Assembly: GCF_005405125.1 (NCBI RefSeq)
Contig: NZ_BJDL01000027.1
Span: forward strand, 1 to 60,215
From: Lactiplantibacillus songbeiensis
GTDB taxonomy: Bacteria; Bacillota; Bacilli; Lactobacillales; Lactobacillaceae
Direction of reading: 5' to 3'
DNA: 60,215 nucleotides
Part shown: one piece after another, positions 1 to 60,215 of the stretch
How positions within the stretch are numbered: position 1 is the first letter of the stretch
Layout of the letters: each line of letters begins with the position of its first letter
Position numbers and translations under genes: made by a program
The notes under the pieces: generated by a model
What the model was told of the DNA's origin: nothing
The model's database searches: none
What the model saw: only the letters and a program-made list of their open reading frames with translations

Positions 1-71
1 GAACGACTTATCACCAGTAGTGTTCGAACAACAAACTGTTAAATTATAAGTTCCAACTTTTGGGGTACGCC

Positions 72-368
72 TCAAGCGCGGTCTTCAAAACTGGCCTTGG
101 CCTAAAGTCCGAGCAGACCACTCGCACTAAAGCCAACGACACGGCTGAGCATTTTAGGAACCAACCTCTCGGCTAAATTAATGGTCGACAATAGATACAC
201 TAATTCACGTTAATTAACACCGGGCGGACCAAAATCGGCTCAGTGGTGTCGTTTATCTTGGTCGGTGATTTGCCGACTTAGATAACCCCCGGCTTGTGGA
301 GGACCGCACTTAGCTTCCAAACGCGGCCAACACGTTCCAGCCGATTCTGGGCTAACCACAGAGCAAAT
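72..368 (+). repeat. Element A copy 1, left end missing, abutting a toxin gene
   Basis: This is a member of the ~394-bp A family (best copy 17178-17571). It starts inside the left arm (loop remnant GCGGTCTTCAAAA) and runs through the right arm to the GCCGATTCTGG strand of its outer stem. The left terminal repeat is absent. The right end merges into the reading frame of a truncated toxin gene at about 361-370. Bases 1-71 hold no recognisable gene. Confidence 0.85.
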
Positions 369-555
369 TGTTGAAGGACTACAACTATCGTCTTTACGAT
401 TACGGTCAATACCTGAACGTATATTTTTTGCAACGTTAGATCATAATCGAATCATATTATTACACCACTATACTAAGCGACAAAATAAAACTGACTATCG
501 AGAAATTGAAAAATTCCTCAATAATTTTGAAGACTGGCTAAACCGAAAGGAATGA
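361..555 (+). pseudogene. Truncated HigB/RelE-like toxin (C-terminal part)
   Basis: The frame from about 361 to the TGA at 553-555 encodes roughly 64 residues. It includes RIFFATLDHNRIILLHHYTK and then REIEKFLNNFEDWL, which is the pattern of the C-terminal half of phage-derived Gp49/HigB toxins (hydrophobic strand, then a K-rich HxxxK region, then a REIE helix). No start codon or N-terminal half is present, because upstream sequence is element A copy 1. An XRE-type antitoxin follows directly, the usual higBA order. I infer that the toxin is inactivated by insertion or rearrangement at the element. An alternative is a short functional peptide started from an internal codon, but no ribosome binding site supports that. 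Confidence 0.6.
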
Positions 556-565
556 TTGTTCATGA

Positions 566-850
566 GTGAGTGGAACTGGCATGACTATAAAAAAAGCATT
601 ACATTCATTTAGTGACGAAGAAAAATTCATCATTGATACACTTAGCGCCTTACAAGTTGAACGCTTAAAACGCGGAATTTCACAAAAAGACTTTGCTGCA
701 ATTCTGGGCATGAAACAACCACAACTGGCTAAAATCGAAAACTTAGATTCAATTCCATCACTAACAACTTTAAATCGTTATGCGTGCGGATTGGGTTGGC
801 AAATCCAATTAAAAATCACGCCCTTACAAGCAACCGGAACTAATAACTGA
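566..850 (+). CDS. XRE-family helix-turn-helix antitoxin (HigA-like)
   Basis: About 94 residues. A helix-turn-helix lies in the middle (RLKRGISQKDFAAILGMKQP, then QLAKIENL), typical of the Cro/C1 family antitoxins that pair with HigB toxins. It sits 10 bp after the truncated toxin, with AAAGGA at 546-551. The start is ambiguous: the in-frame options are GTG 566 and ATG 581, while the best-spaced ATG at 562 is in another frame (MSEWNWHDYKK then stop at codon 18). That start looks like a native antitoxin N-terminus, so a frameshift near 590-600 is possible. If made, it would be an orphan DNA-binding antitoxin. Confidence 0.7.
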   Translation: MSGTGMTIKKALHSFSDEEKFIIDTLSALQVERLKRGISQKDFAAILGMKQPQLAKIENLDSIPSLTTLNRYACGLGWQIQLKITPLQATGTNN

Positions 851-875
851 TTTCCAATCTATTCATGAGTCTCAA

Positions 876-925
876 AAAAAATCACGCTCAAATTCTATCC
901 ATAATAGAATTTGAGCGTGATTTTT
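876..925 (+). terminator. Intrinsic terminator after the antitoxin
   Basis: A near-perfect inverted repeat (AATCACGCTCAAATTCTAT against ATAGAATTTGAGCGTGATT) with a 7-base loop is flanked by A and T runs. It could act in both directions. Between it and 1130 I see no gene. Confidence 0.85.
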
Positions 926-1129
926 GATGTAAGACCAGTACGTTTGAGTAGCAAATTAAAAGCTAACTAAAAAATACGACCGAGACAAAGAAACGACGCC
1001 ATCATGATGAAGTCGCTTGAGTAAAATTATCGTATTTTATCCATTAACTTGAGATGGACTGCGTACAAACTCAACCGTTTTTTCACTTGCTAGCTTAAAA
1101 CAATTATTTTTATAGCTTAATCCACCAGA

Positions 1130-1288
1130 CTATTTTCCAGCATAACCATCCTTAAAACCTTGAATAAACGAACTAATCACTGAAGAATCACTAATCAGAT
1201 AGATTAACAGGCTGATAACGCAAACAATAATTAGACTTCTAACTGGATACTGCTTAACGCCGTTTATGAGTTTATTAACCATTAACAT
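1130..1288 (-). CDS. Small single-pass membrane protein, 52 aa
   Basis: A short ORF with start ATG at 1288-1286 preceded by AAAGGGTGAGG at ideal distance. It encodes a basic N-terminus (MLMVNKLINGVKQYPVRS), one hydrophobic helix (LIIVCVISLLIYLI) and a polar tail ending GFKDGYAGK. Composition and ribosome binding site make a real small membrane protein likely; I do not recognise the family. It is the last of up to three small ORFs reading leftward and overlaps the one before it by 14 bp, suggesting translational coupling. Possible roles such as bacteriocin immunity or a membrane-complex regulator are guesses. Confidence 0.55.
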   Translation of the reverse strand: MLMVNKLINGVKQYPVRSLIIVCVISLLIYLISDSSVISSFIQGFKDGYAGK

Positions 1289-1487
1289 GTCCCTCACCCT
1301 TTGTTTTTAAAACAACGTCCCCATAATTAAGACAATATCTGCAAACAAATGGACATAGATGCCACCCTGTAACGTCTATGTCGCACGCCACAACGCCGTG
1401 ATTGGATAGCGAGTTATCCCAATGATTAAGGGATAAGCCCAAATGAAATGATAGTGTGACAGATGTAAAAATGCAAATAAGAGGCAC
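1275..1487 (-). CDS. Hypothetical small cysteine-containing protein, 70 aa
   Basis: An ORF with GTG start at 1487 and a weak GGAAAG site. It has a hydrophobic N-terminal stretch (LICIFTSVTLSF) and four cysteines further in (CDIDV, LCPFVCRYC). It lies between two better-supported small genes on the same strand, 13 bp after the first and overlapping the second, so it could be the middle gene of a small operon. Codon use and composition are not convincing, so it may be noise. Confidence 0.3.
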   Translation of the reverse strand: MPLICIFTSVTLSFHLGLSLNHWDNSLSNHGVVACDIDVTGWHLCPFVCRYCLNYGDVVLKTKGEGHVNG

Positions 1488-1500
1488 CCTAAAGCTTTCC

Positions 1501-1701
1501 CTAACTCAACAACTGCAAATCTGCCAACACTAACATGCCAAAGATAACTAACATCGGCATCGTCGCAACCGTTAAAGTTGTATCCGCGGTCACTAAAACC
1601 CAGCCACTATGATTATGGACATGCTTCAATAAATGGTAAACGCCCACACATAACGCTAACATAAGATAGATAAACACCACGATGTCACCGAATAGTTGCA
1701 C
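1501..1701 (-). CDS. Small two-helix membrane protein, 66 aa
   Basis: GTG start at 1701 behind GGAGGG at good spacing, with a consensus promoter just upstream (1727-1755). The protein has two hydrophobic segments, about residues 5-25 (VVFIYLMLALCVGVYHL) and 42-63 (TLTVATMPMLVIFGMLVL), joined by a histidine-rich loop (KHVHNHSGW). The function is unknown. It leads a possible three-gene set of small proteins running to 1130. Confidence 0.6.
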   Translation of the reverse strand: MQLFGDIVVFIYLMLALCVGVYHLLKHVHNHSGWVLVTADTTLTVATMPMLVIFGMLVLADLQLLS

Positions 1702-1726
1702 GAAAGTCCCTCCAAATCTAACATCT

Positions 1727-1755
1727 CATAAAACAATTAATGCTGCTTGTGTCAA
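1727..1755 (-). promoter_or_regulatory. Promoter of the small-protein genes
   Basis: On the minus strand, -35 TTGACA (1755-1750), a 17-base spacer and -10 TTTATG (1732-1727). The -35 box overlaps the dyad GTCAAGCTTGAC, a possible operator. Confidence 0.6.
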
Positions 1756-1882
1756 GCTTGACTAGCAATCAGCTTTATATCTGGCCCAAATGACCAATTC
1801 TTTATATAACCGCAAATCATTATTCTTATAATACCCCACTCCCTATGACTTAACAATCTTATTCCAAAACATACATTAACTA

Positions 1883-2082
1883 TACTTGGTATTAGTTAAG
1901 CTTGCCGCCTACCGGTAATTAACGCCGGGCGGGCCAGAATTGGATCAGTGGTGTCGTTTATCTTAGTCGTGGGTTTCGGCTTAGATAAAGCCCGGCTTTC
2001 GAGACCGCCCTGTGGCTCGAAAACGCGGCCACCACGTTCCAGCCGACTCTGGGCCAACCAGAGTGACAACTTAATCCAACTA
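1883..2082 (+). repeat. Element A copy 2, left arm deleted
   Basis: It keeps the left terminus (TACTTGGTATTAGTTAAG), loses nearly all of the left arm and keeps a complete right arm (GGGCCAGAATTGG to CCGACTCTGGGCC). The right terminus is cut after AATCCAAC. It lies between the small-protein promoter and the PTS terminator. Confidence 0.9.
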
Positions 2083-2124
2083 TAAAAAATCAGCGCTAAC
2101 GTGTCACCACGTTAACGCTGATTC
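2083..2124 (-). terminator. Terminator of the PTS gene
   Basis: Minus-strand hairpin AATCAGCGTTAACGTG / CACGTTAGCGCTGATT followed by a T run, directly after the stop codon at 2132. Confidence 0.9.
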
Positions 2125-2131
2125 AATCGTC

Positions 2132-4141
2132 TTATTCCGCTGCCCCGATAATATCACCGGCGGCAACCGTCTTAGTTTGGTTCATTTCAAAATGATCAAC
2201 TTGATCCATGTTCGTAATAACCACCATCATCGTTGTGGCTTTACCTGCCGCTTTGATGGCATCCAGATCAACCGTGGCAACTGCACTACCAGCAGCAATC
2301 TGATCACCAGTTTCTACGTGCAAATCAAATGGCGTCCCGTTCATTTCAACCGTGTTAATCCCCATATGGAGCAAGATTTCTAACCCTGAGGCCGTCTTCA
2401 GACCAAGTGCATGCTTGGTTGGGAAGATGCTGGTCACTTCACCACTCACTGGTGCGACCACTTCATTATTGGTTGGTTCAACCGCAAAGCCATCCCCCAA
2501 CAGCTTTTGGGCAAACGTCTCATCGGCGACGTCACTAATTGGCATTAAGGTACCAGTCGCTGGTGCATGCAAGATCGTTGTTTTGGCAACAGTCGCGACA
2601 CTTGGTTGTTCAACCGTTGCTGTGGTGTCAGCTGATTCAGTCCCACCAGCGCCAGCTAAAGCTAACTCTGGTTGTGGTGTTGCACTCACACGACCATCGT
2701 CTAATTGTTGTAAGGCTTCGGCCACGAATTGCACTTCCGTCCCAATCACAATATGAATGTTATGCACATCCAAGATATTTAATCCGGGAACGCCCGCTGC
2801 TTTAACCGCCGCTTGATCCACTTTACCGGTATCTTTTAATTGTAACCGTAAACGCGTCGTACAATTGTTGATGACACTAATATTATCGTGCCCGCCAATC
2901 GCCGCATAGATGCGTTTGGCTTGCTTCATATACTTATCATCACCATCAGCTGTCGCCACCGCGGGCGCGTCTTCAGCCGGTTCCGCAAGCGGTTCGCGAC
3001 CCGGCGTTTTTAAATCAAACTTTTTAATAGCAAAATCAAATCCAAAGTAATAAATACCGGCCATGACAACCCCTTGCACGATCAACATGTAAGGCTGGTT
3101 GGCTAATGGCATCCGGAAACTTAACAAATAATCGACTAAACCACCACTAAATGAGAAGCTCGCTGTCCAGTGCATCAAGGCCGCAAAGCCCAATGATAAG
3201 CCCATGAAAACAGCATGCAACACGTATAATGGCCAAGCAACAAACATAAATGAGAATTCCAAGGGTTCAGTGACGCCAGTAAAGAATGAGGCAAAGGCCC
3301 CGGCCAGCATCAACGACCCCGTTTCTTTTTTACGTTCTGGTAGCGCATTACGATAAATCGCATAGGCCCCCGCGGGTAATCCGAACATCATAATTGGGAA
3401 GAAGCCGGCTTCATACATCCCGGTAACCCCTTTGATCCCCTTGCTGGCCCAGAAGTTCCCAATATCATTAATCCCAGCGACATTGAACCAGAACACTGAA
3501 TTCAATGCATGATGTAATCCAGTTGGAATCAATAACCGGTTGAAGAAGCCATATAACCCGGCCCCAACAAAGCCTAACTTTGAAATACTTGTGGCAAATA
3601 ATACGATGGCATCATAGAAGAATGGCCAAACAAAATACATCACCGCGGTAACAATCAACATGACAAATGCCGCTAAAATTGGCACTAAGCGTTTCCCACT
3701 AAAGAAGGACAACGCCATCGGTAATTTTACTTCATGGAACTTATTGTAAAGTGCCGCCGCAATCAAGCCGGCTGCAATCCCAAATAAAACATTGTTATTG
3801 ATTTGTCTAAACGCTGGCTGAGCAGCACTGGCATTAATCGCCAGCAAGTTCGCCAACCCATTGGTTCCAGTTGGCTTTAACATTGATACAGGTACTAAGT
3901 AAGCGACAACCCCGGCAATCGCTGCCGCCCCATCCTTATTCGTTGACATGCCGACCGCTAAGCCGACCGCAAATAATAAAGCTAAATTATTTAAAACGAC
4001 GTCACCGCCGTTAATTAAAAATCGTGATAAAATCCAAGCCTTTGGTAAATAGTTACCAATCCCGACTAGAATTGCTGCGGCGGGTAACGTCGCAATCGGC
4101 AACATTAACGATTGCCCAATCCGTTGAAAATATGTCTTCAT
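2132..4141 (-). CDS. nagE: PTS N-acetylglucosamine/glucose-type EIICBA permease
   Basis: 669 residues, the full length for a fused EIICBA. The order is a membrane EIIC domain (about 1-375, with the sugar-site segment GVTEPLEF), EIIB around 405-490 with phospho-cysteine Cys427 in INNCTTRLRL, and EIIA around 525-669 with phospho-histidine His592 in ILLHMGINTV and partner His577. The family takes up and phosphorylates GlcNAc or glucose using phosphate from HPr. It is a single-gene unit with its own terminator. Upstream are a cre-like and a NagR-like site, favouring N-acetylglucosamine as substrate; glucose transport cannot be excluded. Confidence 0.9.
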   Translation of the reverse strand: MKTYFQRIGQSLMLPIATLPAAAILVGIGNYLPKAWILSRFLINGGDVVLNNLALLFAVGLAVGMSTNKDGAAAIAGVVAYLVPVSMLKPTGTNGLANLLAINASAAQPAFRQINNNVLFGIAAGLIAAALYNKFHEVKLPMALSFFSGKRLVPILAAFVMLIVTAVMYFVWPFFYDAIVLFATSISKLGFVGAGLYGFFNRLLIPTGLHHALNSVFWFNVAGINDIGNFWASKGIKGVTGMYEAGFFPIMMFGLPAGAYAIYRNALPERKKETGSLMLAGAFASFFTGVTEPLEFSFMFVAWPLYVLHAVFMGLSLGFAALMHWTASFSFSGGLVDYLLSFRMPLANQPYMLIVQGVVMAGIYYFGFDFAIKKFDLKTPGREPLAEPAEDAPAVATADGDDKYMKQAKRIYAAIGGHDNISVINNCTTRLRLQLKDTGKVDQAAVKAAGVPGLNILDVHNIHIVIGTEVQFVAEALQQLDDGRVSATPQPELALAGAGGTESADTTATVEQPSVATVAKTTILHAPATGTLMPISDVADETFAQKLLGDGFAVEPTNNEVVAPVSGEVTSIFPTKHALGLKTASGLEILLHMGINTVEMNGTPFDLHVETGDQIAAGSAVATVDLDAIKAAGKATTMMVVITNMDQVDHFEMNQTKTVAAGDIIGAAE

Positions 4142-4222
4142 ACCAATTTCTCCCTGTCATCTTTTCTAACACGTTCTAAATACTAGCACAGCAGTTATTT
4201 AGATAAAAGCTTATCGGGCTCG

Positions 4223-4241
4223 TTTATGTATAGACCAATAT
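4223..4241 (-). promoter_or_regulatory. NagR/DasR-type (GntR) operator candidate
   Basis: The minus strand reads ATATTGGTCTATACATAAA, close to the known GntR/NagR dre palindrome built on ATTGGTCTAGACCAAT; the left half matches exactly and the right half loosely. Its position ~80 bp upstream of an amino-sugar PTS gene fits. The assignment is inference. Confidence 0.5.
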
Positions 4242-4244
4242 CAA

Positions 4245-4259
4245 AATAACCGTTTTCAT
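4245..4259 (-). promoter_or_regulatory. cre-like CcpA site
   Basis: The minus strand reads ATGAAAACGGTTATT, one mismatch from the cre consensus WTGNAANCGNWNNCW. It lies next to the NagR-like site upstream of the PTS gene, as expected for carbon catabolite control. Confidence 0.5.
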
Positions 4260-4286
4260 TATGATTAAATCAGTTTTTAAGAAAAT

Positions 4287-4318
4287 GAAAAAAGTTCTGA
4301 AAAAATTCAGAACTTTTC
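4287..4318. terminator. Bidirectional hairpin upstream of the PTS gene
   Basis: AAAAGTTCTGAA and TTCAGAACTTTT form a 12-bp stem around a short A loop with A/T flanks. It insulates the PTS promoter from the T-box transcript arriving on the minus strand. Confidence 0.75.
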
Positions 4319-4390
4319 ATAAATAATTTAAATTTAACCCTATCAGCTGACAGGGCCTCGTGACTGAAGCCATCAATAATGGCACTTTAA

Positions 4391-4774
4391 CACTTGGTGC
4401 TAGTTAAAATTTCCGCCTGCCGGTTGGCTCCTAAAACGCTGGAACGCCATGGGCCATTTTGAAGCAAAGTGCGGTCTTCAAAACTGGCCTTGGCCTAAGC
4501 CCGAGCAGAACACTCGCACTAAGGCCAACGACACGACTGAGCATTTTAGGAACCAACCTCTCGGCTAGATCTGTGGCCGACAATGAATAGTCATTAATTC
4601 CCGTTAATTAACGGCGGGCGGCCTAGAATTGGCTCAGTGGTGTCGTTTATCTTAGTCGGTGACTTTCCGACTTAGATAAAGCCCGGCTTGGAAGACCGCG
4701 CTTTGGCTTCCAAACGTGGCCACCACGTTCCAGCCGATTCTGGGCCAACCAGAGTGGCAATTTAGCACCAAACA
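4391..4774 (+). repeat. Element A copy 3, nearly complete
   Basis: Both arms are present. The left terminus is CACTTGGTGCTAGTT and the right end TTTAGCACCAAACA lacks about 9 bases of the usual terminal repeat. Hairpin 2 of the right arm is TTGGAAG/CTTCCAA instead of the common TTTCGAG/CTCGAAA, a compensatory change. It lies directly downstream of the orphan T-box terminator. Confidence 0.95.
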
Positions 4775-4861
4775 TACTTTATGTGTGCTGGAATCCTTAA
4801 TAGTAATGCTATGTGAAACTGCTATGTGGAGGTGGAACAACTAGCTTATGTGTTCAACTCA

Positions 4862-5134
4862 ACGAAAAAACGCCCAATGGATTTAAAAATCCAAAGGACG
4901 TTTCACACGGGTTACCACCTTAGTTTGAATCGTAATCACTCACGATTCCTCAGTACGTTCAGTATCACTAAACGTATGCACGCTAATGGGTGCCCCCAGC
5001 GAACCTCGAAAAGTTCGCGTCATGATTGAACTTTAATTAGATTGCCATGACACCTTCCCAGCGACCGGTGCTTGCTTCGCATGTCAATCTAACGACTCCT
5101 TCAAACCATTTTGACTTTTTCATCAAGCTTTAAT
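4862..5134 (-). ncRNA. T-box leader with no downstream gene
   Basis: The minus strand carries a stem I region starting TTAGATTG / CAATCTAA, the T-box segment AGGTGGTAACCCGTG (about 4922-4905) and a terminator (CGTCCTTTGGATTT / AAATCCATTGGGCG then T run, 4903-4864). A promoter lies directly upstream. The specifier is uncertain; ATG (Met) just 5' of CAATCTAA is one candidate. No ORF follows: transcription would enter element A copy 3 and then a terminator 540 bp before the PTS gene. I infer that the regulated gene was lost, or that the RNA has another use. Confidence 0.8.
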
Positions 5135-5140
5135 GTTATA

Positions 5141-5169
5141 ACCATAATATCATTTATCACAACTGTCAA
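5141..5169 (-). promoter_or_regulatory. Promoter of the orphan T-box
   Basis: Minus strand TTGACA (5169-5164), 17-base spacer, TATGGT (5146-5141). The intact spacing indicates that the leader is probably still transcribed. Confidence 0.65.
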
Positions 5170-5247
5170 CCCTTGATGACACCACGATTGAATCTTAACC
5201 AAGCTACCCGCTATTAGCCAGTTAATCGCCGTTAAGACTTAACTTTC

Positions 5248-6147
5248 TTAATCAACGACGCGCTGCTGATTAAGCGTATTTAGCAATGGTTTCCAATCAT
5301 ACGACCAAATCATGCCCAGCGCATGTTCCCCCGTTAGAACACCCATTAACGGCCCAATCTCACCAGTCTTAACTCGAACCGCTGGGAATTGATAACGGAG
5401 TTCACTGGTCCAATCTTCCGCAATCTGCGGATCATTGGCATTAATGATATCCAAGCGAACGGGTTGTTCACTCGTAATCACGAACCGGTTAAACTCATCT
5501 TGCACAGCTTGTTGCGCATTTTTTAACGTGCGTTCTTTACCCAGTACTTGAATCTTGCCATGCTCATTAAAGGTAATAATCGGTTTATTACGTAAGACCA
5601 TCGTCCCAGCTAAACTACTATTATTATAGATACGACCATTTTTGACCAGATGCCGCATACTATTGACGATCAAAACAGTCTGCGTGGTTGTCCGCAAGAG
5701 ATCCAGTTGGGCTAAGATATCAGCCATACTGTAATCAGCTAACGCCATCGCTGCCGCTAACTTCACCATATTCGCGGTCCCAGCACAGGCGGTCCGTGAA
5801 TCAAAGACTTCCACGGCAAGGCCTTTTACGGATGGCGCGTAAGTCTTGAGATTATTAATATACCCACTAATTCCACTACTCAAGCCAACCACTAGCACTT
5901 GATCATAACCGGCTGCTTGCAATTGGTCAAAAACCACTTGCATCTCCGGCATTGAAATTTGGGAAATCGTCGGAATATCTTTTTCTACTTTTAATAATCG
6001 GTAAAATTGATCGGCATTAATATCTACATTTTCATGGTACACGTGGTTACCAAACATAATTGGATCATTTACCACGGTAATTTTGTAATCTTGTGCCGCC
6101 TGAGCGGACAGATTTGCGGAACTATCAGTGACTACCGCAATTTTCAT
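5248..6147 (-). CDS. DegV family fatty-acid-binding protein
   Basis: 299 residues, the usual DegV length. The N-terminus KIAVVTDSSANLS is the family hallmark, followed by the segment LSSGISGYINN and the middle motif VFDSRTACAGTANMV. Members bind long-chain fatty acids; in firmicutes such proteins (FakB-type) present the acyl chain to a fatty acid kinase for phosphorylation. Which lipid this one binds cannot be told. It is a monocistronic minus-strand gene; the element B copy 1 lies 18 bp upstream of its start, and no obvious terminator was seen at its 3' end before the orphan T-box promoter. Confidence 0.9.
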   Translation of the reverse strand: MKIAVVTDSSANLSAQAAQDYKITVVNDPIMFGNHVYHENVDINADQFYRLLKVEKDIPTISQISMPEMQVVFDQLQAAGYDQVLVVGLSSGISGYINNLKTYAPSVKGLAVEVFDSRTACAGTANMVKLAAAMALADYSMADILAQLDLLRTTTQTVLIVNSMRHLVKNGRIYNNSSLAGTMVLRNKPIITFNEHGKIQVLGKERTLKNAQQAVQDEFNRFVITSEQPVRLDIINANDPQIAEDWTSELRYQFPAVRVKTGEIGPLMGVLTGEHALGMIWSYDWKPLLNTLNQQRVVD

Positions 6148-6165
6148 TTATTTCACTCCAATTCA

Positions 6166-6290
6166 AGAGTGTGAGGGCCAGCGGGTTGCGACTGAGCATT
6201 GCCTAGCTATCCGAATAACTCGGTGAATTTTCCGAGTTGTTTGGATAGCGTCGCAAGCACAGGTCGCAGCTGGCCCGAACACGTTTCGAC
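6166..6290 (+). repeat. Element B copy 1
   Basis: A ~125-bp structured repeat (other copies 9905, 11038, 32825). The outer stem GGGCCAGC / GCTGGCCC encloses the CTGAGCATTGCCTAGCTA motif and a long hairpin capped by CTCGGTGAATTTTCCGAG. It sits in the intergenic space upstream of degV, antisense to it. Confidence 0.85.
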
Positions 6291-6328
6291 AGCATCACCA
6301 TCATGACACTACCAGCGAATAACGCCAC

Positions 6329-6376
6329 AAAAAAAGACGCTCACATACAGTATACTGTACGTCAGCGTCCTTTTTC
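6329..6376 (-). terminator. Terminator of the metA-metY-hom operon
   Basis: Hairpin GACGCTGACGTACAGTA / TACTGTATGTGAGCGTC with a T run; its 5' flank overlaps the hom stop codon. Confidence 0.9.
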
Positions 6377-7667
6377 AAATCGCAACGTGAACTGGTTGCA
6401 CCGTTTTAGCCGCAGCCGTTGTTGAAACGGTTGAAAATGCGATTGGCAACGCGGTTAATCCGTGGCCATCAACGGCTAAATCAACAGTCAATTGTTGTAA
6501 TTGGTCAGTGGTTACAACACTGGTCTCATAACAATCAGCGGTATGGCGTTTTAATGAGAACTCCCCTTCATTAGCGGCGCGTTGGAGAGCCAATACGGAA
6601 CTATCTGTGAAAATTAAATATCGTTGTGGTAAGGCAGCTAAGCGTGTCACCGCTAAGTTAGCATGATTTTGATTAAAAGCGCGACCCCGAGTCTGGCGGA
6701 CCAACTGCTGGGCGGCCACAATCACATCGTTCAAGACACTATTGGCCGTGGCGGTACTGCCGGCACCCGGACCGGTATATAAGCTGTTACCAATCGCTTG
6801 ACTTGTGACCGCTACGCCATTTTGTACCCCTTGGACTTGACTCAAAGCAGTCGTCTGTGGCACGGCCACCGGCGCAACTCGACAAGCCAACTGGTCACCA
6901 AAGCGTTGCGCTTGCGCGAGTAATTTAACTTGCCAGCCAGCTTGAGCGGCTTGTTGGCACTGTTCAGCGGTCAATCGCGTTATACCTTGCGGGGCAATTT
7001 GATTGATCGTCAACTGCTGACCAAAAGCAAACTGGCTTAAAATCATTAATTTGTAAGTCGTATCTAACCCACCGACATCGTTCGTTGGATCAGCTTCAGC
7101 ATAACCGGCCCGTTGTGCGGCGGCTAACGCTTGTGGATAAGACTTGCCCGCTGTCATGGCACTTAAGATGTAGTTAGCCGTCCCATTAATAATCCCAGCG
7201 ACTGCCGTCACCTGATCCGTCGCATAGCTATCCGTCAACGTCCGTAGAATGGGAATACCGCCGGCGACACTAGCTTCATAGAATAAGTCACAATGTTGAC
7301 GCTGAGCTAAAGTCGTTAACCGGTCCCCGGCCGTTGCAATCAGATCCTTATTAGCCGTAATGACTGATTTGCCATGCTGTAGTGCTGTAACAATGGCTTG
7401 TTCCGCCGTCTTCAACGTTCCCATAACTTCAATCACCAATTGAATCTTAGGATCAGTGACGACTGACTCGATGGAATCCGTTAAACGCGTGCCGATGGGT
7501 AACGTCACTGCCCGTGGCGCATTCAAATGATGCACGGCAACCGCTGCTAGTTGTAACCGGAGTCCTTGAGTTTGTTCAATTTTACGAGCCGCTTGCGTTA
7601 ACCGCATCACGACACCACTGCCCACTGTTCCGAGTCCTAACATGCCCACTGCAATTGTCGTTGTCAT
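6375..7667 (-). CDS. hom: Homoserine dehydrogenase
   Basis: 430 residues. N-terminal NAD(P) fold with GMLGLGTVGSGVV, then the catalytic domain (SVAGGIPILRTL, GIINGTANYIL, EADPTNDVGGLDTTYK) and a C-terminal ACT-like region. It reduces aspartate semialdehyde to homoserine, the common precursor for methionine and threonine. It is the last gene of the T-box operon with metA and metY, so here it probably serves methionine supply. The aspartate-semialdehyde dehydrogenase gene asd is elsewhere in the window (32952-34013). AAAGGCG lies before the start. Confidence 0.95.
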   Translation of the reverse strand: MTTTIAVGMLGLGTVGSGVVMRLTQAARKIEQTQGLRLQLAAVAVHHLNAPRAVTLPIGTRLTDSIESVVTDPKIQLVIEVMGTLKTAEQAIVTALQHGKSVITANKDLIATAGDRLTTLAQRQHCDLFYEASVAGGIPILRTLTDSYATDQVTAVAGIINGTANYILSAMTAGKSYPQALAAAQRAGYAEADPTNDVGGLDTTYKLMILSQFAFGQQLTINQIAPQGITRLTAEQCQQAAQAGWQVKLLAQAQRFGDQLACRVAPVAVPQTTALSQVQGVQNGVAVTSQAIGNSLYTGPGAGSTATANSVLNDVIVAAQQLVRQTRGRAFNQNHANLAVTRLAALPQRYLIFTDSSVLALQRAANEGEFSLKRHTADCYETSVVTTDQLQQLTVDLAVDGHGLTALPIAFSTVSTTAAAKTVQPVHVAI

Positions 7668-7697
7668 TTTTAATCACGCCTTTCTAATGGTTGTTAC

Positions 7698-9853
<2,156 letters not shown>

Positions 9854-9904
9854 TTTGATGACTTCCTCTCTTTAGTTAGTTTTGAGTGTACTATGTAGGT
9901 TTTC

Positions 9905-10027
9905 TGAAACGTGTTCGCTCGGGCAGCTTCCTCCGCTTGGCTACGCTAGTCAACCATCTCGGAAAATCACCGAGACAATTGACTAGCTAGGCCAATGCTC
10001 AGAAGCTCCCGCCCTCGCTCACACTCT
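9905..10027 (-). repeat. Element B copy 2 between T-box and metA
   Basis: Read on the minus strand it runs from AGAGTGTGAG to GAACACGTTTC, in the sense direction of metA. The outer stem is GGGAGCTTC / GAAGCTGCCC and the long hairpin CTAGTCAATTG... is capped by TCTCGGTGATTTTCCGAGA. It would be transcribed only when the T-box antiterminates, and ends about 50 bases before the metA start. Confidence 0.85.
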
Positions 10028-10028
10028 A

Positions 10029-10321
10029 CAAAAAAAGCTCCCGCCCAATAGTCTCCCTAAGGAAACTACCGGACGAAAGCTTTCGCGTTACCACCGTGAT
10101 TCGTTACCATCTCACAATGATAACCTCGACAAGTACCCCGCCAAATGGGGATACTCCGCAATATATCGGTTGCCACCGCATTCGTAGCCTTGCGACCCGA
10201 ATCATGACTCCAAGCTCATCTTCACTTTGCTCACAACTGCTTCTCACACCACTTCGAAGCTCTCTGGGGAGTTGGTCACAACGCTACTCTTCTCTTCAAC
10301 GTCTTAATCATTTTCTAATGT
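10029..10321 (-). ncRNA. Methionine T-box leader
   Basis: Minus strand: stem I base TAGCGTTGTGACC / GGTCGCAAGGCTA, candidate specifier ATG followed by A in GGAGTCATGATTC, T-box sequence ACGGTGGTAACGCG and a strong terminator (TCGTCCGGTAGTTTCC / GGAGACTATTGGGCGG then seven T). Uncharged initiator/elongator tRNA-Met would stabilise the antiterminator and let metA-metY-hom be transcribed. Met specificity rests on the ATG and on the operon content. Confidence 0.9.
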
Positions 10322-10327
10322 ACTATT

Positions 10328-10356
10328 AATCTAACACCATCTTTTTTAATTGTCAA
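10328..10356 (-). promoter_or_regulatory. Promoter of the met operon
   Basis: Minus strand TTGACA (10356-10351), 17-base spacer, TAGATT (10333-10328), just ahead of the T-box. Confidence 0.8.
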
Positions 10357-10388
10357 CTCAGTTTCCATTCTTTTATTATCGACATTAA

Positions 10389-10700
10389 TTTAGCTGCCCG
10401 AACTGACCTTGACCTAAATTCGAGAAGCACACTCGCACTAAAGCCAACTACATGGCTGAGCATTTTAGCAACAACTGCTCGGCTAAATGACTGAACTGAA
10501 AATAATTAATCATTATTTTTTAATATCCGTTATTAGTTAACGTTGAGCGAGTCAGCATTGGCTCAGTGGTGTCGTTTATCTTGGTCGGTGTTTTTCCGAC
10601 TTAGATAACCCTCGACTTTTGAGACCGCACTATAGCTCGAAAACGTGGTCACCACGCTCCAGCCGATTCTGACCCAACCAGAGTGGCAAATTTAATCCGT
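10389..10700 (+). repeat. Element A copy 4, degenerate left part
   Basis: The left terminus and first hairpin are lost; the rest of the left arm is diverged (GCTGAGCATTTTAGCAACAA). The right arm is complete with stem GAGTCAGCATTGG / CCGATTCTGACCC. It lies between the divergent met and trpX-like promoters. Confidence 0.85.
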
Positions 10701-10758
10701 ATCGGAACCTTTATTGAGCATTCACTCGTTGTTTTCTCATATTTTTTTAATAATAGAC

Positions 10759-10787
10759 TTGACAGACATTTTAACTTTGCCTATACT
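10759..10787 (+). promoter_or_regulatory. Strong consensus promoter of the leader-ABC operon
   Basis: TTGACA (10759-10764), 17-base spacer, TATACT (10782-10787). It is the best sigma-A promoter in the window and drives the leader peptide. Confidence 0.85.
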
Positions 10788-10823
10788 GAATTCAATCAAT
10801 TAACGGAAAGTGAGGAACCAAGG

Positions 10824-10886
10824 ATGACAAAGTTAGCACAACGCAACTTGAATAGTTCATGGCAAAGCCGGCGATTCAGATTGTAA
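10824..10886 (+). CDS. 20-codon leader peptide
   Basis: ATG 10824 preceded by GTGAGG at 8 bases, encoding MTKLAQRNLNSSWQSRRFRL and a TAA. It sits 37 bp after a perfect promoter and in front of alternative hairpins and a terminator, the layout of a ribosome-sensing attenuator. A single Trp codon (codon 13, 10860-10862) is followed by an arginine-rich tail. The downstream ABC genes resemble the TrpXYZ family, so stalling at Trp13 or within SRRFRL is an attractive idea; it is inference. Confidence 0.65.
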   Translation: MTKLAQRNLNSSWQSRRFRL

Positions 10887-11030
10887 TTCCGCCACACGGA
10901 TACAATCTGGCAAACAGTTTGTATCTGTGCCGGCTAACTTTGATATTCAAAGAAGTCTGCATGGGTTTTAGACACAGCAGGCTTCGGTTCCGTAAAGGGC
11001 AAACCAGAGCTTACTGGTTTGCCCTTTTTT
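10824..11030 (+). ncRNA. Leader-peptide attenuator RNA with terminator
   Basis: Mutually exclusive pairings are visible. Leader segment CAGATTGTA (10877-10885) pairs with TACAATCTG (10901-10909), whereas GATACAA (10899-10905) pairs with TTGTATC (10919-10925). CAAAGTTAGC (10828-10837) pairs with GCTAACTTTG (10933-10942), competing with AGCCGGC (10866-10872) and GCCGGCT (10929-10935). A further hairpin is GAAGTCTGC / GCAGGCTTC (10951-10984). The terminator is GGGCAAACCAG / CTGGTTTGCCC with six T (10994-11030), and GGCAAAC at 10910-10916 could compete for its 3' strand as an antiterminator. A ribosome parked at the end of the leader would free TACAATC. Confidence 0.7.
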
Positions 11031-11037
11031 GTATTCC

Positions 11038-11160
11038 AGAGTGTGAGGACCAACGGGTTGCTCCTGAGCATTAGCCTAGCTAGTCAATTATCCGGTGAAC
11101 TTCCGGATGGTTGACTGGCGTAGCTAAGCGGAAGGCGCAGTTGGTCCGAACACGTTTCGG
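11038..11160 (+). repeat. Element B copy 3 between attenuator and trpX-like gene
   Basis: Begins 8 bp after the terminator T run. Outer stem GGACCAAC / GTTGGTCC covaries with the GGGCCAGC / GCTGGCCC of copy 1; the inner hairpin CTAGTCAA / TTGACTGG is capped by TCCGGTGAACTTCCGGA. It reads in the sense of the ABC operon, as copy 2 does for metA. Confidence 0.85.
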
Positions 11161-11218
11161 CCCAACAACAATCCACCTGCTCCAACCCAAACACAATTCA
11201 TTATATGAGGTGACCAAA

Positions 11219-12226
11219 TTGAAAAGAATGCTTGCATTTATTAGCGCGCTCATCGTTTTTCTCGGCATTGCCTTTTTCATGACTGGCAATTCGACCACGA
11301 CCAAAACAACTAGTACCAAAAAAGTACCAACGGTTGGGATTCTCCAACTCCAGACCCATCCAGCCCTAGACGCCATTCATCGTGGCATTATCGCCGGGCT
11401 TAAAACTGGCGGTTATACGCCTGGTAAGAATATTAAGATTGATTATCAAAACGCCCAAGGTGATCAAAGTAACTTAAAGACGATGAGCCAAAAGTTCATC
11501 AACGAAAACGCTGATGAAACGATTGCCATTGCAACCCCGTCCGCACAGGCTTTAGCGAATGCCGCGGGTAAGGATACCCCCGTAATTCTTGCCGGAATTA
11601 CCGACCCCGTTGGCGGTGGCTTGATTAAGAGCAACCAACATCCCGGTGGTAATGTCACTGGGACATCTGGTGAATCACCATTAAAGTCCCATTTAGATTT
11701 ACTAAGGCAGCTGGTCCCTAAAGCAAAGAAAATTGGGATTATCTACACAACTTCGGATCACGGTGGTGAATATAACGCCAAGAAGTTCGCTAAGATTTGC
11801 AAGCAGGAAGGCGTCGCTTACAAGCTTTACACGATTTCTTCTACTAATGATATGCAACAAGTCGCTGAAACGATGGCGTCACAAGTTGACGCCGTCTATG
11901 CCCCACAAGATAACGGGGTTGCCAGTGCCATGAAGACGTTGATTTCAGTCACTAACAAAGCCAAAGTGCCGGTCATTCCAGCAGTTGATACGATGGTCAA
12001 AGATGGCGGCTTAGCTACTTTATCCGTTAACCAATTTGAACTTGGTAAATTATCCGGTGAAATGGCGGCTAAAGTCTTAAAAGGCAAGTCACCTGCCACC
12101 TATCCTATTAAGTTAATTACTAAAGGTGAGATGACATTGAACCTCACCGAAGCTAAGAAGCTTGGGATTACCTTCCCAGCTAGTGTGATTAAGGAAGCCA
12201 AACAGAAAGGGGAAATCTTCAAATGA
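11219..12226 (+). CDS. trpX: ABC transporter substrate-binding protein (TrpX-like)
   Basis: 335 residues from TTG 11219, chosen because AGGTG lies 6 bases upstream; longer frames would run into element B. Family: ABC_sub_bind (COG2984 type), with the core VGILQLQTHPALDAIHRGI and GVASAMKTL segments. In streptococci this family is TrpX of a tryptophan uptake system, but many members are uncharacterised. The N-terminus MKRMLAFISALIVFLGIAFF is a hydrophobic signal or anchor without the lipobox cysteine usual for Gram-positive binding proteins. The gene overlaps the permease gene by 4 bp. Tryptophan specificity is plausible, not shown. Confidence 0.8.
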   Translation: MKRMLAFISALIVFLGIAFFMTGNSTTTKTTSTKKVPTVGILQLQTHPALDAIHRGIIAGLKTGGYTPGKNIKIDYQNAQGDQSNLKTMSQKFINENADETIAIATPSAQALANAAGKDTPVILAGITDPVGGGLIKSNQHPGGNVTGTSGESPLKSHLDLLRQLVPKAKKIGIIYTTSDHGGEYNAKKFAKICKQEGVAYKLYTISSTNDMQQVAETMASQVDAVYAPQDNGVASAMKTLISVTNKAKVPVIPAVDTMVKDGGLATLSVNQFELGKLSGEMAAKVLKGKSPATYPIKLITKGEMTLNLTEAKKLGITFPASVIKEAKQKGEIFK

Positions 12227-13128
12227 GCATGATTGTATCGAGTATTGGACAAGGCTTACTCTGGGCCATTTTAGGGATTGCCTTGTTCTTAACATTTAGA
12301 ATCTTAGATTTCCCAGATATGACGGTTGAAGGCACGTTCCCACTCGGGGCGGCCACCGCTGTCACGGCGATTGCCCACGGGATGAATCCATATGCGGCGA
12401 CATTATTAGCCTTTGTAACAGGGGCCGCAGCCGGATTAATTACCGGCCTGCTCTACACGAAAGGTAAAATTCCGATTTTATTAGCCGGTATTTTAGTGAT
12501 GACCGCTTGTTTATCGGTCAACTTGCGAATTATGGGTAGTGCCAACGTTTCCTTACTAGGCAAGCAAACCATTTTCTCAGGTCATTTCTTACAATCTTTA
12601 CCGAAATACTTTGACAGTGTCTTCATCGGCTTAGTGGTCATTCTGATTGTCACCGTCCTACTCATCTTGTTCCTACAGACCAATCTTGGCCAAGCCTTTA
12701 TCGTCACTGGTGATAATCGGATCATGGCGCGGTCAATCGGGATTAACACCGATAACATGACCATGATGGGCTTGATGGTCTCCAATGGGATGATTGGGAT
12801 GGGTGGCGCCTTAATTGCCCAAAATAACGGTTATGCCGATGTGAACATGGGGATTGGGATTATCGTCATCGCCCTCGCCTCAATTATTATTGGCGAAGTT
12901 GTCTTTGGTGAACTGACCTTGAATCAACGGTTAGTTGCCGTCACCTTAGGCAGTATCTTATATCGCTTCGTCCTCTTAATCGTGTTGCAATTAGGTTTCA
13001 GCACTAACGATTTGAACTTATTGTCCGCGATTATCTTGGCAGTCTGCCTAATGTTGCCGCAACTCAGCAAAAAGTTGCATTTAAATCAAGTCCTAAAGAA
13101 AGGTGTGGCTAAATATGACGAAAACTGA
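12223..13128 (+). CDS. trpY: ABC transporter permease (TrpY-like)
   Basis: 301 residues with about eight or nine hydrophobic segments and the conserved start FLTFRILDFPDMTVEGTFPL of the COG4120 permeases related to branched-chain amino acid permeases. It forms the membrane channel of the importer. ATGA overlap with the binding protein gene and a 14-bp overlap with the ATPase gene show tight coupling. The substrate follows the assignment of the binding protein. Confidence 0.85.
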   Translation: MSMIVSSIGQGLLWAILGIALFLTFRILDFPDMTVEGTFPLGAATAVTAIAHGMNPYAATLLAFVTGAAAGLITGLLYTKGKIPILLAGILVMTACLSVNLRIMGSANVSLLGKQTIFSGHFLQSLPKYFDSVFIGLVVILIVTVLLILFLQTNLGQAFIVTGDNRIMARSIGINTDNMTMMGLMVSNGMIGMGGALIAQNNGYADVNMGIGIIVIALASIIIGEVVFGELTLNQRLVAVTLGSILYRFVLLIVLQLGFSTNDLNLLSAIILAVCLMLPQLSKKLHLNQVLKKGVAKYDEN

Positions 13129-13894
13129 AACTCCATTACTTTCATTAACCAATATCGTGACTAAAGTCAACGTCAACACGCCGAATGAAGTGATGATTTT
13201 ACGGCACTTGAATTTAGATATTTACGCTGGTGACTTCATCACTGTCCTTGGTTCCAATGGTGCCGGGAAATCGACCCTCTTCAATACGATTAGTGGTGAA
13301 TTGCCAGTTAACGACGGCCACATCCAACTCAAAGATCACGACATTACCCATCTATCCGTTGAAAAGCGGACGGCCTTTCTAGCCCGCGTCTTTCAAGATC
13401 CGAAGATGGGCACGGCGCCGCGGATGACGGTCGCTGAAAACTTACTATTAGCTAGTCAACGAGGCAAACGGCGCACCTTACGTTTACGACGCTTAAAGCA
13501 ATCACTACCGCACTTCAAAGCATTGACGGCAACCATGAATAACGGCTTATCAGAACGCTTAAGCACCGCCACGGAGAGCCTTTCTGGTGGCCAACGCCAG
13601 GCATTGAGCTTCCTGATGGCGACTGAACAGCATCCCGACCTACTCTTGTTGGATGAACATACGGCAGCGTTAGACCCCAAGACTAGTGCCGAACTAATGA
13701 CGCAAACCAATCAACGGGTCACCCAAGAAAAGCTGACCTGCTTAATGATCACGCATCATTTGGACGATGCCTTAAAGTACGGTAATCGTTTGATTGTGCT
13801 GGATCAAGGACAGATCAAATACGATGTGCGCGGCGCTGAAAAAGCCGCCTTAACCAAAGATAAGCTCTTAAGTTTCTTTGATACCATCGAATAG
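13115..13894 (+). CDS. trpZ: ABC transporter ATPase (TrpZ-like)
   Basis: 259 residues from ATG 13115 (AAAGGTG upstream); a longer frame from 13103 lacks a site. Walker A GSNGAGKST, signature LSGGQRQAL, Walker B LLLLDEHTAAL and switch histidine in MITHHLDDAL are all present, so it should be an active ATPase. It is the COG1101-type partner of this importer class. It is last in the operon and followed by a terminator. Confidence 0.88.
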   Translation: MTKTETPLLSLTNIVTKVNVNTPNEVMILRHLNLDIYAGDFITVLGSNGAGKSTLFNTISGELPVNDGHIQLKDHDITHLSVEKRTAFLARVFQDPKMGTAPRMTVAENLLLASQRGKRRTLRLRRLKQSLPHFKALTATMNNGLSERLSTATESLSGGQRQALSFLMATEQHPDLLLLDEHTAALDPKTSAELMTQTNQRVTQEKLTCLMITHHLDDALKYGNRLIVLDQGQIKYDVRGAEKAALTKDKLLSFFDTIE

Positions 13895-13895
13895 C

Positions 13896-13939
13896 TAAAA
13901 AGTGGACTAGAATCTCAGCTGATTCTAGTCCACTTTTTA
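13896..13939 (+). terminator. Terminator of the ABC operon
   Basis: AAAAGTGGACTAGAATC / GATTCTAGTCCACTTTT, an 17-bp stem with six-base loop and T run. Confidence 0.92.
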
Positions 13940-14011
13940 ATTGGCTGGACCCACATAAAATAAATAAGTTGCTTTCTTTTTAATTGTGTACGATTAGTGT
14001 TACCTTAGATA

Positions 14012-14026
14012 TTAGAACAGTTCTAA
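14012..14026. promoter_or_regulatory. 7-1-7 dyad, PerR-like operator candidate
   Basis: TTAGAAC-A-GTTCTAA is a perfect 7-1-7 palindrome, the format of Fur/PerR boxes (PerR consensus TTATAAT-N-ATTATAA). It lies 26 bp upstream of the peroxidase start, overlapping the probable -10/+1 region (TTGTGT, 16 bases, TAGATA). Peroxide control is inference. Confidence 0.45.
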
Positions 14027-14052
14027 TCTAAAATTTATTGGAGGCAGTTATT

Positions 14053-15408
14053 ATGAAAGTTATCGTTGTGGGGTCTTCACATGGTGGTTATGAAACAGTT
14101 CGTGGGATTTTAGCAGCCCATCCCGAAACTGAGATTCAGTGGTACGAAAAAGGCGACTTTTTGTCCTTCCTATCCTGCGGGATGCAACTCTACTTGGAAG
14201 GCACGGTCAAAGATGTTAATGCCGTTAGCTATGCCACACCAGCTGGGATGCGAGCACAAGGCGTTCATGTCTATACGGAGCAAGAAATTACGACCGTTCA
14301 TCCTGATCGGCAAACCGTCCACGTGATTAATCACGCGACCGGTGAAGAACGGGATGAAGGCTATGACAAGCTCGTCTTGGCGGTCGGCGCGGTACCATTC
14401 GACTTACCCGTTCCCGGGCATGACTTAGAAAATGTCTACGCGATGCGTGGACGTGACTGGGCCATCAAGCTCAAGGCGAAGACCGTTGATCCCAACATCA
14501 AAAATGTTGTTGTGATTGGTTCTGGCTATATCGGTATTGAAGCCGCGGAAGTCTTCGCCAAGGCTGGCAAACACGTCACCATTGTCGATATGCTACCACG
14601 CCTACTGAGTCTTTATCTGGATGCTGAATTCACCGACACCCTGACCCAAACGATGGCTGACCATGGGATTCAAGCTGCCACTGGTCAAGGTGTCAAAGCC
14701 TTTGAAGGTAAGAATGGTAAAGTCACCAAGCTGATTACTGACCAAGGCGAGTACCCCGCTGATCTAGTTATTTCTGCGGCTGGAATTCGGGCTAATACGG
14801 GCTTCTTAAAAGATGTGGTGGCTTTAGATGACCATGGCTTAATCAAGATTAATGATTACCTTCAAACCAGTGATCCCAATATTTATGCCGTGGGCGATGC
14901 CACGCTTGTCCCATTCGCTCCAACCGGCCAATCAAACCGGATTGCTTTAGCGACGAATGCACGGCGACAAGGCCGGATTGCCGCCAAAAACATCTTCGGT
15001 GACCAGGTCACCATGCCAGCGGTCTCCGGCTCGTCAGCGTTATCCGTCTTCGATTACCACTTCGCTTCAACTGGGATTAAAGCTGGGACTAGTGAAAAAC
15101 TAGGCGTTAAGAGCCAATCAGTCCTAGTCACCGAGACGGCTCAACCGGCTTTTGTTCCAAATGATGCTGGCAACGCTAAGGTCTGGTTCAAGCTCACTTT
15201 TGACCCAGCAGACGGTCGCATTCTTGGCGCCCAAATTATGTCGAAAAAGGATGTCACGGCGAATATCAATACGATTTCACTAGCCATCCAAGCTAACCTA
15301 ACCGTTTACGACTTAGCTTATACCGACTTCTTCTTCCAACCTGGCTTCGACCGGCCTTGGAATATCATGAATATTGCGGCGCAAAAAGCGATTGATTCCT
15401 TGAAATAA
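14053..15408 (+). CDS. npr: NADH peroxidase / NADH oxidase family flavoprotein
   Basis: 451 residues from ATG 14053 (GGAGG upstream). FAD-binding VVGSSHGGYETV at the N-terminus, redox-active Cys42 in FLSCGMQLYLEG, NAD-binding VVVIGSGYIGIEAAE, second FAD motif IYAVGDATLVPF and a C-terminal dimer domain. The enzyme uses NADH to reduce hydrogen peroxide to water through a cysteine sulfenic acid; water-forming NADH oxidase or CoA-disulfide reductase activity is possible in the same family. Monocistronic, with a possible PerR-type operator. Confidence 0.88.
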   Translation: MKVIVVGSSHGGYETVRGILAAHPETEIQWYEKGDFLSFLSCGMQLYLEGTVKDVNAVSYATPAGMRAQGVHVYTEQEITTVHPDRQTVHVINHATGEERDEGYDKLVLAVGAVPFDLPVPGHDLENVYAMRGRDWAIKLKAKTVDPNIKNVVVIGSGYIGIEAAEVFAKAGKHVTIVDMLPRLLSLYLDAEFTDTLTQTMADHGIQAATGQGVKAFEGKNGKVTKLITDQGEYPADLVISAAGIRANTGFLKDVVALDDHGLIKINDYLQTSDPNIYAVGDATLVPFAPTGQSNRIALATNARRQGRIAAKNIFGDQVTMPAVSGSSALSVFDYHFASTGIKAGTSEKLGVKSQSVLVTETAQPAFVPNDAGNAKVWFKLTFDPADGRILGAQIMSKKDVTANINTISLAIQANLTVYDLAYTDFFFQPGFDRPWNIMNIAAQKAIDSLK

Positions 15409-15420
15409 TTAAATTACCGC

Positions 15421-15475
15421 TCCGGACGGCCTGGATTGATTCTGGTCCAACCAGAGTGGCAGTTTAATCCAACCA
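15421..15475 (+). repeat. Element A copy 5, right-terminal fragment
   Basis: Only the last part of a right arm remains (GATTCTGGTCCAACC, AGAGTGGCAGTTTAATCC). It follows the peroxidase stop by 12 bp. Confidence 0.8.
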
Positions 15476-15483
15476 CCAATATC

Positions 15484-15515
15484 AAAAAAGACGTCCAATT
15501 GGGCGTCTTTTTTAG
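15484..15515. terminator. Convergent terminator
   Basis: AAAAAAGACGTCC / GGGCGTCTTTTTT with a four-base loop serves the peroxidase gene and the opposing dehydrogenase gene. Confidence 0.9.
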
Positions 15516-15523
15516 GTTTAACT

Positions 15524-16384
15524 TTACTTGTAAATATTAATCAAGCCTTGCGTCCCTTGATCACCGAGACCTTTAACATCGACCATCACTTCATATAACC
15601 GTTTAGCTTGGGCGGTGGCGACTAAGTCTAAGCCCATTGCATCGGCTTCCGTCAACGCAATGCGTAGATCCTTTAAGAAATGCCGGGCAAAGAAACCGGG
15701 CGTGTAGTCATTCTTCAAGATACGGGGCACGTAATTGTCCATACTCCAATTATCCGCGCCACCACTAGCGAGGGTTGCTAAAACTTTTTCAGTATCAAGC
15801 CCCGCTGCCTTAGCATAAAGTAACATTTCCGTTAAGCCAGTCATCGTTCCGGCAATCATAATCTGGTTGGCCATCTTCGCATGCTGACCAGCGCCAGCCG
15901 CGCCAAAGTGGTTGACTTGATGTCCAATCACCTTAAATATCGGTTGCATCGCTTGATAAGTCGCGGGATCACCGCCAACCATAATCGTTAAGGTTGCGTT
16001 TTTAGCACCAATATCCCCACCAGATACCGGGGCATCCAAGGCATGAAAGCCATGGGCAGCCGCGTAAGCCGCAATTTTTGCCGCTAACTTTGGTTGGCTG
16101 GTCGTCATATCAATCACCGTTTTATCTGGTTTCAGACTCGTAAAAATTCCGTCTTCACCAAAATAAACTTGTGCCACGTCCTTAGGGAAACCGACCATCG
16201 TCAAGACCACATCACTAACCGCAGCCACGGCAGCCGGCGTATCCGCCCAGACTGCCCCTTCAGCGACAAGTGCATCAGCCTTTCGTTTCGTGCGATTATA
16301 GACCGTCATTTCATAACCGGCAGCCATCAAATTATGCGCAATTGCGGCCCCCATCACACCAGTACCAATTAAACCAAGTTTCAT
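15524..16384 (-). CDS. 3-hydroxyisobutyrate/beta-hydroxyacid dehydrogenase family protein
   Basis: 286 residues. N-terminal GLIGTGVMGAAIAHNL dinucleotide site with NRTKRKAD favouring NADPH; substrate loop DAPVSGGDIGAKNATL; catalytic lysine in GQHAKMANQIMI. The family includes 3-hydroxyisobutyrate, tartronate semialdehyde and succinic semialdehyde reductases. The substrate cannot be told. It follows terC with a 6-bp gap, and its AAAGGATGA site overlaps the terC stop, so the two are probably cotranscribed. Confidence 0.88.
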   Translation of the reverse strand: MKLGLIGTGVMGAAIAHNLMAAGYEMTVYNRTKRKADALVAEGAVWADTPAAVAAVSDVVLTMVGFPKDVAQVYFGEDGIFTSLKPDKTVIDMTTSQPKLAAKIAAYAAAHGFHALDAPVSGGDIGAKNATLTIMVGGDPATYQAMQPIFKVIGHQVNHFGAAGAGQHAKMANQIMIAGTMTGLTEMLLYAKAAGLDTEKVLATLASGGADNWSMDNYVPRILKNDYTPGFFARHFLKDLRIALTEADAMGLDLVATAQAKRLYEVMVDVKGLGDQGTQGLINIYK

Positions 16385-16390
16385 TATGAG

Positions 16391-17149
16391 TCATCCTTTC
16401 TGGTCTTTATCCGGCGCTGTTTTGCGACTTTGCCGAATAAAATGAATGATTAACGTGATTACCACAGCCCCTAAAACAATTAAACCAAAGGCCACCGCAG
16501 GAATTTCAATATCAATTGCCGGAATTGATAGGAATAGTTTAAGCGCAATGATGGCAATTAAGCAATAGGCCATCGTCTCTAGTTCAGGGATCTTTTGCAT
16601 CAAGCGCATGATGATTTCAGCGATTCCACGCATGGCCGCAATCCCAATCATTCCACCGATTAACACAATCACTGGATTCTTCGAAATCGCCAACGACGCT
16701 AACACTGAGTCAATTGAGAAGACGATATCCATTAACTCAATCTGAACCACGACTGACCAAAACTGACTCATGCCCAAAAAGCGGCGTTGTTTTTTCGGCT
16801 TAGCCGTCGTCTGCTTTTTTTTCGTAAAGAATTGATAAACTAAATAAATTAAATAACCAGCGCCTAAAATCTTGATTTCCCAGAAGCCGATCAGATAGGT
16901 CCCAATCCCGATCACAATGAAGCGGAAGATATAAGCCCCCCACAACCCGTAAAACAATGATTTTTCTTGATCCTTCACAGAATCCAAGCTTTGGGTCTGA
17001 GCGGCTAGGACGACAGCATTATCCACGGACAACAAGCACTCAATCAGGGCCAATGATAAGATAATAATCCAATCATCAGGGGTGGTGATAATCTGACGCC
17101 AATTTTCAAGGCTGAAAAATGGCGCGTACAGTTGTTCAATAAAACGCAT
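16391..17149 (-). CDS. TerC family integral membrane protein
   Basis: 252 residues from ATG 17149, with AAGGGAG upstream; the longer frame to 17344 reads through element A copy 6 and is not real. About seven membrane helices with the family acidic motifs: LIECLLSVDNAVVLA and ELMDIVFSIDSVLAS. TerC proteins are implicated in tellurite resistance and, in Bacillus, in manganese export to exoenzymes and the cytosol boundary. A Mn2+-linked role is inference. First gene of a two-gene unit with the hydroxyacid dehydrogenase. Confidence 0.88.
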   Translation of the reverse strand: MRFIEQLYAPFFSLENWRQIITTPDDWIIILSLALIECLLSVDNAVVLAAQTQSLDSVKDQEKSLFYGLWGAYIFRFIVIGIGTYLIGFWEIKILGAGYLIYLVYQFFTKKKQTTAKPKKQRRFLGMSQFWSVVVQIELMDIVFSIDSVLASLAISKNPVIVLIGGMIGIAAMRGIAEIIMRLMQKIPELETMAYCLIAIIALKLFLSIPAIDIEIPAVAFGLIVLGAVVITLIIHFIRQSRKTAPDKDQKG

Positions 17150-17177
17150 CCTGACGTGCTCCCTTCTACTTATTTCA

Positions 17178-17571
17178 CGCTTGGTGCTAGTTGAAATTGC
17201 CGCCTGCCGGTTGGTTCCTAAAACGCTGGAACGCCATGGGCCATTTTGAAGCCAAAGCCCGGTCTTCAAAACTGGCCTTGGCCTAAGTCCGAGAAAACCA
17301 CTCACACTAAGGCCAACGACACGGCTGAGCATTTTAGGAACCAACCTCTCGGCTAAATTTGTGGTCGATAATAAATAATCATTATTCCCTGTTAATTAAC
17401 GCCGGGCGAGCCAGAATTGGCTCAGTGGTGTCGTTTATCTTAGTCGGTGATTTTCCGACCTAGATAAAGCCCGGCTTTCGAGACCGCACTTTGGCTCGAA
17501 AACGTGGCCACCACGTTCCAGCCGATTCTGGCCCAACCAGAGTGGCAATTTAAACTAACTAGCACCAAGTG
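17178..17571 (+). mobile_element. Element A copy 6: complete, with 11-bp target duplication
   Basis: 394 bp. Terminal inverted repeats CGCTTGGTGCTAGTT and AACTAGCACCAAGTG (14/15). It is flanked by identical direct repeats TACTTATTTCA at 17167-17177 and 17572-17582, as left by transposition. The left arm has outer stem GGTTCCTAAAACGCT / AGCATTTTAGGAACC; the right arm GGCGAGCCAGAATTGGCT / AGCCGATTCTGGCCC. It has no coding capacity of its own, so it would need a transposase from elsewhere. Confidence 0.95.
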
Positions 17572-17679
17572 TACTTATTTCATATAATTTTAATTATACG
17601 CCTTGTGAGAAAAATATCTAACTTGAGTTATCACAACCCCTAATGATCTAAATCTTAGCCAATTTACCGCTTAACACAT

Positions 17680-17712
17680 TAAAACGGCCAACCAACCGGC
17701 GACCGTTTTTAA
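17680..17712 (-). terminator. Terminator of the his operon
   Basis: AAAACGG ... CCGTTTTT hairpin with inner GGTTGG pairing, 31 bp after the hisC stop on the minus strand. Confidence 0.7.
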
Positions 17713-17742
17713 CTGCCAATAATTATTTTTTTAATCTAATTC

Positions 17743-18813
17743 CTACACCGCATAGGCCTTAATCAACGCCCGCAGTTGCGCCCCATCCGCGGCAGTCCCA
17801 ATCGTCAACCGCAGCCAATCTGGTCGCAAACCAGTTCGTAAACTGTACCCGTGATGTAATAGGTAATCCGCTAACTGATCCGCTTGTGGATAGTAAAAGA
17901 AAATGAAGTTAGCCGCGGACTCGTCAGCTTGAATCCCTTGCGCCTGAAAGAACTGCTGCCAATTGTCCCGTTCAGCCGCATTTTTAGCAACGGTCTGCCG
18001 AACAAAATCTTGATCCTGAACGGCTGCTAATGCTGCGACTTGCGTCAGTGAGTTCAAATTATAAGGTAACCGCACTGACTGCATCGTTGGGGCATATTGC
18101 TTGGAGAAAACGGCATAGCCCACGCGGAAGTTGGCTAACCCATAAGCCTTAGAAAACGTCCGCATCACCACCACATTCGGGTAACGACGCGGTAATTGCA
18201 TCGCTGAAACTGCGCCGGCATGCGGAACAAAGTCAAGGTATGCTTCATCAATTAGCACAATCGTTTCCGCGGGAACTTGTTGAATAAAGGCTTCTAAGTC
18301 CGCTAAGGTTTCAACTGTCCCGGTTGGATTATTCGGATTGCATAACCAGACCATTTTGACCGCTGATGTCAACCCTTGCGCCAATGCTTGAAAGTCCACG
18401 TGGTCATTAGCTAAGGTTGGTACCGAGACTAAGCGCGCTCCTTCAATCTCTGCATGCAACCCATATTCTGAAAAGGTTGGCGCTGAAACGAGGACTTGAT
18501 CACCGGGAGCTAAAAAGGTCCGCGAAACCATCACAATCATTTCATCTAGCCCCACACTAAAGACCAGTTGGACAGGATCAACTTGTTGTTGGGTCGCAAT
18601 CGCTTGCCGCAAAGCAGTCGCATCGCCATCCGGATAACGATTACTTTGATTGAAGTCCCAGCTTTTTACCGCCGCTGCGACTTTGGGTGAGGTCCCATAA
18701 GGATTCTCGTTGGCCGATAACCGAACTAACCGGTCTAAGCCAAGCTCTGCTTTGAGCGTCGCCAACGGTTTTTCGGGCACATACGGTGTTAACTTTTGAA
18801 TGCTTTCCTTCAT
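17743..18813 (-). CDS. hisC: Histidinol-phosphate aminotransferase
   Basis: 356 residues, class I/II PLP aminotransferase. VRLSANENPYGTSPKV is the HisC signature near the N-terminus; the PLP lysine is in RTFSKAYGLANFRVGY, with LCNPNNPTG and IDEAYLDF upstream. It converts imidazole acetol phosphate to histidinol phosphate. Last gene of the his operon, 12 bp after hisE. Confidence 0.95.
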   Translation of the reverse strand: MKESIQKLTPYVPEKPLATLKAELGLDRLVRLSANENPYGTSPKVAAAVKSWDFNQSNRYPDGDATALRQAIATQQQVDPVQLVFSVGLDEMIVMVSRTFLAPGDQVLVSAPTFSEYGLHAEIEGARLVSVPTLANDHVDFQALAQGLTSAVKMVWLCNPNNPTGTVETLADLEAFIQQVPAETIVLIDEAYLDFVPHAGAVSAMQLPRRYPNVVVMRTFSKAYGLANFRVGYAVFSKQYAPTMQSVRLPYNLNSLTQVAALAAVQDQDFVRQTVAKNAAERDNWQQFFQAQGIQADESAANFIFFYYPQADQLADYLLHHGYSLRTGLRPDWLRLTIGTAADGAQLRALIKAYAV

Positions 18814-18825
18814 ATAAAAGGCCTC

Positions 18826-19146
18826 CTACAAATTCTTGATTTTGGGGCGGTCCTTAAAGTCACTCATTTTACCTTCCCGCTTAGCGAGTTCGGCCTTAAT
18901 CTGATCAAAGCTGACCCCACGTTGAACTAACAACACTAAGACGTGGTAGAACAAGTCGGCTGTTTCGTAGACTAAGGCATCGTCGTCTGGATTTTTAGCG
19001 GCCACGACCACTTCCGTCGACTCTTCACCGACTTTTTTCAAAATTTTATCGAGTCCTTCGGTAAATAAATAATCGGTATACGACCCTTTTTTCGGATTTT
19101 TTTGCCGTTGGGCGATTAATTGATATAAGTCTTCCATATTTTGCAT
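18826..19146 (-). CDS. hisE: Phosphoribosyl-ATP pyrophosphatase
   Basis: 106 residues from ATG 19146 (GAGAGG upstream); a longer frame overlaps hisI and has no site. [20 protein letters not shown] and [11 protein letters not shown] carry the acidic residues of the MazG-like fold that bind Mg2+. It catalyses the second step of histidine synthesis. Separate hisE and hisI genes here, not the fused hisIE of enterobacteria. Confidence 0.93.
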
Positions 19147-19162
19147 AAGTGATAATCCTCTC

Positions 19163-19480
19163 TTATTTGACTGTCTTAAAAAAACAACTCTTGTGGCCGG
19201 TATGACACGCTGGCCCATGCGGCGTCACCGCAATAAGCAAAGTGTCATTGTCGCAATCGAGCTTAATACTGACCACATCTTGTAAATTACCGCTGGTTGC
19301 ACCTTTATGCCATAACTCTTGCCGCGACCGGGACCAAAACCAAGTCTGACCACTCGCGAGGGTCCGCCGATAACTTTCCGCATTCATCCAAGCGACCATC
19401 AATACATCCTTGGTCTGCGCATCTGTCACGACGGTCGTCACTAGCCCGGCCCCTTTTTCAAAATCAGGTTGTTCATTCAT
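19163..19480 (-). CDS. hisI: Phosphoribosyl-AMP cyclohydrolase
   Basis: 105 residues. Metal-binding LDCDNDTLL and the zinc cysteines of [13 protein letters not shown] are present, with [19 protein letters not shown] the substrate segment. It opens the purine ring of PR-AMP in the third step. Overlaps hisF by 4 bp. Confidence 0.95.
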
Positions 19481-20235
19481 CGCACAACCACCGCCTTTTG
19501 CCGTAACGCCTGCTTAACTTCACTAATGGTCAGCTCACCATAATGGAACACGGAGGCCGCCAACGCCCCATCCACTGGGGATTGTTGGAAAACATCCACG
19601 AAGTCGGCTAACCCACCGGCCCCACCAGAGGCGATAATGGGCACTTTAACTGCCGCCCCTAACGCTTGATAGAGGCCTAAGTCAAAGCCTGCTTTAGTGC
19701 CATCGCGATCCATGCTCGTCACCAATAATTCACCAGCACCTAACGCCACGGCTTGCTTAGCCCAAGCGATCGTCTCCAAGTCCGTTGCTTGACGACCACC
19801 ATGGGTATACACCCGGTATTGTTGGGCTGTCGCATCCCAAGCAGTGTCAATGGCAACCACGATACACTGATTGCCAAACTTTTCGGCCCCCGCTTGAATT
19901 AGCTGCGGGTCAGCAACGGCGGCCGAATTAATGGCGACTTTATCGGCCCCGGCTTTTAATAACCGCTGCATATCAGCGACACTACTAATGCCACCACCAA
20001 TCGTTAAGGGCATAAAGACTTGGGCGGAAACTTGTTCAACCAACGCTGCCATTGTTTTGCGATGTTCATTAGTCGCTGAAATGTCTAGAAAGACTAATTC
20101 ATCGGCGCCTTGCTGCTGATAGGCCGCGGCAATGGCAACTGGGTCGCCGACATCGGTTAGGTGCACAAAGTTCACACCCTTTTTGACGCGCCCATCGGCC
20201 ACATCGAGACAAGGAATAAGTCGTTTTGCTAACAT
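19477..20235 (-). CDS. hisF: Imidazole glycerol phosphate synthase, cyclase subunit
   Basis: 252 residues, (beta-alpha)8 barrel. Catalytic Asp in [15 protein letters not shown] and in VVAIDTAWD; phosphate sites GGGIS and ASGGAGG. It uses ammonia from HisH to make imidazole glycerol phosphate and AICAR. Overlaps hisA by 7 bp. Confidence 0.96.
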
Positions 20236-20954
20236 GCATCCACCTCCGCTAGTTCTGCCAAGGTAACGGACCCTTCATACAAAGCTTTACCGATAATGGC
20301 ATCGGCAATGCCCATCGCCTGTAGTGTCTGCAAATCGGCCACATTGCGAATGCCCCCACTAGCAACAAGTTGCGCTTGGGGCAATTGAGCATGTAACTGA
20401 CCAAGTAAATTCAAGTTAGGCCCTTGCATGGTGCCATCGCGAGCGACATCAGTCACGACAAAGTGCTTAGCACCACTCGCCATCATCGTTTGAATCAGTG
20501 TGCTCATCTTGGTCTGCGATTGTTCTAACCAACCGTTAATTGCCACTTGCCCATCCTGACCATCAACGCCGATCACGATGCGTTCACCACCAAATGTGGT
20601 TAATAACCGCTTCACTAGCGCCGGATCAGTCAAAGCTGCGGAGCCAATAATTAAACGATCTACGCCTAATTTTAGGTAACGAGCCGCTAAGTCATAGCTA
20701 CGAATCCCGCCGCCTAGCTCCAGTGTTCCATTAAAGGCCGCCCGAATCGCGGCCACCGTGGCCAAGTTTTCTGGTCGACCAGATTTTGCCCCATCTAGAT
20801 CAACTAAATGTAACTGTTGTAATCCGGCGGCATTAATTTGTTGCGCTTGCACGACCGGGTCCGCGTTAATCAAGGTCGCTTGACTAAAATCACCTTGATA
20901 TAAGCGGACGCTCTGGCCGGCTTTTAAATCAATTGCTGGAAAAATCATTGGCAC
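20229..20954 (-). CDS. hisA: ProFAR isomerase
   Basis: 241 residues, half-barrel paralogue of HisF. Catalytic Asp in [14 protein letters not shown] and in [15 protein letters not shown]; phosphate sites GGGIRS and ASGGIRN. It performs the Amadori isomerisation of the fourth step. Overlaps hisH by 26 bp, the longest overlap in the operon. Confidence 0.95.
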
Positions 20955-21555
20955 TCACCATTTCCTTAAAACTTGCTAGTTGCTGTAACCCGACTTGCCC
21001 ACTTTTTTCCGGATGGAACTGCATGCCAACGACGTTTTGCCGTTGGACGATGCTCGGAATTGCCACGCCATGCTGGACGGTCGCAACAATCTGCTCAGCT
21101 GGACTGACCGCATAGTACGAATGCACGAAATACGTATACGCACCATCAATACTGGCAAAGGGACTATTGGGCTGTTGTAGTTCATTTTCATTCCAGCCCA
21201 TCTGTGGCACTTTTACACCTAAATCGCTAGGAATCGCAGTCACTTGGCCTTGCAATAGACCGAGCCCCGCGTGATCGCCGTATTCGCTACTGCGTTCAAA
21301 CAATAATTGCATGCCTAAACAAATCCCCAACATCGGCTTGCCCGCTTGCGCTACTTGTTGCAAGACGGGAACTAGTTGCCGGTTATTTAAGGCGGTCATC
21401 GCCGCAGCAAAGGCGCCAACTCCTGGTAAGATAACGGCGTCCGCTTGCGTTAAGACTGCTGGATCAGCTGTTAAGGTCGTCGGTACTTGTAAATAAGCAA
21501 ATGCTTTTTGCAAGTTGCGGGTGTTCCCGGTATCGTAATCCACGATTGCAAACAT
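20929..21555 (-). CDS. hisH: Imidazole glycerol phosphate synthase, glutamine amidotransferase subunit
   Basis: 208 residues, class I amidotransferase. Nucleophile in MLGICLGMQLLFE, catalytic His/Glu in GMQFHPEKSG, N-terminal IVDYDTGNTRNL. It delivers ammonia to HisF. Directly abuts hisB. Confidence 0.96.
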   Translation of the reverse strand: MFAIVDYDTGNTRNLQKAFAYLQVPTTLTADPAVLTQADAVILPGVGAFAAAMTALNNRQLVPVLQQVAQAGKPMLGICLGMQLLFERSSEYGDHAGLGLLQGQVTAIPSDLGVKVPQMGWNENELQQPNSPFASIDGAYTYFVHSYYAVSPAEQIVATVQHGVAIPSIVQRQNVVGMQFHPEKSGQVGLQQLASFKEMVSANDFSSN

Positions 21556-22140
21556 CTAAATCACGCCCTTCGTCGAGTTCACGCCGATAATGTCGGGATT
21601 AACTGTGACCGCCGCCCGCATCGCGCGACCCAAAGCTTTGAATAAACTTTCAACTTTGTGGTGGGTATTCCGACCGTAAAGAATCCGCGCATGTAAGTTC
21701 ATCTCGGCTGCAAAGGCAACCGCTTGGAAGAAGTCTTCAACGGTTTCCGTATCCAGTCCACCTAAGCGTGGATTGGTTAATTCGGCGTCAAAGACTAAGT
21801 ATGAGCGACCACTCAAGTCGACACTAACTTGGCCGAGCGTCTCATCCATCGGCACAAATGCTGTCCCGTAGCGTTCGATGCCGACTTTATCGCCCAACGC
21901 TTTTTTGAAGCACTCACCTAAGACAATCCCGGTGTCTTCAGTCGTGTGGTGCGGATCAACATCCAAGTCGCCATGTGCTTTGACAACCAGGCCGAAACGA
22001 CCGTGCTTGGCGAATAAGTTCAGCATGTGATTTAAAAAGCCAATTCCCGTATCAATCTCAATGCCACTCTGTTCATCTAAGTTCAAACTAATTTCAATCT
22101 GTGTTTCTTGGGTGACGCGTTTAATGGTTGCTTGTCGCAT
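21556..22140 (-). CDS. hisB: Imidazoleglycerol-phosphate dehydratase
   Basis: 194 residues, the monofunctional dehydratase. The manganese-binding histidine clusters are [25 protein letters not shown] and [13 protein letters not shown]. No phosphatase domain is fused; the separate histidinol phosphatase hisK is upstream of the operon. Starts 12 bp after hisD. Confidence 0.96.
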
Positions 22141-22152
22141 AAATAGGACCTC

Positions 22153-23439
22153 CTAGTCGTAGTACGTGTCAAAACGGGCTTCAATCGCACGGGCGTGACC
22201 TTCTAGACCTTCCACTCGTGCTAAGGTAGTGATGGCTTTAGCTTCTTTAGCTAAGGCTGGTTTTGTATATTGAATAAAGGACGTGCGTTTGACGAAATCG
22301 TAAACGCCTAAAGGTGAACTAAACCGTGCCGTCCCACTGGTAGGTAAGATGTGATTGGGACCAGCGACGTAATCACCTAAAGGTTCGGAAGCATAACGGC
22401 CTAAGAAGACCGACCCCGCATTACGAATCAAGTTTAAGTACTGGGTTGGGTTTGTTAACTGAATCTCTAAATGTTCCGGAGCGACCGTATTCATCAACTC
22501 AAACATATCTTCAACCCGGTCAACGACTGCAATAAACCCTTTTTCATTAACGGATGCCGTGGCAATTGCCGTTCGTGGCAAAACACTCAACTGTGAAGTC
22601 ACATTGTCACTAACCGCTTGAGCTAGCTTGGGACTATCAGTGATTAAGATGGGCCGTGCCAACTTGTCATGTTCCGCTTGGCTCAATAAGTCGGCAGCCA
22701 GTTCGCGCGGATTAGCACTATCATCGGCAATAATCCCAATTTCTGAAGGACCAGCAACCATATCAATGGCCACTTGACCAAAGACTTGCTTCTTCGCCGT
22801 TGCCACAAAGACATTCCCGGGACCGATAATCTTATCAACTTGCGGAATGGAATCCGTCCCGTATGCCAAAGCCGCAATCGCTTGGGCACCGCCAACTTGA
22901 TAGATTGCATCGACACCAGCGATTTTAGCAGCGGCTAACACGGCAGGATTAATGCCATCTGGCTGAGGTGGTGTCACCATAATAACTTCATCGACACCGG
23001 CAATCTTGGCCGGTAAGGCACTCATTAATAACGTTGACGGATAGGCTGCCGTCCCACCTGGCACGTATAACCCGACCCGCTTTAGTGGCAATAACTTTTG
23101 TCCGCGCAAGACCCCCGGTTGTTCGGCGTCAATAAAGCCCGTCGCCTTTTCCTTTTCGTGGAAGCTGGTAATGTTGCGCTTAGCGAGTAACAACGCCTGC
23201 TTAACCGCTGGATCTAATTGCTCATAAGCCGCATCAATCGTAGCTTGATCGAGCTTGAATTGATCAATATCAACGTTATCGAATTGTTGTTCATAGGCTC
23301 TTAAGGCGGTATCGCCATTTTCAATCACATTAGCGATAATCTTTTGGACGGCGGCAACCACTTTGGCGTCAGTTAATTGTTGCGTTTTAGTCTGGACTAA
23401 CTTTTTTAAAGTCGCTAAATCTTCATTAATAATTTTCAT
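22153..23439 (-). CDS. hisD: Histidinol dehydrogenase
   Basis: 428 residues. Zn ligands in LLSQAEHDKLA, catalytic pair in TVAPEHLEIQL, signature IGPGNVFVATAKKQV region and C-terminal GLEGHA. It oxidises histidinol to histidine in two NAD+ steps. Overlaps hisG by 4 bp. Confidence 0.96.
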   Translation of the reverse strand: MKIINEDLATLKKLVQTKTQQLTDAKVVAAVQKIIANVIENGDTALRAYEQQFDNVDIDQFKLDQATIDAAYEQLDPAVKQALLLAKRNITSFHEKEKATGFIDAEQPGVLRGQKLLPLKRVGLYVPGGTAAYPSTLLMSALPAKIAGVDEVIMVTPPQPDGINPAVLAAAKIAGVDAIYQVGGAQAIAALAYGTDSIPQVDKIIGPGNVFVATAKKQVFGQVAIDMVAGPSEIGIIADDSANPRELAADLLSQAEHDKLARPILITDSPKLAQAVSDNVTSQLSVLPRTAIATASVNEKGFIAVVDRVEDMFELMNTVAPEHLEIQLTNPTQYLNLIRNAGSVFLGRYASEPLGDYVAGPNHILPTSGTARFSSPLGVYDFVKRTSFIQYTKPALAKEAKAITTLARVEGLEGHARAIEARFDTYYD

Positions 23440-24098
23440 AATTGCGAGACTTCCTTTTCTGCATTGGCATTCACGACGGCGGCCAGTTGATCGACTAATG
23501 AGAAGATAGCGGTTTGATGTTGCTTGAGCGCTAGTCGATTGACAACTAACCGCGTAGAAACTGGTTGTAGATAATCATAAATCTGTAAGTGGTTCTCCCG
23601 AATCGTCGTACCGGTTTCAGTGATATCAACGATGGCATCCGCTAAACCGGTTAACGGTGCCAATTCTACCGACCCTTCAATCTTGATAATCTCCACGTCT
23701 TGGCCCAACCGGTCAAAGTAACGTTTCGTGATTAACGGATATTTGGTCCCAATAATCTTACGTTGTGGGGCTTGTGGGTCAAAATCGGCAGTCGAGGCTA
23801 AGACGAATTGACATTGGCCGACCCCTAAATCTAATAATTCATATTGCGTACTTTGATGTTCAACCAGAATGTCACTGCCGACAATACCGATATCGGCAGC
23901 GCCCCGTTCGAGAAACGTCGTCACATCCGGGCCTTTTGCGAGGATGAATTCATACGGTTGGGTGGTGGAATCAAAGATCAACCGCCGTTGCTTATGCCGT
24001 ACTAACGAACAATCAACCCCGGCTTGTTCTAATAAGGGTAAGACCTGCGTCTCAACCCGACCTTTCGTTAAAGCGATTTTTAATCGTGAGTCACTCAT
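23436..24098 (-). CDS. hisG: ATP phosphoribosyltransferase, short form
   Basis: 220 residues, the short HisG lacking the C-terminal regulatory domain. LTKGRVETQVLPLLEQAG, GAADIGIVGSDIL and the PRPP-binding DIVDITETGTTIRENHL are seen. Short HisG needs HisZ to form the active, histidine-inhibited hetero-octamer; hisZ overlaps it by 8 bp. Confidence 0.95.
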   Translation of the reverse strand: MSDSRLKIALTKGRVETQVLPLLEQAGVDCSLVRHKQRRLIFDSTTQPYEFILAKGPDVTTFLERGAADIGIVGSDILVEHQSTQYELLDLGVGQCQFVLASTADFDPQAPQRKIIGTKYPLITKRYFDRLGQDVEIIKIEGSVELAPLTGLADAIVDITETGTTIRENHLQIYDYLQPVSTRLVVNRLALKQHQTAIFSLVDQLAAVVNANAEKEVSQL

Positions 24099-25242
24099 CT
24101 AAGTCACCTTCCGTCAAATCAATCAAAGTGGCACCCATCTGTGCGGCTTCTTGCTTTGCAGCCGCCACGTTATCCGCTAAACTCAAACTAGCCTGCTGGT
24201 ATTTCAACAACAACTGTTCCGCTTGTGACCATTGCGCTGGTTGAAAGTAAATCAACTGGCGCGGGGTCGGTACGGCCTGTTTGAGCGCTAATTCAGTCAA
24301 CAAGTCCAGGTCTAAGCCCATCCCCACTGCTGGTTCACTATTAGCTTGAAAGTTCGCCAGTAACTGGTCATAACGTCCCCCGCTGAATAAGTACCCAGCG
24401 CCGGCTTGCGAATAGCCACGAAAAGTCAGGCCAGTATAATACTTCTGTGGTGCTTGGCTACTAAGATCAATCGAAACTGCTTGTTCAGGCATCGTGGTTT
24501 GCATCCAACGCACCACCGTCTTCAACCGGGCAACCGCACCGTCCACAATGGTGGGTAAGGACGCGGTCGCCAATTGCTTAAAAATTGTCGCTGGATCACC
24601 AAACAACCGTGGCCATTGTTGTAAGAATGGATATAAGGCTTGATCTTGGTACGCCGCAATTAATGCTTCATATCGTGGGACTTGCTTATTGAACAACGCT
24701 TGTTTGATTGCTGTTTGTTCAGCGGGATCAGCCGTCAAGGTCGCCACGACTTGCGGTACAAATTGCGCATCCCCGAGTTCAATCTCAACGGCATCATCGA
24801 TCAGTTCAGCGCTGAGTTGATTGGCAATCGCTAAACATTCCAACTCTGCTTTTAATGACGGATACCCAATCAGTTCGACACCCGCTTGGGTCATTTGGTT
24901 ATAAGACCCCGACAAACGACGACTCACCCGAAAGATATCGCCAACGTAACTAAACTTTTGCGGTAATGGGATTTTCGTGGCGCTCAAGAAGCGGGCTATC
25001 GGCAACGTCATATCTGGCCGCAACACTAAGGTCTGGCCTTCCGGATCTAACAACCGATACAATTGGGTGTTGCCCATTTGGTACGGATCAAAGACCGCTT
25101 GATTCTCTAATAACGGCGTTGCTATCGGCGCTAACCCGCGTTGCTTAAAATGGGCTTGGATCACCGAAATTAATTGTTGCTTCGTGGCAGCCCGTCGTCC
25201 GAACTCATCACGCGTACCGAGTGGTAAAAGATTACTTAACAT
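24091..25242 (-). CDS. hisZ: ATP phosphoribosyltransferase regulatory subunit (HisRS-like)
   Basis: 383 residues from ATG 25242, 8 bases after AGGAGG; a TTG two codons earlier is too close to the site. Class II tRNA-synthetase-like fold with motif 2 VGDIFRVSRRLSGSYNQMTQ and LFSGGRYDQLL, but no anticodon-binding domain as in true HisS. It activates short HisG and senses histidine. First gene of the operon behind a T-box. Confidence 0.93.
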   Translation of the reverse strand: MLSNLLPLGTRDEFGRRAATKQQLISVIQAHFKQRGLAPIATPLLENQAVFDPYQMGNTQLYRLLDPEGQTLVLRPDMTLPIARFLSATKIPLPQKFSYVGDIFRVSRRLSGSYNQMTQAGVELIGYPSLKAELECLAIANQLSAELIDDAVEIELGDAQFVPQVVATLTADPAEQTAIKQALFNKQVPRYEALIAAYQDQALYPFLQQWPRLFGDPATIFKQLATASLPTIVDGAVARLKTVVRWMQTTMPEQAVSIDLSSQAPQKYYTGLTFRGYSQAGAGYLFSGGRYDQLLANFQANSEPAVGMGLDLDLLTELALKQAVPTPRQLIYFQPAQWSQAEQLLLKYQQASLSLADNVAAAKQEAAQMGATLIDLTEGDLDE

Positions 25243-25283
25243 TGCCAACGCCTCCTTAACGTTTTTTGATCATTGATTTTAAT

Positions 25284-25572
25284 AAAAAAACGCCCTTCTA
25301 GCAAAATTGCTAAAAGGACGTTTTGAACGTGGTTCCACCTTAATTCGTTGCCAGCTCACACTGGTAACCTCATGTTGACAAAAAGTCAACGTGGCTAACG
25401 ATGCCATTCGACTAAGGCTAATAAGACTGGTTCACCTTAGCAGTTCATAGATGTGGGTTCATTAATAATGTCTGCCCGGTTCGCAGCTACCCGGACTCTC
25501 TGGATGAGGAAATTATTAACTACTTTTTCTAATCACAACCGTTTATTAAAATTTGATTAGTTATTTAATTTA
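25284..25572 (-). ncRNA. Histidine T-box leader
   Basis: Minus strand: stem I base AGTAGTT / AACTGCT with CCCACATC just inside, giving candidate specifier CAC (His); T-box AAGGTGGAACCACG; terminator ACGTCCTTTTAGCAA / TTGCTAGAAGGGCGT with seven T. Uncharged tRNA-His should cause readthrough into hisZGDBHAFIEC. Specificity rests on CAC and on the operon. Confidence 0.92.
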
Positions 25573-25578
25573 AAACTC

Positions 25579-25607
25579 ATTCTAGTGACTTTCATGGCGC
25601 TTGTCAA
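25579..25607 (-). promoter_or_regulatory. Promoter of the his operon
   Basis: Minus strand TTGACA (25607-25602), 17-base spacer, TAGAAT (25584-25579). It starts 4 bp after the hisK stop codon, so hisK has no room for its own terminator and readthrough into the T-box is possible. Confidence 0.85.
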
Positions 25608-25610
25608 CCA

Positions 25611-26441
25611 TTAAATTAATTTTTTTATTAAATGTTGACCGCGACCAACGCTGACAATATCATGTGCATCCGAGCCATAAATCAGCGGAATACCGCGCTG
25701 CCGAGCTCGTTGAATAATCTGGTCACCTGGGTAAAAGTCATTACAAAATGGTTTATATAAGCCGGCCAGATTTAAATCTAGTTCACGATGCTGACTGACT
25801 AATAAGTCTAAAATCTGATCGACTAACTTCAGATTTTCAGCTGCCAATGGTTCAGTAAGTCCAAAATAATCTTGATATTTACGCACCAAACTCATATGGC
25901 CAATTCGTTGCGGGGCGTACGGTCCCAAGTCAGCTTGAACCGACGCTAGCACAGTTTGATAGTAGATTTGAAACAAGCGTTGCGGCTGGTTAAGCCAGTC
26001 GGCAAACGCCACCCCAAAGTTTTCTGGCGACAAGTCAATCGCCCAAGTCTTGTCCCCGACCCCTGGCATAAAGTGCACGGACAAAATACTTTCCTGCGTT
26101 TGGGGCCCATAAGTCGTTAGGAAGTCCCGCGTCCATGCTTCAAATCCGGGTAAATAATCCACTTCAAAGCCAACCGAAATCTCAATCTGATCACGGTATT
26201 GTTGCTGCAAATGCTGACCCAATGCTAAGTAGGTCGGCACTTGGGCCATGGTTAACGAGGCTTCCGTAATCCCGGTAATATCGCCAGCGTACGTTGTGGC
26301 AAAGGTCGGTGGCAACGGGGCATGTTCGGTGATACAGTACTTTTGCATGCCCAATTGAATTGCCCGTTGCACCATTTTTTCCGTTGATTCGCCACTGCCA
26401 TGTGGACATAATTCCGTGTGCGTGTGACCATCCATTAGCAT
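25611..26441 (-). CDS. hisK: Histidinol-phosphatase, PHP type
   Basis: 276 residues from ATG 26441, 8 bases after AAAGGAGG. PHP metal motifs: DGHTHTELCPHG at the N-terminus, ISVGFEVDYLPG, SVHFMPG and C-terminal YGSDAHD. It dephosphorylates histidinol phosphate, the eighth step. It is separate from the T-box operon and read from its own upstream signal. This supplies the phosphatase missing from HisB. Confidence 0.92.
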   Translation of the reverse strand: MLMDGHTHTELCPHGSGESTEKMVQRAIQLGMQKYCITEHAPLPPTFATTYAGDITGITEASLTMAQVPTYLALGQHLQQQYRDQIEISVGFEVDYLPGFEAWTRDFLTTYGPQTQESILSVHFMPGVGDKTWAIDLSPENFGVAFADWLNQPQRLFQIYYQTVLASVQADLGPYAPQRIGHMSLVRKYQDYFGLTEPLAAENLKLVDQILDLLVSQHRELDLNLAGLYKPFCNDFYPGDQIIQRARQRGIPLIYGSDAHDIVSVGRGQHLIKKLI

Positions 26442-26541
26442 TTTCTCATCCTCCTTTAATAATTGTTCACTATTCAAACATAAATTTCCAGTTTGTGCAA
26501 CTTGGGCTTAGCCTAAACTCTGATGGTAACAAAAAAAAGGT

Positions 26542-26834
26542 TGCTTGGTGCTAGTTGGCTTAAATTGCCACTCTGGTTGGGCCAGAATCGGCTGGAACGT
26601 GGTGGCCGCGTTTTCGAGCCATAATGCGGTCTCGAAAGCCGGGCTTTATCTAAGTCGGAAAATCACCGACTAAGATAAACGACACCACTGAGCCAATTCT
26701 GGCCCGCCCGCCGTTAATTAACGATGATTGAAAAATTAACGATTGATTATTTCAGTTCGGTTATTTAGCCAGCTGTGGTGTTCCAGCGCTTTAGGAACCA
26801 ACCGGCACACGGCAATTTCAACTAACATTAAACG
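26542..26834 (-). repeat. Element A copy 7, reverse orientation, internal deletion
   Basis: Complete right arm (GGGCCAGAATCGGCTGG ... to GAATTGGCCC strand) and both termini, but most of the left arm is missing, leaving GTGTTCCAGCGCTTTAGG. Flanks AAAAAAAAGGT and TAAAAAAAGTA may be a decayed target duplication (8/11), though low complexity weakens this. Confidence 0.9.
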
Positions 26835-26837
26835 TAA

Positions 26838-26894
26838 AAAAAGTATCAGTACAATCTGAGGCTTGTTCACTCAAATCACCCTGATACTTTTTTA
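26838..26894. terminator. Hairpin between two A elements
   Basis: AAAAAGTATCAG / CTGATACTTTTT with a ~31-base loop containing a second GAG-CTC pairing. No gene ends next to it on either strand. Confidence 0.55.
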
Positions 26895-26935
26895 AGTTTT
26901 AACATCTAACATTTTAAAGTTGCATTAGCGCAGGT

Positions 26936-27095
26936 CGGGCTGGATGACGCTCAGTGGTGTCGTTTGACTTAGATTGGGCGATTTTCCCGATCTTAGTCAA
27001 AGCCCGGCTTGTGAGACCGCACTTCGGCTCACAAACGTGGCCACCACGTTCCAGCGTCAATCCAGACCAACCAAAGCGGCAGATTCAATCCAACC
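26936..27095 (+). repeat. Element A copy 8, solitary right-type arm
   Basis: One arm with no left arm and no left terminus. Its outer stem GGTCGGGCTGGATGACGC / GCGTCAATCCAGACC and hairpin 1 TGACTTAGAT / ATCTTAGTCA differ from other copies yet still pair, while the loops (GACCGCACTTCGGC) stay. It ends 4 bp before the deacetylase stop codon (27099), forming that gene's 3' region. Confidence 0.9.
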
Positions 27096-27098
27096 GAC

Positions 27099-27989
27099 TT
27101 ACTTCCCCAACCAACGTTCAATACTTGGCCAACTATTTTGATTAATAATCATTCGTGGCAAGTTATTCATACTCGTCGCATCGGTCACAATCCCCACATC
27201 CAACGTTGCAACACCATGTGGCAAGTTTTGACGGCCTAAGAAATTACTGATCCGTTGTGGGCCACTCCCGTATGGATAAGCAAACATTTGTGCTTTCACC
27301 CCAAGATGAGCTTTTAGTTCCCGTTTACTTAGCGCAAAGTCGCGCGTAAAGTGGTGATATTCATGCGGTTGATCAAAGATTGGCGTGAACTTTTTCGTCA
27401 AATAATGCATATCATGCGTATGCAAGCCCACCGTCATTAAGTCGCCAGCTGACCGCTTAGCTGCTCGAATCTGCGACCAAGTTGCTAATTGTGTGCCTTC
27501 CCGATAACGGCCCGTGTTCCCGGTGATGATAAAGGTCGTAAAGGGCAAGTGGTACTTTTTCATGATTGGCAAGGCATTATCAATCGTAGTGCGGTCAATA
27601 TCATCAAAAGTTAAGACGACATATTTCCCCTTGATTGGCGTTTTGCTAGCTTTTAAAGCTGCCATTTGCGCTGACGAGATGACTCTGACATGATGATCAT
27701 GCAAGTACTTCATCTGTGCGGCAAATTGATTCGCTGGCACGTCAAAATCATGTAACTGTGAATTACTGGATAACAGCTTCGAGGTCTGGACGCCCAACGT
27801 ATTTTTTAAGATCCGATGGTAACAAAAGATAATGATTCCGTTTTTAACTTTAGCATCTTGTGGTCGCAGTGCATAATTCGCATCGCCACCCTTATTGAAC
27901 TGAAAGTTGCGTTGAACGGTAAAGCCCATCCCCACGATGACCACAATGGCCGCCAGCCAAATTAAGATTTTACGTTTATGCCGATTCAT
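27099..27989 (-). CDS. Membrane-anchored polysaccharide deacetylase (PgaB/IcaB-like)
   Basis: 296 residues from ATG 27989, inside the end of the PgaD-like gene. N-terminal membrane anchor (ILIWLAAIVVIVGMGF), then a NodB domain: FCYHRIL, YVVLTFDDIDRTT (metal-binding DD) and GLHTHDMHYL (His ligands), AYPYGSG. Family members remove acetyl groups from poly-N-acetylglucosamine at the cell surface. It is third in an operon with a synthase and a PgaD-like protein. Its 3' end meets element A copy 8. Confidence 0.88.
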   Translation of the reverse strand: MNRHKRKILIWLAAIVVIVGMGFTVQRNFQFNKGGDANYALRPQDAKVKNGIIIFCYHRILKNTLGVQTSKLLSSNSQLHDFDVPANQFAAQMKYLHDHHVRVISSAQMAALKASKTPIKGKYVVLTFDDIDRTTIDNALPIMKKYHLPFTTFIITGNTGRYREGTQLATWSQIRAAKRSAGDLMTVGLHTHDMHYLTKKFTPIFDQPHEYHHFTRDFALSKRELKAHLGVKAQMFAYPYGSGPQRISNFLGRQNLPHGVATLDVGIVTDATSMNNLPRMIINQNSWPSIERWLGK

Positions 27990-28275
27990 GTTTTTGCTTC
28001 CCCCGTAACTGCCGTAAGCGCCAAGCAGCATAACCCCAGACAAACAAAGATACCGCAATGATGACCCCTAAAACAATGCCATACAAGCGATAATCTAGAT
28101 TCATCAATAAGTAAAAGCTAACCAATGAATCACTATACAGATGAAAAATAAAACTAAAGTTAACGATAATGACAAAAGCCACGAAAAGCCATAGGGCCGT
28201 CAAAATAACGACTCGCCCCCAAGTCCGGCGGTGGCTGGTTTGTTTACGAATGATGAACTTTTCACTATTACGCAT
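27976..28275 (-). CDS. Small PgaD/IcaD-like membrane protein
   Basis: 99 residues from ATG 28275, overlapping the synthase stop by one base (TAATG). Two helices, about residues 21-43 (VVILTALWLFVAFVIIVNF) and 62-82 (IVLGVIIAVSLFVWGYAAW). In Pga/Ica systems a protein of this size and topology between synthase and deacetylase genes helps the glycosyltransferase work. The assignment rests on position and topology, as sequence identity is weak. Confidence 0.7.
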   Translation of the reverse strand: MRNSEKFIIRKQTSHRRTWGRVVILTALWLFVAFVIIVNFSFIFHLYSDSLVSFYLLMNLDYRLYGIVLGVIIAVSLFVWGYAAWRLRQLRGKQKHESA

Positions 28276-29498
28276 TACTTCAACCCCCGATCCGGACTCG
28301 TCCACGTCCCAATCCGATCTGGATCTAAGACGAATGAGATAATCGCCGCAATACAACTGATCAAGTTAATCATCCAGTAGTACAAAATGTAGACTGGAAT
28401 CAATAAAAGATCGCGCCATTGCAAATACGCAGCTGATTGTGACGCCTTAAACCCGATCCCGAATTGGGTAAAACTAATCACTAACAAGATTAATAAAATA
28501 TCGCCGTCTAATTGAACAGAGTGAACCATAATTAAGTTAAGGACCCATGAAATCAGACTTAGCGTGGTACAGATTGCCCAAACATTACTAATTACGGTTT
28601 CGTACAACAGCGCCCGTTTACTCCAACTGCCACGGGTTAAAACGTCACGGTTTCCAACGAGAACTTCCAAGCCGCCACGCGACCAACGCTGCCGTTGCCG
28701 AATAAGGTTACGAATACTTTCAGGCACTAAAATCCAACAAATTGCGCGCGGTTCATAGCGAACTTGCCACCCATGTCGATACATTCGCCAAGTGATATCA
28801 ATATCTTCGGTCATAACGGCGGGATTCCAACCGCCAACCGCATCCAGCGCTGAACGTCTGAAGGCCACAATCACCCCAGAAACGGTGGTAATCCGCCCAG
28901 TTAAAAAGGCCTGGGCTTTTTTGATAATATCAATCACTCCAATATATTCTAGCAACTGTAGTCGACCTAAAATGGTGGTCCGATTACGAACGACTGGTTT
29001 ACCAGCAACGGCGCCAATCTTCGGATCGCTATTTAGGGTTTTAACTAGCTCTGACAATGATTGATAATCTAGGATAGAATCCGAATCAATGCCTAAGATA
29101 TAAACCCCATTGGCCACTTTTAACCCTTGATTCAAGGCATTAGCTTTCCCCTGGTTAATCTCAATCGGCACAACTTTGATTAAAAAGCGCTCCGCATATT
29201 GTGCTTGCAGCTGATACATAATACCTAACGTGTCATCACTGCTCTTATCATCAATCAAAATAATCTCAAAATTATGGTAGTGTAACGCCGCAATCGAAGC
29301 TACGGCCCCCTTTAGCGTATCCTGTTCATTATGTGCCGGCACTAGAATTGAAACTAGTGGTGCGGTGGCCGGCGTCAGGTCTGGTCGTTCCTGACTATGT
29401 TGCCACCGGCCAAAGTACAAACAACCGATAATCCAGATTGCCGCCACTAAAATCGGATAACCAATCACAAAATCATTCATTAAATTAATAACCCACAT
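28275..29498 (-). CDS. pgaC: Processive glycosyltransferase family 2 (PgaC/IcaA-like)
   Basis: 407 residues from ATG 29498; the longer frame runs through the promoter. N-terminal helix, GT2 core SILVPAHNEQDTL, IILIDDKSSDDT, GIDSDSIL, TEDIDITWRM and the processive Q(Q/R)xRW motif RQRQRWSRGG, then two or three C-terminal helices. These are the marks of beta-1,6-N-acetylglucosamine polymer synthases; hyaluronan or cellulose-type synthases are related. It heads a three-gene exopolysaccharide operon. Confidence 0.88.
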   Translation of the reverse strand: MWVINLMNDFVIGYPILVAAIWIIGCLYFGRWQHSQERPDLTPATAPLVSILVPAHNEQDTLKGAVASIAALHYHNFEIILIDDKSSDDTLGIMYQLQAQYAERFLIKVVPIEINQGKANALNQGLKVANGVYILGIDSDSILDYQSLSELVKTLNSDPKIGAVAGKPVVRNRTTILGRLQLLEYIGVIDIIKKAQAFLTGRITTVSGVIVAFRRSALDAVGGWNPAVMTEDIDITWRMYRHGWQVRYEPRAICWILVPESIRNLIRQRQRWSRGGLEVLVGNRDVLTRGSWSKRALLYETVISNVWAICTTLSLISWVLNLIMVHSVQLDGDILLILLVISFTQFGIGFKASQSAAYLQWRDLLLIPVYILYYWMINLISCIAAIISFVLDPDRIGTWTSPDRGLK

Positions 29499-29544
29499 AG
29501 TTAATAACTGCTCCTTTAAGTCTTTCCCGGTCAATAAGCATACT

Positions 29545-29573
29545 ATTCTAACATACGTTTTCAGAAAATACTG
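29545..29573 (-). promoter_or_regulatory. Extended -10 promoter of the pga-like operon
   Basis: Minus strand TGT-TAGAAT (-10 at 29550-29545), weak -35 CAGTAT 17 bases upstream. It lies inside the over-long frame and supports the start at 29498. Confidence 0.5.
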
Positions 29574-29756
29574 CCCCCTTCGCATAAACGACTGATTTTT
29601 GCTCCTAACCGTTGACCAAAATGCAGCCGCACGCTTCAACTGTACTGGTTATCCTGAAACGTGATGAATCTCCTTTAATCACTAGTTAAAACTTCTTTAA
29701 ACTTACCTTAATTTCAAATCAGGCCGCTTCCATGTTCTAACAACCGACCCAAAATA

Positions 29757-30125
29757 CGTTTGATGCTAGTTAAACTTGCCGCCTGCCGGTTGGTTGCTAA
29801 AACGCTGGAACGCTATGGGTCATTTTGAAGCCAAAGCCCGTTCTTCAAAACCGACCTTGGCCTAAGCCCAACGATACGGCTGAGCATTTTAGCAACCAAC
29901 CTCCCGGCTAAACTGGCAGCTTGAACTGCTTATAACTGATCACCTGATTAACGTCGGGCGGGCCAGCATTGGCTCAGTGGTGTCGTTTGACTTAGTTGAG
30001 TGGTCTGCTCAGCTTAGTCAAAGCCCGGCTTATGAGACCGCTCTTCGGCTCATAACCGCGGCCACCACGTTCCAGCCGATGCTGGCCCAACCAGAGTGGC
30101 AACTTAACCCAACTAGCACTAAACG
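29757..30125 (+). repeat. Element A copy 9, both arms
   Basis: Terminal repeats CGTTTGATGCTAGTT and AACTAGCACTAAACG. Right-arm stem GGGCCAGCATTGGC / GCCGATGCTGGCCC has the paired change CAGCAT/ATGCTG; hairpin 2 is TTATGAG / CTCATAA. Left arm shortened by ~20 bp. It lies between divergent genes (pga operon and VanZ gene). Confidence 0.95.
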
Positions 30126-30252
30126 TCCTTAAAACTGATTAATGACTAACTTTTTACTAATTTTATTATGTAAATTGAAAATTCTATTAATTTCCGCCCG
30201 CAGCCACTGCTTCTACAGTACAATAGGAGCAGCTTATTTCAGGGGGAGTCCC

Positions 30253-31416
30253 ATGCAGAATCTAATCACAAAACTTTATCAATTGGCTCAAACCAGTCAT
30301 ATTGTCAGCACGCTACTGGAACCGGCCCATATCATTATTTTGGCCCTACCATTTTTAACGTTGTTTATCGCGCTCATTATTCTAGCCATTCAATTACGCA
30401 CCCAACAAACGTTGAGTGAACGCCGAATCGTTAGTACTTATACCTTTATCTGGTACTTAGCCGCAGCTTACTTACTCATTATCTTACCGTTGCCAACCCG
30501 CAGTTCCGTTGCAACGATGACTGGCGCTGAATATAACTTACAGCCGTTCTTCTTTGTCAGTCAGCTCAGGCTTTTGACCGGTTTTCAACTCAGCAATCCG
30601 GCAACGTGGCTGGCCACCTTTAAAACGTCGACTTTCTTTCAGCCCTTCTTCAATGTGCTCTTATTGATGCCCTTTGGTGCTTACTTAAAAGCCCGCCATC
30701 ATTGGCCTTTATGGTTGATTACTTTAGCGAGTCTAGCACTATCGCTTTTCTTTGAAACGACTCAACTCACTGGCTTATATGGCTATTATAGTCGGGCTTA
30801 TCGCATGTTTGATGTTGACGACTTAATCACGAATACATTTGGCGGCTGGTTAGGAGCGGTTGGCTTAACATTATTGCCACAAAAGTGGTGGACCACTGAT
30901 CACTCCAAGCAGTTACAGCATACCAATCACCCCATCAACTGGCGGCGAATCACGGCTTTACTCATTGACTGGGGCTTAATTGCCGGCTTCGACACTATCT
31001 ACTTCGTCTTAGTTAAACATTTTAATTGGCCCTTGCCACACGACTTTCGCTGGCTCTACTTGGCCAATATTTTGCTTTTCTTCTGGTTACCCGCACGACT
31101 ATGGCAAGGCAAAACAATTGGGGGTTGGTTGACCAACAGTCGTATCGTGAGCGTCGGCGGTCAAGTGGCAACTGGCTGGCAGTTGTTGATTCATTACGGT
31201 GGCCTCTATCTAGTCAGTCTACCGCTACTCTTCTTAGATTTATGGTTCTTCAATAAGCTAGGCAATGTTCCCAGCCCGGAACTCAATCGTTGGGATATTT
31301 CACTCGTCGTGGTGTCCTTGACCCTGTTAGTGATTAGTTATGACTTACTCCTAACGTTCTTTAGCCGCGACCATCAGCTCTGGTGCGAGCGCCTCAGTAA
31401 AACCACCGTCAAGTAA
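30253..31416 (+). CDS. VanZ-like / RDD-domain membrane protein
   Basis: 387 residues from ATG 30253 (AGGGGGAG upstream). The N-terminal half is VanZ-like: helices with IWYLAAAYLLIILPLP, FFNVLLLMPFGAYL and the signature FDVDDLITNTFGGWLGA. The C-terminal half (from about 225) is an RDD domain: RRITALLIDWGLIAG, IGGWLTNSRIV and helices. VanZ proteins are linked to teicoplanin and lipoglycopeptide tolerance; the role of this fusion type is not known. Confidence 0.85.
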   Translation: MQNLITKLYQLAQTSHIVSTLLEPAHIIILALPFLTLFIALIILAIQLRTQQTLSERRIVSTYTFIWYLAAAYLLIILPLPTRSSVATMTGAEYNLQPFFFVSQLRLLTGFQLSNPATWLATFKTSTFFQPFFNVLLLMPFGAYLKARHHWPLWLITLASLALSLFFETTQLTGLYGYYSRAYRMFDVDDLITNTFGGWLGAVGLTLLPQKWWTTDHSKQLQHTNHPINWRRITALLIDWGLIAGFDTIYFVLVKHFNWPLPHDFRWLYLANILLFFWLPARLWQGKTIGGWLTNSRIVSVGGQVATGWQLLIHYGGLYLVSLPLLFLDLWFFNKLGNVPSPELNRWDISLVVVSLTLLVISYDLLLTFFSRDHQLWCERLSKTTVK

Positions 31417-31484
31417 AAACCGCTTTACGTTGGTTAGCCTGCCATGTTAAATTTAGAGTAACTAAAAATCTGGAAGTTAAAAAA

Positions 31485-32393
31485 ATGATAAAAGTACAAG
31501 CATTAAGCGACGACTTTCGCTGGGTCGCCGTTAACAATTATACGGATAATGATTACCACCAACTCATCACTGAAGAACATGTCACCGACGAGATGCTTGG
31601 TTATGCCACCGACCGCCATGAACGGGGGCGCTTGGAATACGATGCCAAAAGCGCCATCACGACGATTATTTTTGATGTGGTCACTCAAAATGGTGATGAA
31701 GGCACTTATACCGCGCAAGTCAGCTTTATGTTGGTTGAACATACTTTGTTGACCTTTACGACTGATCAGACGGACTTTGTCGAAGACCTGCTTGCCGACG
31801 TCATTGACGCTGATTGGGAAAAGGTCCAACGCCCAATTGATTACATTTTCGATGTACTTTACAAGCTATCGCGTCAATACTTTCAAGCCATCAATGCGAT
31901 TAACCGTGACCGGCAAAATATTCAGTCGAAGATGCGTAAACAGATTCAACGCTCTGTTATCTTACAATTAATGGAATTAGAAACCACCTTGGTCTACTTT
32001 TTGACCTCGCTTAAGACTAATAACGACATGTTGCAATCATTAAAACGGTTTGCGCCAATTAAATTATCGACCGCCCAAAAAGAACGCCTCGATGACATTA
32101 TTGTTGAAGCGCAACAAGGGTTGGAAATGGCCAACATCGCTTCTGATATTATTGGCCGCGTGTCAAATGCCTATTCCAATATCTTGGATAACAGCCTGAA
32201 CAACACGATGTGGCTGCTAACCATCTTTTCAATCGTTCTGACCATGCCTAATATTGTCTTTGGCTTTTTCGGTCAAAACGTTGATCTCCCATTCATGAAG
32301 AATCCGTTTGGCTGGGAAATTACCGTCGTCATTGCCATTGGACTGTGTGCCTTGACCGTCTGGCTCTTACGTCGCAATTCATTTCGTAAATAA
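31485..32393 (+). CDS. corA: CorA family divalent metal transporter
   Basis: 302 residues. Large N-terminal cytoplasmic domain, a long helix (about 115-245) and two C-terminal membrane helices with the charged end RRNSFRK. The loop between helices reads FFGQNVDLPFM, so the canonical GMN selectivity motif is GQN here; this variant occurs in divergent CorA-like branches. Transport of Mg2+ is likely, but Co2+, Zn2+ or efflux cannot be excluded. GGAAG precedes the ATG. Confidence 0.88.
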   Translation: MIKVQALSDDFRWVAVNNYTDNDYHQLITEEHVTDEMLGYATDRHERGRLEYDAKSAITTIIFDVVTQNGDEGTYTAQVSFMLVEHTLLTFTTDQTDFVEDLLADVIDADWEKVQRPIDYIFDVLYKLSRQYFQAINAINRDRQNIQSKMRKQIQRSVILQLMELETTLVYFLTSLKTNNDMLQSLKRFAPIKLSTAQKERLDDIIVEAQQGLEMANIASDIIGRVSNAYSNILDNSLNNTMWLLTIFSIVLTMPNIVFGFFGQNVDLPFMKNPFGWEITVVIAIGLCALTVWLLRRNSFRK

Positions 32394-32415
32394 CCCTATG
32401 AAAGAAGTCTTATAA

Positions 32416-32763
32416 ATGCCAAGTCGAGTCCCCGTAAAAGATACTGCTGAATATATCAGCAAAGCTGCTCCAATCGCACAGCCTTATTTACAACAGTTAC
32501 AACAACTCGTTGAAACTGGCTTGCCGAATGCAACTGCTAAAATCAAATGGAATCTTCCTTTCTTTGAACTCGGTAAACAGTACGTTGGCATTGCGGCTTA
32601 TAAGGCCCATGTCAGTTTGAGCCTTTCAGCAAATTTGACCCCAGAACTTTTAGCAACTGCTAAAGCTGCGGGCTATGCCACTGGTCAGAAACGATTGAAT
32701 ATTGATTTTGATCAGGAAGTACCGGTTGAACTGGTGAAGGCTATTTTAAAGTTAGTTGGATAA
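32416..32763 (+). CDS. DUF1801 domain protein
   Basis: 115 residues of the YdhG/DUF1801 type: early segment VKDTAEYISKAAPIAQPYLQ, the KIKWNLPFFEL core and a C-terminal YATGQKRLNIDFDQEVP. Function unknown in the family; some members bind iron chaperone-like or small ligands. It follows corA by 22 bp and is probably cotranscribed. Confidence 0.8.
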   Translation: MPSRVPVKDTAEYISKAAPIAQPYLQQLQQLVETGLPNATAKIKWNLPFFELGKQYVGIAAYKAHVSLSLSANLTPELLATAKAAGYATGQKRLNIDFDQEVPVELVKAILKLVG

Positions 32764-32806
32764 TAAAAGGGTCTGTAAATTCGGTTGAATTTACAGACCC
32801 TTTTTT
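32764..32806 (+). terminator. Terminator after the DUF1801 gene
   Basis: AAAAGGGTCTGTAAATTC / GAATTTACAGACCCTTTT, usable from both sides; it may also end the asd transcript after element B copy 4. Confidence 0.93.
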
Positions 32807-32824
32807 GTTTTTATACTCAATTAG

Positions 32825-32949
32825 CCGAAACGTGTTCGGGCCAACTGCCCCCTCCGCTTGCTACGCCAGTTAATCGCACGGGAAAAACCACCCGTACCAT
32901 TAACTAGCTAGGCAATGCTCAGGGACAACCCGTTGGCCCTCACACTCTG
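32825..32949 (-). repeat. Element B copy 4 at the asd 3' end
   Basis: Minus strand from AGAGTGTGAGGGCCAACGGG to CCCGAACACGTTTCGG; outer stem GGGCCAAC / GTTGGCCC, inner hairpin CTAGTTAATGG / ... ATTAACTGG capped by ACGGG ... CCCGT. It begins 2 bp after the asd stop codon and is sense to asd. Confidence 0.85.
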
Positions 32950-32951
32950 GT

Positions 32952-34013
32952 TTATTGCATGTGCAACAAGCCTAACTTGTCCAAGTGTTCAGCGATTTGA
33001 ACTGAGTTCCACGCTGCACCCTTTAACATGTTGTCAGAAACATCCCACATCTGGAAGGCTTGTGGCGTTTCTTGGTCAGGACGAATCCGACCAACAAACG
33101 TATCCCGTGAGCCTTCTGCTTCGTGGGCTTGTGGATAGATTTGGTTGTCAGGATCATCTTGTAAAACGATCCCAGGTGCCGCAGCTAAAGCATCTTGAAT
33201 GCCCTTAACCGTCGCTTTAGGATCTTCGACTTCGAAGTATACTGATTCAGAGTGACTGACTGGCACTGGAATCCGAACACAGGTCGCTGTTACTTTGATA
33301 TCCTTACTGTCCATGTCACCATCACACATGATCTTCTTGGTTTCATGAATCATCTTCCATTCTTCATGCGTATAGCCGTCTTCTTCAAAGACGTCGATTT
33401 GTGGTAACGCATTAAAAGCAATTGGATAATGCTTCTTGTCGCCAGAGACTGGTAAGATATGAGCTTCCATTTCTTTACCGTCCAAGTAAGCTTGGGTTTC
33501 GTCTCGTAATTCCTTTAAGGCCCGGTTACCGGCACCACTAACGGCTTGATACGTTGACACGATTACCCGCTTCAACCCGAAGGCTTTACGGATTGGTTCC
33601 AACGCAACAACCATTTGAATGGTTGAGCAGTTCGGGTTGGCGATAATCCCATGATGTTGGTAAAGTGCAGATTCGTTGACTTCAGGAACCACTAATGGAA
33701 TCTTAGGATCCATCCGGAACGCACTCGTATTATCAACGACCACCGCGTCACGTTTTACGGCTTCTGGGGCGAATTTTTTGGAAACAGAACCCCCAGCTGA
33801 GAATAAGGCCAAATCAATACCTTCAAATGATTCTGGAACCGTTTCTTCAACGGTTAGATCTTGACCATTAAACTTAAGCTGTTTTCCTGCTGACCGACTT
33901 GATGCCAATAGTTTAACTGAATTAACTGGTAAACTCGTTTGTTCCACCATTTTGATCATCCGCGCACCAACTGCGCCAGTAGCACCGACAATCGCGACGT
34001 TATATCCACTCAC
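32952..34013 (-). CDS. asd: Aspartate-semialdehyde dehydrogenase
   Basis: 353 residues from GTG 34013 (GAGG 8 bases upstream). NADP site [12 protein letters not shown], catalytic Cys129 in [24 protein letters not shown] and the basic [15 protein letters not shown] region. It makes aspartate semialdehyde, precursor of lysine, diaminopimelate and, through homoserine dehydrogenase, of Met and Thr. Monocistronic. No T-box was seen upstream. Confidence 0.95.
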
Positions 34014-34190
34014 AATGAAGACCTCGCTTTGATAGTTATTGAAACTTTATTATAGCACAATTTTAATTATTAGAAACTAATGAGTTTATATTTGTTGGCT
34101 TGTTACCTTAGCTTGTCCCTATGTCAGACACAAGTTAGATTAAACTTATCAATTAGTGCCAACCCTCAGCTAAAGATACTCATACGGTTA

Positions 34191-34354
34191 CACTTGGTAC
34201 TAGTTGGTTTAACTTGTCACTCTGATTGGGCCAGCATCGGCTGAAACGTGGTAGCCGCGTTTTCGAACACCTCAACTTTGACTTCAAAATGGCCATGGCG
34301 TTCCAGCGTTTTAGGAACCAACCGGCAGGCGGCAATCTCAACTAGCACCAAGCG
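34191..34354 (-). repeat. Element A copy 10, reverse orientation, fused arms
   Basis: Both termini are present (CACTTGGTACTAGTT and AACTAGCACCAAGCG) but a deletion joins the two arms between their hairpin-2 loops (CGTTTTCGAACACC then TTTGACTTCAAAATGG). The rest of the 34014-34574 gap shows only AT-rich sequence leading to the next gene. Confidence 0.9.
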
Positions 34355-34574
34355 TAAGGTTTGACAAGTTAATCAATTGACCTTATTATCATCAATATTT
34401 TTAACCTTATGTGGTTATTTAGAATCATTTTCAACTGTCAAAAATGCAATAAAAAGCCGATATCATTGAAAAGACGGTATTAGTAAGTAGAAAATATCAA
34501 CAAATTAGTTTAACCGTTTCACTTTATTTGCTTATTGATGTCAAAGGGTGCAAAATATTGGTTGAGGTGAGAAA

Positions 34575-34832
34575 ATGCCAACCAAAAAACGATCGACGCG
34601 GGTTAAGCTGTTCGCGAATGTTAATCACGTCTTGGATACTTTGGAAATGAATTCTGCTAATCTAGTTTCAGAATATTATCATCAAGTGGCAACCACCGGC
34701 CTGGTTCCACACGGGTTTAAAGCGGCGCAACCAACATCCACAGATGAGACATCGGAAGCGCCCCAACAAATGACAATGATGAACACCATCGATGACTTAG
34801 ACGCGCTTTACGCGAACTTAGATAAATGTTAG
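34575..34832 (+). CDS. Hypothetical protein, 85 aa
   Basis: ATG 34575 behind GAGGTGAG at ideal spacing, ending just before a terminator, so it is likely a real gene. Basic N-terminus (MPTKKRSTRVKLFANVNHVL), a middle helix (EYYHQVATTGLVP) and an acidic C-terminus (NTIDDLDALYANLDKC). No membrane segment or known motif; I do not recognise it. Confidence 0.6.
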   Translation: MPTKKRSTRVKLFANVNHVLDTLEMNSANLVSEYYHQVATTGLVPHGFKAAQPTSTDETSEAPQQMTMMNTIDDLDALYANLDKC

Positions 34833-34839
34833 AACTAAC

Positions 34840-34872
34840 CTTTTAAGAATCCGGTAACGGGTTCTTTTTTTA
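34840..34872 (+). terminator. Terminator of the 85-aa gene
   Basis: AAGAATCC / GGGTTCTT hairpin with seven T. Confidence 0.75.
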
Positions 34873-34875
34873 CCA

Positions 34876-34917
34876 AAAGCCCGCCTGTCGCTAAAAAACG
34901 ACAGACGGGCTTTTGCG
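34876..34917. terminator. Strong bidirectional terminator
   Basis: AAAAGCCCGCCTGTCG / CGACAGACGGGCTTTT, serving mainly the minus-strand unit ending at 34979. Confidence 0.9.
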
Positions 34918-34978
34918 ATTGGTAATCACTGAAAAACGCTGGGCGAGCCAGCGTGGCAAGAAACACTAACCAATTCAG

Positions 34979-35200
34979 CTAGTGGCGTTGCTTCAAGAAA
35001 TGATCAAACTGTTCATTAATAACTGCCAAAATTTTAGGGTCATGTAAATCCCCTAATTGTGGTTGATCACCGCCAGTGACATCACTGACAACCTGTAAGT
35101 AGCCAAATAACACTTGGCTTGGATCTAAATGATACTGCTGTCCTAAACTCACTGCCAAATCATAGCGGTCAGGACCTAGTAAAGTTGAATAATCAGTCAT
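34979..35200 (-). CDS. Hypothetical protein, 73 aa
   Basis: ATG 35200 behind AAAGGAG, overlapping the TMEM175-like gene by 8 bp. Soluble, mostly helical, with DPSQVLFGYLQVVSDVTGG and a C-terminal VINEQFDHFLKQRH. No family recognised. Coupling to the upstream gene suggests a linked role. Confidence 0.65.
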   Translation of the reverse strand: MTDYSTLLGPDRYDLAVSLGQQYHLDPSQVLFGYLQVVSDVTGGDQPQLGDLHDPKILAVINEQFDHFLKQRH

Positions 35201-35828
35201 GAGTGACTGCTCCTTTCGAACGTGCCATTTGCTTACTCATTCGTAAATAGGCAAAAAAGTGGAAGATAATCCCTGCAGCCAGCAAGACCGCTCCGAGCCA
35301 GACGGACCACAATGTCGTCAAAATCGCCAAACCATAAATCGTCACACTCCGAACAGGGTCAAACTTAATCGCTGCATAGAAATCATTCGACATGGCGTGA
35401 CTTTTGAGCTCTTGATGATGATGCAAATAAGCATACATAAAATAGAACGTCGCTGAAATAAACAGCGCGACTAAATCATAGACAATAAATGCCGTTTGCA
35501 TATCCGCGCGATTACCGCTTGTTAACGCATCGGCAACCAACGACATCGGATAATCTAACAATGTGATACTAAAAAGCATCAGTAGATTCAGTATGTTAAC
35601 ATTCCGATCAATGCGCTCCAGCATACTGAAATAATCATGATGAAATAACCACAATGTTCCGACGTAAAAGTATGAAAATGCATAAGACAAAAACAAAGGC
35701 CATTGCGCCAGTAACGCCGGTAACAAGCGACCGGGCTGGTAATCTGGAATATGAAACTCCAAGACTAAAATAGTAATTAAAATCGCAAAAATACCATCGC
35801 TAAATGCCTGAAAGCGATCTGTTTTCAT
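35193..35828 (-). CDS. TMEM175/DUF1211 family potassium-channel-like protein
   Basis: 211 residues from ATG 35828 (GGGAGG upstream). The family signature RFQAFSDGIFAILITILVLE opens the first of about six helices. Prokaryotic TMEM175 proteins are tetrameric K+ channels using a hydrophobic gate in helix 1. Followed by a coupled 73-aa gene. Confidence 0.85.
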   Translation of the reverse strand: MKTDRFQAFSDGIFAILITILVLEFHIPDYQPGRLLPALLAQWPLFLSYAFSYFYVGTLWLFHHDYFSMLERIDRNVNILNLLMLFSITLLDYPMSLVADALTSGNRADMQTAFIVYDLVALFISATFYFMYAYLHHHQELKSHAMSNDFYAAIKFDPVRSVTIYGLAILTTLWSVWLGAVLLAAGIIFHFFAYLRMSKQMARSKGAVTHD

Positions 35829-35989
35829 TAATTCTGCCTCCCGCAATCCAATTAGAATATCATAATTTTATTTTGAATGCTGACATTTGCTTTTTCAAGC
35901 GGTTACAACTTCAATTGTCATGTTAGCGTCCGGCTTTCTATGGTAGACTTATGGTAACGAAATCAAAAGATGAGGGGCGTCACATCCAC

Positions 35990-38728
35990 ATGAAGAAATT
36001 TCTCAAACCGAAATTTTTGTTCCTGGTATTCTGGATTGTCGTGGTCTTTGTCGGTATTGCAGCTTTGCCTAATGTGCAATCGCTGATCGACAGTCACCAA
36101 ACGGCTACGAATAACCAAAGTACCACGACCAAATTGACGAAGATTCAAAAAAATTGGGGACGCGGGTTAGACCATACCGATCAACTAGTCTTGGTCTTTA
36201 ATAACCAGCGGACTAAGTTACTGTCCAGTCAACAAACTAAAATTGACAAGACTTTAACGCAGATCAATAAGAAAGCCAAGTATTATGGCATCAAGCAACT
36301 CCGGACGATACATACTTCGACCAATGATCAGCAATTATTAACGTCCAGTGACGGCTCGACCGAACTTGCCGTTGTTTCTGTCGACAAGCAACAATCTGAG
36401 TTAAAAGTTGTCGCCAAACAGTTAAATGATGCAATGACCGTTAGCGGCCTAGAGACTTATGTCACCAGTCCTGATCTAATTGCGGCTCAGCGCCAACAAG
36501 CACAATTAAATCACACAATCACGATTCTGATTATTGGTGCTGTCTGTGCCCTCTTACTACTGGGCATTATTTTCCGTTCGGTACTCATTCCGTTGGTTAA
36601 CTTATTAATCCAAACAATTGCCCTAATCACTACGACCAGTATTGCAGCGAATGCCGTCGACTTCTGGAAATTGCCATTTGCTGGTAATAGTGTGCTCATT
36701 ATTGGCATTGTCGTCTTAGTTTTGAGTACCGTTTTGACTTGGTCATACATGAGCGACTATTTGGCTACAGCTGCTGAGAACAAAGATCATGAAGCTGATG
36801 CTCAAGCGACACTCGCTTTACAATTTAAAAAGTGGTTAGTTGTCTTAATTAGTTTGGCCTTAATGGCTATTGGCCTGAGCTTTGCCCAACTTCCAGCCGT
36901 TGCCTCAAGTTGGATTATCGCTTTGGCCGTTATTTTGACTACCTTGGCCGTGCCAACCTTGAACTACACGTTTGCTGCCTTATTGGGTCATGGGATTCGC
37001 TGGCCTGGTAATCGATCATGGGGCCATCGTCCCAAGAACCTCTGGCAGCAATTTGGCTTGCTCAGCAGTTGGAAACCCATGCTTGGTTGGCTAATTGCCA
37101 TCATCTTATTGGTTCCTGGCCTCTGGTTTGCCCGTGCCCAATTCTCATATGACAACCTGACACCTGACTTATTAGCTACGACGACAAATGCGGAAGACGG
37201 TAACCAAGTTATCGCTGCGCATTTTGGTGCCGGGGCTGCAACACCCGTGGTGATTAACATCACGGCTGATCATAACTTAACGACGCAAAATAATTTACAA
37301 GTTTTAGATACGTTAACCACTAAGCTACAACACGTCAAAGGCGTTAAATCCGTTGTTTCCGTGACACAACCAACCGGTAAAAAGGTAGCGCAATATTACG
37401 TTGGCAACCAATTAACTGCCATTACAACGAGTTTAGCGGCTAATCAGAAACAATTAGCCAAAGTTCAAAAGCACCTAAAAGCGAACCAAGAAACCATTGC
37501 TAGCGCTCAAGTTGGCAAACAGCTCAAGAGCTTGAAGAAGTTACGTAAACAACTCAACAAGCTTTCAACCTACAACGACCGTATCTCCACGCAATTAGTG
37601 AACACGGAGATGGCCGCGGGCAACGTAAGTGGTAAAAATAAGCGTAGTCGTGCTGCATTACGTGAACTCAATCGTGAATTGAACAAAGCTGATTCATTAG
37701 TGGCTTCGATTACCGATTTAACGAATACCGTTCAAATGAATCAAGACAGCGTCATCTCAATGTATGATGATACCAATACCAAGTTAAAGTCCGTTAAGAA
37801 GAAACTTGCTAAGACCGCTAAGACGATTGGAACAGTTAATAGTTCAATTAACAGTACTAGTACCTACCTAGCTAGCTTGAAAGCCAGTGAAGTTGGTAAA
37901 GCCTTCTTTATTCCGGCCGATGCTTATAATAGTGACTTATTCCGTAATAGTCTGACGACTAACACTGGTAAAACGGGCAAGGTCACTCAGTTAATCGTCA
38001 CCTTTAAACAAGCGCCAACTAGCACCAGCAGTTTCCATGCGTTGACCGCCGTTAAACAAGCCACCAAAGCTAACTTGTTAGCGACACCACTTGCCCAAGC
38101 TAATGTCGTTTATAGCGGTGAGACGGTCACGCAAAGTCAAGTTCGTCAGAATTTTATTTCTAACTACTTGAAGTGGGGTCTGTTAGCCTTCGTGCTGATT
38201 GCCATTTGCCTCTGGTTGAGCTTACGATCAATCGTGCTCAGTGAATACTTGGTCGTTGGCCTAGCCATTATGATTGCCTCCAGCTGGGGCTTAACCCGCT
38301 TAGGTTATTCCACCTTTGCACAACTGGGTAACTTACCATGGTTAACCTTGATTTGGGGAAGCATCTTACTCACCTTGCACTGGCTGCTAATCAGTACGGT
38401 CACCGTGAACCGCAAAGACTGGCTACATCGGTTTGAATTAGCCGACTTAAAGCAACACTTTGCATTAAGCGGTCGCTTGATTCTGCCAGTGAGTCTGTTC
38501 GAGTTAGTCTTCTACTTGCCAATGTTAGGCATGCCAGAGCAACTCTTCCAGTCAACTGGTGTCATGTTAGTGATTGGGATTATTTTAAGTAATCTCGTCA
38601 CCCCACTAATTCTCCCAGGCTTGATTGCTTGGACGGTTAATCCGCCTAAGATCAGTTTTAAAAACTGGGGATCTTGGATTAAACAGCGTGTGACGCGCCA
38701 ACCAAAATCCAATTCAGAAACTAAATAA
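35990..38728 (+). CDS. MMPL/RND-type large membrane protein
   Basis: 912 residues from ATG 35990 (GAGGGG upstream). One N-terminal helix, an extracellular domain, five helices (about 180-370, ITILIIGAVCALLLLGIIF onward), a second extracellular domain with long coiled-coil stretches (about 470-640, KKLRKQLNKLSTYNDRIST and similar) and five more helices to the end. This is the MmpL/YdfJ layout, exporters of lipids or drugs, or accessory secretion proteins. The coiled-coil insert is typical of firmicute members. Substrate unknown; monocistronic. Confidence 0.85.
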   Translation: MKKFLKPKFLFLVFWIVVVFVGIAALPNVQSLIDSHQTATNNQSTTTKLTKIQKNWGRGLDHTDQLVLVFNNQRTKLLSSQQTKIDKTLTQINKKAKYYGIKQLRTIHTSTNDQQLLTSSDGSTELAVVSVDKQQSELKVVAKQLNDAMTVSGLETYVTSPDLIAAQRQQAQLNHTITILIIGAVCALLLLGIIFRSVLIPLVNLLIQTIALITTTSIAANAVDFWKLPFAGNSVLIIGIVVLVLSTVLTWSYMSDYLATAAENKDHEADAQATLALQFKKWLVVLISLALMAIGLSFAQLPAVASSWIIALAVILTTLAVPTLNYTFAALLGHGIRWPGNRSWGHRPKNLWQQFGLLSSWKPMLGWLIAIILLVPGLWFARAQFSYDNLTPDLLATTTNAEDGNQVIAAHFGAGAATPVVINITADHNLTTQNNLQVLDTLTTKLQHVKGVKSVVSVTQPTGKKVAQYYVGNQLTAITTSLAANQKQLAKVQKHLKANQETIASAQVGKQLKSLKKLRKQLNKLSTYNDRISTQLVNTEMAAGNVSGKNKRSRAALRELNRELNKADSLVASITDLTNTVQMNQDSVISMYDDTNTKLKSVKKKLAKTAKTIGTVNSSINSTSTYLASLKASEVGKAFFIPADAYNSDLFRNSLTTNTGKTGKVTQLIVTFKQAPTSTSSFHALTAVKQATKANLLATPLAQANVVYSGETVTQSQVRQNFISNYLKWGLLAFVLIAICLWLSLRSIVLSEYLVVGLAIMIASSWGLTRLGYSTFAQLGNLPWLTLIWGSILLTLHWLLISTVTVNRKDWLHRFELADLKQHFALSGRLILPVSLFELVFYLPMLGMPEQLFQSTGVMLVIGIILSNLVTPLILPGLIAWTVNPPKISFKNWGSWIKQRVTRQPKSNSETK

Positions 38729-38732
38729 CACT

Positions 38733-38776
38733 AAAAGCCGCGTACCCATTGCTGATTGGGTGCGCGGCTTTTTAGT
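38733..38776 (+). terminator. Terminator of the MMPL gene
   Basis: AAAAGCCGCGTACCCA / TGGGTGCGCGGCTTTT with T-rich tail. Confidence 0.92.
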
Positions 38777-38819
38777 GATCTCTAAATGATTAGTGCTGCT
38801 AATATTTCGAGCTCAAAAT

Positions 38820-39203
38820 CTAAGCATGTAATTGGGTACGTAACGCCTTAGTCAAGACTTCACTGAAATTTAACCCTTGTTTGCGTGCTAAAACTTCTAA
38901 GTCAGCCGGAATAGTGACATTCTTTCTAACGGTTGGTCTGGTGATTTTTCGCCGAGCTTCATCCATGTCGACCGTTATCATCACTAAATATTGATTAGCC
39001 TTAAGCTGGACATCTGCCACAGCAGATGGTTTGGGCCGAGATTCACCATACAAAGCCAAGGCTAAGGCATCAGTGGCCATCAAAGTTGCTTCAACGTCAT
39101 TATCGCCAAAGGTATGCACAGCCGGGACATCTGGAAAACTGACCATTATCACACCATCAGTTGGCTCAAAAATTGCGGGATAAATTGCTAAATCATGTTT
39201 CAT
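38820..39203 (-). CDS. hicB: HicB-type antitoxin (first module)
   Basis: 127 residues. N-terminal degenerate RNase-H-like HicB fold (YPAIFEPTDGVIMVSFPDVP, VEATLMATDALALAL) and a C-terminal ribbon-helix-helix stretch (KNVTIPADLEVLARKQGLNF). It neutralises HicA and should repress the operon. It starts 1 bp after hicA with GAGGAGG inside the hicA end. Confidence 0.9.
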   Translation of the reverse strand: MKHDLAIYPAIFEPTDGVIMVSFPDVPAVHTFGDNDVEATLMATDALALALYGESRPKPSAVADVQLKANQYLVMITVDMDEARRKITRPTVRKNVTIPADLEVLARKQGLNFSEVLTKALRTQLHA

Positions 39204-39204
39204 C

Positions 39205-39408
39205 CTAAAATCCTCCTCGATTAGTTGGTTTGATACCAGCAGTCTTCAAAATTGATTGTAAAATTCCCTTAGGAACTTCACGTCGATGGATTGGCACAAT
39301 AATAATCGTTGTCGCATTCTTAAATTTAGCATGCGATCCATTTTGACTCACAACTTTAAAACCATGCTTTTCTAGCAGTCTGATTAACGCTCGCGTTTTC
39401 ATTGGCAT
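39205..39408 (-). CDS. hicA: HicA-type mRNA interferase toxin (first module)
   Basis: 67 residues. dsRBD-like HicA fold with catalytic histidine in SQNGSHAKFKN and the basic PIHRREVPKGILQSILK. It cleaves mRNA when unopposed. Start ATG 39408, 7 bases after GGAG. Toxin before antitoxin, the hicAB order. Confidence 0.9.
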   Translation of the reverse strand: MPMKTRALIRLLEKHGFKVVSQNGSHAKFKNATTIIIVPIHRREVPKGILQSILKTAGIKPTNRGGF

Positions 39409-39430
39409 GCTTCCACTCCGATACTCATAT

Positions 39431-39450
39431 TATACGCATTTATACGCATT
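39431..39450. promoter_or_regulatory. Tandem 10-bp iterons upstream of hicAB
   Basis: Two exact copies of TATACGCATT in direct tandem, 23 bp before hicA. One helical turn per repeat suits cooperative binding by a ribbon-helix-helix HicB. The second hicAB module has a similar pair (49359-49377). Confidence 0.55.
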
Positions 39451-39595
39451 AAGCTAATAAATAGTCGTACAAGTTTAGTGACGTCAAACAGTCTGCAATC
39501 AAACGATTTTGTTCGTTAGCTTACCTTGAAAGCGTCCGGCACCCCATGATTAATCAGCTATCTGCTAAGCTTTAATCAAAAAGGAAGCGACTGCC

Positions 39596-39931
39596 ATGAA
39601 TACGTTAACCATGCAAACTCGTCATTCGTCCCAAACACCGACTGCTGACTTACGCGACTTATTAACCGACCACACTAAAACGGCCATTTTAACGGCACTA
39701 ACAACACCAAAATATTACGAAGACCTATTAACCCAGCTTAGTCCAATCACTAGGCCTAGCCTAACCTTGGCTCTACAAACTTTAACTCGAACGCAACTCA
39801 TCACCAGTCAGTTAGAACAACCTGATACCGTCACCAAAGTACGCTACCAATTAACGCCATTTGCCCAAACATTGCTCACAACCTGGCAAGAATGGCAACA
39901 ACGCTATACGATGGCGCAATTAAAAAGCTAA
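39596..39931 (+). CDS. Winged-helix regulator, HxlR/ArsR-like
   Basis: 111 residues, AAGGAAG 8 bases before ATG 39596. The core TKTAILTALTTPKYYEDLLT, then SLTLALQTLTRTQLIT and YQLTPFAQTLLTTW, fits the HxlR pattern (recognition helix, wing, TPxG-like end), but the defining N-terminal cysteine is missing. Possible target: itself or nearby redox genes such as the OYE. Unusually Thr/Leu-rich. Confidence 0.6.
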   Translation: MNTLTMQTRHSSQTPTADLRDLLTDHTKTAILTALTTPKYYEDLLTQLSPITRPSLTLALQTLTRTQLITSQLEQPDTVTKVRYQLTPFAQTLLTTWQEWQQRYTMAQLKS

Positions 39932-39945
39932 GCGACCAATCAACA

Positions 39946-39991
39946 AAAAACGATTCAGAAATTTGATTAAAAATTCCTGAATCGTTTTTTA
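39946..39991. terminator. Terminator after the winged-helix gene
   Basis: AAAAAACGATTCAG / CTGAATCGTTTTTT with ~17-base loop. Confidence 0.85.
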
Positions 39992-39998
39992 TATGATA

Positions 39999-40359
39999 CG
40001 CTTAGTATTAATTAAAATTGGTGCCTACCGGTTGGCTTCTAAAATGCCATGGAATACTTTAAGTCTGGCCTTTAAACCTGACCTTAACCTAAGTCCCAAA
40101 AAAGCCCACTCGAATTTAGACCAATAACATGGCTAAAGCTATTCATTACAATGCATTAACGTTAATCTATAAAATACCAATTAATTAACGGCGGGCGGCC
40201 CAAAATTGGCTCAGTGGTGTCGTTTATCTTAGTCGTGATTTTGCGACTTAGATAAAGCCCGGCTTGTGAGACCGCTCTCCGGCTCACAAACGCGGCCACC
40301 ACGTTCTAGCCGATTCTGGGCCAACCAGAGTGGCTATCTAATCCAACTAACACTATACG
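39999..40359 (+). repeat. Element A copy 11, degenerate left arm
   Basis: Termini CGCTTAGTATTAATT and AACTAACACTATACG. The left arm is heavily mutated (TTCTAAAATGCCATGGAATAC); the right arm is intact with hairpin 2 TTGTGAG / CTCACAA. It ends 17 bp before the stop codon of the minus-strand 188-aa gene, which has no other terminator. Confidence 0.88.
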
Positions 40360-40376
40360 TATATTAGACACTATTT

Positions 40377-40943
40377 TTAATGTCGGTTCCGAGCGCCTAA
40401 TGTCGTCATCTGCGCTGCATACGGTGTTGAGACCGACCACTTGGCAATTTCTGCCGCGGTCACCTGCTGCCAATTGAAATCAGCCGGTAACCGTTTTAAG
40501 TGCAACGGGTCCGTGACCGGAACGTCAAAACTTGCTAACCAAGTCAACAAGACCGGAATAACTGTCAAATCATCATTCAATAGCTGATACGTGCCACTGG
40601 TCGTCGTTAAGTTTAAGTTAACTGTCAACCGATCCTCCAACCGGATGCCATTGCCGAAACCATGCGTGGTTGACCGATAAATTCCCAATTGAGCGGCCGT
40701 AATCATCGTTGGCCCCAGTGACCGGAAAGTGTGACCATGTTCATCAGCTAACGTTATCCGTCCCGACGTAATCGTTAATAAACCCACCGCATATGGATTA
40801 TAACCCATCGCCTTTTCCAACCAACCATGCTTTGGTTTTAAATGCGGATAACGCTTTTGTTCAATCTCGATATCCATAAAGGTTAATTGCCGATCGATAT
40901 TACCGGCAATATCAGTGACCGTCACTGGTGCTGCAGCTACCAT
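40377..40943 (-). CDS. Hypothetical protein, 188 aa
   Basis: 188 residues, no membrane segment, no motif I recognise. It has conserved-looking stretches YPHLKPKHGWLEKAMGYNPY, LLTITSGRITLADEHG and ITAAQLGIYRSTTHGFG, suggesting a beta-rich soluble domain. Start ATG 40943 with AGGGGA upstream. Monocistronic, between element A copy 11 and the OYE gene. Confidence 0.65.
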   Translation of the reverse strand: MVAAAPVTVTDIAGNIDRQLTFMDIEIEQKRYPHLKPKHGWLEKAMGYNPYAVGLLTITSGRITLADEHGHTFRSLGPTMITAAQLGIYRSTTHGFGNGIRLEDRLTVNLNLTTTSGTYQLLNDDLTVIPVLLTWLASFDVPVTDPLHLKRLPADFNWQQVTAAEIAKWSVSTPYAAQMTTLGARNRH

Positions 40944-41029
40944 ATTAAAATCCCCTAAGTTACGACGCTTTCTCTCTTACTTTCAGCATACCACTTACGC
41001 TAGACAACATACCGTCCAGAAACAAATAA

Positions 41030-41071
41030 AGCCCCAAAAACGAGCCAAAAATTTTCAGACTCGCCATAAAC
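41030..41071 (-). terminator. Weak terminator after the OYE gene
   Basis: Minus strand GCGAGTCTGAAAATTTTTGG pairs as CGAG with CTCG and is followed by T-rich sequence; the stem is short. Confidence 0.4.
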
Positions 41072-41076
41072 TTGAT

Positions 41077-42189
41077 TTAAATATTAGGTGTTGAGTGGTA
41101 GCGAGCATCTAAGAAAGTCGCTAATGGCTGACTGAATTGGTGCCGTTGCTGTTCAAACAACGCCTTAAAATCGCCCGTCACAATTTGATTATCTTGATGC
41201 GTCACTAACTTAGTCGCCCAATCAGGGTCAAACAATAATTGTTCGCCCACTGCTACTAGATCGGTATGCTTTAAAACTTGCTTAACGTCATGCCGATTGC
41301 GGACACTGCCCACCCCAACTAACGGAATTTGACCACCAATTGCAGCTTGAACATACGCCAAGATGGATTTAGCTTGATAACCATCAGTCCGGGCGACGCG
41401 GTCATAATGATTAAGTGAAATATGAATATAATCCAACTTTGTCTTGGCCAATTTCTGCAATAACCACAACGTGTCTTCGAACTGAATTCCCGGCGTTTCA
41501 AACTCTTCTGGTGAGATGCGGTAACCAACCAGAAATGGCCGGTCAGCATACGTTTCAACTGCCGCAAAAACACACTTTAGTAGTTCTTTAATGAACCGTG
41601 CCCGATTGTCACGACTACCACCCCATTGGTCATCACGCCGATTAGAATGGGGTGAAAAGAATTGTTGAATCAGATATGTGTTGGCACCATGCAATTCAAT
41701 CCCATCAAAACCAGCCTGAATGGCCCGGCGAGTTGCGTCACCGAAAGCCTGGATGGTTGCCAGAATTTCAGCATTAGTCATGGCACGTGGTATCTCAGCA
41801 TCCGGGCGCAAGGCTGGCACGGCACTAGCTGACACAATTTGTTCACCACCCAAAGTAGCTCGGTGGGTCATTCGCCCAGCATGGACCACTTGTAAGATGG
41901 CTTTGGCCCCAGCCCCTTGAATCGCTGTCGCTAAGTCGTGTAGCCGTGGTAGCATCGCATCATCGGCAACACTTAACTCACCCGGCCAACCTTTACCACC
42001 AGCTTGCACATTAGCTGCCCCAGTAATCACAGCCCCCACCCCATGGGCGCGACGGGTATAGTAAGCAATTTCGTCCTGGGTGACTTCGCCGTCAAAGAAG
42101 CTTTGGCGAGTCGTCATCGGCGACATCATCAATCGATTTTTCAAAGTAATCCCAGAATTAAATGTGAACGAAGTCGTTAGTTCAGTCAT
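41077..42189 (-). CDS. NADH:flavin oxidoreductase, Old Yellow Enzyme family
   Basis: 370 residues from ATG 42189 (AAAGGACG upstream). FMN barrel with KNRLMMSPMTTR, VVHAGRMTH, FDGIELHGANTYLIQQFFSP (His/Asn substrate pair) and LVGVGSVRNRHD, DLVAVGEQLL phosphate-binding strands. Such enzymes reduce activated double bonds with NAD(P)H; the physiological substrate is unknown. Confidence 0.9.
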   Translation of the reverse strand: MTELTTSFTFNSGITLKNRLMMSPMTTRQSFFDGEVTQDEIAYYTRRAHGVGAVITGAANVQAGGKGWPGELSVADDAMLPRLHDLATAIQGAGAKAILQVVHAGRMTHRATLGGEQIVSASAVPALRPDAEIPRAMTNAEILATIQAFGDATRRAIQAGFDGIELHGANTYLIQQFFSPHSNRRDDQWGGSRDNRARFIKELLKCVFAAVETYADRPFLVGYRISPEEFETPGIQFEDTLWLLQKLAKTKLDYIHISLNHYDRVARTDGYQAKSILAYVQAAIGGQIPLVGVGSVRNRHDVKQVLKHTDLVAVGEQLLFDPDWATKLVTHQDNQIVTGDFKALFEQQRHQFSQPLATFLDARYHSTPNI

Positions 42190-42283
42190 ACAAAACGTCC
42201 TTTCCAATTTAAGTTCATCTATTTAAACTATACACGTTAAGTTGCCTTTTTTTAATTTTTAAGTTCGAATACTGAACAACAAT

Positions 42284-42721
42284 TTAGTTTAAAACTAACA
42301 CCATTTCTTGATGTTGTAAGCCCGCTTCCATAAACCGGTCACCAACTGGTTGAAACCCCAATTGACTGTAAAAGCTCTGGGCGGTCACTTGCGCCCCCAA
42401 AACTAATTGGCGATAGCCTTGTTGCTGAGCGTCTTGAATCATCCGCTTAATAATTGCTTGGGCGTAACCATGCCCACGAGCTGACTTGAGGGTTGCCACC
42501 CGTTGAATATGTAACTGTTGTCCTGCTTCCGGCGTCATCCGGGCAGTCGCCACTGCAGCAGCCGTATCATCATATAGCACATAGTGCCAAGTCGCTGAAG
42601 TCACGGTATCCAACTCATCGGCTGGATCAATATGTTGTTCATCAATAAATACTGCCCGACGAATCATAATGGCATCGGCATAGACGACTGAATCCGTCTG
42701 ATTACTTGTCTTAATTTCCAT
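42284..42721 (-). CDS. GNAT acetyltransferase, ElaA-like
   Basis: 145 residues: IRRAVFIDEQHIDPADELD opening, then acetyl-CoA site RVATLKSARGHGYAQAII and C-terminal SFYSQLGFQPVGDRFMEAG. The order matches ElaA/YjcF-type N-acetyltransferases. Acceptor unknown. ATG 42721 behind AGGTAGGAA. Confidence 0.88.
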   Translation of the reverse strand: MEIKTSNQTDSVVYADAIMIRRAVFIDEQHIDPADELDTVTSATWHYVLYDDTAAAVATARMTPEAGQQLHIQRVATLKSARGHGYAQAIIKRMIQDAQQQGYRQLVLGAQVTAQSFYSQLGFQPVGDRFMEAGLQHQEMVLVLN

Positions 42722-42898
42722 TTCAAGTTCCTACCTTGTTTTTTATTGTTGGTGCCAAACTCAAAAGTTCAAAAATAATAAGTCTCGAATAATAACCAGT
42801 CTAATACAAGTTATCTCCTAATCCCACCTAAAATAAACGATTTAAATTAACCCTATCAGCTAGCATCAATTAGCCCATTCATTCAGTACTCCAAAACT

Positions 42899-43058
42899 TT
42901 AACGCCAAGCGGGCCAGAATCGGCTCAGTGGTATCGTTTACCTTAGTCGTGGACTTGCGACTTAGATAAAGCCCAGTTTTCGAGACTACTCTTCGGCTCG
43001 AAAACGGGACCAACACGTTCCCACCAATTCTGGTCAAACCAAAGTGGCAATATTTAGT
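42899..43058 (+). repeat. Element A copy 12, right arm only
   Basis: Solitary arm, diverged: stem CGGGCCAGAATCGGC / CCAATTCTGG, hairpin 1 ACCTTAGTCG / CGACTTAG, hairpin 2 TTTTCGAG / CTCGAAAA. Left arm and terminal repeats absent. The rest of the 42722-43203 gap holds the ltaS-like promoter region (TGT-TAAAAT near 43137). Confidence 0.85.
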
Positions 43059-43203
43059 ACAGCTATCTCAACCACGTGCAAACTGAGCCATCGCTTGCTC
43101 TAAACAAAATGTTAAGCATTACGCCACTAGAGATATGTTAAAATGACATGATGACTGCTTTTTGAGTCATATCCAAATATGCTACAAATGAGGTCTTTTA
43201 ACT

Positions 43204-45354
43204 ATGTTTAAGCAACTCCGCCAACACCTAAACACGCGGATGGGGTTCTTTTGGCTACTGATTATTTTTTTCTGGGCCAAAACATTACTAGCGTACTTGA
43301 CCGAATTCTCCTTGGGAGTTTCCGATATTTTACAAGTCCTGCTAATGATTGTGAACCCGATCGCCATTACGGTGTTCTTATTTGGTTTAGCTCTTTTCAT
43401 TCGCAAAACCGGGTTCTATTATTATATTCTGCTACTGATTGACGCGTTGGATACCGTCCTCTTGTATGCCAACGTCATTTATTATCGCGAGTTTACGGAT
43501 TTTATGACCGTCAGCACCATCACTGGCTATTCCAAAGTCAGTCAAGGGCTAACGGGATCGTCACTCGCGTTAGTCAATTGGTATGATTGGCTCTACTGGA
43601 TCGATATCATCGCCATGCTAGTCCTATTCATTTTCCACCGCATCAAACATGACGACCAACCCATTCGCAAACGCCAGGCCTTTGCCACCATCTCAGTCGC
43701 CATCGCCGGCTTTGGATTGAACTTGACGTTGGCTGAAGCTAACCGACCACAATTGTTGACCCGGACTTTTGACAATAACTATATCGTCAAATACCTAGGT
43801 CTTGATGCGTTTACGGTCTACGATGGCATTAAAGATGAACAGACCCATCATCAACGTGCGAGTGCTAAGAAGTCAGAACTAGATACGGTCCACGACTTTA
43901 CTAAGTCCCATTACGCGGCCCCTAATAGCAGTATGTATGGGATTGCGAAAGGTAAAAACGTCATTGTGATTCATTTAGAAAGTTTCCAACAATTTCTAAT
44001 TGACAAAAAGATTAATGGTAAGGAAGTCACCCCGTTCTTGAATAAGCTGTATCATAGTCAATCGACCTATGCGTTTAAGAACTTCTTCCATCAAGTCGGT
44101 CAGGGTAAGACCAGTGATGCCGAAAACATGCTCGAAACTAGCACGTACGGCTTACCAACCGGCTCACTCTTCGCCCAGCTAGGGTCTGATAACACGTTCC
44201 AAGCGGCCCCAGCGATTCTTAAGCAGCGCCGCAATTATACTAGTGCGGTATTCCATGGGAATGTCGCCAGCTTTTGGAATCGGAATAACACGTATAAGAG
44301 TATGGGCTATCAATACTTCTTTGATGCCAGCTACTTTGATACAACCGGCGATAAATCAACCGGCTATGGCTTAAAAGATAAGTTGTTATTCAAGAACTCG
44401 ATTCAATATTTACAACGGCTGCAACAGCCCTTCTACGTGAAGTACATCACCGTTACCAACCACTTTCCGTACACGATGGACAAAGAAGATACCACCTTTA
44501 AGACGACTGATACGAGTGATTCGGCCATCAACGGCTACTTCCAAACGGCGCATTATTTGGATCAATCGATCAAGGAATTCTACGCTTACTTGCAGAAATC
44601 AGGCTTACTTAAGCATTCCATGATTGTCCTATATGGTGATCATTACGGTTTATCTAATGGTGAAAACACCACACTGGCGCCTTTACTTGGAAAGACCGCT
44701 AAAGATTGGACGGCGTATGATAATGCCCAACTTCAACGGGTGCCGTTCATGGTCAATATGCCAGGAACTAAAGGCGGCAAAGTTGAGTCGACGTATGGCG
44801 GCGAGATTGACGTTTTACCAACGATCATGCACTTACTCGGCATCTCTAGCAAACGCTATATCCAGTTTGGGACCGACTTGTTCTCGAAGCAACATGACCA
44901 AGTCGTCGCTTTCCGGAATCGCGATTTCGTCACACCGAAATACACCGTCTTAAGCGGCAAAGTTTACGACAATACGACCGGCGAACAACTTGATGCCACC
45001 GAGGCCGTTCAAAAAGCCGTCGATAAGGATCAAAAAAAGGTTAGCAAAGAACTCAGCCTTTCTGACTCCTTAAATTCGAAGAACTTGTTACGCTTTTACA
45101 CACCAAAAGGCTTTAAGAAAGTTGATGCCTCGACATATAACTATGCCGAGGGTTTGCAAAAAGAAATCAAGATTGAAACAGCTTTGAAGAAATCAGCAAC
45201 CAGTCTGTATGCTGAAAATGGCCATAAATCCACCACTTCACTGTACAAGACCGATGCACCCGAAGCCTCACACAAGAAGACTGATTCGACCCGGATTCAA
45301 ATTACCAACCCGGATGACATGTCAGCAACATCTAGCAGTAATTCAAAGAAATAA
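43204..45354 (+). CDS. ltaS: LtaS family lipoteichoic acid synthase-like sulfatase-fold enzyme
   Basis: 716 residues. About five N-terminal helices (to ~170), then a sulfatase-type extracellular domain: VIVIHLESFQQF (metal Glu), catalytic threonine in GQGKTSDAENM near residue 300, GNVASFWNR and metal-binding YGDHYGL. It polymerises glycerol phosphate from phosphatidylglycerol onto a glycolipid on the outer membrane face. A C-terminal basic and Ser/Thr-rich tail of ~60 residues is extra. Primase or stress-type paralogues cannot be separated here. Confidence 0.92.
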   Translation: MFKQLRQHLNTRMGFFWLLIIFFWAKTLLAYLTEFSLGVSDILQVLLMIVNPIAITVFLFGLALFIRKTGFYYYILLLIDALDTVLLYANVIYYREFTDFMTVSTITGYSKVSQGLTGSSLALVNWYDWLYWIDIIAMLVLFIFHRIKHDDQPIRKRQAFATISVAIAGFGLNLTLAEANRPQLLTRTFDNNYIVKYLGLDAFTVYDGIKDEQTHHQRASAKKSELDTVHDFTKSHYAAPNSSMYGIAKGKNVIVIHLESFQQFLIDKKINGKEVTPFLNKLYHSQSTYAFKNFFHQVGQGKTSDAENMLETSTYGLPTGSLFAQLGSDNTFQAAPAILKQRRNYTSAVFHGNVASFWNRNNTYKSMGYQYFFDASYFDTTGDKSTGYGLKDKLLFKNSIQYLQRLQQPFYVKYITVTNHFPYTMDKEDTTFKTTDTSDSAINGYFQTAHYLDQSIKEFYAYLQKSGLLKHSMIVLYGDHYGLSNGENTTLAPLLGKTAKDWTAYDNAQLQRVPFMVNMPGTKGGKVESTYGGEIDVLPTIMHLLGISSKRYIQFGTDLFSKQHDQVVAFRNRDFVTPKYTVLSGKVYDNTTGEQLDATEAVQKAVDKDQKKVSKELSLSDSLNSKNLLRFYTPKGFKKVDASTYNYAEGLQKEIKIETALKKSATSLYAENGHKSTTSLYKTDAPEASHKKTDSTRIQITNPDDMSATSSSNSKK

Positions 45355-45359
45355 GTTCG

Positions 45360-45399
45360 CAAGAGCCATTAACCGCTACTGGTTAATGGCTCTTTTTAT
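45360..45399 (+). terminator. Terminator of the ltaS-like gene
   Basis: AGAGCCATTAACC / GGTTAATGGCTCT plus T run. Confidence 0.93.
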
Positions 45400-45409
45400 C
45401 TATTGTGTA

Positions 45410-45804
45410 CGCTCGGTGCTAATTGACTTAAATTGTCACTCTGGTTGGACCAAAATCGGCTGGAACGTGGTGGCCACGTTTTCGAGCCAAAGTACGGTCT
45501 CGAAAGCCGGGCTTTATCTAAGCCGGAAAGTCACCGACCAAGATAAACGACACCACTGAGCCGATTCTGGCCCGCCCGGCGTTAATTAACGGAAATTAAT
45601 GAGGCTCTATTGTCGACCACAAATTTAGCCGAGAGGTTGGTTTCTAAAAATGCTCAGCCGTGTCGTTGGCCTTAGTGTAAGTGGTCTGCTCAGACTTAGG
45701 CCAAGGCCAATTTTGAAGACCGCACTTTGGCTTCAAAATGGCCCATGGCGTTCCAGCGTTTTAAAAACCAACCGGCAGGCGGAAACTTCAACTAGCATCA
45801 AGCG
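45410..45804 (-). mobile_element. Element A copy 13: complete, reverse orientation, with direct repeats
   Basis: 395 bp, both arms complete. Termini CGCTCGGTGCTAATT and AACTAGCATCAAGCG. Flanks TATTGTGTA (45401-45409) and TATTGTGTT (45805-45813) are a near-perfect target duplication. Reading frames inside it are shadows. Confidence 0.95.
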
Positions 45805-45854
45805 TATTGTGTTACCACCCACACTCCGTTACACTAGCTTCAGGGGGGATATTC

Positions 45855-46358
45855 ATGCAACGACTGATTAAAACACTACTAGTTCTTAATGACGGCAATT
45901 TTGGACCCGTCACTGAACAACAGCAACAAGTTCGCAGTCAACAAGCAACCGGCTTATTTAACCTGTCGCAATTCCTAATATTACTGATCCTTTTGCTTAG
46001 CTTGGTGACCGATATGCGGCCAGGTCATCATTTTGGTCTGGTTACGGTATGTTTACTCATGGCCGTCTTCATTCCAGCATTGCTTTCTGACCATCAGAAT
46101 CGGGTAAATGGCCTTAATCAACCGTTTAAAGTTACCACTGAAGCCGCCTATCGCGCTTGGAAACATCAAGCATTAGTGAAAAGCGTGTATCGCTTCGGCA
46201 TCGCCACCATCATGGTAGTTGTAATATTTAGCCTCAATGCCATCACCCTTGAAGATTGGAGCTGGGGTGGCACGATTGGGGCCGCAATTGGCGGTAGTCT
46301 TGGGACTTGGTTCTATTATCGACGCCTTGTTAGCCATATTATTTTACAAAAATCATAA
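45855..46358 (+). CDS. Membrane protein, DUF3278-like
   Basis: 167 residues from ATG 45855 (AGGGGGGA upstream). Four hydrophobic segments (FLILLILLLSLV, LVTVCLLMAVFIPAL, FGIATIMVVVIFSLNAI, GGTIGAAIGGSLGTWFYY) after an N-terminal LVLNDGNFGPVTEQQQQVRS. This resembles lactobacillar DUF3278 proteins, often next to a small XRE regulator, which is absent here. Role unknown. Confidence 0.55.
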   Translation: MQRLIKTLLVLNDGNFGPVTEQQQQVRSQQATGLFNLSQFLILLILLLSLVTDMRPGHHFGLVTVCLLMAVFIPALLSDHQNRVNGLNQPFKVTTEAAYRAWKHQALVKSVYRFGIATIMVVVIFSLNAITLEDWSWGGTIGAAIGGSLGTWFYYRRLVSHIILQKS

Positions 46359-46361
46359 TTT

Positions 46362-46420
46362 AAAAAGCGATTGCTGAAACGGAGCCTAACTGGCCGGTTT
46401 CAACAATCGCTTTATTTTTT
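46362..46420. terminator. Convergent terminator
   Basis: AAAGCGATTGCTGAAAC / GTTTCAACAATCGCTTT stem between the membrane protein gene and the reductase gene. Confidence 0.9.
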
Positions 46421-47427
46421 TACTTTTGATGCGCGCGTTTTTCAAATAACGTCGTACTGTGTAATGGACTGCGTCGTTCGGGATACAAGGTCATCATTAA
46501 TTGATTGACCGCGTTCGGTGCTTCACCGAAGCCACTGGCAATCAAGCCTAGTTTACCCGGATACGTAACCGCATCACCAATGGCCGCCACACCTGCAACA
46601 TTAGTATTCATTTCCGTATTCACATCAATCAGATAGTGATCCATCGTTGGTGCCACTTGCCAAGCCTCAATCGCCTTATGATCAGCAATAAAGCCATAGT
46701 TGACAATCAAGTCATCTACCGCGACATGTTCTTCAGCGTCACCGCGGACTTCCTTCATCATTAGATCCAACTGGCCATTTGCTAATTGTTGCATTTCTTT
46801 AATTAAGAACGGTGTCTTAATAACCACACTAGAAGCCTTCAGCAGGTCAACACTATGTTCCATGCCACGGAATTGGTTCCGCCGATGCATGATATAGACT
46901 TTTTTAGCCACTGGTTCGAGCATTAAAGCCATGTCGATTGCGGAATCCCCACCACCGGCCACTAAGACCGTTTTATCTTTAAAGGTCGCTAGACTCGGAA
47001 TATGATAGAACAATTGTTGACCTTCAAACTGATCCGCATTTTCAACGGCTAAGCGGCGCGGTTCAAACGCCCCAGTCCCAGTCGCCACAATAATCGCTTT
47101 ACTATGCGATACCGTGCCATCAGTCGTCGTAATGGTAAAATCACCCATTTGACCAGTCACATCCGCAACCGGACTTTTGGTATGAACATCAATTGGAAAT
47201 TCAGCCAGTTGTTTGGCCAACTGAGCTACCAAATCGCGACCTTTAATCGCTGGATAACCAGCCACATCGTGAATCATCTTTTCGGGATATAAGGCTTGGA
47301 CTTGTCCCCCTAATTCTGGCAAACTCTCCAACAATTGGACGTGGGCATTCCGCATCCCGGCATAAAAGGCAGCGAACATCCCCACGGGACCGCCGCCGAT
47401 AATCGTTAAATCATATTCTGAACTCAT
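46420..47427 (-). CDS. Ferredoxin-NADP reductase type 2 (thioredoxin reductase-like)
   Basis: 335 residues. FAD motif IIGGGPVGMFAAFYAG, NADP motif VAGGGDSAIDMALML, C-terminal AAIGDAVTYPGKLGLIASG. It lacks the CxxC of true thioredoxin reductase, placing it in the YumC-type ferredoxin/flavodoxin NADP+ reductases. It likely supplies electrons to a small redox carrier. ATG 47427. Confidence 0.9.
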   Translation of the reverse strand: MSSEYDLTIIGGGPVGMFAAFYAGMRNAHVQLLESLPELGGQVQALYPEKMIHDVAGYPAIKGRDLVAQLAKQLAEFPIDVHTKSPVADVTGQMGDFTITTTDGTVSHSKAIIVATGTGAFEPRRLAVENADQFEGQQLFYHIPSLATFKDKTVLVAGGGDSAIDMALMLEPVAKKVYIMHRRNQFRGMEHSVDLLKASSVVIKTPFLIKEMQQLANGQLDLMMKEVRGDAEEHVAVDDLIVNYGFIADHKAIEAWQVAPTMDHYLIDVNTEMNTNVAGVAAIGDAVTYPGKLGLIASGFGEAPNAVNQLMMTLYPERRSPLHSTTLFEKRAHQK

Positions 47428-47530
47428 TCGGCAACCAACTTTCTCAATTATTACGATACTGACCTCATTTTAGTGGATTACCATGGCATTTGCAAAACCA
47501 TTTGCACGCGTTTCATTTATAATGGAACTA

Positions 47531-47924
47531 TGTTTAGTGTTAGTTGAACTTGCCGCCTACCGGTTGGTTCCTAAAACGCTGGAACGCCATGGGCCATTTT
47601 GAAGCCAAAGTGCTGTCTTCAAAACTAGCCTTGGCCTAAGTCCGAGCAAACCACTCGTACTAAGACCAACGACATGACTGAGCATTTTAGGAACCAACGG
47701 CTCGGCTAAATTTATGGTCGATAATAAATAATCATTGATTCCTGTTAATCAACGCCGGGCGGGCCAGAATCGGCTCAGTGGTGTCGTTTATCTTGGTCGG
47801 TGACTTTCCGACTTAGATAAAGCCCGGCTTTTGAGACCGCACTTTGGCTCGAAAACGTGGCCACCACGTTCCAGCCGATTCTGGCCCAACCAGAGTGGCA
47901 ATTTAAGCCAACTAGCACTAAGCG
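47531..47924 (+). mobile_element. Element A copy 14: complete, with 11-bp direct repeats
   Basis: 394 bp, same length as copy 6. Termini TGTTTAGTGTTAGTT and AACTAGCACTAAGCG. Flanks TAATGGAACTA (47520-47530) and TAATGAAACTA (47925-47935) match at 10 of 11 bases, an aged target duplication. Confidence 0.95.
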
Positions 47925-47980
47925 TAATGAAACTACTTGGACAAACTTTACTTCATTTTAGTTAAAGGGAAGTGCTTTGC

Positions 47981-48751
47981 ATGCGTCGATCTCGATTAAT
48001 CACCATTATGGCTACGGTTAGTATCGGCCTAGTTGTGGGCCTAGGTGCTTACTGGCAACACCGGTTAGCGCCACTAAAAACATTAAAGATTCAGCAGACC
48101 AACACACCAACGATCTTCGTTGCTGGCGACTATGCCCGCGCCTTTTCTACCAATGGGTTCGTCCATCGGCTCAGTGCGACGCATTTAATGACCAAAGCTT
48201 TAGTCATTAACGTCGCTAAGAATGGTCACGTCGCCGTCCAACAATTCGCACCACTACGGCACAATCCGACTATCCAAGTGGTCTTCAAAGATAATCATCA
48301 CCCCCAACGACAAGCACACCAACTGGTAACGGTCATGCAAGTCCTCCACGACCGTTACCACGTCACCGACTACAATGCAGTCGGTCATTCATCCGGTGGT
48401 AATATTATTTTTGATTACTTAATTGCGCGACCCCAGCACCAACCACGCATCCATAAATTTGTTACGATTGCCTCAACTTACCCTCATGTGACCACCCAGC
48501 AATTGGCCAAATTACCCAAACATCTGGCAATTCTTAACCTTGCTGGCCAGATCTGGCAAACTAAGGGCGATGGTGAAGTCAATCTAAAAGCCGTGTTGGC
48601 CTTCAGCACAACGCTGACCCAACACGGCTTTCAACCGGTGACTAAAATTATTCATGGTAGTCCCTTAACGGCACAACATTCGATGCTGCATATTAATCCG
48701 CAAGTCGACTACTTATTGGTAAAATTTCTGTATGGTTATAACCCAAGTTGA
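47981..48751 (+). CDS. DUF915-type alpha/beta hydrolase
   Basis: 256 residues from ATG 47981 (AAGGGAAG upstream). N-terminal signal anchor (ITIMATVSIGLVVGLGAYW), TIFVAGDYARAFSTNG in the oxyanion region, nucleophile elbow AVGHSSGGNIIF and a late HSMLH histidine. DUF915 serine hydrolases are common cell-surface proteins in lactobacilli; the substrate is unknown. Its 3' end overlaps the opposing hicB by 16 bp. Confidence 0.85.
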   Translation: MRRSRLITIMATVSIGLVVGLGAYWQHRLAPLKTLKIQQTNTPTIFVAGDYARAFSTNGFVHRLSATHLMTKALVINVAKNGHVAVQQFAPLRHNPTIQVVFKDNHHPQRQAHQLVTVMQVLHDRYHVTDYNAVGHSSGGNIIFDYLIARPQHQPRIHKFVTIASTYPHVTTQQLAKLPKHLAILNLAGQIWQTKGDGEVNLKAVLAFSTTLTQHGFQPVTKIIHGSPLTAQHSMLHINPQVDYLLVKFLYGYNPS

Positions 48752-49125
48752 GCTTTAATGGCATCCGTTGCAACCTGAGAAACATTAATTCTATTTTCTC
48801 TTGCTAAATCACTAATATATTTTGGCATACTAATATTGCGTCGGACCGTTTTAGCCTTTTCTGCTAGATACTGTTGCATATCAACGGCAATAAACATGAC
48901 ACGCTCATTGTCATTTAACTTCCAGTCAGCAGGGTCTTGAACCTCAGGATAATGACCTTCTTCCAAAATAGTCGCAATGGCATCTTCTGCTTGAACGGCT
49001 AACTCATTAAGTGTGTCTCCCTGTGTGACCATCCCAGGTAAATTGGGAGAACTGGCAACATAATAATGTCCGTCTTCATCATTAAACTCCTCGGCAACAA
49101 TCGGATAAACGACCTTTTTTTTCAT
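48736..49125 (-). CDS. hicB: HicB-type antitoxin (second module)
   Basis: 129 residues from ATG 49125 (AAAGGA 9 bases upstream). N-terminal HicB fold YPIVAEEFNDEDGHYYVASS, SPNLPGMVTQGDTLNELAVQ and C-terminal ribbon-helix-helix RRNISMPKYISDLARENRIN. It is only distantly similar to the first HicB, so the two modules are separate acquisitions rather than a recent duplication. Confidence 0.9.
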   Translation of the reverse strand: MKKKVVYPIVAEEFNDEDGHYYVASSPNLPGMVTQGDTLNELAVQAEDAIATILEEGHYPEVQDPADWKLNDNERVMFIAVDMQQYLAEKAKTVRRNISMPKYISDLARENRINVSQVATDAIKAQLGL

Positions 49126-49139
49126 TCTTTTCAGTCCTT

Positions 49140-49337
49140 TCACTTAGCTGGCAAACTAATTTGCTTAAGGATTCTCATTTCAGTTCCCTTTTTTAGTTCT
49201 TTTGAGTGAAATGGAATTTCAGTAGTTCGACCATCAGGATGACGATAAAATCGATGACCACCACGTCCTAGTTCTGGTACATATTTAAAACCGGCTTTTA
49301 ACACTAAACGTTCGAGTTTCCGTGGCTTCATTGTCAT
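49140..49337 (-). CDS. hicA: HicA-type toxin (second module)
   Basis: 65 residues, ATG 49337 behind AAGGAG. Catalytic histidine in GRGGHRFYRHPDGRTTEIPF; C-terminal ELKKGTEMRILKQISL. mRNA interferase of the HicA family. It forms an operon with the following hicB. Confidence 0.9.
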   Translation of the reverse strand: MTMKPRKLERLVLKAGFKYVPELGRGGHRFYRHPDGRTTEIPFHSKELKKGTEMRILKQISLPAK

Positions 49338-49358
49338 TAGCTAACTTCTCCTTTATAT

Positions 49359-49410
49359 TATACACACTTATACACAACTTAAAAGTATTTAAAACCACGT
49401 ATAAGTGTGT
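49359..49410. promoter_or_regulatory. Iterons and inverted repeat upstream of second hicAB
   Basis: TATACACAC (49359-49367) and TATACACAA (49369-49377) recur at 10-bp phase; in addition ACACTTATA (49364-49372) faces TATAAGTGT (49400-49408) as an inverted repeat. Likely HicB operator, like the 10-bp tandem at 39431. Confidence 0.5.
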
Positions 49411-49446
49411 TCTTTATCTAGATACGCTAACTAAAACAATCATAAT

Positions 49447-49478
49447 TAAAAAAGACCGGGGCTTCTCCCAGTCTTAAG
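49447..49478 (-). terminator. Terminator of the PrsW-like gene
   Basis: Minus strand AAGACTGGG / CCCGGTCTT with six T. Confidence 0.88.
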
Positions 49479-49482
49479 TAAA

Positions 49483-50514
49483 TTACGGTAATGGCAAAAA
49501 GATATGTTCTTCGCTCGGAATTCCGGCTTGACGCAGAGTCCGTACTTCTCGTAACCCAGCTTCGATCAAGACAAAAATTACGACCCAACCGAGAACGATC
49601 AAAATCAGTTGATGAATATAAAAGATATCCAGCCAAGCTAATGGCGCGCGCCAATCCCATAAGGCATGCAAGGCTACCGCCATAAAATAGAACCGCATAA
49701 ACTTAGGCCGTAACACTGTTTGTGTGGTCAATGGCCGGTAATCGTCCTTAGCAAAGACAACCGCCGCCCCGACCATCGCTGACCAAATGGTATGAGTCCC
49801 AATCGCTTGCCAGGATCGAATCATTAATACGACTAAGCCATAATCCATCCCATAACCAGACGTTTCAAAGGCCGCGAATCCCGCCCCAATTGCCGCGCCT
49901 ATCAACATGCCATTAAACACATAGTTCAGTTGTAGGTGGTTGATAAAAATCGCAATAATTAGTAACTTACCGGTCTCTTCAATCAACCCAATTAAAACGG
50001 CCGACCATAAATCGGTCCCATTCGACGTTGGAATCAACGAATATAACAGCATCGTCGCCACCATCGACGCGACACCGCCAATCAGAAAGACTTCCACCAC
50101 TCGCCAAATCGACACGTTTTTAAATACGTTGATTTCAAAGAAATAGACCACCAACGCCAGTGGCACGATCAACGAGCCCATCACTAGCAATCCCGGTAAG
50201 ACCCGTTCATTCTTAAACGCATAAAATAATAACAATAATAGCCCAAACGTCACCATTAAGATGACCAGCACCCGTGAAAATAGCCATGGCTTAACCGGCG
50301 CATCGGACACTTCCGCTAACGGTGGCGTCGTCACTTTGGTGCCCGCTGAAAAGACCTCATCAGCATCATCTTGGCTATGCCGGTCAAATACTTCTGAAAA
50401 CATCCGTAACGGGTGAATCTCCACCGCCTTGGCTTCCCCCGTCCATTCATTAATCTCTTTCGTCGTATCATCTAAAAGATGGTTACGATGTTTTGGTGAC
50501 TGCGTGGTTCCCAT
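49483..50514 (-). CDS. prsW: PrsW family intramembrane metalloprotease
   Basis: 343 residues from ATG 50514 (AAGGAGG upstream). Acidic-to-basic N-terminal cytoplasmic part (~100 residues), then about eight helices. Motif 1 LIGLIEETGKLLIIAIF (EExxK), GAAIGAGFAAFETSGYG and later histidines in IGTHTIWSAMVGA and LHALWDW are the PrsW signature. PrsW cuts anti-sigma factors or other membrane proteins; the target here is unknown. Confidence 0.88.
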   Translation of the reverse strand: MGTTQSPKHRNHLLDDTTKEINEWTGEAKAVEIHPLRMFSEVFDRHSQDDADEVFSAGTKVTTPPLAEVSDAPVKPWLFSRVLVILMVTFGLLLLLFYAFKNERVLPGLLVMGSLIVPLALVVYFFEINVFKNVSIWRVVEVFLIGGVASMVATMLLYSLIPTSNGTDLWSAVLIGLIEETGKLLIIAIFINHLQLNYVFNGMLIGAAIGAGFAAFETSGYGMDYGLVVLMIRSWQAIGTHTIWSAMVGAAVVFAKDDYRPLTTQTVLRPKFMRFYFMAVALHALWDWRAPLAWLDIFYIHQLILIVLGWVVIFVLIEAGLREVRTLRQAGIPSEEHIFLPLP

Positions 50515-50604
50515 CACCGCATCCCTCCTTGCTTCAATCACACTTAAAAGTTAGCCTTCTAAGCATACCGTTTTCGAGGATTAAGTACAAATCCTTGTTG
50601 GTTA

Positions 50605-50646
50605 CCGCTGATTCGGGACCAAACAGAGTGGCAACCTAATCCGTAA
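50605..50646 (+). repeat. Element A copy 15, right-terminal fragment
   Basis: Only CCGCTGATTCGGGACC, AACAGAGTGGCAACC and TAATCCGTA remain, a decayed end of a right arm. Confidence 0.6.
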
Positions 50647-50774
50647 TGCCCCTTATATTTGCCAGCTTACCGAATAAACCGTCCCAATATCACCGAGTTG
50701 TACACTGGCGGTATGATTTGGTTGCCGAGTTAGGAGTAACTCAGTATGAATTGAATTGATTGGAGGGATTTTCG

Positions 50775-53399
50775 ATGCACAAATTTTGGCATTTTCTATT
50801 GTTAGCGGTCGCCGGCTTGGCATTAATGGTCTTTAGTCCCCCATTATTAGGCCAAGCTAAAGTCATCACGACTGCGACTGGGACTGATGCCGATAGCGCT
50901 ACCATTACTAATGATGCTGGTGAAGTTATGTCACATACCGCTGACCTCTCATCTGAGGAACTTTACCGGGTTGATTTTAATTGGACGATACCCGATTCAA
51001 CCCGAGTTAAATCAGGTGATGTCATGTATCTGACACTCCCAAGCAATATTTATAATGATTCCGATATCGATGTTGCGATCAAAGCATCCACGGGATCCGT
51101 GATGGGCCGGCTTAAATTGGCTACCGGCGCTTACACAGCAACGTTGACTTTTAACAATTATCTAGCCAGCCATAATCTCAATAAACGTGGTCGTATTTGG
51201 TTTAAGTTCCCCGGTGCCAGCAAACCTGGCGAACCAGAACCGACACCCGAGCCCACGCCAAGTGGCCCAATTGCGATGACGAAAACGGCGGCTTGGAGTA
51301 GTCCCGACGACTATTCCAAGATTAATTGGAATTTGATTGTGTCTGGTAATGGCAACAAGTTAGTCGATCCGGTAATTACCGATACCTTAAGCATTGGTCA
51401 AAAGTACGTGTTAAATAGCGCTCACGCAACCGATGAGACTGGTAAAACCATTCCAGTCACCTCAACGAGTTCGATTAAACCCGATGCGGATGGCACCCAT
51501 AATGTCACCTTCAGGCTTGCCGGCACCTATGAGACTAATATTCACTTAACCTATCAAACCGAAACTGTCGATCAGACGACGAAATCAACGATTTACCATA
51601 ACTCGGCGGTTTATACCGACAGTAATGGTAACCACGCCGATGCCACCGCGGATGTCGACAAACCAGATACTGAGGTTCCAGAAGAACCCAATGAACCGGA
51701 GCCAGAACCCACTCACGAGCCCATTTCAATGACCAAAACGGCTGCTTGGAGTGATCCTAGTAACCCATCCACGATCAATTGGGGCTTGGAAGTTAAGAAT
51801 AACGGCAACGAGCTCGTTAATCCCGTCTTCACGGACCTTCTAAGCCCTGATCAGTATTACTGGGCCAATAGTGCGAAAGCCACCGATCCAGCCGGTGAGT
51901 CGATTCCGGTCTTGTCATCGACTCGACCAGAAAATGACGGGAATACACTGCTGATATTCAAGTTACACGGTACCTTCTCGTCTAACCTCGCCTTAACCTA
52001 TCAGACTTTGTTGAAGCAACCCAATCCAGGCGAACTTTATCAAAACAAAGCCAATTATCACGATGATGCCGATAATGACGCCAATGCAACCGCGGAAATT
52101 GAAGCACCCGATGAAGAAGACGATCAGGAACCGGAAGAACCTAGCCAGCCAGAACCGACTAAGCCAATCAGTATGACGAAAACGGCTGCTTGGGTCAATC
52201 CAGATGACAAATCGCAAATTCTCTGGACATTACAAGTCACTAGCAACGGTAACAAGCTGGTTAAGCCAACCATTACCGATACCTTAAGCGCTAACCACAC
52301 TTATATTCCAGACAGCGTCTCAGTCACCGCGAATGGCACCACCATTCCAACAACTGCTTCAGTCGCCGGCAACCAGGTCACCTTCAAGATTAATGAGACC
52401 GTTGATGCTGACCTAACGATTACCTATCAGACGAAAGCAGCCGCAAGTAACGTCGCTGAAGTTTACCAAAATGATGCCGTCTTCGAAGATGAGGATGGCC
52501 ATCACGCGGAAGCAACCGACGATATTATTTTGACTCCTGACGAAACTGAAGAACCGGAAAATCCTGGTACCGAAGAACCAGAAAATCCTGGCACCGAGGA
52601 ACCCGAAAATCCTGGTACCGAAGAACCAGAAAAGCCTGGCACTGAAGAACCGGAAAATCCTGGCACCGAGGAACCGGAAAATCCTGGCACCGAAGAACCG
52701 GAAAAACCTGGCACCGAAGAACCAGAAAAACCTGGCACCGAAGAACCAGAAAAACCTGGCACTGAAGAACCAGAAAAACCTGGCACTGAGGAACCAGAAA
52801 AACCTGGCACCGAAGAACCAGAAAAACCTGGCACTGAAGAACCAGAAAAGCCCGGCACTGAAGAACCGGAAAAACCCGGAACTGAGGAACCAGAAAAGCC
52901 TGGGACTCAAGAACCAGAATTTCCAGATGAAGATGACGAACATCCAACCGTTACTGAACCTGAAAAACCAAGTACGCCAGCACCTGGCACCCCTGGTGAA
53001 ACCGGCGAAACTGAAAAGCCAGTCAAACCAAGCCAGCCGGAACCAGCGCCAAACAAGCCAGCTACTGAAAAACCAACAATCAGCGTGCCTGGAACCAGCG
53101 CCACCGGTCAGACAAGCACACCAACAACTAGTGGCACCCCTTATCAACCGCATACCACGGCTCCTAGTGCCACCACGCCAACAACACAATCCACAACCGG
53201 CATGATTGCCACCGCACCAAGTACAACACCGACCCCAGCGGCACCAACCACTGGCACCCCGGCGACAACTCGTCCAGCGTCAACCTTGCCACAAACTAAC
53301 GAGCAACACCATGCTTTGGCCAGCTTATTAGCCATCCTTGGATTAGTCTTAATTCTCATTGGTAGCCACTGGTTAAGTCATCGCTCACGGAAAATTTAG
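50775..53399 (+). CDS. LPXTG cell-wall-anchored surface protein with repeats
   Basis: 874 residues from ATG 50775 (GGAGGG upstream). Signal peptide (LLLAVAGLALMVFSPPLL), an N-terminal adhesion-like domain, three tandem ~130-residue domains each opening MTKTAAW and holding NGNxLVxPxxTD and YQ(T/N) strands (about 170-290, 320-445, 460-590), an acidic-proline stalk of 15 octapeptides, a Pro/Thr spacer and the sorting signal LPQTN, hydrophobic helix and RSRKI tail. The domains look like isopeptide- or Ig-type beta domains (DUF11-like). Sortase would attach it to peptidoglycan. The ligand is unknown. Confidence 0.9.
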   Translation: MHKFWHFLLLAVAGLALMVFSPPLLGQAKVITTATGTDADSATITNDAGEVMSHTADLSSEELYRVDFNWTIPDSTRVKSGDVMYLTLPSNIYNDSDIDVAIKASTGSVMGRLKLATGAYTATLTFNNYLASHNLNKRGRIWFKFPGASKPGEPEPTPEPTPSGPIAMTKTAAWSSPDDYSKINWNLIVSGNGNKLVDPVITDTLSIGQKYVLNSAHATDETGKTIPVTSTSSIKPDADGTHNVTFRLAGTYETNIHLTYQTETVDQTTKSTIYHNSAVYTDSNGNHADATADVDKPDTEVPEEPNEPEPEPTHEPISMTKTAAWSDPSNPSTINWGLEVKNNGNELVNPVFTDLLSPDQYYWANSAKATDPAGESIPVLSSTRPENDGNTLLIFKLHGTFSSNLALTYQTLLKQPNPGELYQNKANYHDDADNDANATAEIEAPDEEDDQEPEEPSQPEPTKPISMTKTAAWVNPDDKSQILWTLQVTSNGNKLVKPTITDTLSANHTYIPDSVSVTANGTTIPTTASVAGNQVTFKINETVDADLTITYQTKAAASNVAEVYQNDAVFEDEDGHHAEATDDIILTPDETEEPENPGTEEPENPGTEEPENPGTEEPEKPGTEEPENPGTEEPENPGTEEPEKPGTEEPEKPGTEEPEKPGTEEPEKPGTEEPEKPGTEEPEKPGTEEPEKPGTEEPEKPGTEEPEKPGTQEPEFPDEDDEHPTVTEPEKPSTPAPGTPGETGETEKPVKPSQPEPAPNKPATEKPTISVPGTSATGQTSTPTTSGTPYQPHTTAPSATTPTTQSTTGMIATAPSTTPTPAAPTTGTPATTRPASTLPQTNEQHHALASLLAILGLVLILIGSHWLSHRSRKI
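52548..52907 (+). repeat. 15 tandem 24-bp repeats coding EEPE(N/K)PGT
   Basis: Fifteen in-frame copies of a 24-bp unit coding for the octapeptide EEPEKPGT or EEPENPGT. They form a rigid, negatively charged wall-spanning stalk. Silent differences between units cluster, consistent with recent unequal copying of the EEPEKPGT type. Copy number is expected to vary between strains. Confidence 0.95.
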
Positions 53400-53405
53400 T
53401 TGTTG

Positions 53406-53480
53406 TTAAGATGCAAAAAATCCCCGTTAGTTTGCACCAGTTGCAATACGCTGCACTGGTCAAACCCAACGAGGATTTTA
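53406..53480. terminator. Convergent terminator after the LPXTG gene
   Basis: Long stem AAAATCCCCGTTAGTTTG / CAAACCCAACGAGGATTTT with an inner CACCAGT / ACTGGT pairing. Confidence 0.88.
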
Positions 53481-53486
53481 CTTTGC

Positions 53487-53702
53487 TTATTTAACTTCGC
53501 GATGGCCTAACATTGGGTAAAGCCCAAAGACCACGATTAACGCGATAATGACACCGACAATGGCGGATGGTCCTAATTGTAAGGCAAACTTTTGATGGAT
53601 GGCACTAACGATTTGATCGCCAATGTAACCAACGACCAAACCAAAAATTGCGCCCCAAAAGGCCGTAATTAGTGCCCCTGAAAACCAATGACTCTTATTC
53701 AT
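53487..53702 (-). CDS. Small two-helix membrane protein, 71 aa
   Basis: ATG 53702 behind GGAGGG. Two helices (LITAFWGAIFGLVVGYIG and AIVGVIIALIVVFGLYPML) joined by a short basic loop. It resembles small glycine-zipper-like stress membrane proteins of lactobacilli, but no family is certain. Monocistronic. Confidence 0.65.
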   Translation of the reverse strand: MNKSHWFSGALITAFWGAIFGLVVGYIGDQIVSAIHQKFALQLGPSAIVGVIIALIVVFGLYPMLGHREVK

Positions 53703-53850
53703 ACTTGACCCTCCTATTGAACCGATAATAGCTTAAAAACCATAATTTCGCTCAACTTTACTATAGCAGACCCGCTGATAAATTGCATTGCAAACCTGTC
53801 GTTAGTTATCTTAATCCGAAACTGAAAAAATTGCCAGCTTTTCCAAAAAG

Positions 53851-54735
53851 TTAATCGGTTTCACGATCCAATTGATTCAAAGCCGTCTTTAATTGGGCTT
53901 GATCAGTGGCATCTAATGATGGATAAGCCAATGGTAACTCGCCTAAACGCTTATTAATAATCTCGGACACACAAAGCCGAGAGTACCACTTATTGTCGGC
54001 CGGAATCACATACCATGGCACACTCTTGGTCGCGGTATTGGTAATCGCATCATCATAAGCTTGTTGATAATCATCCCAATACTTACGTTCCCGAATATCA
54101 GCGGCCGAGAACTTCCAATTATGACTAGGAATCTCAATTCGGCGAATAAACCGTTGCTTTTGTTCGGCTTTGGACATATGTAAAAAGAATTTCAACACTA
54201 AATAGCCATTATGCTGCAAGTAATCTTCAAAGTAACGTAAATCTTTAAAACGACGGTCAAAGAAGGCATCATCTACTTGCGACTTTTTCTCAATATCCCC
54301 AATATGCTCATTCACAATAATATTGGGATGAACCCGGCTAACTAACACATCTTCATAATACGACCGATTAAAAATACCAATCATCCCGCGTTTCGGGACT
54401 TGGTCATGAATTCGCCACAAATAATCATGGGCCACTTCTTTAGTCGTTGGTTGCTTGAATGAACTAACGTTACACCCTTGCGGATTGACGCCGCTCATAA
54501 TGTGCGCAATCATACTGTCTTTACCGGCTGCATCCATTGCTTGAAAGACAATCAATACCCCATAACGGTCTTGAGCGTACAGCTTACCTTGCAGATCCGT
54601 CAATTGTTTAATATTTTGTGCAATCTGTTCCTTAATGACCTTTTCTGATTTATAGTCAGCATCCGGTTGCGTATCCAATTTAGTTAAATTCAATGCTTGC
54701 TTGCCGGTATACCGATATTGCTTTTCAAAATTCAC
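53851..54735 (-). CDS. Polyphosphate kinase 2 family protein
   Basis: 294 residues from GTG 54735, 10 bases after GGAGG; another GTG at 54744 is only 2 bases from it. Walker A-like LIVFQAMDAAGKDSMIAHIM, lid NRSYYEDVLVSRVHP, and ERKYWDDYQQAYDDAI. PPK2 enzymes use polyphosphate to phosphorylate ADP/GDP (or AMP in class II/III). Follows the nitroreductase by ~19 bp and is probably cotranscribed. Confidence 0.88.
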   Translation of the reverse strand: MNFEKQYRYTGKQALNLTKLDTQPDADYKSEKVIKEQIAQNIKQLTDLQGKLYAQDRYGVLIVFQAMDAAGKDSMIAHIMSGVNPQGCNVSSFKQPTTKEVAHDYLWRIHDQVPKRGMIGIFNRSYYEDVLVSRVHPNIIVNEHIGDIEKKSQVDDAFFDRRFKDLRYFEDYLQHNGYLVLKFFLHMSKAEQKQRFIRRIEIPSHNWKFSAADIRERKYWDDYQQAYDDAITNTATKSVPWYVIPADNKWYSRLCVSEIINKRLGELPLAYPSLDATDQAQLKTALNQLDRETD

Positions 54736-54754
54736 TGCCGCCACTCCTCCATAC

Positions 54755-55312
54755 TTATCTAAATGCTACAATTTGCCGTAATGATTTGTGCTTAGCTGGT
54801 TGTCCAGGCTGCGCCGCCATGCCGATTGACACTAATAACAACGGCTGATAACGTTTGATATCCAAGTCCAGGATCTGACTAAAAGCCAAGTGGTCAAAAC
54901 CAGTCATCGGATTCGTATCATAGCCCGCATCCTTAGCCAACAGCATGAATTGCATCGCCACTAACCCAGCGTCCAACGCCCCAATATCCGTATGTGCCTG
55001 AGTGGGGGTCTTTTGAGCAGGTTGAAATGGCTGGGCGTCATCTTGATTCTCACGGTCATTCACAAACAAGACGACCGCACTAGCTGTCGTTAGCTGACTC
55101 ATATTGCCCGTCGCCGTGGTCAGTTCTTTGCGTAATACTGGTGACGTAACGACTAGCGCGCGAATCGGTTGTAGGTTCAAGGCAGTCGGCGCTAAGAAGG
55201 CCGTTTTTAATAAGCGTTCCAACTCCGAACGCTTAATTTCAGTCTGCCCATCATACTGTCGTACCGAGTGCCGCGCTTGCATAACGTCAATGATTGGATT
55301 ATTCGTACTCAT
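54755..55312 (-). CDS. Nitroreductase family flavoprotein
   Basis: 185 residues. FMN-binding ARHSVRQYDGQTEIKRSELE and AFLAPTALNLQPIRALVV at the N-terminus, IGALDAGLVAMQFMLLA and VSIGMAAQPGQPAKHK later. NAD(P)H-dependent reductases of nitro compounds or quinones. First of a two-gene unit with PPK2; AGGAAG before ATG 55312. Confidence 0.88.
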   Translation of the reverse strand: MSTNNPIIDVMQARHSVRQYDGQTEIKRSELERLLKTAFLAPTALNLQPIRALVVTSPVLRKELTTATGNMSQLTTASAVVLFVNDRENQDDAQPFQPAQKTPTQAHTDIGALDAGLVAMQFMLLAKDAGYDTNPMTGFDHLAFSQILDLDIKRYQPLLLVSIGMAAQPGQPAKHKSLRQIVAFR

Positions 55313-55431
55313 TCAAGTCACTTCCTTAGGTTTAGTATAAGTCAGCGGTTTCACTTTGACAAAACCAAATTTTTCACCGATCTAACTCGTAAAATATTAG
55401 TTTATCCGTTAGAACCCGTTGCCACCCCTTA

Positions 55432-55479
55432 ATCAAACGTTTACAATTAATGTATTAACATTATTTGTAAACGTTTGAT
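55432..55479. promoter_or_regulatory. Paired LacI/CcpA-type operators as a 22-bp inverted repeat
   Basis: ATCAAACGTTTACAATTAAT at 55432 and its inverse ending TTTGTAAACGTTTGAT at 55479 pair at 21 of 22 positions around a 4-base centre. Each half holds TTGTAAACGTTTGAT, one mismatch from cre and similar to RbsR-type boxes. It lies upstream of the nucleoside hydrolase and overlaps the left end of element A copy 16. Confidence 0.6.
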
Positions 55480-55608
55480 GCTAGTTAAAATTTCCGCCTA
55501 CCGGCTAGATTTACTGATTAATCATGCATAACTGTTAATTTACAATATCAAGTTGTTAACGATTCTGGCCCAACCAGAGTGGCAAGTTAATCCAACTAAC
55601 ACCAAACG
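55472..55608 (+). repeat. Element A copy 16, both arms deleted
   Basis: Termini CGTTTGATGCTAGTT and AACTAACACCAAACG remain with ~107 bp between them; only the last stem strand of the right arm (ACGATTCTGGCCCAACC) survives. Its left end contributes half of one operator of the next gene. Confidence 0.88.
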
Positions 55609-55665
55609 CGATATGATCATTACCAGACATTACCCATCACACCTACTTAGGGAGGAATTTGGCAC

Positions 55666-56625
55666 ATGGCAAAACGTAAAATGATTTTGGATCTAGATAC
55701 TGGGATTGACGATGCAATGGCAATCGCCTATGCAGTCGGAGCCCCCGATGTTGATTTAATTGGGATTATTAGTTCATATGGGAACGTCGTCGTGGAACAA
55801 GCGGCTCATAACAGTTTACAAATTTTGGAATTACTCGGAGCAACCGATGTACCAGTCTTTGTTGGGGAACCACATTCTAGCACAACGGAACACTTTGACG
55901 TGATGGCAATTTCAGCACAGATTCACGGCGTCAACGGAATTGGCGAAGTCCAATTACCTGAACCAAAACGCCAACCAGAACAACAATCTGGGGTAGACTT
56001 CTTAATCGATGCCGTGCACCAATATGGTTCTGACTTAACGTTAGTGCCAACTGGCCCATTAACCAACTTGGCCGCCGCTATCAAGAAGGCCCCCGATATT
56101 GCCTCGACAATTGGTAATGTCACGATTATGGGCGGTGCCTTGACCGTTCCTGGGAACGTGAGTCATTTTGCAGAAGCCAACATCAACCAAGATGCCGAAG
56201 CCGCTAACGCCGTCTTCACTAGCAAGATCAACTTAACGATGGTCGGCTTAGATGTCACCTTGCGGACTTTATTGACCACTAAGGAAACTGGCCAATGGCG
56301 TGACTTAAAGACGACTGCTGGCGAAAAGTTTGCTGACATTGTTGATTACTACATCGACGCTTATAAGGTCACTAGCCCACACTTGCATGGCTGTGCTTTA
56401 CATGATCCATTAGCAGTCGGCGTGGCGTTAGACCCTAGCTTCGTCTCAACGTTGAAGTTGAACATGTTCGTGCAAGCGAGTGGTGAAGATTATGGGCGGA
56501 CAATCGGTGACCCCGCTCGATTGACCGATGCTAATCCGAACGTCACCGTCGCCTTGACGGTGGATACCGATCGCTATCTGAAGACCTTCATGACCTACTT
56601 AACCGACTTATTCAAACAAAACTAA
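55666..56625 (+). CDS. Inosine-uridine-type nucleoside hydrolase
   Basis: 319 residues, GGGAGG 9 bases before ATG. N-terminal calcium-binding LDLDTGIDDAMAIAYA, then GPLTNLAAAIK, IMGGALTVPGNVSHFAEANI and CALHDPLAVGVALDP are the IunH/RihA signature. It cleaves ribonucleosides to base and ribose in the cytoplasm. Paired operators upstream suggest control by CcpA or a LacI-type repressor such as the one at 57903-58841. Confidence 0.92.
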   Translation: MAKRKMILDLDTGIDDAMAIAYAVGAPDVDLIGIISSYGNVVVEQAAHNSLQILELLGATDVPVFVGEPHSSTTEHFDVMAISAQIHGVNGIGEVQLPEPKRQPEQQSGVDFLIDAVHQYGSDLTLVPTGPLTNLAAAIKKAPDIASTIGNVTIMGGALTVPGNVSHFAEANINQDAEAANAVFTSKINLTMVGLDVTLRTLLTTKETGQWRDLKTTAGEKFADIVDYYIDAYKVTSPHLHGCALHDPLAVGVALDPSFVSTLKLNMFVQASGEDYGRTIGDPARLTDANPNVTVALTVDTDRYLKTFMTYLTDLFKQN

Positions 56626-56636
56626 TCATCTAAAAT

Positions 56637-56690
56637 TAACCGCGGCCCCTCAGACGAATGATTGCCTGAAGGGACGCGGTTTTAACTATT
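56637..56690 (+). terminator. Terminator of the nucleoside hydrolase gene
   Basis: AACCGCGGCCCCTCAG / CTGAAGGGACGCGGTT with T tail. Confidence 0.9.
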
Positions 56691-56697
56691 GTGCATA

Positions 56698-57020
56698 CGC
56701 TTGGTGCTGGTTGAAATTGCCGCCTGCCGGTTGGTTCCTAAAACGCTGAAACGCCATGGGCCAACGACACAGCTGAGCATTTTAGGAACCGACCGCTCAG
56801 CTAAATTTGTGGTCGACAATAAATAGTCATTAATTCCCGTTAATTAACGCCGGGCGGGCCAGAATGGGCTCAGTGGTGTCGTTTGACTTAGCCGGTGGCT
56901 TTTCCGGGTTAGTCAAAGCCCGGCTTGGAAGACCGCCCTTTGGCTTCCAAACGCGGCCACCACGTTCCAGCCGATTCTGGCCCAACTAGAGTGACAATTT
57001 AATCCAACCAGCACCAAGCG
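56698..57020 (+). repeat. Element A copy 17, left arm shortened
   Basis: Termini CGCTTGGTGCTGGTT and AACCAGCACCAAGCG differ from the usual CTAG/CTAG in a matching way (CTGG / CCAG), so the terminal repeats covary. A deletion removes the hairpins of the left arm; the right arm is complete with TTGGAAG / CTTCCAA. Flanks TATTGTGCATA and TATTATTCAAA match 8/11. Confidence 0.92.
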
Positions 57021-57085
57021 TATTATTCAAATTAATCTCCATAACGACTAAAATTGATGACCTAATTATCTTAATGACCAGAAAA

Positions 57086-57118
57086 AAAACGACTGCCATT
57101 ATCGACAATCGTTTCGGC
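57086..57118 (-). terminator. Terminator of the HAD gene
   Basis: Minus strand AACGATTG / CAGTCGTT hairpin and eight T. Confidence 0.75.
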
Positions 57119-57127
57119 GTTTCAGTT

Positions 57128-57898
57128 TTAAATCCAGCCAATTGCTTTCAATCCATTTTGAATGCCATCATGATCACAATCCGTCGTAGTTAAGTTCGCA
57201 CAAGCTTGAATGGCTGGCTCGGCATTGCCCATCGCAATCCCAATGCCCGCGCTACGTAACATTTCACGATCATTATCGTTATCACCAAACGCCACAATAT
57301 CTTTACCGTCAACATGCAGTTGAGCGGCTAACTTAGCAACCCCTTCCGCTTTAGAACCGACACGTGGAATCACATCGACGCCATTTTGTGCGAAGCGCAC
57401 GAACGAAAACTCATCAGCATGCGGGAGCTTGGCATCCACTTCAGGGCGATAAAACATCATCGCTTGATAAATCGGATGATTTAAATAATAATCCGGCGCA
57501 TAATCTGGGAGTGGTGCTCGAAAGTCATGCAAGACTTGCAGCGTTGATTGACTTGGTTGGGTATGCGCATGCAACCCATCTAAAGATTCAAAAATCATAT
57601 CAACTTGTTGCTCATCGGCGGCTTTTACTAAAGCGGCGACATTGGCTTGAGTCAGCGTTTGTTGATGTACTTGTTGCTTATGAGCAAACGCCGCTGAGCC
57701 GTTACAAAGAATAAAATCTTGTAAATCTAACGCCTTAATAATCGGCCGTGCTAGCCGTAAATTCCGGCCAGTCGCAATCGCCACGTTGATTTTTTGTTGC
57801 TTTAACTTTTGAATACTCGTAATGGTGCTGTGCAATAACTGCTTGTTGCGCGCCAACAAAGTATTATCAATATCGAAAACCGCTAATCTTGCTACCAT
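57128..57898 (-). CDS. HAD-superfamily Cof-type sugar phosphatase
   Basis: 256 residues. Motif I LAVFDIDNTLLAR (nucleophile Asp8), motif II VAIATGRNLRLARP, Lys in GSKAEGVAKL and motif IV AFGDNDNDREML. Type IIB cap. Such enzymes dephosphorylate sugar phosphates or flavin. It starts 4 bp after the LacI regulator gene, so it is part of the same transcript. Confidence 0.9.
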   Translation of the reverse strand: MVARLAVFDIDNTLLARNKQLLHSTITSIQKLKQQKINVAIATGRNLRLARPIIKALDLQDFILCNGSAAFAHKQQVHQQTLTQANVAALVKAADEQQVDMIFESLDGLHAHTQPSQSTLQVLHDFRAPLPDYAPDYYLNHPIYQAMMFYRPEVDAKLPHADEFSFVRFAQNGVDVIPRVGSKAEGVAKLAAQLHVDGKDIVAFGDNDNDREMLRSAGIGIAMGNAEPAIQACANLTTTDCDHDGIQNGLKAIGWI

Positions 57899-57902
57899 AT
57901 TA

Positions 57903-58841
57903 TTACCGCCTAATAAATTCTGATTTGATTAACTCATGCGTCGTCGTTTGGCCCGTCGCCAACTTGAACGCCGCTGTTCCTAGAGCTTCTAAATGGTGAT
58001 CAATCGTTGAAAACTTAAGTAATCTGCTAGATAATAAATTTTCCTGACCAATCGTGGGAATTGGCGCTAACCGATGATCCAAATAATATTGTTGGACCCC
58101 GGCCCCAATATCGTCACCATTGGTAAAGACCGCATCGACTCCCGGTTGGAGATGCGCAAAGTATTCACCCGCGCGGTAACCGTCTTCATAGGTGACCGCA
58201 CCAACAAATAAGTGCTGTGAGTCAAGCTTGCCATAGACTTGTTGATACGCACTGCGCGTCACCCGTGTGCTGGCACTGATAACGTTGTTACGACTGAGCA
58301 CAACACCCATTTTTTCAAAGCCGTGCTGTTGCGCCCATTGCAAGACATTCACATATGAGGCTTCACGGTCAGTATAAGCTGCCGCTAAGGGCCGGTCGTC
58401 ACCGGGATCTTCACATAAGACGATCTGGCCATATTTACGATATTTTTCCAACGTCTCTAACGAACTGCTACGCGATGTAAAGATCAACGCATCGTAGGCT
58501 TTACTACGAAGCTGATCTAGATACCGCCGTTCGATTGTCAGATCATAATTGGTTGGTAATAACGTAATCTTGTACCCGGCTGCAAACGCGGCACTGACTA
58601 ACCCGTCAATAATCCGGGCAAAATACGGGTGGTTCGCGTACGGCATCACGACCCCAATCGTCTTCGTCTGACCGTTACTCAGGTCACGAGCAACGCGATT
58701 GGGCACGTAATCCAGTTGTCGCATGATGGCTTCCACCTTAGCCCGCTTCTCATCGGCCACATATTTTTGATGATTGATCACCCGTGAAACGGTTGAAACT
58801 GAATAACCGGATAACCGGGCAATGTCATGAATATTTGTCAT
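57903..58841 (-). CDS. LacI family transcriptional regulator
   Basis: 312 residues from ATG 58841 (GGGAG upstream). HTH NIHDIARLSGYSVSTVSRVINHQKY, hinge YVPNRVARDLSNGQTKTIGV, then a periplasmic-binding-like effector domain. It leads the HAD phosphatase. Candidate targets are its own operon and the nucleoside hydrolase operators at 55432-55479; neither is shown. The effector sugar is unknown. Confidence 0.9.
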   Translation of the reverse strand: MTNIHDIARLSGYSVSTVSRVINHQKYVADEKRAKVEAIMRQLDYVPNRVARDLSNGQTKTIGVVMPYANHPYFARIIDGLVSAAFAAGYKITLLPTNYDLTIERRYLDQLRSKAYDALIFTSRSSSLETLEKYRKYGQIVLCEDPGDDRPLAAAYTDREASYVNVLQWAQQHGFEKMGVVLSRNNVISASTRVTRSAYQQVYGKLDSQHLFVGAVTYEDGYRAGEYFAHLQPGVDAVFTNGDDIGAGVQQYYLDHRLAPIPTIGQENLLSSRLLKFSTIDHHLEALGTAAFKLATGQTTTHELIKSEFIRR

Positions 58842-59148
58842 TTCTGCTCCCACTCCTATCTTCCATATTGTACCGTTAGATAGGCCGCGTTGCACTGCTT
58901 AATGTAACCGCTGACTCAATCACCAGTCTGGAACGGTCCATTTCTTTAAGAATGTCTATACATTAAGTTATGAAACCGGTCCCAGGTCAAGCACAATGTT
59001 GCAATTTTTAACAAATTTATCGATTTATTTTTCAATCAAGCCTATTAGCCCTCGTTTTACCGTCCAGATGCCGTTTACTGGGGTTAGAATAGCTTGACGC
59101 TGTATTTTCACTTATACTAAACCGAAACTTGCTTCAAGGAGGACTCTC
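58842..59148. other. Divergent intergenic region between lacI-type and rpiR-type genes
   Basis: No gene. Two near-palindromes of LacI style, TGGAACGGTCCA (58929-58940) and TGAAACCGGTCCCA (58971-58984), could be operators. AAGGAGG precedes the rpiR-type start. Confidence 0.4.
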
Positions 59149-60012
59149 ATGCTGATATTAGATCAACTCAAACAAACCGCCGACTTTACCACAACTGAAA
59201 CCCGAATTGCCAGTTACTTATTACAACATCTGGATACAGCTAAGTCGATGTACTTAAAAGATCTTGCGACCGCCACCTATACGTCGCATTCTGCAATTAT
59301 TCGCCTCGCGCAAAAGTTAGGTTATCGCGGCTTTCGTGACTTTCAACAAGCACTGACCACCGCGGCCGTGGCACAAGCCCGTACGGTGACTGAGGTTGAT
59401 GCGAACTTTCCCTTTGCCGCTGATGATGATCCGCAAGCCATTGCAAAGAAAATGGCGGATCTAACAGTCACAACCGTCCAGCGTTCCTTTGACCAACTGG
59501 ATACAACAACACTAACTGCGATGGCGCAAACACTAGATCAAGCTGAACGGATTTTTATCTTCTCGCAAGGTGATTCTCAGTTACGCGCCCGTAGCTTTCA
59601 AAACAAACTCATCAAAATCAATAAATTTGCAATTATTGCAGAAGAATACGCCGATGACGCGTGGAACGCTGCCAACTTAACGTCACGTGATTGTGCCCTA
59701 TTTATCTCATACGCTGGCACCACCAAAGTCCATCAACAATTCGCAACGTACTTTCATGACCAGCAGATTCCATGCCTCGTCATTACGGGAAACGCCGACG
59801 CCCCACTGATTCCACTGAGTTCGCAACACCTAATCTCCTTACAATCGGAAAACGGCTTTGCTAAGATTGGGACCTTTGCCTCCCAAACAGCCTTTGAATA
59901 CTTATTAGATACCCTATTCTCAGTCATGTATGCGCAACACTTCCAACAACATCTCAGTAACTTGCAACAAAAACAGCAGTTAATTCAAGACGGTCCACTA
60001 ACAACTAAATAA
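59149..60012 (+). CDS. MurR/RpiR family regulator
   Basis: 287 residues, AAGGAGG before ATG 59149. N-terminal HTH (TETRIASYLLQHLDTAKSMY, SHSAIIRLAQKLGYRGFRDF) and C-terminal SIS sugar-phosphate domain (IFIFSQGDSQLRARSF, ALFISYAGTTKVH). Such proteins sense phosphosugars such as MurNAc-6-P or ribose phosphates. No target genes are in the window downstream; the next region begins another A element. Confidence 0.9.
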   Translation: MLILDQLKQTADFTTTETRIASYLLQHLDTAKSMYLKDLATATYTSHSAIIRLAQKLGYRGFRDFQQALTTAAVAQARTVTEVDANFPFAADDDPQAIAKKMADLTVTTVQRSFDQLDTTTLTAMAQTLDQAERIFIFSQGDSQLRARSFQNKLIKINKFAIIAEEYADDAWNAANLTSRDCALFISYAGTTKVHQQFATYFHDQQIPCLVITGNADAPLIPLSSQHLISLQSENGFAKIGTFASQTAFEYLLDTLFSVMYAQHFQQHLSNLQQKQQLIQDGPLTTK

Positions 60013-60091
60013 TGAAAAGAGATCAGTATCAATTCATGATGCACTTTACTTAACTATTACCGTAACTATTCATTAAATTTACACTGATTTA

Positions 60092-60215
60092 CGCTTGGTG
60101 CTAGTTGAAATTGTCGCCTGCCGGTTGGTTCCTAAAACGCTGGAACGCCATGGGCCATTTTGAAGCCAAAGGGCGGTCTTCAAAATTGGCCTTGGCCTAA
60201 GTCCGAGCAGACCAC
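60092..60215 (+). repeat. Element A copy 18, cut by the window end
   Basis: Starts CGCTTGGTGCTAGTT and runs through the first strand and two hairpins of a left arm (GGTTCCTAAAACGCTGG, GAAGCCAAAGGGCGGTC) to the window edge. Confidence 0.95.

Follow-up and report, generated by a model that had tools for sequence, protein, structure and literature searches.

The described repeats that lie closest to the element reported here are the modular repeats of streptococci, the MITEs and, as analogues, ERIC and Correia elements. BOX elements of Streptococcus are modular intergenic repeats that occur in many copies, are predicted to fold when transcribed and have ends like those of insertion sequences (PMC3049150); the main text of that paper contains no word beginning with "covar" (PMC3049150). 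The same text presents ERIC and Correia elements as structured repeats that are apparently cut when transcribed, by RNase E for ERIC and by RNase III for Correia (PMC3049150). MITEs are characterized in a review by the lack of a coding gene, terminal inverted repeats (TIR), target duplications, a stable fold and an intergenic location (PMC10969869), and words beginning with "Lactobacill" are absent from its main text (PMC10969869).

Here we analyzed an element at positions 17178-17571 of a window of 60,215 nt (the whole stretch of DNA under study), and compared it with further copies in the source genome, the genus and the family. It is a real and abundant structured mobile element of Lactobacillaceae, and no Rfam family matched it in the stretches searched. 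The Rfam search that a first-pass annotation of the window had proposed returned no family: Rfam 15 had no family that reached gathering level on the element (the best, with E 2.3, fell far short of its cut-off) and no match in ten loci fetched for relatives. A search of the open-access literature, with subscription journals and preprints outside its scope, found no description of the family.

Borders and insertion of the focal element

The element consists of two back-to-back arms, which are diverged copies of one module of about 150 nt. Arms were detected with R1, a covariance model built from 12 diverse arms. The focal locus is composed of the following features:

17167..17177, target site duplication, left copy (11 bp; matches 17572-17582 exactly; single in the empty site)
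17178..17571, focal element, whole, 394 bp (empty site in L. dongliensis and TIR ends)
17178..17192, plus strand, left TIR (about 15 bp; common to other copies)
17197..17349, minus strand, left arm, structured module reading outward to the left (R1 155.9 bits, E 3e-38; the arm itself is in the model seed)
17350..17400, AT-rich linker between both R1 matches (about 50 nt; linkers vary among copies)
17401..17548, plus strand, right arm, structured module reading outward to the right (R1 137.7 bits, E 1.4e-33; the arm itself is in the model seed)
17557..17571, minus strand, right TIR (motif search of ends)
17572..17582, target site duplication, right copy (11 bp; single in the L. dongliensis empty site)

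The element starts with CGCTTGGTGCTAGTT and ends with AACTAGCACCAAGCG, which is the reverse complement with small changes, and it is bordered by the 11-bp direct repeat TACTTATTTCA. The orthologous locus of L. dongliensis is without the element; both flanks are there and the 11-bp target is single. This empty site fixes both borders, exactly at the coordinates that the first-pass annotation had given. The copy at 47531-47924 likewise has an unoccupied counterpart in L. dongliensis, and the two repeats of its 11-bp duplication differ by one mismatch; a third site of the source genome, C7:59335, looks empty there as well. Across 27 scored copies, three duplications were perfect (9, 10 and 11 bp) and the rest were imperfect or not evident.

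A twin of the focal element occurs in L. dongliensis (G008:C1, around 3051-3444), with 99% identity across 394 bp. It lies at a different site, with unrelated flanks and its own perfect 10-bp duplication (read from the alignment); therefore, the focal subfamily has moved recently. Target sites of the family are AT-rich, and insertions are biased to intergenic DNA. The only ORF of at least 80 aa that enters the focal element (16391-17344, minus strand, 317 aa) reaches into its left half. With terminal inverted repeats, a target duplication made on insertion and no internal transposase, the element is a non-autonomous DNA transposon, MITE-like by the features tested. Spread by transposition, as previously suggested from the sequence, is supported by the TIR, the 9-11 bp duplications and the two clean empty sites.

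Copies in the window

R1 detected 23 arms in the window at E<0.001, in 14 places, and 28 arms at E<1. The 18 copies counted in the first-pass annotation were thus of the right order, but they were not one kind of thing, as the repeated unit is the arm. Apart from the focal element, the following were found:

1..369, copy with arms 1-169 (minus strand, cut by the contig end) and 219-369 (plus strand); R1 matches
1924..2069, plus strand, solo arm; R1 match
4391..4774, copy with arms 4410-4561 (minus) and 4613-4760 (plus); TIR and R1
10376..10689, copy with degraded left arm (E 0.58) and right arm 10542-10689 (plus); R1
15426 and 50598, eroded right ends; end and repeat searches
26542..27082, copy with a longer middle, arms 26565-26712 (minus) and 26930-27082 (plus); TIR and R1
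29757..30125, copy with arms 29776-29904 (minus) and 29953-30102 (plus); TIR and R1
34191..34354, shortened copy with a single degraded arm 34221-34335 (plus); TIR and R1
40018..40336, copy with degraded left arm and right arm 40190-40336 (plus); R1
42908..43050, plus strand, solo arm; R1 match
45410..45804, copy in the orientation opposite to the L. dongliensis element at about the same place; R1 and alignment
47531..47924, copy whose site is empty in L. dongliensis; R1 and empty-site alignment
55472..55608, short derivative with both ends kept and without recognisable arms (no R1 match at E<1); TIR at 55472 and 55597, repeat D6 copy at 55549-55608
56698..57020, copy with shortened left arm 56717-56797 (minus) and right arm 56849-56997 (plus); TIR and R1
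60092..60215, copy cut by the contig end, arm 60111-60215 (minus); TIR and R1

Two other features of the window were recorded. A tandem repeat with a 24-bp unit (15 copies in register, 52473-52991) lies inside an 879-aa ORF at 50760-53399, and a T-box leader (122 bits) at 25311-25545 on the minus strand lies just upstream of a run of minus-strand ORFs that starts with 24091-25248.

Fold and covariation of the arms

The consensus fold of 12 diverse arms has four helices: an outer stem (P1), an internal loop, P2, and then a three-way junction from which hairpins P3 and P4 extend. The internal loop is asymmetric, with CA on one side and CGTTCC on the other, and the consensus of P2 is GNNGTG/CACNNC. 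The three hairpins per arm that had been proposed earlier were not borne out: the third of them (CGTGG/CCACG) is in competition with both P2 and the P4 base and is without any significant pair, and pair 71-108 at the base of P4 is significant (E 0.000, tree-based test). Stems change freely, and the junctions CTCAG, TCGTT or AAATT, the CTTAG pairs, GAC...GGCT and CGTTCCAGC are largely constant; one of the alignments used for conservation kept 24 of 121 sequences (<80% identity). In a set of 54 right-type arms from a single genome, with a mean difference of 13%, fewer than 10% of the arms deviate at the majority of junction columns. Folding as RNA was much more stable than that of shuffled sequences (z -11.2; 0 of 100 shuffles reached it), and the minus strand of the focal element, when folded as DNA, was also extreme (z -13.1).

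Compensatory changes in the stems, which the first-pass annotation had noted, are real. RNAalifold predicted 46 pairs in the 12 diverse arms, 31 of them with at least one double-sided change, and double-sided cells amounted to 110 as compared to 33.6 +/- 4.5 after shuffling (none of 500 shuffles reached 110). When partner columns were slid by one to three positions, pairing fell from 94.1% to 29.3-51.5%. Covariation beyond phylogeny was assessed with our own R-scape-like script on a sequence-only MAFFT alignment of 57 of 146 filtered sequences (<88% identity), from which the tested structure itself had also been predicted. The null was a simple one, made of 40 null alignments that follow a FastTree tree and keep the change count of each column. 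Against it, 13 of 10,585 column pairs reached E<=0.05, each of them one of the 40 pairs of the structure. They sit in P1, P3 and P4; P2 has none (best pair 26-114, E 0.2). The covariation is therefore real and exceeds that given by phylogeny under this script, so that the refuting outcome named in the first-pass annotation did not arise, and the double-sided changes, the shuffles and the tree-based test support the selection for the fold that had been claimed from the sequence.

The two kinds of mispair bear on which strand folds. On the outward-reading strand of the MAFFT alignment (57 related sequences), G-U outnumbered A-C by 111 to 54, and by 71 to 35 in helix interiors only. G-U exceeded A-C in 35 sequences, with the reverse in 8 and ties in 14. 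Model-fitted alignments, which lean to G-U by construction, gave 205:93, 82:20, and 45:20. One-sided changes between the source genome and L. dongliensis in 11 shared copies, counted by hand, gave 18:7, and the same count with the unlike copy L002 and added loci gave 34:16. Because such an excess would not arise if the fold worked on both strands alike, the outward strand would be the folding one, most simply as RNA. G-T also pairs weakly in DNA; the excess of G-U over A-C is thus support rather than proof that the folding strand is RNA.

Spread through genomes and plasmids

In 460 kb of the source genome, window included, R1 had 114 matches at E<=0.01, of which 91 fell in the 400 kb outside the window. 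These correspond to 89 distinct arms, as one arm was split by the edge of a 20-kb chunk and one match was antisense. Extrapolation to 3.03 Mb gives about 670 arms per genome if the sample is typical; at least 146 arms are present, which equals the largest number of candidates scored per genome in the genus. Matches to R1 were found in at least 19 of the 21 genomes of the genus (source included) and, with up to 20 candidates scored per genome, in at least 39 of 151 genomes of the family, belonging to at least 12 of 40 genera. In a sample of 398 genomes of the class (strict filters, up to seven candidates scored per genome), R1 matched only in the source genome. The pattern matches listed include L. 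dongliensis, L. nangangensis, L. daowaiensis, L. daoliensis, L. pingfangensis, and Levilactobacillus tangyuanensis, and a two-arm profile also matched one stretch in each of the last five.

Divergent arm pairs recur in other Lactiplantibacillus genomes and in other genera. In paired copies of genomes G005 and G019, about 250-505 nt separate the two arms. In G005, an L. plantarum-like genome, the terminal repeat is ATGATTAAAACGTGCC as opposed to CGCTTGGTGCTAG in the source genome, with the arm core conserved, and therefore ends change while arms stay. No target duplication was evident by eye for the G005 copies. Arms of genome G013 (L142, L345-L349) adjoin, on their inner side, a repeated sequence of several hundred bases unlike the linker of the source genome, which is possibly another subfamily. 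In G162, of another genus, a single R1 match (L279 4820-5520) has flanks that match those of a copy in G005, and it adjoins the apparent end of an IS30-type transposase (by eye); judged by these flanks, the segment is probably imported DNA.

The G005 element matched 26 plasmid records (Lactiplantibacillus 19, Ligilactobacillus 7), and R1 had a match in each of five plasmid stretches to which it was applied (L. pentosus, L. plantarum and L. salivarius). The L. plantarum and L. pentosus records have no annotated feature under the element in a gene table that is incomplete. No match was obtained when plasmids were searched with the focal element, nor when phages were searched with the G005 element.

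Copies at the same site in L. dongliensis

Many copies lie at the same place in the source genome and in L. dongliensis. We compared 14 of these shared copies (15 minus L002, whose arms differ by 38%) and found 135 differing sites out of 3858 in the arms, 211 of 2104 in linker plus TIR and 271 of 4323 in the flanks. Arms changed less than linker plus TIR in 12 of the 14 copies (Wilcoxon p 0.009) and less than flanks in 10 (p 0.017). Four copies whose linkers are 109-305 nt long account for this excess of linker plus TIR over arms; among the remaining ten, arms (90/2636) and linker plus TIR (48/1116) showed no difference (p 0.19). With L002 included, arms and flanks did not differ (Fisher p 0.35, Wilcoxon 0.09).

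Pairs were followed in 11 copies taken from 21 shared-site rows, of which flipped, re-inserted, partial and strongly diverged ones were dropped after their divergence had been seen; four loci were added later. In these 11 copies, eight stem pairs have changed on both sides and are still Watson-Crick, 18 pairs differ as Watson-Crick versus G-U, and one as a mispair versus G-U. Eleven pairs are Watson-Crick in the source genome and unpaired in L. dongliensis, and five show the reverse. These comparisons are moderate to weak evidence for retention of the arms once inserted; the selection for the fold stands independently of such in-place constraint.

Some sites have been rearranged. At C1:52463 (C1:52463-52814) the element is flipped between the two species with equal apparent duplication borders, and at C1:33785 a flipped match is also better over part of the length. 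For the copy at 45410-45804, orientation and borders both differ from L. dongliensis, and therefore it looks like a second insertion nearby. Two L. dongliensis sites retain only the ends of the element (by eye).

Gene context and candidate movers

By a crude ORF-based count over 460 kb, 58 of the 191 intergenic gaps that measure 100 bp or more contain an element: 13 of 25 convergent, 33 of 119 tandem, and 12 of 47 divergent gaps. No fixed rule of orientation relative to genes was seen in the three types of gap, and therefore no single regulatory role stands out. A promoter in the linker was considered and rejected, as the one weak promoter-like site is not conserved among copies (by eye).

The 9-11 bp duplications would presumably fit the IS4 group or a similar mover. 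The two DDE_Tnp_1 loci of the source genome had no end motif at up to three mismatches and one match with four. In the sampled DNA of the source genome and L. dongliensis, no transposase was seen by eye within four distinct places with ends 0.8-5 kb apart; this check covered those four and left aside 21 forward-then-forward, 10 unpaired and three longer cases. Two candidate autonomous partners were discarded: C1:58212-60018 encloses an apparent ribose-phosphate pyrophosphokinase gene (by eye), and the two TIRs 2.26 kb apart in G008:C1:20500-25000 belong to two separate copies around a gene. The ORFs of three contexts in low-copy genomes included no transposase unit between arms, and in the five plasmid stretches the element had neighbours, but no transposase enclosed it.

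Discussion

The module behaves like a structured RNA and presumably has a function as such. We consider it fairly probable that the element is a non-autonomous transposon moved in trans, with a cargo that is a fold-selected module acting on host transcripts. A MITE-like element would be mobilized in trans and, because its arms point outward, a read-through transcript of either direction would carry one folding-sense arm near its exit. That arm may act on its own transcript, most likely as a processing, stabilizing or protein-binding site, and such action would make insertions between genes tolerable in any orientation. Against this explanation, stems could also come to covary without selection through templated repair of quasi-palindromes, but such repair would not conserve the junctions. 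Tentatively, we also regard as possible that the arm is a new class of structured RNA, domesticated in Lactobacillaceae, spread as divergent pairs by transposition and working in either direction; the three-way junction and the asymmetric internal loop could, in that case, bind a protein, a ligand or the ribosome, or self-cleave.

A module acting on transcripts has to be weighed against an ordinary MITE, in which the arms would be enlarged ends of a lost insertion sequence, the fold would serve transposition alone (through recognition of the ends or by shielding against read-through), copies would decay after insertion and conservation would mark recently active lineages only. The TIR, the 9-11 bp duplications, the AT-rich targets and the intergenic bias agree with such an element, as do the internal-deletion derivatives that retain only ends and the young twin copy. 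We slightly raised our estimate for it because ten of the 14 shared copies, pooled, had arms not significantly slower than linker plus TIR (p 0.19). Nonetheless we think it rather unlikely, as over all 14 copies the arms change less (lower in 12) and, in the set of 54 arms with a mean difference of 13%, the majority of junction columns are altered in <10% of the arms. In addition, the source genome and G005 have different terminal repeats around a conserved arm core, a pattern opposite to the one expected if a transposase had to recognize the ends.

The extreme folding of the minus strand as DNA (z -13.1), the tolerance of G-T pairs in DNA and the flip at C1:52463 between apparently identical duplication borders, as an inversion would leave, would all suit a fold that works as single-stranded or extruded DNA, for example as a hairpin recognized by a recombinase or a replication protein. 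That version is improbable given that G-U exceeds A-C on one strand, that the element encodes no recombinase and that duplications of 9-11 bp suggest a DDE enzyme that works on duplex DNA by cut and paste. Even less credit can be given to covariation imitated by the kinship of copies and palindromic DNA. It is true that the copies share ancestry and that covariation is rewarded by the program used to choose the structure, but 13 of 13 significant pairs fall inside the structure under a null that keeps per-column change counts, pairing collapses when partners are slid by 1-3 columns (94.1% to 29.3-51.5%) and eight double-sided Watson-Crick changes separate the species in 11 shared copies. Such an artefact is very improbable.

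Paired bases that change together and related modules in other bacteria of the family suggest that transposition has spread a structured RNA that is apparently unrecorded. With arms numbering several hundred per genome (about 670 should the 400-kb sample be typical), many host transcripts would be affected. Provided that the modules act in RNA, they would form a new family of structured RNAs in bacteria of food and gut and a ready-made test of bacterial life with dense intergenic insertion; if they are indeed a new class of RNA, a noticeable share of the intergenic space would carry one bidirectional RNA device.

IS200/IS605-type elements with omega RNA are not known to have a terminal inverted repeat or a target duplication, and this identity was rejected because the element has both. 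With MITEs it shares the gene-less body, TIR, target duplications, stable fold, and intergenic sites listed in the main text of the review (PMC10969869). It differs from them in a TIR that varies between the source genome and G005 with the inner module conserved, and in that its covariation was tested; a parent insertion sequence was not found in the sampled DNA or at the two DDE_Tnp_1 loci. Like the BOX elements as described in the main text, it is a modular, intergenic, multi-copy, fold-forming repeat with transposon-type ends (PMC3049150). The described architecture sets the two apart: BOX elements follow boxA-boxB(n)-boxC with tandem inner modules, whereas our element is formed by two divergent copies of one module (PMC3049150). 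ERIC and Correia elements, which belong to different hosts and are likened here by their description only, would be the analogues that work most like it (PMC3049150).
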